Assembly: GCA_023259175.1 (NCBI GenBank)
Contig: JAHFQV010000029.1
Location: forward strand, 1 to 39,951
Direction of reading: 5' to 3'
From: Oxalobacteraceae bacterium
GTDB taxonomy: Bacteria; Pseudomonadota; Gammaproteobacteria; Burkholderiales; Burkholderiaceae_D
DNA: 39,951 nt
In this document: one piece after another, positions 1 through 39,951 of the stretch
Layout of the letters: each line of letters opens with the position of its first letter
Position numbering within the stretch: position 1 is the first letter of the stretch
Made by a program: the position numbers and the translations under genes
Notes under the pieces: generated by a model
Seen by the model: the letters and a program-made list of their open reading frames with translations, nothing else
Told to the model about the DNA's origin: nothing
Databases searched by the model: none

Positions 1-95
1 CCCGTATCTTCCCGACCAAAAAGCAAATAGACTGCCAGAAAAAGCACGGCACACAAGGCTGCAATCAAGAGCAATTGCTTTTGTTTTCGATTCAT
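1..95 (-). CDS. Small membrane protein, N-terminus only (cut by window edge)
   Basis: Reading leftwards from an ATG at 95 gives about 31 residues with no stop before the edge. The N-terminus is basic (MNRKQKQ), followed by a hydrophobic stretch of about 20 residues (LLLIAALCAVLFLAVYLLF) and then a polar GRED. This is a signal anchor or single membrane segment, so the product is probably an inner-membrane or exported protein. A weak GAG lies upstream of the ATG. The gene follows metF on the same strand but lies beyond a rho-independent terminator, so it is probably a separate transcript. I do not recognise the family from this fragment. Confidence 0.5.
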   Translation of the reverse strand, partial: MNRKQKQLLLIAALCAVLFLAVYLLFGREDT

Positions 96-144
96 ATTGA
101 CTCAAATCTGGAGGATAAATTACGCGCAAAACCGCACAAGCAAA

Positions 145-166
145 AAAGCCGCTGAAACGCGGCTTT
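145..166 (-). terminator. Rho-independent terminator after metF
   Basis: An 8-bp GC-rich stem (AAAGCCGC paired with GCGGCTTT) has a 6-nt loop. Read on the minus strand it runs into TTTTTT, just after the metF stop. It closes the ahcY-holin-metF operon. Confidence 0.85.
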
Positions 167-194
167 CAATGAGCACAATACGCGACACGATACG

Positions 195-1022
195 CTACAC
201 CAAACGCTGCCAAATCGCTGTTGTCGCAGCAGCTTGATTGAGCGAATAAAAATGCAAACCTGGCGCACCACCGGCGAGCAAACGTTCGCACATCGCGGTG
301 ACCACATCGAGGCCAAAGGCTTTGATAGAGGCGCTATCGTCCCCAAAACTTTGAAGTTTCAATCGTAGCCAACGCGGGATTTCTGCGCCGCACATTTCCG
401 AGAAGCGCATCAGTTGACTGCTATTGGTAATGGGCATAATGCCTGCAACTATCGGCGCATCGACACCCGCTTTTTGCGCCAACTCGACAAACTGAAAGTA
501 AGCATCCGCATTATAAAAATACTGCGTGATCGCTGCGTTCGCCCCTGCTTTCATCTTGCGTACAAAACTCTGTAAATCGTCTTGTGGTGAACGCGCTTGC
601 GGATGCATTTCGGGATACGCCGCCACTTCGATATGGAACCAGTCACCAGTTTCTGCGCGTATAAATTCAACGAGCTCATTGGCATAGCGAAATTCACCGC
701 CCATCCCATAGCCACTTGGCAAATCGCCACGTAAAGCAACCAAACGACGAATATCGTGATCCTGGTAAGTCTTTAAAATTTGACGTATCGAATCACGCGT
801 TCCACCGACACAGGACAGATGGGGTGCAGCATCGAAACCTTCTTTACGAATTTCGACGATGGTATCAAGCGTACCTTGCTGCGTTGTGCCGCCAGCGCCA
901 AAGGTTACTGAAAAATACTTGGGCTGTAACACAGCCAATTTTGCGCGCACCACGCGCAATTTCTCCACACCTTCTGCCGTTTTTGGCGGGAAAAATTCAA
1001 TGCTGAAATTAGGTAGATTCAT
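195..1022 (-). CDS. metF: 5,10-methylenetetrahydrofolate reductase
   Basis: The 275-residue protein is the normal length for bacterial MetF, a cytoplasmic flavoprotein that reduces methylenetetrahydrofolate to 5-methyltetrahydrofolate for methionine synthesis. The family N-terminus (SIEFFPPKT) is followed by SVTFGAGG, LRGD and the C-terminal PGLHFYSLN, all hallmarks of the TIM-barrel fold. The ATG at 1022 lies inside the 3' end of the upstream membrane-protein gene (14-bp overlap) and follows a run of eight A rather than a clear Shine-Dalgarno, so translation is probably coupled. Its place downstream of ahcY fits a methyl-cycle operon: AhcY releases homocysteine and MetF makes the methyl donor that turns it back into methionine. 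The operon leader carries an SAH riboswitch, so metF probably responds to SAH too. Confidence 0.97.
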   Translation of the reverse strand: MNLPNFSIEFFPPKTAEGVEKLRVVRAKLAVLQPKYFSVTFGAGGTTQQGTLDTIVEIRKEGFDAAPHLSCVGGTRDSIRQILKTYQDHDIRRLVALRGDLPSGYGMGGEFRYANELVEFIRAETGDWFHIEVAAYPEMHPQARSPQDDLQSFVRKMKAGANAAITQYFYNADAYFQFVELAQKAGVDAPIVAGIMPITNSSQLMRFSEMCGAEIPRWLRLKLQSFGDDSASIKAFGLDVVTAMCERLLAGGAPGLHFYSLNQAAATTAIWQRLV

Positions 1023-1362
1023 TTTTTTTCAGAAGTAAAGTAGAGAGCGTCCATGAAATGATGCTATACAAAATCGCCCCTAAAACCGAAGACCAAAATC
1101 CTGCTACATGAAAGCCTTGCACCATGTTTGCAACCATCCAAAACATCAGTCCATTAATGAGTAAAATAAAAAATCCCAAGCTCAATACCGTCGCTGGCAA
1201 AGTGAGCAAAATCACGATAGGGCGAATAATCGTATTCACAAAACCCAAAACCAAAGCCACCCACAAGGCCGTCGTAAAACGATCAATGCTGATGGAATTG
1301 AGCAAATAAGGCAAGGCTAACAAGGCCGTTGCATTGATCAACCAAGTCGCAAGTAAGCGCAT
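1009..1362 (-). CDS. Holin-4-type small membrane protein (YvlD-like)
   Basis: From the ATG at 1362 this is a 117-residue, almost wholly hydrophobic protein with about four membrane segments. It resembles the family annotated 'phage holin family protein' (Phage_holin_4_2, YvlD-like), including a pattern like GFVNTIIRPIVILLTLP. I chose 1362 over an upstream in-frame start at 1410 because MRLLATWLINATALL is the usual beginning and a GGAA lies 6 nt upstream. Despite the family name there is no phage context. In many Betaproteobacteria this gene lies between ahcY and metF, as here. Its role is unknown. It ends 14 bp inside metF, which suggests translational coupling. Confidence 0.85.
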   Translation of the reverse strand: MRLLATWLINATALLALPYLLNSISIDRFTTALWVALVLGFVNTIIRPIVILLTLPATVLSLGFFILLINGLMFWMVANMVQGFHVAGFWSSVLGAILYSIISWTLSTLLLKKNEST

Positions 1363-1455
1363 GAAATTTCCAAAAAAAATGAGACGGTCAATACACCGGG
1401 ACAGATGCAACGTGGACGAAGAAAGTGCTTACAACTTTCTTCGCCCATCGAAACA

Positions 1456-2865
1456 TCAATATCTGTAATGCTCAGGCTTGTACGGTCCTTCTTTTTTCAC
1501 GCCAATATAATTGGCCTGCTCGTCTGTCAAAACGCTTAATTGCGCATTGAGTTTTTTCAATTGCAAACGCGCGACTTTTTCGTCTAAGTGCTTAGGCAAG
1601 GTATACACGCCGACCGGATACTGACTGGTATTGACGAACAATTCGATCTGCGCAATGGTTTGATTGGCGAACGAAGAACTCATCACATAGGAAGGATGCC
1701 CGGTACCGCAACCCAAATTCACTAAGCGACCTTCAGCCAATAAAATAATCCGACGACCGCTCGGGAAAATCACATGATCCACTTGTGGTTTAATATTATC
1801 CCACTGATACTGCTTGATCGAAGCGACATCGATTTCATTATCGAAATGACCGATATTGCACACGATAGCCTGATCTTTCATCTTGAGCATATGCTCGTGG
1901 CTGATGACGTGATAATTGCCCGTGGTCGTCACAAAAATGTCACCGTGCTCGCTGGCATAATCCATCGTAACGACGCGAAAACCTTCCATCGCCGCTTGCA
2001 GTGCGCAAATAGGATCAATCTCGGTCACCCACACTTGTGCGGATAAGGCGCGCATCGCTTGCGAGCAGCCTTTACCAACATCGCCATAACCCGCAATCAC
2101 CGCAACTTTACCTGCGATCATGACATCGGTTGCGCGCTTAATACCATCGACTAAAGATTCGCGACAGCCGTACAAATTGTCGAACTTGGACTTGGTCACG
2201 GAGTCATTGACATTGATTGCAGGGAAAGCGAGCTTGCCTTCTTTATGCATTTGATAGAGACGATGTACGCCCGTGGTGGTTTCTTCGGTCACGCCTTTAA
2301 TGGCGGCTAAACGTTTGGAATACCAATCAGCTTCAACTTCTAAATGTTTTTTAATCGCGTTATAGAGGCAGGTTTCTTCTTCAGAACCTGGATTATTCAA
2401 AACAGAGCGATCTTTTTCAGCGCGCGTGCCTAAATGCAAAAGCAAAGTAGCATCGCCACCATCATCTAAAATCATATTGGAATAGCCGCCGTCTTTCCAT
2501 TCAAAAATTCGGTGCGTGAAATCCCAGTATTCATCTAAATTTTCGCCTTTAAAAGCGAAAACGGGTGTGCCCCCAGCTGCGATCGCTGCCGCCGCATGGT
2601 CTTGCGTGGAATAGATATTGCAAGAAGCCCAGCGAACTTGTGCGCCGAGTGCATTTAAGGTTTCAATCAGCACGGCCGTTTGTATGGTCATGTGCAGAGA
2701 CCCGGTAATGCGTGCGCCTTTCAATGGTTGACTGGCCGCAAATTCTTCGCGTATGGCCATCAAACCTGGCATTTCTGTTTCTGCAATTTGAATTTCTTTG
2801 CGTCCCCACCCGGCTAAGCTGATGTCAGCGACGAGGTAGTCTGGGTTGCTAGTATGGGATGTCAT
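1456..2865 (-). CDS. ahcY: Adenosylhomocysteinase (S-adenosylhomocysteine hydrolase)
   Basis: The 469-residue NAD-dependent enzyme splits S-adenosylhomocysteine into adenosine and homocysteine, removing product inhibition of methyltransferases. Visible motifs are [14 protein letters not shown] near the N-terminus, the NAD-binding [10 protein letters not shown] (about residues 256-275) and the canonical C-terminal PYKPEHYRY. The start at 2865 ([21 protein letters not shown]) matches the family. A longer in-frame reading from 2934 would begin inside the riboswitch and is unlikely. The only good Shine-Dalgarno, AGGAGG at 2885-2890, is 19 nt from the ATG, with a small hairpin between. The gene heads the ahcY-holin-metF operon and lies directly downstream of an SAH riboswitch. 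Confidence 0.98.
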
Positions 2866-2871
2866 GATCGT

Positions 2872-2890
2872 GGCGTTCTCACGCCCTCCT
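2872..2890 (-). promoter_or_regulatory. Shine-Dalgarno of ahcY with hairpin spacer
   Basis: AGGAGG (2885-2890) is separated from the ATG at 2865 by 19 nt. Most of this gap can fold as GGCGT-GAGA-ACGCC (2872-2885), a 5-bp stem capped by a GNRA tetraloop. Folding would shorten the effective spacing to about 6 nt. The stem shares one G with the Shine-Dalgarno. Confidence 0.6.
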
Positions 2891-2908
2891 TTCGTATGAA
2901 AAAAGTAA

Positions 2909-3019
2909 CGTGAGCGCAGTTGCGGTAAGTACACCGAAAAATTAATCGGTGACTCGCGAAATCCAAGCCTGGCAGAAAAGTGTATTTCCTAATATTCCCG
3001 TCGCAGCGCTCCTTGGAGA
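2909..3019 (-). promoter_or_regulatory. SAH riboswitch in the ahcY leader
   Basis: On the minus strand the leader shows the SAH aptamer architecture. P1 pairs TCCAAG (3012-3017) with CTTGGA (2962-2967). The conserved core GGAGCGCTGCGAC and GCCAGGC flank the P1/P2 region. An optional hairpin pairs CACCGA with TCGGTG (2946-2951 with 2932-2937). The pseudoknot pairs GAGCGC (3006-3011) with GCGCTC (2912-2917). These elements and spacings match the SAH riboswitch family known upstream of ahcY in Betaproteobacteria such as Ralstonia, where SAH raises expression. It begins a few bases from the predicted transcription start. Confidence 0.94.
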
Positions 3020-3025
3020 CTTTGC

Positions 3026-3031
3026 AGTATA
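3026..3031 (-). promoter_or_regulatory. Likely -10 element of the ahcY operon promoter
   Basis: TATACT on the minus strand lies about 7 nt upstream of the first riboswitch base pair, so transcription would start almost exactly at the aptamer. No good -35 is visible; the best is a TTCGCT-like sequence 18 nt upstream. Confidence 0.55.
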
Positions 3032-3101
3032 GCGCAAAAAAATCAAAAAAGCGAAATCGCTCTTTTCAAATCGCTGCCCATAAGGAGCCTCGCTCATTTT
3101 T

Positions 3102-3644
3102 TTAAAGTCCGTCAAATTGGCAAACTTTAAAAATTGGTAGGCCTGTCGCTTCGACCAAACGCGAGCCGCCCAACTCCGGTAAATCCACAATCACAGCGCC
3201 TTCCACCACCGTCGCGCCTAAGCGCTCTAGCAATTTTTTACCCGCCATCATTGTCCCACCGGTGGCGATTAAATCATCGACCAATAAAACCCGATCGCCC
3301 TTTTTGCAAGCGTCGGTATGCATTTCAACGGTCGCGCTACCATATTCCAACTCGTATGGTTCTGACACAGTCGCAAAGGGTAATTTGCCCTTTTTGCGTA
3401 TAGGAACAAAACCTAAATTCAATTCATACGCCAGAACCGAGCCGACGATAAAGCCACGCGCATCGATCCCCGCCACCAAATCTAATTTTGCATCCATATA
3501 GCGATGCACAAACACATCCATCAAAACTCGAAAGGTTTTAGGGTTTTGCAGTAAGGGCGTAATGTCACGAAACTGCACCCCAGCGTGCGGCCAATCGGGT
3601 ACCGTGCGTATATGCAGTTTCATATAGTCGCTCACGTTGCGCAT
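3102..3644 (-). CDS. apt: Adenine phosphoribosyltransferase
   Basis: This 180-residue cytoplasmic purine-salvage enzyme condenses adenine with PRPP to give AMP. It has the family opening ([21 protein letters not shown]), the AGIDARGF segment and the PRPP-binding motif [13 protein letters not shown] at about residues 119-131. I chose the ATG at 3644 because GAGG lies 9 nt upstream; an in-frame TTG at 3659 overlaps that Shine-Dalgarno. The gene lies 24 bp downstream of the antiporter gene and is probably co-transcribed with it. Apt and AhcY are linked in purine recycling: AhcY releases adenosine while Apt recovers adenine. The two genes are not in the same transcript, because ahcY has its own promoter and riboswitch. 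Confidence 0.97.
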
Positions 3645-3668
3645 AGTTGATTTCCTCAATATCTTGGA

Positions 3669-5663
3669 TTAACGTTGATGCAAACGTGATTCAGCGCGAG
3701 CGACACCTTCGGCCGTACCGCGTAGCACGATCACATCTCCCACTTGAATAATCAAAGTTGCCACTGGATCGAGTCGATTTTTACCACGTCGAAGCGACGA
3801 AACATCGACCTCGAATTGACTCAATTCTATTGATTCCAAAGTCTGCTCCACCACTGAAACCCCTTCTTCAATCACGACCGAATGCAAACGAATTTGTAAA
3901 TGCTCCGTGTTATCGACCGCATCACTCACGCCATGAAAAAATCCGCGCAATGCCGAGTAACGCGCATCCCGCGCCGTCTGTACCGTATGCAGCACGCGCC
4001 GCAAAGGCACGCCCAACATGACCAGTGCATGCGAGGCGAGCATCAAGCTGCCTTCCATTAAATCGGGCACGACTTCAGTCGCGCCAGCGGCGCGCAAACG
4101 CTCCAAATCACTATCGTCATGACTTCTAACAATCACCGGCAAGCTAGGGTTAAGCTCATGCGCCAAACGCAAAATCTTAAGCGCAGATGGCGTGTTGTTA
4201 TAGGTGATCACCAACGCCGCTGCACGATGGATGCCGACGGCGGTTAGACTCTCGCGCCGACCTGCATCGCCGTAAGACACATTTGCGCCCGCAATCTGGG
4301 CTTCGCGTATCCGATCTGGGTCGAGATCGAGCGCGTGATAATCAATTTTTTCTTCCGATAAAAGGTGTGCTAAATTTTGTCCACTACGACCAAAACCAGC
4401 AATGATGACATGGCGCTTGGTTTGCATGGTGCGGGCGGCTATTTGGGTCAACGCCAGAGATTGCAACATCCATTCAGTCGAAGAAAACTGCAAAGCAATG
4501 GCATCGGATTTTGCCAAGATAAACGGTGAGGCCAGCATCGATAAAACCATCGATGCCAATATGAGTTGCAACAAAAGCGGATCGATCATGTTCAATGCAC
4601 CCGCTTGATTGAGCAAAACAAAGCCGAACTCACCGGCCTGCGCCAAGCCCAAACCCGTACGCAATGCAACACCTGTCGGACAAGAAAACAATCGTGCCAA
4701 GCCAAATATCAAGGCAAACTTCACCAGCACAGGTACGATCAACAGCAAAACAATAAGCCAGCCAAACTCAAGGAGCAAACCGACATTGAGCAGCATACCT
4801 ATGCTCACAAAAAACAGGCCCAACAAAACATCACGAAAAGATTTAATATCCTCTTCCACTTGATGCTTATACTCAGTCTCGGAAATTAACATGCCCGCTA
4901 CAAAAGCGCCCAAGGCTAAGGACAAGCCCGCTTTCTCAGTTAGCCACGCAGCACCCAAAGTAAACAACAAAAGATTGAGCATGAAAAGTTCTTGCGAACG
5001 GCGCTTCACCACCATTGCGAACCACATTCTGACAAAGCGTTTTCCAAGCACAAACAAGAGACTCAACATCAAAATCGCTTTACCCCCCGCAACTGCCAAA
5101 GCTTGACCGAGGTGATCTGAATTCGATGCAAAAGCAGGCACCAAAATCAAGAGCGGCACAACCGCTAAATCCTGGAATAAAAGTACGCTAATGATCTGCC
5201 GTCCATGCGCACTCTCGAGCTCCAATTTTTCGGACAACATTTTTGAAACGATGGCGGTAGACGACATCGCCAAGGCCCCACCTAAGGCCAAGGATGCACG
5301 CCAATCCATCGCAAAATATTGGGGCAAGACCCAAGCGGCCAATTGAATACCCAACATCGCCAAAACGATCGTGGCCGCAACCTGGACAAAACCCAGGCCG
5401 AACACGGCCTTGCGCATGGAGAGTAATTTTTGCAAAGAGAATTCAAGGCCAATTGAAAACATCAAAAAAACCACGCCTAATTCGGCGAGTTGCTGGGTAC
5501 TAGCACTTTCCTTCGCCCAGCCCATACCATAAGGGCCGATCACGATGCCGACCGCGAGATAACCTAGCATAGGCGGCAAATTCAAAAAACGAATAGCCAC
5601 CACGCCAAGGACAGCGGAACTTAATAAGAGGAGGGTTGTATCGAGCGCATTCATGTACACCAT
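3669..5663 (-). CDS. CPA2/Kef-type monovalent cation:proton antiporter with RCK domain
   Basis: The 664-residue inner-membrane protein has an N-terminal antiporter domain of about 12 membrane segments (residues 1-390; PPMLGYLAVGIVIGP, FLMFSIGLEFS and GMLISETEYKHQVEEDIKSFRDVLLGLFFVSIGM are typical of KefB/KefC). A Rossmann-type RCK/TrkA-N domain follows (IIAGFGRSGQNLAHLL, about residues 415-535), then a TrkA-C-like domain near the C-terminus (DVIVLRGT). Such proteins exchange K+ or Na+ for H+ and may be gated by glutathione adducts or nucleotides; the substrate cannot be read from sequence. The start may be 5663 or the second ATG at 5654; neither has a strong Shine-Dalgarno. No kefF/kefG-like partner is visible nearby. 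Confidence 0.92.
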   Translation of the reverse strand: MVYMNALDTTLLLLSSAVLGVVAIRFLNLPPMLGYLAVGIVIGPYGMGWAKESASTQQLAELGVVFLMFSIGLEFSLQKLLSMRKAVFGLGFVQVAATIVLAMLGIQLAAWVLPQYFAMDWRASLALGGALAMSSTAIVSKMLSEKLELESAHGRQIISVLLFQDLAVVPLLILVPAFASNSDHLGQALAVAGGKAILMLSLLFVLGKRFVRMWFAMVVKRRSQELFMLNLLLFTLGAAWLTEKAGLSLALGAFVAGMLISETEYKHQVEEDIKSFRDVLLGLFFVSIGMLLNVGLLLEFGWLIVLLLIVPVLVKFALIFGLARLFSCPTGVALRTGLGLAQAGEFGFVLLNQAGALNMIDPLLLQLILASMVLSMLASPFILAKSDAIALQFSSTEWMLQSLALTQIAARTMQTKRHVIIAGFGRSGQNLAHLLSEEKIDYHALDLDPDRIREAQIAGANVSYGDAGRRESLTAVGIHRAAALVITYNNTPSALKILRLAHELNPSLPVIVRSHDDSDLERLRAAGATEVVPDLMEGSLMLASHALVMLGVPLRRVLHTVQTARDARYSALRGFFHGVSDAVDNTEHLQIRLHSVVIEEGVSVVEQTLESIELSQFEVDVSSLRRGKNRLDPVATLIIQVGDVIVLRGTAEGVARAESRLHQR

Positions 5664-5726
5664 TATTACCGATTTTGATCTCGAAAATTACGTGTGTGCA
5701 AAATGTTTTGAGGACTTAGAGACAAA

Positions 5727-5757
5727 CACGGCGTTTGCGATTAACGCAAACGTCGTG
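5727..5757 (-). terminator. Hairpin terminator after the polytopic membrane protein gene
   Basis: A 13-bp stem with one G-T pair (CACGGCGTTTGCG with CGCAAACGTCGTG) and a 5-nt loop is followed on the minus strand by TTTGTCTCT. It lies 18 bp past the stop at 5775 and probably separates that gene from the antiporter-apt transcript. Confidence 0.75.
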
Positions 5758-5774
5758 GCGAGTGTGAAAGCGAA

Positions 5775-6584
5775 TTATTGGGTGATGTAAATTTCGCGAT
5801 AGGCGGCGTAGAAGGCACCGATCAAAACTGGCCCCAAAACAAACCAGCCCAAAAAGATAGGAATCGTCGCAAAAATCGCAAATATCATATAGAGCAGCAT
5901 GTATAAGATAAATACAAACCAATTTTTAAACGCACCGCGCAATCCCATTTTCAATGCATCAAAAGGGGCGACGTCATGCAATACGATCAAAGTAGGGCCG
6001 AACCACATCGCCATCATAATGGGCACGAAGGCCAACATGGCGATCAAAAAACACAGGGCCATCGTGCCTATTCCCATTCCCAACAATGCAGCGGAAGGAT
6101 GTCCACCTGCAAACATACCGGAAATTGCGGCACCTCCGACAGACATTGCCACGACGATTAAAACGACAATGCCAATGACAATATAAAACGCTAGCGAAAG
6201 CAAACCAAATAAAGCCAGAGCGCCCCCGTTTTTTCCAAAACCTTGGAATAAATGGTCAATACCGACTGCTTGCCCTCGCCGCTGTGCCTCACAAGCGAGC
6301 ATCAATCCGGCAAAAAATATTGGCCCCAAAAAGATATTTATGATGGAGCCCAAAAAAGGGATCATACCGACTACTAGAGTGATCACAATAAAAAGCACTA
6401 CCAAACCTATCCAAATACCTGGCGAAGCTTTAAATTGATCAAAGCCTTTCGAATACCAAGTAAATGCGCTGCCTAAGGAGACGCTATTGGCATCAGGATT
6501 AAAAATTTCATTGTCACTTTGTTCTAAACGTTCACTCGGAGGGAGTGAATTAGACTGCCCTGGTTCTGTTGCATATGGATTCAT
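5775..6584 (-). CDS. Polytopic membrane protein, BPSS1780-like
   Basis: The 269-residue protein has a polar, disordered N-terminal tail of about 40 residues (Pro-, Ser- and Gln-rich), then about five to six membrane segments rich in Ile, Val, Gly and Ala. It carries paired patterns such as LGSAFTWYSKGFDQFKASPGIWIG near the start and FDALKMGLRGAFKNW later, as in the conserved but uncharacterised 'BPSS1780 family membrane protein' of Burkholderiales. The two amphipathic segments suggest an internal duplication. No catalytic motif is visible. It is transcribed away from kdsD across a 181-bp shared upstream region and ends at its own terminator, so it is probably monocistronic. Function unknown. 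Confidence 0.8.
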   Translation of the reverse strand: MNPYATEPGQSNSLPPSERLEQSDNEIFNPDANSVSLGSAFTWYSKGFDQFKASPGIWIGLVVLFIVITLVVGMIPFLGSIINIFLGPIFFAGLMLACEAQRRGQAVGIDHLFQGFGKNGGALALFGLLSLAFYIVIGIVVLIVVAMSVGGAAISGMFAGGHPSAALLGMGIGTMALCFLIAMLAFVPIMMAMWFGPTLIVLHDVAPFDALKMGLRGAFKNWFVFILYMLLYMIFAIFATIPIFLGWFVLGPVLIGAFYAAYREIYITQ

Positions 6585-6634
6585 TTTATTTTTACTTTCA
6601 TGACTTGGTGGACGGAATACTTAAATACCTAATA

Positions 6635-6692
6635 AGCGGTTTTTCATGATGCATTCCCATGATTGCATTCTTTAACAGAAAATGAAACCGCT
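6635..6692. repeat. Inverted and direct repeats in the kdsD divergent intergenic region
   Basis: AGCGGTTT (6635-6642) is inverted as AAACCGCT (6685-6692). Inside the 42-nt loop a 13-bp unit is repeated in tandem: CATGATGCATTCC then CATGATTGCATTCT (6645-6671). The layout suggests a regulator site between two divergent genes, but no known operator is recognised. Confidence 0.5.
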
Positions 6693-6730
6693 AGAACAAA
6701 AATATCAAACTTAAGTTTCCACTGGCAGGG

Positions 6731-6759
6731 TTCTTGCTTGTCGGTATTTAGTTTATACT
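6731..6759 (+). promoter_or_regulatory. Predicted promoter of the kdsD-lpt operon
   Basis: TATACT (6754-6759) has a poor -35 candidate, TTCTTG (6731-6736), at 17-nt spacing. Transcription would start at about 6765-6766, at or next to the A of the kdsD ATG, implying a leaderless or near-leaderless mRNA. Confidence 0.45.
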
Positions 6760-6765
6760 CCGTGC

Positions 6766-7809
6766 ATGAACACATTCAATCTTCTCCATGATGTCGCCGA
6801 CACGGCTACACGGCTCAGTGCTGAGGCGACGACCAGTCATGCGCTGAACTTGGCGCTTGAAACCTTACAAATCGAAAGCGATGCCATCTTAAATTTACGA
6901 ACTCGCCTTGCCCAAGCCGATGCGCTTGGATTCACGCAGGCGATGGATCTTATCTTGGGATGTCATGGTCGCGTCGTTGTCTCGGGCATCGGCAAGTCGG
7001 GGCATATTGCGCGCAAAATTGCCGCGACCTTTGCCTCCACCGGCACGCCTTCATTTTTTGTCCACCCTGCCGAAGCCGCCCATGGCGATTTGGGCATGGT
7101 CACACCGCAAGATGTGCTGATTGCGATTTCCTATTCCGGTGAAGCGGGCGAACTCCTTGCCATTTTGCCGATCGTCAAACGCTTTGGTGTGAAATTAATT
7201 GCCATGACAGGCAATGCCCAATCAACGCTCGCCCAATTAGCCGATGTACATTTGAGCGTACAAGTCGATAAAGAGGCCTGCACTTTGAATCTCGCCCCGA
7301 CCGCCAGTACCACGGTCACTTTGGCGCTAGGCGATGCACTGGCCGTGGCCGTGCTCGATGCACGTGGCTTTAAGGAAGAAGATTTTGCACGCTCACATCC
7401 GGGCGGCGCTTTAGGTCGCCGTTTGCTCACCCATGTCAAAGACGTGATGCGGACCGGTGATGCGATACCGCAAGTGGGTCCCGATACGCAATTAAAATCG
7501 GCCTTATTGGAAATTACGCGCAAAGGCATGGCAATGACCGCCGTGGTCGATGAGCGGCAAACGATACTGGGCGTATTTACCGATGGCGATTTACGCCGCT
7601 TGATGGAACAGGAAAGTCACTTTTCCACCTTAAAAATCGCCGATGTCATGCGCAAAAATCCGCGCAGTATTCGCCCAGAACAACTCGCAGTCGAAGCCGT
7701 CGAAATGATGGAAACCCATCGTATCAATCAACTCTTGGTGGCAGATCAAGACCATCGTCTGGTCGGCGCTTTACACATCCATGATCTGACTCGGGCGAAA
7801 GTGATATGA
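6766..7809 (+). CDS. kdsD: D-arabinose 5-phosphate isomerase
   Basis: The 347-residue cytoplasmic enzyme converts ribulose 5-phosphate to arabinose 5-phosphate, the first step towards Kdo for lipid A-core. The SIS sugar isomerase domain spans about residues 60-195 (VVVSGIGKSGHIARKIAATFASTGTPSFFVHPAEAAHGDLGM is nearly diagnostic), including a conserved His in the EAAHGDLGM region. Two CBS domains follow (about 220-275 and 290-345). The N-terminus is about 25 residues longer than in E. coli KdsD. No Shine-Dalgarno precedes the ATG and the predicted -10 is only 6 nt upstream. It overlaps kdsC by 4 bp (ATGA) and leads the LPS gene cluster. Confidence 0.97.
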   Translation: MNTFNLLHDVADTATRLSAEATTSHALNLALETLQIESDAILNLRTRLAQADALGFTQAMDLILGCHGRVVVSGIGKSGHIARKIAATFASTGTPSFFVHPAEAAHGDLGMVTPQDVLIAISYSGEAGELLAILPIVKRFGVKLIAMTGNAQSTLAQLADVHLSVQVDKEACTLNLAPTASTTVTLALGDALAVAVLDARGFKEEDFARSHPGGALGRRLLTHVKDVMRTGDAIPQVGPDTQLKSALLEITRKGMAMTAVVDERQTILGVFTDGDLRRLMEQESHFSTLKIADVMRKNPRSIRPEQLAVEAVEMMETHRINQLLVADQDHRLVGALHIHDLTRAKVI

Positions 7810-8387
7810 GCTTATCTGCTGCTTCAACTACATCACTTGTCCATGATCAGCGCGTTTTGAGCAAAGCGGCGCAGGTGCGCTTAATGATTTTTGACGTTGA
7901 TGGCATACTCACCGATGGCAGTTTGCATTTCAGCGCCGAGGGCGAAGCCCTAAAAACTTTTAATGTGCTTGACGGTCAGGGGATTAAATTTTTGCAAGCG
8001 GCAGGAATTGCCACAGCCATTATCAGCGCACGGCAATCCCCTATCGTTTTAAAGCGCGCTAGCGATTTAGCCATCAGCCATGTTTTGCAAGGGGTGCACG
8101 ATAAGAAGACCGCTTTTTTGCAGCTGCTTGATGTGCTCAAGCTCACACCAGAACAATGTGGTTTCATCGGCGATGATGTGATCGATCTACCGGTTTTATT
8201 ACGCGTGGGTTTCAGCGCGAGTGTGCCCAATGGACATCAGGAAGTGCGTTCACGCGTCGATTATGTAAGCCAAGCGCAGGGCGGAAAAGGCGCGGTGCGT
8301 GAAGTCTGCGATCTCATTTTGCGCGCGCAAAACCGCTACGAGCAAAGCCTCGCGCCCTTTTTAACGATGGATGCGGCAGTACGATGA
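7806..8387 (+). CDS. kdsC: 3-deoxy-D-manno-octulosonate 8-phosphate phosphatase
   Basis: The 193-residue HAD-superfamily phosphatase of the capless KdsC type releases Kdo from Kdo 8-phosphate. HAD motif I is FDVDGILTDG, with the nucleophile Asp at residue 30 and acid/base Asp at 32. Motif II is in TAIISAR. The Lys-bearing segment is RASDLAISHVLQGVHDK, and motif IV is GFIGDDVIDLPVL (Asp 123 and 124). The start overlaps the kdsD stop by 4 bp and its own stop overlaps lptC by 4 bp, so the three genes are translationally coupled. Confidence 0.97.
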   Translation: MSLSAASTTSLVHDQRVLSKAAQVRLMIFDVDGILTDGSLHFSAEGEALKTFNVLDGQGIKFLQAAGIATAIISARQSPIVLKRASDLAISHVLQGVHDKKTAFLQLLDVLKLTPEQCGFIGDDVIDLPVLLRVGFSASVPNGHQEVRSRVDYVSQAQGGKGAVREVCDLILRAQNRYEQSLAPFLTMDAAVR

Positions 8388-9034
8388 TGAGCGCAGATCG
8401 TATTCGTATCTGGTTCATGGTGAGCCTCTTAGGTATCCTGATGTTGGGTAGTTTTTGGTTGGTCGAAGTGATGCGCCGCGAGCATGACAGCCATTCCACG
8501 AACACCAAACAAAGGACCGAACCGGATTATTTTGTCGAGCATTTTAATTTTGTGCGCTTATCGCAATCGGGGCAAACCAATTATCGGATCACCGGTGACA
8601 AGTTGACCCATTACCCAGAGCAGGACGAATATGAAATCACGCAACCGCTGATCATTGGCGTAGATCAGGAAAAAACGCCCATGAGTCTTCGTGCTGAACG
8701 TGCTATCGTCAAACAAAAAAGACAGGGACAAGAAGCTAGTGAGGGCAATGGGCTCGAAGACGAAATTCATTTACTCGACAAGGTCGAAGTTAAACGAAGC
8801 AATCCCCAAAGCGGCATTACCAGCAAACTGAGCACGCAGGCGCTCACGCTTTACCCCAACAGCGAGCGTATGGAGACTGCTGAATCCATCACGATTCAAA
8901 CGCCAAGGAGTACGATTACGGCGCTGGGATTGGAAGCAGACAACGCTACGCAAACAATTAAGTTCTTACATCAGTTGCGTGTCACCGTAGACAATACGGT
9001 TCGGCCTTCCCTGAACAAATCAAATCACAACTGA
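8384..9034 (+). CDS. lptC: LPS export bitopic protein LptC
   Basis: The 216-residue protein has a short cytoplasmic tail, one membrane segment (about residues 10-27, FMVSLLGILMLGSFWLVEV) and a periplasmic beta-jellyroll domain. The opening pattern PDYFVEHFNFVRLSQSGQTNYRITGDKLTHYPEQDEYEI is typical of LptC. In this family LptC links the LptBFG transporter at the inner membrane to LptA and hands LPS across the periplasm. Two adjacent ATG codons (8384 and 8387) are possible starts; the first overlaps the kdsC stop. Position between kdsC and lptA is the standard order. Confidence 0.94.
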   Translation: MMSADRIRIWFMVSLLGILMLGSFWLVEVMRREHDSHSTNTKQRTEPDYFVEHFNFVRLSQSGQTNYRITGDKLTHYPEQDEYEITQPLIIGVDQEKTPMSLRAERAIVKQKRQGQEASEGNGLEDEIHLLDKVEVKRSNPQSGITSKLSTQALTLYPNSERMETAESITIQTPRSTITALGLEADNATQTIKFLHQLRVTVDNTVRPSLNKSNHN

Positions 9035-9057
9035 ATCACCAATTTAGGATAACCGTC

Positions 9058-9687
9058 ATGCGTTCTCGATTCATTACTCAATTCATTACTCGATTCATTC
9101 CTGACTCACTCATAATCAGCTGTTTGGCGAGCCTATTTGCACTTTCAAATTTAGCGCACGCAGAAAAAGCAGATAAATTTAAACCGACTATGGTTTCCGG
9201 TATCGGGGGAAGTGCGCAAGATATCGATTCCGGCGAAAGCAAAGTAATATTCGACAAAATTGAGCTTACTCGCGGTACGCTTTATATTCGCGCAGAAAAA
9301 GGGACGGATATTACCATCCAGCCGAATAAAGAATTTCCCGAAGGCGGCGGCAGCACCGTGTTTATTGGCACACCTAGCAATCCAGTCTTCTTCAAACAAA
9401 AGCGTGATGGTGGCGCCAATTTATGGATAGAGGGTAGCGCGCAGAAAGTCGAATATAACAAGGCTACGGAAGTGGTTGTATTTAGCGGCAAAGCGGTGAT
9501 CCGCTTCTTAGATCAAGGTAAAGAACCGCGCAAACTCGAGGGCGAGTATTTTTCCTATGATAGTCCAAAAGATTTTTTCAACATGGCCAACACGAGTTCA
9601 GGAAAAAGTATACAAGATGGCGGTCGTGTCACGATTACCTTGGATGCGGTCAAACCGAAAAACGAAAACAAAGCAGTTAAGCCATAA
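9058..9687 (+). CDS. lptA: LPS export periplasmic bridge protein LptA
   Basis: The 209-residue precursor has a signal peptide probably cleaved after Ala 35 (NLAHA|EKADK). The mature part is an OstA/LptA beta-jellyroll with the typical repeating pattern (GTLYIRAEKGTDITIQPN, GSAQKVEYNKATEVVVFSGKAVIRFLDQGK, EGEYFSYD). LptA oligomers form the periplasmic slide between LptC and the LptDE outer-membrane complex. The signal peptide is unusual: residues 6-17 consist of a four-residue unit repeated three times (FITQ FITR FIPD), encoded by 12-bp tandem repeats. A weak AGGAT lies upstream of the ATG at 9058. Confidence 0.95.
   Translation: MRSRFITQFITRFIPDSLIISCLASLFALSNLAHAEKADKFKPTMVSGIGGSAQDIDSGESKVIFDKIELTRGTLYIRAEKGTDITIQPNKEFPEGGGSTVFIGTPSNPVFFKQKRDGGANLWIEGSAQKVEYNKATEVVVFSGKAVIRFLDQGKEPRKLEGEYFSYDSPKDFFNMANTSSGKSIQDGGRVTITLDAVKPKNENKAVKP
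9069..9104 (+). repeat. Three 12-bp tandem repeats in the lptA signal-peptide region
   Basis: Units ATTCATTACTCA, ATTCATTACTCG and ATTCATTCCTGA follow each other in frame. Gain or loss of a unit would change the signal peptide by four residues without a frameshift. Confidence 0.8.
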
Positions 9688-9719
9688 TTTCACCCCCAGA
9701 CCCACACCCCCACTCCATT

Positions 9720-10463
9720 ATGACGAGCACTTTAGAAATTCAAGGTCTACAAAAACGTTATGGCATGCGCCAAGTGGTGCGCAATGTGTCGCTGCAGGTA
9801 CGCAGTGGCGAAGTCGTTGGTTTGCTCGGCCCCAATGGGGCAGGCAAAACCACCTCCTTTTATATGATCGTCGGTTTAGTGCCATCTGATGCAGGGAAAA
9901 TTGAAATCGATGGAGTGAATATTTCCCATTTGCCGATACACAAAAGAGCTAGGCTAGGCCTATCGTATCTACCGCAAGAAGCTTCGGTGTTTCGAAAATT
10001 AACGGTGGAAGAAAACGTGCGCGCGGTTTTGGAGTTACAGCTTGATGCCCATGGTCAAGCCTTAACAAAAAAGGAAATCGACACGCGCTTAGATAATTTA
10101 CTCGAAGACCTGCAAGTGCAGGATTTACGGGATAGTCCTGCCCGCGCCCTATCCGGTGGTGAGCGCCGCCGCGTTGAGATCGCACGCGCCTTGGCGACTA
10201 ACCCGCGCTTTGTTTTGCTCGATGAACCGTTTGCCGGTGTGGACCCGATTGCGGTGATTGAAATTCAGAGGATCGTGCGGTTTTTAAAAGAGCGTGATAT
10301 TGGAGTGCTCATCACCGACCATAATGTGCGCGAAACTTTAGGTATTTGTGATCATGCGACCATCATCAACCAAGGCGAAGTCTTAGCCTCTGGTCGTCCC
10401 GAAGAAATCGTCACCAATGAAACGGTACGCCGCGTCTATTTGGGCGAACATTTCCGCATGTAA
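9720..10463 (+). CDS. lptB: LPS export ABC transporter ATPase LptB
   Basis: The 247-residue cytoplasmic ATPase drives LPS extraction with LptF and LptG (not in this window). It has Walker A GPNGAGKTT (residues 37-45), the Q-loop region LPQEAS, the signature LSGGERRRVEIARAL, Walker B FVLLDEP followed by FAGVDP, and the switch His in ITDHNVRET. Length and ending (RRVYLGEHFRM) match LptB closely. The 32-nt gap after lptA is C-rich (CACCCCC, CACCCCCAC) and has no Shine-Dalgarno for the ATG. It is followed 21 nt later by rpoN, the usual neighbour. Confidence 0.98.
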   Translation: MTSTLEIQGLQKRYGMRQVVRNVSLQVRSGEVVGLLGPNGAGKTTSFYMIVGLVPSDAGKIEIDGVNISHLPIHKRARLGLSYLPQEASVFRKLTVEENVRAVLELQLDAHGQALTKKEIDTRLDNLLEDLQVQDLRDSPARALSGGERRRVEIARALATNPRFVLLDEPFAGVDPIAVIEIQRIVRFLKERDIGVLITDHNVRETLGICDHATIINQGEVLASGRPEEIVTNETVRRVYLGEHFRM

Positions 10464-10484
10464 GTACAAAGGCGCTGAGACCCA

Positions 10485-11975
10485 ATGAAGCAAAGCTTAC
10501 AGCTTAGAACCTCGCAACATTTAGCGCTGACACCGCAGCTACAACAATCCATACGGCTATTGCAGTTATCGACGCTAGAATTACATCAAGAACTTGAAAC
10601 CCTACTGATCGATAACCCTATGTTGGAACGGGTCGATGATCCATTAGATAGCGCAGTACGCCTATTAGCCGACGGCGCGATCAACACCACTGTCAGCACA
10701 CAAGAAACTGAGTTTGCTCCTGCAGAAAATAGAAATAAAGAGAGCGATTCCAACGAAGCGGTGAACAATCAGGAATCGGCGCAAGAGGCCGATACCAGCC
10801 CCACGTTGGACGATAATTGGAGTTTCGACGATGCGCCGATGGGAGCGAAACGCGAATCCGATGAGGAGGACGGACGGCCCCAATTAGAAGCGGCGCAAAT
10901 CTCATTGCGCGAGCACCTACAAGCGCAAATGCGCGTGACCGTGCGCGAAATTCGCGACCGCGCGCTGGTCGAGCTGATCATCGATGCTATTGATGAAAAT
11001 GGCTATTTGTGTGAGAGCTTAGAGCAAATCCACGAAAGCTTACCGATTGATCTTTGTGTCGAGCCGGAAGAACTACAATTTGCCCTCAACTTGGTACAAA
11101 GCTTTGAGCCCTATGGTGTAGGTGCACGCAATATCGCGGAATGCTTGAGCCTACAAATCCAACGTTTACCGAAGATCGCCTTCGTCACCCGACGAATGGC
11201 ACTGCGTATTGTGCAGGAACATTTGAGCCTGTTTGCACAACGTGATTTCACCAAACTACGCAAGTGCCTTGAGTGCGACGATGAAGACTTAAGGGAAGCG
11301 CAAGTCGTCATCCGGCTATGCAATCCCAAACCGGGCTTAGCATTTGCCCCAGCCCGTTCCGACTACGTGGTGCCTGATGTCGTGGTAAAAAAAATAGGGG
11401 ATGAGTGGCAAGTGATGCTCAACCAGGACGTGATGCCACGCTTGCGTGTCAATCAACTTTACGCCAGCCTGATACGCCAACAAAAAGGTGACGGGCAACT
11501 AGGCTCACAGATGCAAGAAGCACGTTGGCTGATCAAAAACATGCGGCAACGCTTTGATACCATCTTGCGTGTTTCACAAGCAATAGTCGAAAGACAATAC
11601 AATTTTTTTAGCCACGGCGCAGTTGCCATGCGCCCTCTTGTTTTGCGCGAAATAGCTGATACACTGGGACTACACGAGAGCACAATCTCTCGGGTAACAA
11701 CCCAAAAATTTATGCTCACCCCGCACGGTATGTTCGAGTTGAAATATTTTTTTGGTAGCCATGTAGCGACGGAAACGGGCGGTGAAGCCTCTTCCACCGC
11801 GATCAGGGCGTTGATCAAACAACTCATAGGAGAAGAAGACTCGAAAAAACCCCTCTCGGATAGCAAAATCGCCGACATTCTGGGAGAACAGGGCATGGTC
11901 ATTGCTAGACGCACCGTTGCAAAATATCGCGAGGCGCTCAAGATTCCCCCCGTTAGTCTGCGAAAATCTTTTTAA
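10485..11975 (+). CDS. rpoN: RNA polymerase sigma-54 factor
   Basis: The 496-residue protein has the three regions of sigma-54. The N-terminal activator-interacting region is Gln/Leu-rich (MKQSLQLRTSQHLALTPQLQQSIRLLQLSTLELHQELE). An acidic linker follows at about residues 55-135 (many Glu, Asp, Asn and Ser). The core-binding region follows (EPYGVGARNIAECL), then the DNA-binding region with a helix-turn-helix (LGLHESTISRVTTQKFM) and the RpoN box ARRTVAKYRE near residue 480. It directs transcription from -24/-12 promoters with enhancer-binding ATPases. Its place after lptB and before hpf is conserved in Proteobacteria. Confidence 0.98.
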   Translation: MKQSLQLRTSQHLALTPQLQQSIRLLQLSTLELHQELETLLIDNPMLERVDDPLDSAVRLLADGAINTTVSTQETEFAPAENRNKESDSNEAVNNQESAQEADTSPTLDDNWSFDDAPMGAKRESDEEDGRPQLEAAQISLREHLQAQMRVTVREIRDRALVELIIDAIDENGYLCESLEQIHESLPIDLCVEPEELQFALNLVQSFEPYGVGARNIAECLSLQIQRLPKIAFVTRRMALRIVQEHLSLFAQRDFTKLRKCLECDDEDLREAQVVIRLCNPKPGLAFAPARSDYVVPDVVVKKIGDEWQVMLNQDVMPRLRVNQLYASLIRQQKGDGQLGSQMQEARWLIKNMRQRFDTILRVSQAIVERQYNFFSHGAVAMRPLVLREIADTLGLHESTISRVTTQKFMLTPHGMFELKYFFGSHVATETGGEASSTAIRALIKQLIGEEDSKKPLSDSKIADILGEQGMVIARRTVAKYREALKIPPVSLRKSF

Positions 11976-12009
11976 ACCGGTTCTTGATTAATTACTTTTG
12001 AGTGTTATA

Positions 12010-12052
12010 TGTGATTTAGCTCAAGCAAAAACATCTTGTAAGAGCGTATCGT
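12010..12052 (+). promoter_or_regulatory. Possible FNR/CRP-type site and promoter before hpf
   Basis: GTGATTTAGCTCAA (12011-12024) fits the FNR pattern TTGAT-N4-ATCAA with two mismatches; read as CRP it is TGTGA-N6-TCAAG. About 30 nt downstream is TATCGT (12047-12052), a fair -10. If transcription starts at about 12059 the site is centred near -41.5, the standard class II activator position. No good -35 is present, as expected for such a promoter. Confidence 0.45.
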
Positions 12053-12103
12053 GTAGCTTCATTTAAGAGTAAAACAAAAGCAACATCACCATAGGAGCGC
12101 AGT

Positions 12104-12448
12104 ATGAATCTCACCATCAGTGGACATCACGTCGAAGTAACTCCTGCCATTCGTGACTATGTGCAAAGCAAATTAGAACGCGTGCGGCGACACTTCGATC
12201 AAGTCATTGATATCGCCGTCATCCTGACGGTTGATAAGCTCCGGGAAAAGGACAAACGACACAAGGTCGACATCAATCTTCATCTCAGTGGAAAGGACAT
12301 CCATGTCGAAAGCCTCGCCCACGACCTCTATGCAGCCATCGACACGCTCATGGATAAACTGGACCGTCAAGTGATCAAACATAAAGGCAAAATTCAAGAT
12401 CATCAACACGATGCGATCAAACATATTCCTGATCCAGCATCGGCGTAA
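12104..12448 (+). CDS. hpf: Ribosome hibernation promoting factor (short/HPF type)
   Basis: The 114-residue protein has the family start MNLTISGHHVEVTPAIRDYVQSKLERVRRHFD and the beta-strand pattern DINLHLSGKDIHVE with DLYAAIDTLMDKLDRQVIKHKGK. It matches the single-domain HPF/RaiA family, which binds the 30S decoding region and stabilises inactive ribosome dimers in resting cells. A good Shine-Dalgarno (AGGAG) lies 7 nt before the ATG. It has its own 128-nt upstream region with a possible FNR-type promoter and ends at a strong terminator. The usual downstream ptsN and hprK are absent here. Confidence 0.96.
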   Translation: MNLTISGHHVEVTPAIRDYVQSKLERVRRHFDQVIDIAVILTVDKLREKDKRHKVDINLHLSGKDIHVESLAHDLYAAIDTLMDKLDRQVIKHKGKIQDHQHDAIKHIPDPASA

Positions 12449-12475
12449 ATTCTTTTTCCATTAGCAAGACACACG

Positions 12476-12502
12476 GGGCGACGAGGATCGCCCTTTTTGT
12501 TT
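12476..12502 (+). terminator. Rho-independent terminator after hpf
   Basis: The 6-bp stem GGGCGA (12476-12481) with TCGCCC (12488-12493) has a 6-nt loop and is followed by TTTTTGTTTT. It ends the kdsD-to-hpf gene run. Confidence 0.88.
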
Positions 12503-12524
12503 TCTTGAACCGAGATTTTCTAGG

Positions 12525-12530
12525 TAAAAT
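12525..12530 (+). promoter_or_regulatory. Possible -10 for the hydrolase gene
   Basis: TAAAAT lies 30 nt before the ATG at 12561, just after the hpf terminator. The only -35 candidate at 17-nt spacing is TTCTTG (12502-12507), a poor match. Confidence 0.35.
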
Positions 12531-12560
12531 GCCGCCTATCGTCATTTTGAGGTGTACATC

Positions 12561-13652
12561 ATGAGTCCATTTGTTTTAACTGCCATCGAAAATCAAGTCG
12601 GCATTATTAGTTTAGATCGCCCGAAAGCCTTAAATTCACTCTCGCTGACGATGGTACGCAGTCTAACTGCGACTTTACGTTCATGGCGTGAGAATGACGA
12701 TGTTAAAGCCGTGTTTATTCATAGCACCAGCGAAAAAGCCTTCTGCGCTGGTGGCGATATTCGATTTTTTTATGATGCAGGCACCCAAACACCGATGGGC
12801 GATAGTGCCTTGCTTGAAGATTTTTTTACTGAGGAATACGCACTCAATCACCTCATCCATTTTTATCCAAAACCGTATATTGCCTTACTCAATGGTGTCA
12901 TCATGGGCGGCGGTATGGGTATCGCACAATCGGGACCGGCGAGTCGACTTCGTATCGTCACTGAGCGCACCAAAATGGCGATGCCCGAAGTGAATATCGG
13001 CCTATTTCCCGATGTGGGCGGGGGTTATTTTCTCAATCAAACACCGGGAGAAACAGGGGCTTATTTGGGTTTAACTGGCGACATTATTAGCGCGGCCGAT
13101 GCGATTTTTGCCGATCTCGCGGACATCTACATTCCCACCCGCGCCTCAGCCGATTTGATGTCCCTAGTTCACCAAACTACAAGCTCAGATTTACCGACGG
13201 AGATTCGTGCATTTGCGCAGGCGTTTGTCCATGAGATTTCAGTTTCAGAGTGCTCCCTAGCGCAAAACCAAACGGCGATAGCCCATCACTTTGGACATCA
13301 TGATTTAGCCAGCATCGTCGATTCGCTTCAACAGGATGAGCGTACATTCGCGCAACAAACTTTGGCAAGCATGCGCAAACGTTCACCGCTACTCATGGCA
13401 GTCACTTTACAGCAATTACGTCTATGTAAAACGAAGTCGGTCGCGGACTGTTTGCGCATCGAACGCACCATGGTTCGTCATTGTTTCAAGCATGGTGAAG
13501 TACTTGAAGGCGTGCGTGCCTTGGTCGTCGATAAAGACAATACGCCTGCTTGGAATCCAGCCAATATTGAAGAGGTATCGCCCGAAATGGTGGCGCAATT
13601 TTTTGCTGAAGTATGGCCTGACTATGCCCATCCTTTGGCACAGCTTGGCTAA
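12561..13652 (+). CDS. 3-hydroxyisobutyryl-CoA hydrolase-like crotonase-fold enzyme
   Basis: The 363-residue crotonase-superfamily protein has the oxyanion-hole segments AFCAGGDIRFFYDAG and GVIMGGGMGIAQSG, and the hydrolase-type segment MPEVNIGLFPDVGGGYFLNQTPGETGAYLGLTG. A C-terminal extension of about 120 residues beyond ordinary enoyl-CoA hydratases fits 3-hydroxyisobutyryl-CoA hydrolase of valine breakdown. Family members can be annotated simply as enoyl-CoA hydratase, so the substrate is inferred. The ATG at 12561 has GAGG 8 nt upstream and is preferred to the in-frame GTG at 12552, which is part of that Shine-Dalgarno. No other valine pathway gene is nearby. It converges with dgt 54 bp away. 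Confidence 0.85.
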   Translation: MSPFVLTAIENQVGIISLDRPKALNSLSLTMVRSLTATLRSWRENDDVKAVFIHSTSEKAFCAGGDIRFFYDAGTQTPMGDSALLEDFFTEEYALNHLIHFYPKPYIALLNGVIMGGGMGIAQSGPASRLRIVTERTKMAMPEVNIGLFPDVGGGYFLNQTPGETGAYLGLTGDIISAADAIFADLADIYIPTRASADLMSLVHQTTSSDLPTEIRAFAQAFVHEISVSECSLAQNQTAIAHHFGHHDLASIVDSLQQDERTFAQQTLASMRKRSPLLMAVTLQQLRLCKTKSVADCLRIERTMVRHCFKHGEVLEGVRALVVDKDNTPAWNPANIEEVSPEMVAQFFAEVWPDYAHPLAQLG

Positions 13653-13687
13653 TTTTTGGACTCAACATTTTCGCTTTGTTCGCTTTT

Positions 13688-13721
13688 GATCAAACCGATT
13701 CTTCGATCAAACTAATTCTTC
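13688..13721. repeat. Near-perfect 17-bp tandem repeat at the dgt 3' end
   Basis: GATCAAACCGATTCTTC is followed directly by GATCAAACTAATTCTTC (two mismatches). The second copy includes the dgt stop codon and its last codons; the first is downstream of the gene. It looks like a small local duplication. Confidence 0.7.
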
Positions 13722-14858
13722 AATCAAAAATAGACGCCGATATTCACGCATGGCATAACGATCGGTCATACCTGCGATGTAGTCGGCGATTCGTCTAGCT
13801 TGCCGCTGAATGTCCTCAGCTGTAACAAAAGGAATTACCCGATAATCCGGCGGAAGTATCGAGGGGTCTTCCATCATGATATTGAACAATTCCCTGACCG
13901 TCTGTTTCGCTTTATTGCTCATGCGATTGACTAGGTAATGGCGATACAAATGCTCGTGCAAAAATTGTTTTAAAGTGCGCGCTTCTTGTGCCATCGCATC
14001 GGAAAACGCAATCATGGGCGGCCCATTTCTCACGTCGGAAATGTTTTGGGGCCGACTCGCGGCGATACGAAGATTGGAATTTTCAATTAAATCCGTAATC
14101 AACATATTGACCATGCGGCGTATGGTTTCTGACACGGCGCGTTTTGCCGACACGCCTGGATAACTCGCCTCAACCTCATGTCGAAAACGCGCATAACAAG
14201 GCACCTCCATCAGCAAGGTTTCGGTCAACAAACCCGACCGCAAACCATCATCGATGTCGTGATTATTGTAGGCAATTTCATCGGCCAAATTGCACAATTG
14301 CGCCTCTAGGCTAGCTTGTTTTTTGTCGATAAAGCGCTGTCCCAATTCGCCCAATTGTCGCGCATTGTTTTGCGAGCAGTGTTTGAGTATGCCTTCACGC
14401 GTTTCAAACGTGAGATTAAGACCCTCAAAACTGGCGTAGCGCTCTTCCAATTGATCAACGACTCGCAGGCTTTGTAGATTATGTTCAAAGCCACCATAGT
14501 CGCGCATACAAGCATTCAGGGCATCTTGCCCCGCATGACCGAAGGGGGTGTGACCTAAATCATGAGCGAGTGAAATCGCCTCGACTAAATCCTCATTTAA
14601 ACGCAGATTTCTAGCGATCGAACGCGCGATTTGCGCCACTTCTATGCTGTGCGTTAAACGGGTACGAAACAAATCGCCTTCATGATTAACGAAAACTTGG
14701 GTTTTATATTCCAGGCGACGAAATGCCGTGCAATGAATGATACGATCACGGTCACGTTGAAATTCGGAACGAGCAGTGGGCGCAGCCTCAGAAAATCGTC
14801 GGCCTTTCGAGTGTTCGGTGTGTGCGGCATACGCTGCTAGATGCGACTGACTATGCAT
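13707..14858 (-). CDS. dgt: Deoxyguanosinetriphosphate triphosphohydrolase-like protein
   Basis: The 383-residue HD-domain protein cleaves dNTPs to deoxynucleoside and triphosphate in related enzymes. The metal-binding H...HD...D motif is visible as [36 protein letters not shown] and [16 protein letters not shown]. The basic start ([27 protein letters not shown]) is the conserved family opening. This is the shorter dgt-like subfamily usual in Betaproteobacteria, where it lies downstream of aroB as here. A 73-bp gap separates it from the aroKB gene, with no minus-strand terminator, so it may belong to the same long transcript. Confidence 0.94.
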
Positions 14859-14931
14859 AATGTCCTTTCGCCTTAACTCGTTGTAGAACCCCTACAATTT
14901 TTACGTCGCTACCGATGCTCTCGTGTGATGC

Positions 14932-16626
14932 CTAAGCTATTTGCTCTGTTTTCAATGTCGCTAACAAGGCATCCTCTGCCACTCTGGTAATCACACATTT
15001 TCCTAAAGGTTTGAGCAGAATAAATTTGATTTGCCCGTCTTCATTCTTCTTATCCACCTGCATCAGTTCTAACCACTGAGCTTCGCCCAAATGCGGCGGC
15101 ACAATAGGCAAACCCGCCCGAGCGACTAATTGTCTAAGTCGTGTTTTCGTCACAAAATCGATATACCCGAGGCGATAAGAAAGCTCCGCCGCCATCACCA
15201 TACCACAACCCACCGCTTCGCCATGCAGCCAGTTTCCGTAACCCATGCCAGCTTCGATTGCGTGGCCAAAAGTATGACCGAAATTAAGTGTCGCCCGTAA
15301 TCCTGCTTCGCGCTCGTCTTCTGCCACAACCTTGGCTTTGATCTCACAAGAGCGTAACACAGCGTAAGTCAAGGCTTGTTCATCGCGCGCCCGCAGTGCA
15401 TCCATATTCGCTTCTAACCAGCTAAAAAACGCGGTATCCGCAATCGCGCCATGCTTGATAATTTCCGCCAAACCGGCAGACAATTCACGCTCAGGCAAAG
15501 TATTTAAGGTCGCGGTATCGGCTAACACCGCTTGCGGTTGATAGAACGCGCCTATCATATTCTTGCCTAGCGGATGGTTAATGCCCGTCTTGCCGCCGAC
15601 GGAGGAATCGACTTGCGCTAACAGGGTCGTCGGTATCTGCACAAAAGGGATGCCCCGCATATAGGCAGAAGCAGCAAACCCCGTCATATCACCGATAACA
15701 CCACCGCCCAGTGCAATCAAAGTCGTTTTGCGATCACATTTTTTTTCCAGCAGCGCATCGAAAATCAACATCAAGTTTTCCCATGTTTTTGCCGCTTCGC
15801 CATCGGGCAAAATAACATGATCGATCTGCTTTCCTATCGCATGCAGACTATCGCTCAAAGTTTGTAAATATAGCGGCGCCACCACCGTATTGGTAATGAT
15901 GACGACCCGACTACCGACAATCTGCGAGCGTAAAACCGCGTGGTTTTGTAGCAGTGAGGAAGCGATCAAAATGGGATAGCTGCGCTCCCCCAAATCGACA
16001 TGCAAGGTGCGCACGGCGGGCATCAATTGATCCATACTATTTTTTTCTTGGGGAAGCGTCAGCTGCACGTCGGCACAACTGGCTTTGATTTGAGTATCCT
16101 CACCCGAAGTCTTGAGACTCAAGGGAAGTTTTTCGACAATACTACCCACCAGGGTTTGTAATTGCGGTTGTCCGGTTTCGATGATCATGTGCGCGACCTC
16201 ACGATACAGTGGGTCACGCTGCGCTTCGAGTTCTTCTAGCTTTTTTTTGGGATCGGCAGTTCGGAGCAAAGGCCGCTTTTTATCGTGACGGGTGCGATGC
16301 AAGATACTATGGATACCCGCTTTGAGATACACCACCGTACCACTTTCTTGGAGTAGGCGACGACTTTCGGCATTCAGTATTGCACCACCACCCGTTGCCA
16401 GAACGATGTCTTGCTGCTGACAAAGTTCACGTATGACATCGGCCTCGCGCTGGCGAAAGCTGGCCTCACCTTCGATATCAAAAATCACCGAGATCGCCAC
16501 ACCAGTACGCGCTTCGATCTCATGATCCGAATCAATAAATCGCTTATTGAGTTTCTTCGCCAGGGCTCTGCCAACCGTAGTCTTGCCAGAGCCCATCAGG
16601 CCAACCAAAAAAATATTACTTGTCAC
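14932..16626 (-). CDS. aroKB: Bifunctional shikimate kinase/3-dehydroquinate synthase (in-frame fusion)
   Basis: The 564-residue reading frame joins two normally separate shikimate-pathway enzymes. Residues 1 to about 175 are shikimate kinase (Walker [18 protein letters not shown], the GEASFRQRE segment and ATGGGAI). Residues 198-564 are a complete 367-residue dehydroquinate synthase ([59 protein letters not shown]). The linker of about 20 residues has no domain. The frames join through seven A at 16040-16046, directly before an ATG that would be a normal aroB start. In most Betaproteobacteria aroK and aroB are adjacent but separate, so the fusion is either real, conditional (slippage) or a one-base sequence error. 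A natural AroKB fusion is known in Thermotoga. Confidence 0.9.
16033..16046 (-). other. A7 slippery junction with hidden UAG and aroB AUG
   Basis: On the minus strand the codons are GAA AAA AAT AGT ATG. The overlapping heptamer A AAA AAT fits the X XXY YYZ pattern for -1 slippage. A -1 slip, or one extra A in the transcript, reads AAA AAA TAG and stops (stop at 16037-16039). The aroB-like ATG (16033-16035) begins one base after that stop. Confidence 0.7.
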
Positions 16627-16659
16627 GCCATTGCCTTATCAACTTCAATTAAAGAGAGT

Positions 16660-18786
16660 TTAACTACAATTTGCTCCGCCTTTGAAGTTATCTTTGATGT
16701 TGAATGTTGCGGTTGCAGAAGCACCTAAGCTGTCAATAACCGTAAGCGTAATCACATAGGAGCCACCCAATATTGTCGTACCGGACGAGTCTTTCACAAC
16801 GACACAGCGATCACCTTTAGAGCCTAATCCAACCGTTAATGTCGATCCGGTTACCGTCACCGACGATAAGACGAGATCGCTAGTAAAGGCACGATAAGGT
16901 GCTGTGCCACCATAAATTGCAAGGTCTATGGACGCGTTACTATCTTCACCTATCGTCATAACTGCTGGAGAAATACGCAGTGTTGAGTTAGCGGCTGTTG
17001 CGGTCACGTTAATAGTCTTAATTTGGCCTTGCGCATCTTGCACACTGACCGGCGTGACACCGACATTTAGGAGTTTGGCGGTAAATGTTGCTCCCGATTG
17101 TGTGACTGTCGTAATACTTGGGTTATTGTTATTGATCGTAAAGGGCGCGGTTCCACCAGTTATTTTGAAGCTCAGGGTATCGCCCACTGCACCTGTCGAA
17201 TCCCCTGGAAGCACATCTACCGGTGTTTGCGCTACAGCTGTAATCGTCACGGCAACAGTCACACTCGTACCAAGCACATCACGGATCACGACTTGCGCAT
17301 TACCCGCATTTCCGCCAGTAATGGCGTAGGACGAACCGGCCGCTGATACGGTCACGATGGAAGTATTGCTGCTTGTGACCGTGTAAGGTGAAGTACCACC
17401 GCCTATTGTGTAAGCGGCAGTGGTGCCTGTAATCAAGGTCACAGCGGCAGGTGAAGTTGTGAAGAGAGGTATTACCGCACCAGCACTGACCGTTACGTTG
17501 ATCGTTATGCTTGCTCCAGCCGCATCTTTCACGGTGATCTTTGCACTACCTAACTTGAGCCCGTTGATGGTTAAACTCGCTGCGCTAATACTTGCAGTGC
17601 TCACACTCGCATCACTGGTGGAAACCGTATAAGGTGCCAAACCACCGCCCACAGTAAAACTCGGACTCGTGCTTGGAGCGACGATTATGTCACTGGCTGC
17701 AGTTGTAAATAGAGCGACCGGGACAGTACCGCTCACAGTCACAGTAATGGTCAAGCTGCCATTCGTAGCGTCATGGACGACCACACTCGATGTGCCGCTG
17801 CCTACGCCGACGATGGTCAGATCGTTACCTACGATCGTTGCTGTCGCAACAGAATTATTACTACTCCCGACACTGTAGACCGGAATTCCACCGCCGACTT
17901 TATAGGTATTGCTGCCACCTGGGGTGAGATTGACGGCGGCAGCTGCAGTGGAAAATAGTGCGTCATTGGTTCCGACGACAACATTTACATTAACCAGCGC
18001 ACCGGAATTATCCTTTACTGTGACTATCGCATTTCCACCCGCCCGACCTGTAATCACGAAGTCTTTATTGCTAGACTGTCCTACGCTGGCTACGGCATTA
18101 TTACTGCTGGAGACAGTATAGATTTGACTCCCGCCCCCTATCGAATAAACAGCCGAACTTGTACCAATAGAAATGGTGACTGAACTTGGCGCGGTACTAA
18201 ACAGTGCGATGCCAGAACCAATGGTCAAGTCTGATTTCTTACTTGCGCCTAAAGAGTCTGTCATGACTATCGTTGTCACACCCGCGGACAAACCAGTGAT
18301 ATAAAAATCGGAGCCGTTTTGGGTGACTCTCGCCACTTGTTGATTTCCGCTGACGACGCTGTACACCGTACTACCGCCCCCCATTTTGTAGGTTGACGAT
18401 ACCGCACCGATATCCATAGTAATTTTATCTGGCGCATTTGTGTAAAAATCGACACCAGTTCCGACGGTGACTGCAATTTTGACCTTGCTGCCAGCTGCGT
18501 CAAGAACCACCACCTCGCTTTTCCCACCCGCATTTCCACTAATGGTGAGTGTCTTCCCGCTCACACTCGCGCTCGCCGCACCGTTGCTGGACGTAGCGGA
18601 ATATCCTGGCACTCCGCCACCTACGTTAAAGGTGAGCGAAGAACCTGGAGCCACAGTAACAGCATCGGATGCCGAGGTAAATAAGGCAACGCCATTGGTA
18701 TTTCCCGCTGAGCCACCACCTCCACCGCAAGCCGACATTAAAGCGAGCACCGTCAAAGCGGTTAAAGCACGGATAAACTTCGTCAT
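16660..18786 (-). CDS. Tandem-repeat (Ig-like) surface or periplasmic lipoprotein, unknown function
   Basis: The 708-residue protein starts with a lipoprotein signal (MTKFIRALTALTVLALMSAC, lipidated Cys 20) and a Gly-rich tether. The rest is about eight repeats of roughly 80 residues. Each has the pattern LF(T/S)TA...V..G.S..Y.(I/V)GGG...Y.V.SSN, then I.G..(A/S)G...V.V.D..G....I.VTV, consistent with beta-sandwich Ig-like domains. The last repeat is divergent and holds the only other two Cys, one at the very C-terminus, so a disulfide is possible. The ATG at 18786 has AGGTG upstream. It lies between pilQ and aroKB, an unusual insertion, on the same strand with gaps of 90 and 33 bp. A role in adhesion or pilus function is only a guess. 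Confidence 0.85.
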   Translation of the reverse strand: MTKFIRALTALTVLALMSACGGGGGSAGNTNGVALFTSASDAVTVAPGSSLTFNVGGGVPGYSATSSNGAASASVSGKTLTISGNAGGKSEVVVLDAAGSKVKIAVTVGTGVDFYTNAPDKITMDIGAVSSTYKMGGGSTVYSVVSGNQQVARVTQNGSDFYITGLSAGVTTIVMTDSLGASKKSDLTIGSGIALFSTAPSSVTISIGTSSAVYSIGGGSQIYTVSSSNNAVASVGQSSNKDFVITGRAGGNAIVTVKDNSGALVNVNVVVGTNDALFSTAAAAVNLTPGGSNTYKVGGGIPVYSVGSSNNSVATATIVGNDLTIVGVGSGTSSVVVHDATNGSLTITVTVSGTVPVALFTTAASDIIVAPSTSPSFTVGGGLAPYTVSTSDASVSTASISAASLTINGLKLGSAKITVKDAAGASITINVTVSAGAVIPLFTTSPAAVTLITGTTAAYTIGGGTSPYTVTSSNTSIVTVSAAGSSYAITGGNAGNAQVVIRDVLGTSVTVAVTITAVAQTPVDVLPGDSTGAVGDTLSFKITGGTAPFTINNNNPSITTVTQSGATFTAKLLNVGVTPVSVQDAQGQIKTINVTATAANSTLRISPAVMTIGEDSNASIDLAIYGGTAPYRAFTSDLVLSSVTVTGSTLTVGLGSKGDRCVVVKDSSGTTILGGSYVITLTVIDSLGASATATFNIKDNFKGGANCS

Positions 18787-18861
18787 GTAACACCTATTCA
18801 AATAAAAAAACATGTAGATCCCGACCAATAAAAATCGAGCAACAAATCATTCCTAACGCTT

Positions 18862-18881
18862 AATGAGGACTCGACCTCATT
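18862..18881 (-). promoter_or_regulatory. Hairpin spanning the pilQ stop codon
   Basis: AATGAGG (18862-18868) pairs perfectly with CCTCATT (18875-18881) across a 6-nt loop, with the pilQ TGA inside the stem. No T-tract follows on the minus strand, so it is not a classical terminator; it could protect the mRNA end or attenuate readthrough. Confidence 0.45.
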
Positions 18882-21045
18882 GATTCGCAAAACTTCCCGT
18901 CAATTGTACTTTAGGTGTAATGAAAATCAACAATTCAGTCTTGTTATTTGTTTTCCCAGTAGTCTTAAACAAATTTCCAAATAAAGGCAAATCCCCTAAG
19001 AACGGCACCTTGGTCACATCATTACGCTCCTCTTGGGTGTAGATACCGCCTAGAACAACGGTACCTCCGTTTTCGACCAGCACATTGGTTTTAACTTGTT
19101 TCGTATTAATAACTGGACCACCGCGAGTCTCTTCGCCCTTACTGTCTTTATGTACATCCACATTGAGAATAACGGTACCGTCGGGCGTGATCTGTGGAGT
19201 GACGTCAAGACTGAGTACCGCGTGCTTAAACATGATTGAAGTTGATCCATTAAGAGTTGCCACCTGGTAGGGGATTTCCTGACCTTGCTCAATATGCGCG
19301 GGCATTTGGTCAGCAGTGACCACTCGTGGGCTAGAAATTATTTTCCCTTCACCATCCGCTTCCAACGCTGAAATCTCTAAGTTCAACATCCGGTTTGCGG
19401 CGGCAGAAAATAAGCTAATCGCCATGCTTCCCGCATCCAAACCACCAATACCCGCTGCAGGCAAGTTCACAAATTGGGTATTAGGGATAAAGCTTTTTTC
19501 GGTAATCTTTGCTTGCCCAGTCTGTTCGCCCAGTCCCAAATAATTTCCAGTCACTGCCACACGTTGATTTCCAGAAACTTGATAACCGACATCACCGCCA
19601 CGCAAACCCCTAAAGTCAGCAAAACCCAACTTCGCGCCAAGATTTTTACTAAATTTATTATCAGCTTCAACAATCCTAGCTTCAATAACAACCTGCTTGG
19701 TGGCAATATCCGTGTTCTGTATCATGCGTCTCACTTCATCCACTCTAGATGCGATGTCGGTCACGATTAATTGATTGGTACGGGGCTCGACCAGAATACT
19801 GCCACGTTTGGTCAATAGGCGACTTTGCGAGTCCCCTTCGGTTACAAAAAGTTTTTGAAATACTTCGGCTTTTTGATACTTCAACTGAAAATATTCCGTG
19901 CGTAAAGGTTCAAGCTCGGCAATCGCGGCTCGCTGTTCTAACTCGGCACGCTCTTTTCCCAATAACTCATCTTTCGGCCCTATCATAATGACACTGCCAT
20001 TCTTACGCATATCCAAATTTCGCATTTGCATCACAATCTCGAGCGCCTGATCCCAAGGTGTCTCGACCAAGCGTAAAGTCACATTGCCTACCACTGTGTC
20101 GCTCACGATGATATTGACACTACCTTGTTCCGCGATCAACTGCAGTACAGACCGCACATCAATATTTTGAAAATCCATTGAGAAGCGCTCCCCTTTATAC
20201 CCTTGTGTGCCTTGGGTTAATTTATTCGGGTCTTCTTTGATTGGTTTTACTTCAACTACGATTTGGCTATCACTTTGGTAAATGCTGTGCTCCCAAATCC
20301 CTTTCGATTCGATCACCATTCTCACGTTATCGCCACGACGCTCAGTACTCACCTTTTGGATCGGCGAGCCAAAATCGGAGACATCTTGATTGCGTCGTAA
20401 AATCTCCGGTAGTCCAACATGGGAAAATTCAATGACGATGTTTTGGCCTTGCAAGGTCGGATTAAATGCGACTTGATTGTTTGGCAGGTCGATGACGACC
20501 TTGCCCTCACCGGCAGTACCGCGCCTAAAATCGATATCCTTTAAATTCTGGCGCGGTAAGGAACTTGCAACTGGCTTAATTGAAGCTGGCACCCCAACAG
20601 AATTGACTGCAGTCGCAATACCACCCGACCCATCTATCGTCACTATCAGCAAATTTCCTTCGATAAAACTCGCATAATTAAGTGTGCGGTTTAAGTTAAA
20701 AACCAAGCGCGAACGCCCAGGCACCTCGACCACATTTAAACTACGCAATTCGCCTAAGCCAATATCAAGCGAATTTTTTCCAATTGAATTATTGGTGTTT
20801 GCGAAATCCATAGAAATTCGCGCTGGACTCGCAATCGAAAACGAAGGGGGGATTTTTTCCAAGGCTTCTTTAAATGCAATCTTGACGACGACGTTTGCGC
20901 CTTGCTGATTCGCCGTAATGCTTTCTATCGTATTAGGGCTTTGCGCAAATACCTGTTGACTCAGTTGACTCAAAAAGAGCAAACCCAAAAGAAGATACTT
21001 CATGCGCGTGGCGCTCCTTAAACTTTTTAAAATTGATGCTCTCAT
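18877..21045 (-). CDS. pilQ: Type IV pilus secretin PilQ
   Basis: The 722-residue outer-membrane secretin forms the gated channel for the type IV pilus. The signal peptide ends near residue 34 (QQVFAQ). Two AMIN-type domains follow (about residues 40-130 and 165-250), which bind peptidoglycan in homologues. Next come an STN/N0 domain (FSMDFQNIDVRSVLQLIAEQGSVNIIVSD), an N1 domain, and the C-terminal secretin domain (VVIEARIVEADNKFSKNLGAKLGF to PFLGDLPLFGNLFKTTGK and ELLIFITPK). I chose the ATG at 21045 because it overlaps the pilP stop (ATGA) and has a GAGG upstream. Confidence 0.97.
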   Translation of the reverse strand: MRASILKSLRSATRMKYLLLGLLFLSQLSQQVFAQSPNTIESITANQQGANVVVKIAFKEALEKIPPSFSIASPARISMDFANTNNSIGKNSLDIGLGELRSLNVVEVPGRSRLVFNLNRTLNYASFIEGNLLIVTIDGSGGIATAVNSVGVPASIKPVASSLPRQNLKDIDFRRGTAGEGKVVIDLPNNQVAFNPTLQGQNIVIEFSHVGLPEILRRNQDVSDFGSPIQKVSTERRGDNVRMVIESKGIWEHSIYQSDSQIVVEVKPIKEDPNKLTQGTQGYKGERFSMDFQNIDVRSVLQLIAEQGSVNIIVSDTVVGNVTLRLVETPWDQALEIVMQMRNLDMRKNGSVIMIGPKDELLGKERAELEQRAAIAELEPLRTEYFQLKYQKAEVFQKLFVTEGDSQSRLLTKRGSILVEPRTNQLIVTDIASRVDEVRRMIQNTDIATKQVVIEARIVEADNKFSKNLGAKLGFADFRGLRGGDVGYQVSGNQRVAVTGNYLGLGEQTGQAKITEKSFIPNTQFVNLPAAGIGGLDAGSMAISLFSAAANRMLNLEISALEADGEGKIISSPRVVTADQMPAHIEQGQEIPYQVATLNGSTSIMFKHAVLSLDVTPQITPDGTVILNVDVHKDSKGEETRGGPVINTKQVKTNVLVENGGTVVLGGIYTQEERNDVTKVPFLGDLPLFGNLFKTTGKTNNKTELLIFITPKVQLTGSFANQ

Positions 21046-21575
21046 TTTTTCGCCTCTTGCAATTCTAAGCTTGCTTTCCGTTCTGTCCATTCGCCATTAG
21101 TGTCTTGCACGACCTCTACAAAATCCATTCGCTCTTGACTCACGCTAGAAATTTTTCCGTAATTCTGACCAAGGTAATTACCCACCTTCGCCTGATAAAT
21201 CAGCTTTCCAACTTGTACCAATCCAATTAAATTTTTCCGATTATCGAAAGTGCCTACCATCTTCATTTCATCAAGAGGAAATGCTTCCAATACTTCGCGC
21301 GGCCGATCAAAATCGGGCTTTAATCCATTATCGTTTTGCGCCTTCAAACGTGCAAACACCACCGAAAGCTTCATAGGGTCAAAAGGATCGCTCAGGTCAC
21401 CACCTTGAAACGCAACAGGTACAAACACTTTTGGGGCTGCAAGCGCTTGCACCCGCACCGGTGTCTCCTTTTTGACTTGCGCCATCCAAGCGTTAAGCTC
21501 GACCTCTTCATTGTTCGAGCAGGCCATTAAGCTCACTGACGAAACTATCAGCAATAAAAGAGAATGAAGTCTCAT
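21042..21575 (-). CDS. pilP: Type IV pilus assembly lipoprotein PilP
   Basis: The 177-residue lipoprotein has signal LLLIVSSVSLMAC and lipidated Cys 19, followed by a disordered linker. The C-terminal beta-sandwich domain has the family pattern FDRPREVLEAFPLDEMKMVGTF....GLVQVGKLIYQAKVGNYLGQNYGKI. PilP anchors in the inner membrane, joins PilN and PilO, and contacts the secretin PilQ. Start and stop both overlap neighbours by 4 bp within the same sequence, AAAAAATGAGA. Confidence 0.95.
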   Translation of the reverse strand: MRLHSLLLLIVSSVSLMACSNNEEVELNAWMAQVKKETPVRVQALAAPKVFVPVAFQGGDLSDPFDPMKLSVVFARLKAQNDNGLKPDFDRPREVLEAFPLDEMKMVGTFDNRKNLIGLVQVGKLIYQAKVGNYLGQNYGKISSVSQERMDFVEVVQDTNGEWTERKASLELQEAKK

Positions 21576-22237
21576 TTTTTCCCATCCTTATTCTTTTTCT
21601 TCTCTGCCGCCTGTAAGGCGATTTCTTCTTGGTCAAGGTAGCGGTAAGTCTTGGCCACTCCCACTAATGAGATGCCGGGCTTCTTCGCATCCTTACTCAC
21701 TGTAAGTGTGAGATTGTTCAGAGTCACAATGCGAGGCATTTTTGCGATCTCACTGACAAATTTCCCCATGTCCTGGTAGTTTGCAATGATCTGTAGCTCC
21801 ACCGGCAACTCAGCGTAATAATCTTTTACAGAAACAACACCAGGCTTAAATAATTCCAGCATTAATCCATGCCCATCCGCTGCACGATTGATGAAGGCAA
21901 GTAAATCGCCGTAGTCCGCTGTACTTGGCAATTGCCCTTCCATTTTTTTTACGTACTGCTGAACCAAGTCGTGTTGACGTTTCAATTCGTCAAGATTGAT
22001 CGACTTGATCATTTTATTTTTATAGATGTCCTTTAATTTCTGCTCTTCTTGTTGTCCTTTATCGATAGCAATGGTCTGATCATCCCAGTAAAAATACCAG
22101 CCCAAGCCACACACACCCAAGAAGAGTAGCAAGGCCGCCACCAAGCGAGGAAGTATGGGCCACAAGCCCGGGTGCACCCCGTTGATGTCTCGAAACTGGC
22201 TTCCTAGATCTTCAAACAAGTCATTTATATTTGCCAT
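21572..22237 (-). CDS. pilO: Type IV pilus assembly protein PilO
   Basis: The 221-residue bitopic inner-membrane protein has one membrane segment near residues 28-50 (PRLVAALLLFLGVCGLGWYFYW). A coiled-coil follows (KGQQEEQKLKDIYKNKMIKSINLDELKRQHDLVQQYVKKMEGQLP), then a ferredoxin-like periplasmic domain ending in the PilO pattern VELQIIANYQDMGKFVSEIAKMPRIVTLNNLTL. It pairs with PilN in the alignment subcomplex. The start follows pilN by 13 nt and the stop overlaps pilP. Confidence 0.96.
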   Translation of the reverse strand: MANINDLFEDLGSQFRDINGVHPGLWPILPRLVAALLLFLGVCGLGWYFYWDDQTIAIDKGQQEEQKLKDIYKNKMIKSINLDELKRQHDLVQQYVKKMEGQLPSTADYGDLLAFINRAADGHGLMLELFKPGVVSVKDYYAELPVELQIIANYQDMGKFVSEIAKMPRIVTLNNLTLTVSKDAKKPGISLVGVAKTYRYLDQEEIALQAAEKKKNKDGKK

Positions 22238-22250
22238 AAGCTTCTCTAAA

Positions 22251-22886
22251 TTATTTGACCGCTGCTGGCGGAGTTAGGGCTTGGTCTTTATTCGTATCGG
22301 CTTTTCCATTCTCGGTCTCCGCTTCAACTTCCCGCGGTCGTCGAATACCAACATCTAAATCAAATTCCATCGCTCGCCTACTTTCACGTCCGTGCTCCAG
22401 CAGAATCGCTTTAGACTGAACAATTTCTGCATGACTCATCCATATCGATGCATTCAATGCTTTGTTAAAATCACCCACAAGCTGGTGAGATTGCGCGTAG
22501 CCCTTGATGGCAATGTGCTGCCCTTCCTGCTTGATGACGGTCAGATAAAGTCCTTCCGGGGCGAGCCTGATCAACTCATTCATCATAAACACAGGCTGAT
22601 TTCGATCTGCTTGCAAATCTTCAACCGCTTGTTGACGCGCTTTAAGGGCATCGATTTCTTGCTTAAGCGCAGCAACATCTTTAATCTTCAAATCCAACTT
22701 CTCATTCTCATTTTTTAGTATGGTGTTACGACTTTCTTGCGCCGACACTTGCCAAGAAAAATACAGGCCGCCAACCACAATTACCCCCGCAGCCAAAACC
22801 GCGGACAACAACATCATAGAGAGGAATTGATTTTTGAGTTCTTTCCGACGCGCCTCGCGATGAGGCAAAAGATTAATTCTGATCAT
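22251..22886 (-). CDS. pilN: Type IV pilus assembly protein PilN
   Basis: The 211-residue protein begins with the PilM-binding motif INLLPHREARR, the hallmark of PilN. A membrane segment follows at about residues 25-45, then a coiled-coil (NTILKNENEKLDLKIKDVAALKQEIDALKARQQAVEDLQADRNQP) and a fimbrial-assembly ferredoxin-like domain (RLAPEGLYLTVIKQEGQHIAIKGYAQS). A charged, Glu/Lys-rich tail follows. The ATG overlaps the pilM stop by 4 bp. Confidence 0.96.
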   Translation of the reverse strand: MIRINLLPHREARRKELKNQFLSMMLLSAVLAAGVIVVGGLYFSWQVSAQESRNTILKNENEKLDLKIKDVAALKQEIDALKARQQAVEDLQADRNQPVFMMNELIRLAPEGLYLTVIKQEGQHIAIKGYAQSHQLVGDFNKALNASIWMSHAEIVQSKAILLEHGRESRRAMEFDLDVGIRRPREVEAETENGKADTNKDQALTPPAAVK

Positions 22887-23971
22887 ACGTCAAACCTCCG
22901 CATTGCTAAGCCGCAGGCAATCAAATAGGAAGGCGCGTCTGTTCGTAGGGACTTTTCATTGATATTCGAAGCCAAGTCCATACCTTTAAATGGGCTAATC
23001 ACGGAAGTGGATAGTTTTGTGCGTTCTGCGACCAGGTCCACCATATTGGGGAGCATTGCACAGCCGCCCGCGAGGAAAATTTGGTCGATGCGCGTAAACG
23101 GGGTCGAAGTAAAGAAAAATTGAATTGCGCGCGTGACTTCCAAGGCGGCGCTTTCGAGAAAGGGTTCAAGCAACTCCATTTCATAACTGTCTGGCAGTTC
23201 GCTCTGGCGTTTCTTGAGTTCGGCTTCATCAAATGACAAACCGTAGTTACGCACGATGTCTTGGGTCAATTGATTGCCGCCAAATTGTTGATCGCGCTCA
23301 TAGACCACTTCACCGTTGAGCATGATGGAGATATAGGTCACTTTCGCACCGATCTGAAACAGCGCATAAATTTGGTCTTGCCCGCCATTGGCTTGTTGTT
23401 CGATCAATCGTGCCACTGCGGCGCGGGCTGCGAAGGATTCGATGTCCATCACTTTTGCAGTTAAGCCAGCGGACTCGACCGCTGCGACTCGGTCTTCAAT
23501 TTTTTCTTTTTTTGATGCGGCTAGGAGCACATCTACATCTTCGCTGGAATTGGCCGCAGGGCCAATTACGCAAAAATCGATGCTGACCTCATCCATTGCA
23601 AAAGGAATGTACTGACTGGCTTCGGATTCGACTTGAAATTCCAACGCCTGCTCGTTCAAGCTTCCCGGCATTAACATTTTTTTGGTAATCACTGAAGAAG
23701 CCGGCATGGCGATGGCCACATTACGAGTGCCGCTTCCGCTGCGCTTTAAAACACGATTAATGGCATCGGTCACCTGCTCTAGGTTTTCGATGTTTCCATC
23801 GATGACTGCTCCCTTTGGCAAAGGTTCTGTCGCGCAGCGCTCGAGTTTAAAACCTTTCTCGCCTGAACGTGAGAGCTCCACCAGTTTAATGTCGGAAGTG
23901 CTGATATCCAAGCCTATCATGGGCGAATTCTTTTTTCCGAACAATGATGTAAGTTCTAAACCCAAGGACAT
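22883..23971 (-). CDS. pilM: Type IV pilus inner-membrane-associated ATPase PilM
   Basis: The 362-residue cytoplasmic actin-like protein recruits PilN. FtsA/PilM-type motifs are present: MIGLDISTSDIKLVELSR (phosphate 1), AIAMPASSVITKKMLMPGSL, FQIGAKVTYISIMLNGEVVYERDQQFGGNQLTQDI (phosphate 2) and IFLAGGCAMLPNMVD (adenosine). The start is ambiguous: the ATG at 23971 follows GAGGGG with no spacer, whereas a TTG two codons later (23965) would have ideal 6-nt spacing. It heads pilMNOPQ. A 367-bp gap separates it from divergent mrcA, the usual arrangement. Confidence 0.95.
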   Translation of the reverse strand: MSLGLELTSLFGKKNSPMIGLDISTSDIKLVELSRSGEKGFKLERCATEPLPKGAVIDGNIENLEQVTDAINRVLKRSGSGTRNVAIAMPASSVITKKMLMPGSLNEQALEFQVESEASQYIPFAMDEVSIDFCVIGPAANSSEDVDVLLAASKKEKIEDRVAAVESAGLTAKVMDIESFAARAAVARLIEQQANGGQDQIYALFQIGAKVTYISIMLNGEVVYERDQQFGGNQLTQDIVRNYGLSFDEAELKKRQSELPDSYEMELLEPFLESAALEVTRAIQFFFTSTPFTRIDQIFLAGGCAMLPNMVDLVAERTKLSTSVISPFKGMDLASNINEKSLRTDAPSYLIACGLAMRRFDV

Positions 23972-24338
23972 CCCCTCAATGAAAAACAATTTCAAAAAAT
24001 GCAGTCACCACCGTAGCGCATTTCCCCGAAGCCTACTAAAAAGCGCATCACTAATCGCATTTTTTCTTTTAAAAACCGCGATTTAGACGACACTCATACT
24101 AGCTTACGTTAAATCCTAGCAATAAGGCTAGTCCCGTGTAAAGAACTTTCCGAGCAGAATGCCCATTTTACGTTGTCAATTCTCCACTTCTGCGACAAAA
24201 AGCAAGAAATGCAAGTTTTGCGAAGAGCCTGAGAAGGCTATAATGCGAGACTATTCAACCATGCAACCATGTTTGCTCAGCGCTGGCTTTTGTAATCATT
24301 GCCGACGAACCAAGGTCACTCCTTCCTATTGACGCTTT
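23972..24338. other. Divergent pilM/mrcA intergenic region
   Basis: This stretch of about 367 bp has no convincing gene. It holds a TATAAT for mrcA at 24239-24244 and a short inverted repeat ACTAGC (24098-24103) with GCTAGT (24127-24132). A weak TAGTAT on the minus strand lies at about 24096-24101 and could be a pilM -10. CAACCATG occurs twice at about 24257-24274. I see no recognised operator. Confidence 0.5.
24239..24244 (+). promoter_or_regulatory. Predicted -10 of the mrcA promoter
   Basis: A perfect TATAAT lies 95 nt before the mrcA ATG. The -35 is poor (TTTTGC at 17-nt spacing). The implied leader is about 88 nt. Confidence 0.5.
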
Positions 24339-26654
24339 ATGCCAACCACCACCATCCCCGAGTCCAGTCCAGAAGAAACCCAGCCAGCCCCCAAAAAACG
24401 TAGTCGTGCCATGCGGATTTTTTCGCAGGTCGCCATCGTCCTATTTGGTTTAGGCTTAACAGGCGTTTTAGTATTGCTCTTTGCACTTACCATGGCACTG
24501 CCGAATTTACCTGAACTCGACGCGATCACCAGCTATCGTCCGAAAATGCCTCTGCGTGTATTTTCAGCCGACAATATGTTGATCGCTGAATTTGGTGAGG
24601 AGCGACGTAATGTTGTCCGCTTCGAGGAAATTCCGGATGTGATGAAAAAAGCGGTACTTGCCATTGAAGATGATCGCTTCTACGAACATGGCGGGGTCGA
24701 TTATATTGGCATTACCCGGGCCGCTATCAATAATCTGACCAACGGCGCAAAACAGGGTGCCTCAACGATTACTCAACAGGTCGCCCGCAATTTTTTTCTA
24801 TCGACAGAACAAACCCTCAAACGCAAAGTGTATGAAGTCTTACTGGCTTGGAAAATCGAAAAAAATCTGAGTAAAAACCAGATACTCGAAGTGTATATGA
24901 ATCAAATTTATTTGGGTCAACGTGCCTATGGTTTTTCATCTGCAGCGCAAATTTATTTTGGTAAGAGCTTAAAAGATATTACGGTCGCCGAAGCGGCCAT
25001 GCTCGCAGGCTTACCAAAGGCACCGTCGGCCTACAACCCCGTTGCCAATCCCAAGCGCGCCACCGTTCGCCAGCAATATATTTTACAAAGGATGAAGCAA
25101 TTAGGCTACATCACAGAAGCCCAATTTGAGACTGCCAAAACGGAAAAATTACACATCAAAACCAATAGCGCAGAATTTGGTATCCACGCCGAATACATCG
25201 CGGAAATGGCCAGACAATTGGTGTACGAGCAGTTTAAGGAAGAAACTTACACCCGCGGCCTGAATGTCTACACCACCATCACCAAAGCTGAGCAGGATGC
25301 CGCCTACCTCTCCCTGCGTAAAGGAGTGATGGACTATGAACGTAGACACGGTTATCGCGGACCCGAAGCGATTATTGAGCTCCCCAATAGCAAAGAGGCT
25401 TTCGATGAAGCCATCGAAAAAGAACTCGCCGATCATCCCGACAGTGATGACCTTTTGGCGGCCATGGTGATCGAAGCCAATCCCAAACTCATCAAAGCGG
25501 TCTTGGCCTCGGGCGAAGAAATTCAAATCACAGGGCCGGGCTTAAGCTTTGCTGCAGCCGGTTTAACGCCGAATGCACCGGCCAACAAACGAATACAAAA
25601 AGGTGCGGTCATTCGCGTCATGTTAGACGGAAAAAATTGGTCGGTCATACAAATGCCGGAAGTACAGTCTGCTTTTATCGCTGCCAACACCCATGATGGT
25701 GCAATCCGTGCGCTGGTCGGCGGCTTTGACTACAACCTCAATAAATTTAACCACGTCACACAAGCCTGGCGACAACCTGGCTCCAGCTTCAAGCCCTTCA
25801 TCTATTCAAGCTCGCTCGAAAAAGGTTTATCGCCGACGACCATCATTAACGATGCACCGATTAGTTTTGACGCCGGACAAACTGGCGGTCAAGCTTGGGA
25901 GCCGAAGAATTATGACGGTAAATACGAAGGTCCGATGACCATGCGCAAAGGCCTGACCAAATCAAAAAATATGATTTCCATCCGCATCTTACAACGCGTG
26001 GGTGCCAAGTACGGGCAAGAATACACCAGTCGCTTTGGCTTTCTGCCCGAGAAAAATCCACCCTATTTAACGCTAGCGCTCGGAGCAGGTGCGGTGACAC
26101 CATTTCAAATGGCGGGAGCCTATGCCGTGTTCGCGAATGGCGGCTACAAAATCAATCCCTACTTGATCGCAAAAGTCACCGATGCCGATGGAAAAGTCAT
26201 CGCGCTGGCCAAGCCGGATACGGCCGAGGACGAGAACAATCGGGTGATCGACGAGCGCAATGCTTTTTTAATGGATAGCATGCTCAGAGATGTGGTGCGC
26301 TTTGGCACAGCGACCAAGGCACTGGTCTTAAAACGCCCTGACATCGCGGGTAAAACAGGCACCACCAATGATTCCATCGATGCTTGGTTCGCGGGTTATC
26401 AAGCCAAAATTGTCGGGATTGCGTGGATAGGCTACGACCAGCCAAGAAACTTGGGCAATCGCGAAACGGGTGGCGGATTAGCACTGCCGATCTGGATAGG
26501 CTATATGCAGAAAGCCTTGAAAGATATTCCCATCATGGAACGCCCTGTGCCAAATGGCATTATTCAGGCGGATGGTGATTACTTCTACATCGAAAATCCA
26601 CCCGGTTCCGCCATCCGTAATCTCAGTACCGAAACCGAAGCCGTGGTCGAATAA
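24339..26654 (+). CDS. mrcA: Penicillin-binding protein 1A (bifunctional glycosyltransferase/transpeptidase)
   Basis: The 771-residue class A PBP has a cytoplasmic tail, one membrane anchor (about residues 27-52) and a periplasmic GT51 glycosyltransferase domain. Its catalytic Glu is in AIEDDRFYEHGGVD (residue 110), with GASTITQQVARN and EVYMNQIYLGQRAYG. The transpeptidase carries SXXK as SSFK (about residue 482), SXN as SKN and KTG as GKTGTTND (about 670). It polymerises and cross-links peptidoglycan at the cell wall. The family's OB-like insertion lies between the domains. No Shine-Dalgarno is evident. Divergence from pilM is the common gammaproteobacterial and betaproteobacterial arrangement. 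Confidence 0.97.
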   Translation: MPTTTIPESSPEETQPAPKKRSRAMRIFSQVAIVLFGLGLTGVLVLLFALTMALPNLPELDAITSYRPKMPLRVFSADNMLIAEFGEERRNVVRFEEIPDVMKKAVLAIEDDRFYEHGGVDYIGITRAAINNLTNGAKQGASTITQQVARNFFLSTEQTLKRKVYEVLLAWKIEKNLSKNQILEVYMNQIYLGQRAYGFSSAAQIYFGKSLKDITVAEAAMLAGLPKAPSAYNPVANPKRATVRQQYILQRMKQLGYITEAQFETAKTEKLHIKTNSAEFGIHAEYIAEMARQLVYEQFKEETYTRGLNVYTTITKAEQDAAYLSLRKGVMDYERRHGYRGPEAIIELPNSKEAFDEAIEKELADHPDSDDLLAAMVIEANPKLIKAVLASGEEIQITGPGLSFAAAGLTPNAPANKRIQKGAVIRVMLDGKNWSVIQMPEVQSAFIAANTHDGAIRALVGGFDYNLNKFNHVTQAWRQPGSSFKPFIYSSSLEKGLSPTTIINDAPISFDAGQTGGQAWEPKNYDGKYEGPMTMRKGLTKSKNMISIRILQRVGAKYGQEYTSRFGFLPEKNPPYLTLALGAGAVTPFQMAGAYAVFANGGYKINPYLIAKVTDADGKVIALAKPDTAEDENNRVIDERNAFLMDSMLRDVVRFGTATKALVLKRPDIAGKTGTTNDSIDAWFAGYQAKIVGIAWIGYDQPRNLGNRETGGGLALPIWIGYMQKALKDIPIMERPVPNGIIQADGDYFYIENPPGSAIRNLSTETEAVVE

Positions 26655-26659
26655 AATGC

Positions 26660-26971
26660 TTATGCGTTCTGCGCTGTGGCGATCGTTCTTAGGCTCTCAA
26701 ACATTTCTGAGCCGTCACGCGTATTGCGCCAAACTTGTCCATCATGCCGATAATGAAAGCCGCCAGCGCGCGCCGCAACCCACATTTCTTGCATAGGCGC
26801 TTGGCTGTTAATGATCACTTTCGAGCCGTTAGCGACGAACTCAATCTCTAAGACGTTACCGCTACGCTTACAATCGACATCCCACTCGTCGCGCTCGAAG
26901 GCGAGTTCAAACATGTCCTGCGTCTGCTGCAAGCAGCGATCGGCCATTTGCAAAAATTCTGATTCTGTCAT
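26660..26971 (-). CDS. cyaY: Frataxin-like iron-sulfur protein CyaY
   Basis: The 103-residue protein begins MTESEFLQMADRCLQQTQDMFE and has an acidic first helix, then the frataxin strands GNVLEIEFVANGSKVIINSQAPMQEMWVAARAGGFHYR and W in GQVWRNTRDG. Family members bind iron and modulate IscS-dependent iron-sulfur cluster assembly. I chose the ATG at 26971, which has GGAAG 7 nt upstream; the longer in-frame reading to 27043 lacks homology. It is divergent from lptM and converges on mrcA with a 5-bp gap. Confidence 0.95.
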   Translation of the reverse strand: MTESEFLQMADRCLQQTQDMFELAFERDEWDVDCKRSGNVLEIEFVANGSKVIINSQAPMQEMWVAARAGGFHYRHDGQVWRNTRDGSEMFESLRTIATAQNA

Positions 26972-27030
26972 GGTACACTTCCGGTTTGCGCATCGACGAC
27001 GCGCTGCTTCGACCTCAATTTTACACGCTA

Positions 27031-27222
27031 ATGCGATTCTCACATCAACTCAAAACCATTTCTCTCGCACTGATGCTCAGCATCATCCTCGGCGCTTGCG
27101 GACAAAAAGGCCCACTCTTTTTACCCGAAAAAAAACCTATATCGACGCCGCAGCAAACGCCTCAAGCACCAAAAGCACCAAAAGCAGCCACTCAAAGCGC
27201 AGAGATTAAATCTCCAAATTAG
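27031..27222 (+). CDS. lptM: LPS translocon maturation chaperone-like small lipoprotein (LptM/YifL)
   Basis: The 63-residue lipoprotein has a signal ending in IILGAC (lipidated Cys 23), followed by the family signature CGQKGPLFLP and a Pro/Ala/Lys-rich tail with short repeats (QAPKAPKA). In E. coli LptM helps disulfide maturation of the LPS transporter LptD. I chose the ATG at 27031, which begins the basic signal n-region. In related genomes this gene sits between cyaY and lysA. Here cyaY is present but lysA is not: the next gene, msrQ, is on the other strand and overlaps the last 17 bp. Confidence 0.9.
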   Translation: MRFSHQLKTISLALMLSIILGACGQKGPLFLPEKKPISTPQQTPQAPKAPKAATQSAEIKSPN

Positions 27223-27853
27223 CACGCGGTTTTCCGCTCAGCTTTCCGCTCAGCTTCCAGTATATGCGCAAGCCCAACAGTAGGCTCACAATCCCCGCGA
27301 ACAAAATTGGCTGTGCAAAATTATGCTTGGCTGCCTTCATCCAAAAAAAGTGCAGCAGCGCCAACAGCGCCACCAAATAAATCGATTGATGCAAACGCGC
27401 CCAGCGCTTTCCGCCCAAGCGTTGAATCATGCGATTAGTACTCGTCATCGCCATGGGTAATAATAAAGCGAAGGCAATCATGCCTACGGCAATGAAGGGG
27501 CGCTTGAGACCATCACGCCACATTTCTTCGAGATCGAAAAAATGATCGAACCACAAAAAACTCAAGAAATGGCAGCAGGCATAGAAAAAACAAAACAGTC
27601 CCAACATACGGCGCAAACGCAACATCCAAGGCCATTGCAATAATTTTCGTAGAGGTGTGACGGCGAGGGTAATACACAAAAAATACAGGGTCCAATCGCC
27701 CGTACTGCGCGTCACAAATTCTAAAGGATTGGCACCTAATTGATCTAGAACGGCAGCGACAATCAAGCGCACAAAAGGCAAACAGGCGAGCAGAAATCCT
27801 ATCAGTTTAAGAAAACCAATTTGCTTGGGGCTGAGCGTCTTCAAATTTATCAT
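27206..27853 (-). CDS. msrQ: Haem-binding membrane subunit of the MsrPQ methionine sulfoxide reductase
   Basis: The 215-residue inner-membrane protein of the ferric-reductase-like fold has about six membrane segments. Conserved histidines that could ligate haem include those in FYACCHFLSFLWFDHF, RLHQSIYLVALLALLHFFW. It passes quinone-pool electrons to MsrP. The ATG at 27853 shares its A with the msrP stop (TGATG), preferred to an in-frame TTG at 27856. The C-terminus contains a duplicated LSGK from a 12-bp tandem repeat. The 3' end overlaps convergent lptM by 17 bp. Confidence 0.95.
   Translation of the reverse strand: MINLKTLSPKQIGFLKLIGFLLACLPFVRLIVAAVLDQLGANPLEFVTRSTGDWTLYFLCITLAVTPLRKLLQWPWMLRLRRMLGLFCFFYACCHFLSFLWFDHFFDLEEMWRDGLKRPFIAVGMIAFALLLPMAMTSTNRMIQRLGGKRWARLHQSIYLVALLALLHFFWMKAAKHNFAQPILFAGIVSLLLGLRIYWKLSGKLSGKPRANLEI
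27231..27254 (-). repeat. 12-bp tandem repeat in the msrQ 3' end
   Basis: TTTCCGCTCAGC occurs twice in a row, in frame, giving two LSGK-type units (KLSGKLSGKP) in the cytoplasmic tail of MsrQ. Confidence 0.8.
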
Positions 27854-28833
27854 CAAAAATATCGCTTCAAATCCATGCCAGCGTAAAGACTCGCCACTTC
27901 GCTATAGCCATTGAACATCAAAGTTTTTCGTTTGCGGGTGAAGAAGCCATCCTCACCGATACGGCGCTCTGAGCCTTGCGACCAGCGTGGATGATCAACA
28001 TCCGGATTGACGTTCGAATAAAAACCGTATTCGCTAGGATTAGCGACATTCCACGAAGTACGTGGCTGATCTTTCGTGAGTCGAATTTTAACGATTGATT
28101 TGGCCGATTTAAATCCATATTTCCAAGGTACCGTAATCCGTACCGGTGCGCCATTTTGATTCGGCAAAACCTCGCCGTACATCCCCAGCGTCAGCAAACA
28201 CAAAGGATGCATGGCCTCGTCCAAACGCAAGCCTTCGGTATAGGGCCATTGCAAAACACGACTGCCTAGGCCCGGCATCTGACGTGCATCATTGAGGCTG
28301 ATAAATTCTACGTATTTTGCATTCGAAGTCAGCTCGACTTTTTTAAGGAGCTGTGACAGGGAATAACCCATCCACGGAATCACCATCGACCAGCCTTCCA
28401 CGCAACGCAAACGATACACGCGCTCCTCAATCGGGGCCAATTTCAGTAGAGCGTCCAAGTCCAGCACTAGCGGCTTCTTGACTTCACCTTCAATACTTAG
28501 GGTCCAAGGTCGCGTTTTTAAACTCGCTGCGGTTTGCGCGGGATCGGCTTTATCGGTGCCAAACTCATAAAAATTATTATAAGTAGTGGCATCTTTGTAG
28601 GCAGTTTTCTTGTCCAGCGCTTGGTAAGCCGGGTTGCTGGTGGCGGCCAATTTATTCGCAGAATTGGTTTGCGCAAAGGCTTCCCGCTGCACCATTTCAA
28701 GCAAGCTTGCGCTCGCGATGCTACCGACTGCCAATTTTTGAATAAATTCACGACGCGTTTCAAATACGGCACGCGGTGTAATATCAGAAGGCAAAATCAA
28801 ATCTGAACCGCCCTGTTTTGTTTTGATCAGCAT
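27853..28833 (-). CDS. msrP: Periplasmic molybdopterin methionine sulfoxide reductase MsrP
   Basis: The 326-residue precursor has a Tat-type signal ([13 protein letters not shown], residues 27-39) consistent with export of a folded molybdoenzyme. The sulfite-oxidase-like domain includes the Mo-ligand Cys 144 in [16 protein letters not shown], and [21 protein letters not shown]. The family repairs oxidised methionine in periplasmic proteins, using electrons from MsrQ. A good Shine-Dalgarno (GGAG) precedes the ATG at 28833. The stop overlaps the msrQ start by one base. Confidence 0.96.
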
Positions 28834-28907
28834 ACCAAGCTCCAGTTATCCATGATTTACATGCGATTGGTCGAAACTCCAGCAAAATCCTTACAAACAT
28901 AAAATAT

Positions 28908-30218
28908 CTAAAGCGCTCCGTAGGAATGCAAACCTGAAAGGAACATGTTCACACCCAAAAACGCAAAACTGGTGATGACTAAGCCCGCCAATGACCACCA
29001 CGCGGAAACCTGTCCACGTAGTCCCTTCATTAAGCGAAAATGTAACCAAGCCGCATAGTTAAGCCAAACCACCAAGGCCCAAGTTTCCTTCGGATCCCAA
29101 GACCAATAGCCACCCCAAGCGTCGGCCGCCCACAATGCCCCCAAAATGGTTGCAATCGTAAAGAAAACAAAGCCGACAGAAATCGATTTATACATCAAAT
29201 CGTCGATCACGGCGGAGGGTGGTAAGCGTTCGGCAATGGCCTCTCGGTACACAACCGTAAGCGAGAATATAGTCAGCAAGACGGCGAGTATTTTGCTCGA
29301 CTTGACTAAGCCGCTCAAAACAACATCGCCACTCCCAAGCAGCAGGGCAATCAACCATGCCAAGCCCAAGAGAAAGCCCGGGATAATAACGAGACCGAAC
29401 CACAAATTCTGCTTAGTTTCATGTCGCAATAAATAGGCCCAAGCCACCATCGCCGCTAGGGAAAACGTTCCATAGCCAATGAAATTAGCGGGCACATGAA
29501 TCTTCATCCACCAACTTTGCAGCGCTGGCAGCAAAGACTTAATATCCGCAGCGTCGCGACTGACGGTGTACCACAAGAGAAAGGCAATCGCAGCGGAAAT
29601 CACCAATAAAACAAATGCGCCCAATTGCCGTGTCTTGTAATGCTGTTCGTAGTAGAGATAAAACAAAGCGGTAATCAAGGAGAATAAAACAAAGACTTCG
29701 TACAAATTCGAAACTGGTATATGCCCAACATCCGCGCCAATTAAGTAAGATTCATACCAGCGCACCAGCATACCCACCAAGCCCATGACCACGGCCGCCC
29801 AGCACAATCCCGAACCGACCGAAGCGCCGAAATCGGAACGCGCGATCAAGCCTATCCAATAAAATAAAGTGGACAGAAAAAAGAAAGTACACATCCACAA
29901 AATCGCCGACTGGCTGGAGAATAAATACTTCAAGAAGAAATTGGTATTCGCCCAATCCAAATTTCCTTGATAGCGACCCACCGCGAAAAAAGCTAAACCA
30001 AATGCCGCCCACATCAATACCCGTAGCGGTTTCCAGTTCCAACCCAGGAAGGAAAATCCCAAGGTCACCAGTAGCAAAATTGCTTTTTCATAGCCATCCA
30101 TATAGCTACCAAAACGACTCAGCGCGAACCAAGACCCGGTACACAAACTCGCGGCAAAAAGCCAATCAAGTGCATTGAGTCGTTTAAAAAAATCTTGTAT
30201 GCGTATCGTATTTTCCAT
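28908..30218 (-). CDS. ccsB: Cytochrome c biogenesis protein CcsB (CcsA/ResC-type, WWD domain)
   Basis: The 436-residue polytopic inner-membrane protein has the tryptophan-rich haem-handling WWD motif WGGYWSWDPKETWALVVWLNYAAWLHFRL near the C-terminus and about eight to ten membrane segments. With ResB it forms the system II (Ccs) machinery that exports haem and attaches it to apocytochrome c. The N-terminal 140 residues form additional membrane segments, as in the longer proteobacterial CcsB. It lies 81 bp downstream of resB on the same strand and 74 bp upstream of msrP. Confidence 0.95.
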   Translation of the reverse strand: MENTIRIQDFFKRLNALDWLFAASLCTGSWFALSRFGSYMDGYEKAILLLVTLGFSFLGWNWKPLRVLMWAAFGLAFFAVGRYQGNLDWANTNFFLKYLFSSQSAILWMCTFFFLSTLFYWIGLIARSDFGASVGSGLCWAAVVMGLVGMLVRWYESYLIGADVGHIPVSNLYEVFVLFSLITALFYLYYEQHYKTRQLGAFVLLVISAAIAFLLWYTVSRDAADIKSLLPALQSWWMKIHVPANFIGYGTFSLAAMVAWAYLLRHETKQNLWFGLVIIPGFLLGLAWLIALLLGSGDVVLSGLVKSSKILAVLLTIFSLTVVYREAIAERLPPSAVIDDLMYKSISVGFVFFTIATILGALWAADAWGGYWSWDPKETWALVVWLNYAAWLHFRLMKGLRGQVSAWWSLAGLVITSFAFLGVNMFLSGLHSYGAL

Positions 30219-30299
30219 CTCACTACCTCACCGAATATTGTGTCTTGTGTTTGACCGCGCGCGCTCAAATAGAGTCGAAATTGCTCGGAACAATCACAG

Positions 30300-32438
30300 C
30301 TAGGCTACCGAAATTCCAAACAAAGTCTTAAGCGCGATAAACTCATTTTCAAAATCCAAAGTCTTGCGTTGAGAACTCATCGCCATCAGCGCATGTGCAG
30401 CTTCGCCTTCCGTTTTAACCCATACCCATAAACGCCGTTCCCTTACATAGAACATCGCAAACACGCCGAGTACCAACAACAAACATCCGAAATAAACCAC
30501 GCCCTGTCCTGGAGCGCGCGCCACCTGAAACACCGAGGCTTTTATTTCTTTCGATTCCATTAATTCCAAATAGACCGGCGCGCCATAGATGGAAGCGTCG
30601 GACAATGCCGAGAGCGCCGCCTCCAGAAATTCCTGCCGTGCTTGAGTCATTTCCAACGCAGGTAATTTGTCTCTTTCGCGCGCGACCTGCCATAGCTCTA
30701 TCATCGATCCTTGCAGAATTTTCATAAACACGTTGGCCGCGTTTTCTTGCGCTTCAATCGGGATATTCTTCATGAAGGCAGCCACCGCGGTATAACCTGC
30801 TAGGTTTTCCTGATTCAGTTCTCCTGCAAAAATCCGCAAACCTTTTTCCGCAGACAAGGCCAATTGACTACGTTTTTCTGTCGCGCGCACATCGCTGACA
30901 GCCAACTTCGAGAAGCGTTCGGAAGCAAGCTTACGCAATTCGGGATCAAGCAAAGCTGCCCGCAAACGCATCCATTCGATAAGACTATTATTTTCGTCGG
31001 CAGGAATACGCAAATACCGAAACTCTTCATTCGGTGAGCTGCGTGTCCCGCTCAAAAACATCGCCATGCCATCAATTTTAACTGCGTTTGCGTAGTTACT
31101 AAATTCGCGTGCCTGACCATTTTTATCGCGCAGTTTAAATTGAAAACTTGCACCCACATTGAGTAAGTCTTTGTTATTGGCGTTCTTCCCTGCAGACCCA
31201 GTATGCTTATCAAAACTCTCGCCAAGACGGGTCATTAAATCAGCATTTTGATTTACGGCGCGCAAATCTTGTCCATTGCGCGCCATATTTTCAACATTAA
31301 TCGCGCGAAATCCAGTCCACTCGATACGATAAGTCTCTTTCTGCTCATTCTTGGAAACGAGGTCGCTCGTCCCGCCCACGGTCGCTTGCAAATCCAAGCT
31401 CTTGGTACTGGTTCCGGATAAGGGATGCACTTTCACCTTAAGCTGACTTCCTCCGTCATCAAAACTCGATTGGTAAATCGCAATGCCCTTATAAACCAAG
31501 GGATGATTCACACGAATATTCGCTGGAAAACTTCGCCCTGTTTCGGAGTCATGTATCGTCACATTACTCTCAAATAATTTTGGCATACCCGTCGAATAAA
31601 AGTCGACGTTAAAATTATTCAGCTCAATAGAAAAAGGGAGTCCCTGCAAATATACACCTTGGGTCTGCTGGATAATCGCGGTGTTCGCCATTTGCCCCTC
31701 AGGAATCGAGATATTACCGCGATAGGTTGGCGTGCCATTTGCTAATCGATGTTGTGCAGGAATGGTGGAGATCAAGCCACCGCCGCCCTTATACGGCACT
31801 TTACCCATAAACCAAGTTTGCATATGGATAGCCAAATCCGAATCCAGGGTCGCCCCCAATAGGATGACGATCATGCCGGTATGCGCGAAAATATAGCCTA
31901 GCTTATTGGCGGTACCGCGCTTGGCGGAGATTAAGTGTGCGGCACCATGAGCCGACTCACGCGCCAGCACTTTAACTTGATATCCCAAGGCAGTAATTTG
32001 TTGAACGATTTCTTGCGTCAACTGCGCGACATTTTTGTCGCTAGACCATTCGGCATGGTGATGAAAATTACGAAGGGATTGTTCACGCACGTTTTCCCGC
32101 CAACTACGCATGTCTTCCAGCATTTTCGGCGCATTCCGAATCACGCAGAGTGTCGTCGAAACTAGGAGTAGAAAAAAGGCGCTCAAGAACCACCACGCCG
32201 AATACACGGAATACAAGCCGATACGCTCAAATACTTCAAACCAAAAAGGTCCGAATTGATTGAGGTAATTAGGCATGGGCTCGTTCTGTTTCAAAATCGT
32301 GCCAATGACCGAACTAATTGCGATCATGCACAGCAAGGCTATTGCAAACCGCATCGACGAGATTAATTCCAAAGCCTCAGCCCAAGGCTTAGTGGTTTTC
32401 TGCAGACCGAGATTATTCGCTTGAGATGGCTTGTCCAT
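30300..32438 (-). CDS. resB: Cytochrome c biogenesis protein ResB (Ccs1)
   Basis: The 712-residue membrane protein has three N-terminal membrane segments with the ResB pattern (LELISSMRFAIALLCMIAISSVIGTILKQNEP, WWFLSAFFLLLVSTTLCVIRNAPKMLEDMRSW). A large periplasmic domain of about 400 residues and a final membrane segment follow (VVYFGCLLLVLGVFAMFYVRERRLWVWV). A conserved His-rich point (NFHHHAEW) precedes the periplasmic part. I chose the ATG at 32438 (MDKPSQ), which has GGA 6 nt upstream. Partner of CcsB. The cytochrome c4 gene just upstream ends in a terminator, so resB may have its own promoter or rely on readthrough. Confidence 0.95.
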   Translation of the reverse strand: MDKPSQANNLGLQKTTKPWAEALELISSMRFAIALLCMIAISSVIGTILKQNEPMPNYLNQFGPFWFEVFERIGLYSVYSAWWFLSAFFLLLVSTTLCVIRNAPKMLEDMRSWRENVREQSLRNFHHHAEWSSDKNVAQLTQEIVQQITALGYQVKVLARESAHGAAHLISAKRGTANKLGYIFAHTGMIVILLGATLDSDLAIHMQTWFMGKVPYKGGGGLISTIPAQHRLANGTPTYRGNISIPEGQMANTAIIQQTQGVYLQGLPFSIELNNFNVDFYSTGMPKLFESNVTIHDSETGRSFPANIRVNHPLVYKGIAIYQSSFDDGGSQLKVKVHPLSGTSTKSLDLQATVGGTSDLVSKNEQKETYRIEWTGFRAINVENMARNGQDLRAVNQNADLMTRLGESFDKHTGSAGKNANNKDLLNVGASFQFKLRDKNGQAREFSNYANAVKIDGMAMFLSGTRSSPNEEFRYLRIPADENNSLIEWMRLRAALLDPELRKLASERFSKLAVSDVRATEKRSQLALSAEKGLRIFAGELNQENLAGYTAVAAFMKNIPIEAQENAANVFMKILQGSMIELWQVARERDKLPALEMTQARQEFLEAALSALSDASIYGAPVYLELMESKEIKASVFQVARAPGQGVVYFGCLLLVLGVFAMFYVRERRLWVWVKTEGEAAHALMAMSSQRKTLDFENEFIALKTLFGISVA

Positions 32439-32446
32439 GAATATCC

Positions 32447-32476
32447 AAAACAAAAGGGGATGGCCTATGCCACCCC
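32447..32476 (-). terminator. Rho-independent terminator after the cytochrome c4 gene
   Basis: On the minus strand GGGGTGGC pairs with GCCATCCCC (one bulged A) around a 4-nt loop, followed by TTTTGTTTT. It lies about 90 bp past the cytochrome stop and ends within 10 bp of the resB ATG. Confidence 0.8.
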
Positions 32477-32564
32477 CTCCTTTAATTATTATTTATTGAA
32501 TTTTAAAACTGAGACTAAAACTGATTTTGAAATATCGCTGACACTGACATCGCACGGCCGCGAC

Positions 32565-33233
32565 TTACTTCAAACCGGCGATGTAATCAGAAACCGCCTT
32601 CATTTCATCTTCAGACATACGTTTTGAGATGGTGGTCATTTGCACGCTGTTTTTACGGTCGCCTTTACCGAAGGCAGTCAATTGCGCAAGCGTGTAATCT
32701 TGATGTTGACCCGCTAAACGTGGAAATTGTGCAGGAATACCCGCGCCGTTAGGGCTGTGGCAACCAGCACAGGCGGGTACATTTTTTTCCGCGATACCTG
32801 CACGATAGATACTCTTACCTAACTCAGCAGTATCTTTGTTCTTGGCCGCGCCCGCTTTTGATTTTTGCAAGGACAAATACGCCGCAACATCGCGCATGTC
32901 TTTTTCCGTCATCGCCTTTGCAAAACCCGACATAATGGCGTTGTTACGCGCTGGCGTTGTGAAGTCGTTCAACTGTTTGGCAACATAGCCGGCATGCTGT
33001 GCCGCTAATTTGGGATACATGCCAGAGGTAGACGCGCCTGCTTCACCATGACAGGACGCACAAGCGGTGATATTACGTGCGGCATCGCCGTCTTTGTAAA
33101 GTGCGGCACCTTTCAGTGGATCCGCTTTAGCCGGTGCTGCCGCATCATTGGCAGAAGCAACGGAAACCATCGCGGCAGTCGCCAATGCGACCACGCTGAA
33201 GGACTTGGAAAGTGACAAAAATACACGATTCAT
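32565..33233 (-). CDS. Dihaem cytochrome c4
   Basis: The 222-residue precursor has a signal peptide cleaved near VASA|NDAAAP and two class I cytochrome c domains, each with a CXXCH haem site (CASCH and CAGCH). Met ligands occur in patterns such as MSGFAKAMTEKDMRDVAAYLS. This periplasmic electron carrier commonly feeds terminal oxidases. A clear Shine-Dalgarno (AGGGTG) precedes the ATG at 33233. It sits upstream of resB and ccsB, the machinery that attaches its haems, and is divergent from engB. Confidence 0.96.
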   Translation of the reverse strand: MNRVFLSLSKSFSVVALATAAMVSVASANDAAAPAKADPLKGAALYKDGDAARNITACASCHGEAGASTSGMYPKLAAQHAGYVAKQLNDFTTPARNNAIMSGFAKAMTEKDMRDVAAYLSLQKSKAGAAKNKDTAELGKSIYRAGIAEKNVPACAGCHSPNGAGIPAQFPRLAGQHQDYTLAQLTAFGKGDRKNSVQMTTISKRMSEDEMKAVSDYIAGLK

Positions 33234-33282
33234 TCAAACACCCTGAGACTAAAATTGGAAAAAGGTCGGCGCAATGCAAAAT

Positions 33283-33349
33283 ATTGTAGCTTAAGCATAT
33301 CGCGGTGCGTGAGGATGAAACCCACGCAAGTAACCCCTTATTGTACAAT
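33283..33349. promoter_or_regulatory. Divergent -10 elements for cytochrome c4 and engB
   Basis: TACAAT on the minus strand (33283-33288) is a candidate for cytochrome c4. TACAAT on the plus strand (33344-33349), inside the perfect palindrome TATTGTACAATA (33339-33350), is a candidate for engB. Neither has a good -35. Confidence 0.4.
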
Positions 33350-33483
33350 AGCTTTAGTGGAAATGTTGAGTAATTCCAAGTTTCACAGCACAGGAAAACC
33401 TCACATTTCAGGTAAAAATGAGACGATTTTGTTTCATTTTCCGCTTTTTTTCACACCGATTTTCTCAATATTGGCTCTCATCT

Positions 33484-34227
33484 ATGTCTATTCTTTGGCA
33501 AGCGCGTTTTCTTACGACAGTCAATCATTTACGCAATCTCCCTGAGTTAGCGGTTCCTGAAGTTGCGTTTGCAGGTCGCTCAAACGCAGGCAAATCAACC
33601 GCCATCAACATTTTATGTAATCAGAAAAAGTTATGCTTCGCCTCCAAAACACCGGGGCGCACCCAGCATATCAACTTTTTTTCGATAGGGGGTGCTCACG
33701 TTGGACAGCATCGCAAAGACGAGACTCGGCAAGATGAAATTCGCGCCCTACTCGTCGATTTGCCCGGCTATGGTTACGCTGAAGTCCCTGGTGCAGCGAA
33801 AAATCATTGGAACCAACTCTTGGGTGCCTATGTACAAAAGCGCGAGCAACTCAGTGCATTAATTCTGATTATGGACGCGCGCCGCCCCTTTACCGATTTA
33901 GACAAACAGATGTTGGCGTGGTATGCGCCAACTGGCCGCCCGATTCATTGCGTACTGACCAAAGCGGACAAACTTAATCGCAATGAACAAACCAACGCAC
34001 TGCGCGAGGCGAAAAAAGTTTTGACGGAATACGAAGCACAGATGGGTCTCAAATTCCCGTTTTCCATGCAATTATTTTCAGCACTAAAACGAATAGGTAT
34101 CGAGGAAGCAGATGCCAAGATACGCGAGCTGACCGGCTTGGATCAAATTATCGAAAGCGATGTGAGTGAACAAGACAAGGACTTGAGCGCACACACAGAA
34201 CAGGGAAAAAAATCCCCAGCACCGTAA
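33484..34227 (+). CDS. engB: Ribosome biogenesis GTPase EngB (YsxC/YihA)
   Basis: The 247-residue TRAFAC GTPase assists late 50S assembly. G1 is GRSNAGKS, G2 lies in [14 protein letters not shown]3 is [13 protein letters not shown]4 is LTKADKLN and G5 is near FSALKRIG. The ATG at 33484 (MSILWQARF) matches the family beginning; an in-frame ATG at 33418 would add a 22-residue basic extension. No clear Shine-Dalgarno precedes 33484. A Glu/Asp/Lys-rich tail of about 30 residues follows the GTPase domain. Its 3' end overlaps a hairpin that acts as a terminator only on the opposite strand. Confidence 0.95.
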
Positions 34228-34237
34228 AGCGCTGGGG
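34206..34237 (-). terminator. Strong rho-independent terminator on the minus strand
   Basis: A 7-bp GC-rich stem with a 10-nt loop is followed by A and seven T on the minus strand. On the plus strand no T-run follows, so it does not terminate engB. It overlaps the engB stop codon. Confidence 0.75.
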
Positions 34238-34305
34238 CGAAGAAAAACGCCTATCGAATGGGAACAAGAGGCGCCCCGCTTAGGGAGGAACAGCGGTAAG
34301 CAAAT
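34206..34305 (-). ncRNA. Candidate small RNA opposite the engB-hemB junction
   Basis: Read leftwards, the segment folds into three hairpins. First is CCGCT/AGCGG (34292-34296 with 34276-34280) with loop GTTCCTCCCTA, which exposes an anti-Shine-Dalgarno CCTCCC. Second is CGCCT/AGGCG (34269-34273 with 34248-34252) followed by TTTTT. Third is a terminator, CCCCAGC/GCTGGGG (34231-34237 with 34214-34220), followed by ATTTTTTT. No minus-strand protein gene lies upstream that the terminator could serve. A TTGCCA (34330-34335) may be a -35, but the -10 is weak. The 5' end is uncertain. Confidence 0.4.
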
Positions 34306-34349
34306 TGCCTAACACTAAGAGCGTCGTTCTGGCAAAAAGTTTCAGCTAG

Positions 34350-35450
<1,101 letters not shown>

Positions 35451-35490
35451 ACCGTCACACTTTTAACCAACGATCGTCTATTGATTCATC

Positions 35491-36651
35491 ATGGATATTT
35501 TTTATATCAGCGAGTCATGCGTTACGCTTAATAGCCTAAGCGATGCCCATGCGCCAGATAGCCTACGCTCACCGTTCGAGCAGGCAACCCAACGCCGCTT
35601 TATGTGGATAGATGTAACCCACGATGAAGTCGCACAAGATCAAGAAAAATGGCGCGATGAGATTGAACGTCTTACGGGCATACGCATTTACGATCTGCAT
35701 CTCAAAGACGTGCTCAATTTGACCCACCCTTCCTATTTTGACTCCACCCATGACTATGAATTGGTGGTTTTTCAAAAGTTGGCTTTTAATCGGGAAAGTA
35801 GCGAAGCTCAAAGCGCAGAAAAATCACTCAAGTCAGTAAACGAAGCAAAGAAAATACCCGCGGCTCTACATCAATTACAAACCCAACCAGTTTCTTTTTT
35901 ATTGTTGGGAACCGCACTGGTGACAGTACGTGCACAACAGAGTCGTACCATAGAAAGTACCCGTCATCGTCTGCTGCAGTATCGCCACAAGACCGAGGGC
36001 ATTAGCCACGCAAGTCGGTTGCCTGTTTCACCGGAAGATTTGATGCTGCGCTTACTCAATGCGATGGTGGATCAATACCTCGATTTGCGGCAACCGCTGA
36101 CTCAACAACTCGACCGCTGGCAACATGCATTACTCGATCCTCGTCGTCCATTTAACAACTGGGTCGCCTTACTCGACTCTCGGATAGAGCTGCGTCGCCT
36201 CGATCACCTATGCGAGGAGCAGTATGATGCGCTACAAGAATTACGCGATCATTTCGTCGATAGCTATGACAGTCTGCACGACACCGAAGGACGTGCGAAA
36301 GATTTACTCTTGGTACGCACCAACGACGTGATGGAACATATTAACCGCGTACTCAATCATGCACGGCGGCTAGAAGCTTCATTAGAATCGTCGGTTCAAA
36401 TTCACTTCGCGGCGATGGCGCATCGCACTAGCGAGATCATGCGCTTATTGACGGTCATTACGGCCCTCTTCATGCCGCTGACTTTATTGACCGGCGTTTT
36501 CGGGATGAATTTTGTTAGCATGCCTTTGATCTCCCACGCCTACGGCTTTTGGGTCGCCATCGGCATCATGGCACTTATTGTTTTGTTTTTGGTGCTGATT
36601 TTCCGCAGTCAAAATTACTTCGATCGCCGAACCAAAGGCAGACTCGATTAG
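35491..36651 (+). CDS. CorA-family divalent metal ion transporter
   Basis: The 386-residue protein has a large cytoplasmic N-terminal domain (alpha/beta, then long helices such as DSRIELRRLDHLCEEQYDALQELRDHFVDSYDS) and two C-terminal membrane helices. The first ends with the selectivity motif GMN in TGVFGMNF and the second is followed by a basic tail (FDRRTKGRLD). Homologues are homopentameric Mg2+/Co2+ channels. The segment at about residues 108-130 is a polar insertion (Ser, Glu and Lys-rich). Follows hemB by 40 bp and precedes sbcB by 7 bp on the same strand. The ion carried cannot be told from sequence. Confidence 0.92.
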   Translation: MDIFYISESCVTLNSLSDAHAPDSLRSPFEQATQRRFMWIDVTHDEVAQDQEKWRDEIERLTGIRIYDLHLKDVLNLTHPSYFDSTHDYELVVFQKLAFNRESSEAQSAEKSLKSVNEAKKIPAALHQLQTQPVSFLLLGTALVTVRAQQSRTIESTRHRLLQYRHKTEGISHASRLPVSPEDLMLRLLNAMVDQYLDLRQPLTQQLDRWQHALLDPRRPFNNWVALLDSRIELRRLDHLCEEQYDALQELRDHFVDSYDSLHDTEGRAKDLLLVRTNDVMEHINRVLNHARRLEASLESSVQIHFAAMAHRTSEIMRLLTVITALFMPLTLLTGVFGMNFVSMPLISHAYGFWVAIGIMALIVLFLVLIFRSQNYFDRRTKGRLD

Positions 36652-36658
36652 AACAACT

Positions 36659-38113
36659 ATGAATTCAAATTCGACGACTACTTTTCTCTGGCACGATTAC
36701 GAAACCTTTGGCACCGTGCCGCGCAGTGATCGTCCAGCCCAATTTGCGGCGATACGCACCAACGCTGATTTGGAAGAAATCGGGGAAGCGATCAATATCT
36801 ACTGCAAGCCCGCCAATGATTTTTTACCCGACCCGCAGTCCTGCCTCATTACCCATATTACGCCGCAAACTTGCTTAGAACGAGGCATTCCAGAACACGA
36901 ATTTGCTGCCCGAATCGAACGCGAACTGGCCGCAACAGGCACCATAGGGGTAGGCTACAACACGATACGTTTTGATGACGAAGTGACGCGTTTTTTGTTT
37001 TGGCGTAACTTAATCGATCCATATGCACGCGAGTGGCAAAACCAATGTGGGCGCTGGGATATCATGGACATGGTCCGTACCTGCTATGCACTACGCCCAG
37101 AAGGCCTACAGTGGCCGAAAAATAACGAGGGCAAACCTAGTTTTAGGTTGGAACATTTAACTGCCGCCAATGGCATCACCCACGATCATGCCCACGATGC
37201 ACTATCGGACGTGCGTGCGACGATTGCGCTGGCGCGCTTAATCAAAACCCAGCAACCCAAATTATTTGATTTCTGCCTTGCGCTACACAAAAAAGATCGC
37301 GTCGCGCAAGAACTCGGCATGCCATTTTTATCGCAAGCCTTCTTACACGTGTCCGGGATGTTCGGCACCGAACGCGGCTGCCTCGCGATTATGTGGCCAC
37401 TCGCTCTTCATCCAAACAATAAAAATGAAGTGATCGCATGGGACTTGAGCGAAGACCCGAGCGAACTCACAAGCCAAGACCTAACGACACTGCAAACACG
37501 TTTATTTAGCAAACGCGATGCACTCCCGGAAGGGATGCAAAGACTGGCACTTAAATCGATACACATCAATAAATCACCCATCGTCATTTCCAATCTCAAG
37601 ACACTGACATCGGCCAATGCGGAGCGCTGGAATATCGATTTAGCGCGGATCGAGAAACATCTTACGATTGCACGGGAAATCGGAAACGCTGGCAGCTTAA
37701 ACGCGCAATTTTGGGCTGCACTCTATGCGCGTAAACCCTTAGGAATCTTGGATGTTGATGAAGATTTATACGGTGGATTTGTCAGCAGCGCTGATAGGCG
37801 CGTCCTCAATGAACTCCGCTCTTTAAGCGTGGAAAAATTAGCCAAACGTGACGCACATTTTCAAGATGATCGCCTTGCAGAACTTGTTTTCCGCTATCGT
37901 GCACGCAATTTCCCTAGCAACTTAAGTGCCGAGGAAGCGCAGCAGTGGCAAGATCACCGCATTGCCCGTTTGATTGAAGGCGCACATTGCGCGCGTAATG
38001 TGGATGCATTTTTCGGACAAATCGATGCGCTTTCAGAGAATGCCGATGAGGCCGAAGGCGCCATTTTGGACGCGCTTTACGACTATGCGGAAATGATCGT
38101 TCCGATACGCTAG
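36659..38113 (+). CDS. sbcB: Exodeoxyribonuclease I
   Basis: The 484-residue 3'-5' single-strand DNA exonuclease acts in recombination and mismatch repair. The DEDDh exonuclease core is visible as WHDYETFGTVPRSDRPAQFAAIRT (Asp and Glu of motif I), GYNTIRFDDEVTR (motif II) and HDHAHDALSDVRATIALARL (motif III His and Asp). The ExoI SH3-like and helical C-terminal domains follow (LYGGFVSSADRRVLNELR, LVFRYRARNFP, EEAQQW). The length matches the E. coli enzyme. It follows the CorA-family gene by 7 bp and converges with dsbD 5 bp away. Confidence 0.97.
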   Translation: MNSNSTTTFLWHDYETFGTVPRSDRPAQFAAIRTNADLEEIGEAINIYCKPANDFLPDPQSCLITHITPQTCLERGIPEHEFAARIERELAATGTIGVGYNTIRFDDEVTRFLFWRNLIDPYAREWQNQCGRWDIMDMVRTCYALRPEGLQWPKNNEGKPSFRLEHLTAANGITHDHAHDALSDVRATIALARLIKTQQPKLFDFCLALHKKDRVAQELGMPFLSQAFLHVSGMFGTERGCLAIMWPLALHPNNKNEVIAWDLSEDPSELTSQDLTTLQTRLFSKRDALPEGMQRLALKSIHINKSPIVISNLKTLTSANAERWNIDLARIEKHLTIAREIGNAGSLNAQFWAALYARKPLGILDVDEDLYGGFVSSADRRVLNELRSLSVEKLAKRDAHFQDDRLAELVFRYRARNFPSNLSAEEAQQWQDHRIARLIEGAHCARNVDAFFGQIDALSENADEAEGAILDALYDYAEMIVPIR

Positions 38114-38118
38114 TCGGA

Positions 38119-39951
38119 TTAAGGTGTGCTCAAGCGCGCTAAACTGCGCGAAAAGCGATCTGCATTTTGAAAACCAATCACGCGTCGGTCGCTTAATTCC
38201 CGACCCTGCTCATTAAAAAACAAAATGCCCGGTGGACCAAATAAGCCAAATCGTTTTAGCATTTTCTTGTCGTCCTCGTTATTGGCCGTCACATCGATCT
38301 GCAATAAAATGAGTTGATCGAGTTGGGCGCGAATGGACGGGATCGTAAACGTCAATTTTTCCATCTCTTTACATGACACACACCAGTCAGCATAAAAATC
38401 GAGCATCACCCGACGTCCTACATTTTTCTTTAACACCTGATCAAGCGCTTCCACGCTTTTAATACGAATGAATTGGATCTTGTTTTCGGTATGCGACTGG
38501 AGATGCGCTAATGGAGCAAAAATATCACGTCCGCCTGTCCCGAAACCAATCAGTTGAACCAATCCAATCAATACAAATACGAGGCCCAAAACTTTGCCAA
38601 GCAGTTGCGCCTGACGGCGAAAAATATAGGCAATCCCCGCGATCATCAAAAAACCACCCCAAGCCAACATCTGAGTGGAAAGCGTCAAGAGTGGCGTGAT
38701 CATCCATAGCCCCAAGCCCAGCATCAGGACACCCAAAAAGCGTTTAACCTCCTCCATCCACGCACCCGCTTTCGGCAATAAACTTCCGGCCGATACGCCA
38801 AATAGTATCAAGGGTAAACCCATCCCGATGGCCAAAGAAAATAGAGCGAGTCCGCCAACTAACAAATCACGGCTCTGAAAAATATAGGCCAAAGCACCGG
38901 CCATCGGCGCAGCGACGCAAGGACCGACAACCAAAGAAGAAATTGCACCCATTAGAAAGACACCGAATAGTTTGCCCTTACGCTGTTTCTGAGAAAATCC
39001 ACTTAAGCGCGTTTGTATTGCGATCGGCATCTGAAATTGAAAAACATCAAACATCGCCAACGCAAACGCAGCCATCAAAAGCGCGAAGGCAATCAAGATA
39101 CTAGGGCGTTGCAATTCGGCGGCTAGACCTTGTCCAAGGATGCCTGCGAGCATTCCTAAGAGCGTATAAACGCTCGCCATACCCATCACGTAAGCGAGCG
39201 AAAGCACGAAGCTGCGCGCCCGCGTCACCCCAGGGCCTTCACCGACTATGATGAAGGAAAGAATCGGGAACATGGGTAAGACACAGGGCGTTAGCGCCAG
39301 CAGAATGCCAGAGATCAAAAAAACAGACACGAGTAAAAATAGTTTTCCGCTCTTAAGTGCCTGCGCCACTTGCGCGTCTTCGGATTTGGGCGCAAGGATA
39401 GTGTCCAGCGACCCGAGCTGCTCAGCGCTCGTTGCAGCGCTGCCTTCCTGTGCTGGCAATGACGCTGTAACAGCAATAGGCTGGGGCGTAGCCTGCAAAC
39501 TTGCTTGGGGAGACTGCTTCGCTTGATCGACTTGATTGATGGCAGAGGGGGCGGCTTTTTTTGATAGATTTTGTGCGCTGCTGCTTGGTGTCGAAGTTAA
39601 ATCGCCAGCAGCGAAAGCGGCAACGGTTCGCGTTAGCGTCATCGGTGGATAGCAAAGTCCCGCTTCTGCACAACCTTGCAGGGTGATTTTTAATTGAAGC
39701 GCTGCGTTACCCTGCACTGGAATCTTGACCTGTAACTGGTGGTGATAAGTCTCAACATTTTTCTCGAAATTTTCGTCGTACTTCACCTGTCCCGCTGGCA
39801 AAGTCCAACTGCCTAACTGCGCACCGATCGGCTCTATTTTGATACGTTCACGATAAAGATAATAAGCCTCCGCAATCTGAAAATTCACTTCTATTTTCCC
39901 AAGCTCCGAGCGATGGGCTTCGACTTTAAACGCAACGGCTGGGTCGAGAAA
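38119..39951 (-). CDS. dsbD: Thiol:disulfide interchange protein DsbD, N-terminus cut by window edge
   Basis: The frame stays open to the window edge (610 residues visible), so an initiation codon at 39888 is not the true start; the signal peptide lies outside. DsbD-alpha is present (FLDPAVAFKVEAH, EAYYLYRERI, redox Cys pair in GCAEAGLCYPPMTLTRT). After a Pro/Ala/Ser/Gln-rich linker comes the eight-helix transmembrane domain with Cys in TPCVLPMFPILSF and VVGPCVAAPMAGAL. The C-terminal thioredoxin-like DsbD-gamma domain has DFYADWCVSCKEME. It moves electrons from cytoplasmic thioredoxin to periplasmic proteins, including apocytochromes c and DsbC. This fits the nearby system II cytochrome genes. 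Confidence 0.97.
   Translation of the reverse strand, partial: FLDPAVAFKVEAHRSELGKIEVNFQIAEAYYLYRERIKIEPIGAQLGSWTLPAGQVKYDENFEKNVETYHHQLQVKIPVQGNAALQLKITLQGCAEAGLCYPPMTLTRTVAAFAAGDLTSTPSSSAQNLSKKAAPSAINQVDQAKQSPQASLQATPQPIAVTASLPAQEGSAATSAEQLGSLDTILAPKSEDAQVAQALKSGKLFLLVSVFLISGILLALTPCVLPMFPILSFIIVGEGPGVTRARSFVLSLAYVMGMASVYTLLGMLAGILGQGLAAELQRPSILIAFALLMAAFALAMFDVFQFQMPIAIQTRLSGFSQKQRKGKLFGVFLMGAISSLVVGPCVAAPMAGALAYIFQSRDLLVGGLALFSLAIGMGLPLILFGVSAGSLLPKAGAWMEEVKRFLGVLMLGLGLWMITPLLTLSTQMLAWGGFLMIAGIAYIFRRQAQLLGKVLGLVFVLIGLVQLIGFGTGGRDIFAPLAHLQSHTENKIQFIRIKSVEALDQVLKKNVGRRVMLDFYADWCVSCKEMEKLTFTIPSIRAQLDQLILLQIDVTANNEDDKKMLKRFGLFGPPGILFFNEQGRELSDRRVIGFQNADRFSRSLARLSTP

Follow-up and report, generated by a model that had tools for sequence, protein, structure and literature searches.

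An in-frame aroK-aroB gene fusion of Oxalobacteraceae keeps an inner ATG in open RNA and may also encode a stand-alone AroB

Introduction

Gene fusions are usually taken to lock two enzymes at a ratio of one to one. The aroKB gene of an Oxalobacteraceae bacterium (GCA_023259175.1; contig JAHFQV010000029.1, whose 39,951 nt are referred to here as the window) raises the question of whether a fused gene can still deliver its second enzyme separately. On the minus strand, positions 16047-16033 read GAAAAAAATAGTATG, so that the junction between the kinase and the synthase has the codons GAA AAA AAT AGT ATG; the junction occurs once in its own assembly and had no match in a plasmid collection. A first, sequence-only reading of this DNA proposed that the fusion rests on the run of seven A at the junction (A7), where a slip of the ribosome or a stutter of RNA polymerase would release separate AroK and AroB next to the fused protein, and it named a one-base sequencing error as the plain alternative. 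Here, we compare the locus with its fused and split relatives, and evaluate which products the gene is likely to make.

Results

The 564-aa open reading frame carries the Pfam domains SKI, DHQ_synthase and DHQS_C, with both enzymes within one unbroken frame, as is expected of a bifunctional AroK-AroB fusion (Table 1). The protein scored 408.3 bits against TIGR01357 (cut-off 305) and 196 bits against NF003456 (cut-off 195). Its sole match in its own genome was its own gene (E 0.001), meaning that no second relative of AroK or AroB was found there. As to the surroundings, aroKB is separated from a pilQ-like secretin gene (18877-21090) by a gene for a 722-aa repeat protein with matches to Pfam T2SS-T3SS_pil_N and BiPBP_C (16660-18828, minus strand). 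The repeat protein has a relative next to aroKB in 40 of 52 Undibacterium loci (repeat copies included, and some flanks being short), and a dgt-like gene follows aroKB in all 52 (repeat copies likewise included).

Table 1. Position of aroKB and of the elements discussed in the text, numbered along the window.
Feature	Coordinates	Strand	Remarks
aroKB	14932..16626	minus	single 564-aa ORF, GTG start; shikimate kinase + 3-dehydroquinate synthase
Shikimate kinase domain (PF01202)	16126..16596	minus	residues 11-167; coordinates converted from residues
Interdomain linker	16012..16125	minus	residues 168-205; very variable across relatives
A7 run	16040..16046	minus	heptamer A AAA AAT = 16039-16045; not conserved
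TAG, -1 frame	16037..16039	minus	reachable only after a slip
Kept in-frame ATG (Met198)	16033..16035	minus	proposed internal start of stand-alone AroB
Second in-frame ATG (Met202), own linker	16021..16023	minus	
Predicted stand-alone AroB, 367 aa	14932..16035	minus	inferred, provided translation begins at Met198
3-dehydroquinate synthase domain (TIGR01357)	14959..15978	minus	residues 217-556; coordinates converted from residues

The genome is taken to be an Undibacterium, as one contig of its genus carries the junction of U. squillarum (L075) and another locus (L033) the linker of U. fentianense (L073). The in-frame fusion was found in all 40 distinct Undibacterium genes, the present one included, with linkers of differing lengths. 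Among 35 other genomes of the same genus, 33 had an aroKB match, with no internal stop in any best row, while two genomes (89% and 73% complete) had none; in one of the matching genomes (G028) the match reached residue 522 and the end lay on another piece, and a genome with 9% contamination (G006) held two aroKB copies. To widen the comparison, 264 loci were gathered and reduced, by removal of 21 exact repeats before counting, to 243 distinct gene pairs, 160 fused and 83 split; this ratio is no frequency, as genomes were chosen non-randomly, combining those with one joined match (enriched for fused genes) and those with a two-piece match. The first 212 pairs (152 fused, 60 split) are the basis of the results on expected methionines, Shine-Dalgarno pairing, folding profiles, the first synonymous z values and the controls, and all 160 fused genes were used for codon shuffles, -1 frame stops and counts in thinned clusters. 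The rows are related, and thus for all counts the effective sample is smaller than it looks. In three genomes (G161, G143 and G173), the synthase part was split among two or three pieces that differ in frame, which may reflect assembly errors or decay. On the evidence of these alignments we consider it certain that aroK-aroB is a true in-frame fusion, as the sequence-only reading had recognized. In this respect the gene is not new: AroL/AroK-AroB of Herbaspirillum seropedicae (HSERO_RS20920) is given as an example of a fusion in accessible passages of the GapMind paper (PMC7311316), and the fusion in Oxalobacteraceae is therefore already published. For Burkholderia cenocepacia, accessible passages of another paper list two locus numbers, BCAL0279 and BCAL0280 (PMC12013268).

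The A7 run, in turn, was present in a single one of the 160 fused betaproteobacterial linkers, that of the gene under study, which is also the only one among the 40 of Undibacterium; a slippery heptamer is not conserved in relatives, and these are fused all the same, which contradicts the notion that the fusion rests on the run. Heptamers of the form X XXY YYZ, of various kinds, stood in frame in 10 of 152 fused linkers. Elsewhere in its own sequence, aroKB holds two A8 runs, one of which gives an in-frame A AAA AAG within the kinase part. Across the window, A/T runs of at least 7 nt number 31, and 18 in-frame A_AAA_AAN heptamers were counted in 29 stop-to-stop ORFs, with both strands scanned and a minimum length of 200 codons. 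Stops in the -1 frame occurred in 92 of the 160 fused linkers, and in 28 of the 160 such a stop preceded a linker ATG by no more than 12 nt. Moreover, no stimulating RNA structure was found 3' of the run, where, with nested stems only and no pseudoknots considered, z against shuffled sequences was 0.19 for 83 nt and 0.17 for 116 nt. Overall, the A-run and its hidden -1 stop are no more than chance would provide, and, judged by these comparisons, the run is a local accident and not the cause of the fusion.

These observations bear on two explanations that start from the run. According to the first of them, a programmed -1 ribosomal slip or an RNA-polymerase stutter at A7 would yield a separate AroK; the modelled slip ends in ...QEKK-stop after 196 aa. 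The sequence-only reading was right that A AAA AAT matches the X XXY YYZ form and that a -1 TAG comes directly after it, one base before the ATG, and low-level slippage at such a run is possible. Nevertheless, a programmed site would hardly be confined to one linker in 160, be followed by RNA that folds no better than shuffled versions, and be outdone by longer A-runs in the same gene, and stops in the -1 frame are common in linkers anyway; we therefore rejected slippage, which appears very improbable as a source of separate products. The other explanation holds that the true run has eight A, that the genes are separate, and that the fusion is an error of sequencing or assembly. Homopolymers are prone to such errors, but the in-frame fusion is present in every one of the 39 other distinct Undibacterium genes, whose linkers differ in length, and an A8 would leave this genome as an exception in its genus, so that this explanation was likewise rejected and is given practically no weight. 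The combination of a rare A7, longer A-runs, structureless RNA and common -1 stops leaves slippage and an eighth A both poorly supported. We also considered TAG-T-ATG as a remnant of the old aroK stop, and dropped the idea because relatives share neither the -1 phase nor the A-run.

The element that relatives do share is the ATG. An in-frame linker ATG was present in 158 of the 160 fused genes, as compared with 60 and 8 of 160 in the other two frames; where a linker had several, the last one was taken, except that for the present gene the first (Met198) was used in the 160-gene counts and in the alignment on the ATG. When linker codons were pooled and shuffled 2000 times, the mean was 110.8 genes with an ATG and the maximum 125 of 160. 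In the first 152 fused genes, 150 had the ATG and 70.5 were expected from the frequency of Met in the gene body, and the next most widespread linker codon, GAA, occurred in 113. The surrounding codons are scrambled: within 8 codons on each side of the ATG, the commonest residue at each codon made up 0.14-0.34 of all fused genes (158) and 0.15-0.41 of Undibacterium genes. As an alignment on the ATG itself favours the ATG, it is the presence count that serves as the test. After identity thinning, with the two genes lacking the ATG scored as not positive, the codon was kept in 108 of 110, 44 of 46 (80% identity) and 24 of 26 (75%) clusters, and it was also kept in 13 of 13 fused Nitrosomonadales, which form a separate group. 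The two fused genes without it come from an Undibacterium genome that is 83% complete and sits on a long branch (L057), and from a metagenome-assembled Burkholderiaceae (L101). In several Herbaspirillum loci (L082, L083, L108 and others), linkers of about 200 nt are far above those of Undibacterium in length, and the ATG still lies near the synthase domain. Altogether, the fused genes have a conserved in-frame internal start codon, retained beyond chance.

The RNA around this codon is weakly folded. In 40-nt windows, the mean folding energy of fused genes was -2.3 kcal/mol just 3' of the ATG and about -8.9 kcal/mol at -42 nt, and split relatives had a similar shape at their true aroB start, with -4.0 kcal/mol. 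To separate this from the demands of the peptide, each 42-nt window was set against 100 synonymous sequences built from the codons that the gene itself uses. Across 150 fused genes, mean z was +1.21 for the window at the ATG, +1.22 at +15 nt, -0.13 at -45 nt and +0.12 at +45 nt. Controls with 60 versions each gave -0.28 at gene-body Met codons (1306 sites, 152 genes) and +0.19 at linker positions at least 39 nt upstream (259 sites, 68 genes). The true aroB starts of split pairs, usable in 57 of 60, had z +1.08 in the first 42 nt, followed by +0.29, +0.10, +0.02 and -0.41. With one gene per cluster, z at the ATG was +1.17 (110 clusters), +1.01 (46) and +0.89 (26); it was +1.03 in Undibacterium alone and +0.71 in the 13 fused Nitrosomonadales. 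The present gene has a modest signal of its own (+0.95 at the ATG, +0.11 at +15 and -0.31 at +30). Thus, as far as predicted folding goes, the calculations show an initiation region that is open beyond what the protein sequence requires, with an openness that is centred on the ATG and that the peptide does not explain.

Shine-Dalgarno pairing, by contrast, was weaker than at control sites. Upstream of the internal ATG of fused genes no such signal was seen on average, mean pairing being -0.87 kcal/mol as against -2.86 at body Met codons and -1.49 at other linker codons, and only 8% reached -5 kcal/mol or lower. Tested as a cue for internal initiation, it was therefore discarded. The fraction of A in the 18 nt before the ATG was 0.32, as compared with 0.20 and 0.25, and in place of a Shine-Dalgarno sequence, openness and A-richness would have to guide initiation. 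Individual genes are exceptions, such as a Gallionellaceae gene (L110) with strong pairing before its inner ATG (-10.3 kcal/mol), which is the clearest individual case of a ready-made inner start.

For the history of the fusion, a tree was built by FastTree from the two domains with the linker left out; such a tree alone cannot tell gain from loss. Fused and split states require at least 8 changes on it, 4 of them forced by well-supported branches. Fused genes fall in two groups, one of Oxalobacteraceae and relatives, and one of Nitrosomonas, Gallionella, Sideroxydans and relatives. Within the first, 20 of 167 rows are split and nested in several places, and in 5 of these 20 (L077, L168, L172, L178 and L191) the frame is unbroken, with a stop followed by an in-frame ATG. 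Given the split outgroups around it, the fewest changes are needed if fusion came first and fission then took place several times. Alternatively, fusion may have recurred, and young, repeated fusions could have kept the ATG simply through recency.

Discussion

Based on these results, the explanation we favour, with a probability of roughly 0.63, is that the gene makes fused AroKB and, by internal initiation at the kept ATG, a stand-alone AroB. Translation from the GTG would give the full-length bifunctional protein, and the old aroB start, within the same message, would also be used by ribosomes, on unfolded RNA and without a Shine-Dalgarno sequence, to produce a complete AroB of about 367 aa. 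From the comparative signals, we infer that ribosomes initiate at this ATG, and also that the shorter AroB builds up and is of consequence; its use may lie in an excess of AroB over AroK, or in a supply of free subunits from which AroB can assemble. The earlier idea that one gene makes fused AroKB plus separate AroK and AroB would then hold in part, since the fusion is real and a separate AroB may be made, while a separate AroK finds no support. For such an AroB, the codon previously described only as an aroB-like ATG is a likelier source than slippage.

The main competitor is a plain fusion that makes full-length AroKB only, in which both the ATG and the openness of the RNA would be left over from the former aroB start or would serve a flexible linker. 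In favour of such a reading, the fusion itself is certain, the ATG has no Shine-Dalgarno signal, and two fused genes do without the ATG. A relic, however, would be expected to decay like the rest of the linker, yet the codon persists nearly throughout amid scrambled neighbours; and the openness exceeds the synonymous expectation around the ATG in particular, and not linker-wide. On balance we consider a plain fusion unlikely, albeit to be taken seriously, and internal initiation the better account of the locus.

More tentatively, a broader picture may be drawn, which we hold to be possible but somewhat short of probable. After at least two betaproteobacterial fusions, selection may have kept the aroB start, so that AroKB and AroB would be made in a set ratio; a stop in the linker would then restore two genes, as may have happened in the nested split lineages, and fused metabolic genes elsewhere may commonly hide working inner starts. 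If the start of the second gene is still used, a fusion can keep independent dosage of the second enzyme, and a single stop codon can undo it. Annotation, which assigns one product to each frame, would miss the inner product. The comparative signal employed here, a kept in-frame start together with openness beyond synonymous expectation, could be applied to other fused genes, and the two genes without the ATG (L057 and L101) are natural tests of whether a stand-alone AroB is dispensable.

With regard to known systems, dnaX is the familiar case of slippage on an A-run, and the run in aroKB resembles it in fitting a -1 heptamer; it differs in that the run is not conserved and a stimulating structure was not found. 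The NCBIfam AroKB models NF010627 (PRK14021) and NF010556 (PRK13951) likewise describe kinase then synthase in one chain, but the present protein scores 325.6 bits against the former (cut-off 565) and 271.6 against the latter (cut-off 560), and is thus not a member of either. The Herbaspirillum seropedicae fusion joins the same two enzymes in the same order and in the same family, and the Herbaspirillum genes compared here are fused on the same plan, whereas the accessible passages of PMC7311316 mention neither an internal start nor a second product. Our search of openly licensed literature on AroKB and its fusion, and on internal starts connected with fusion or fission, brought up no paper describing an internal start within aroKB, and the main text of a survey of frame transitions contains no aroK, shikimate or dehydroquinate (PMC3711429). 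In what is proposed, the closest parallels are Cas11 in CRISPR-Cas operons (PMC11899642) and RpnL/RpnS (PMC10327210), in which, according to the accessible passages of both papers, one frame gives a full-length and a C-terminal product through an internal start. Their internal starts have been tested, whereas the evidence for aroKB is comparative only; and, unlike in those systems, aroKB would have as its inner product a complete central-metabolic enzyme that once had a gene of its own.
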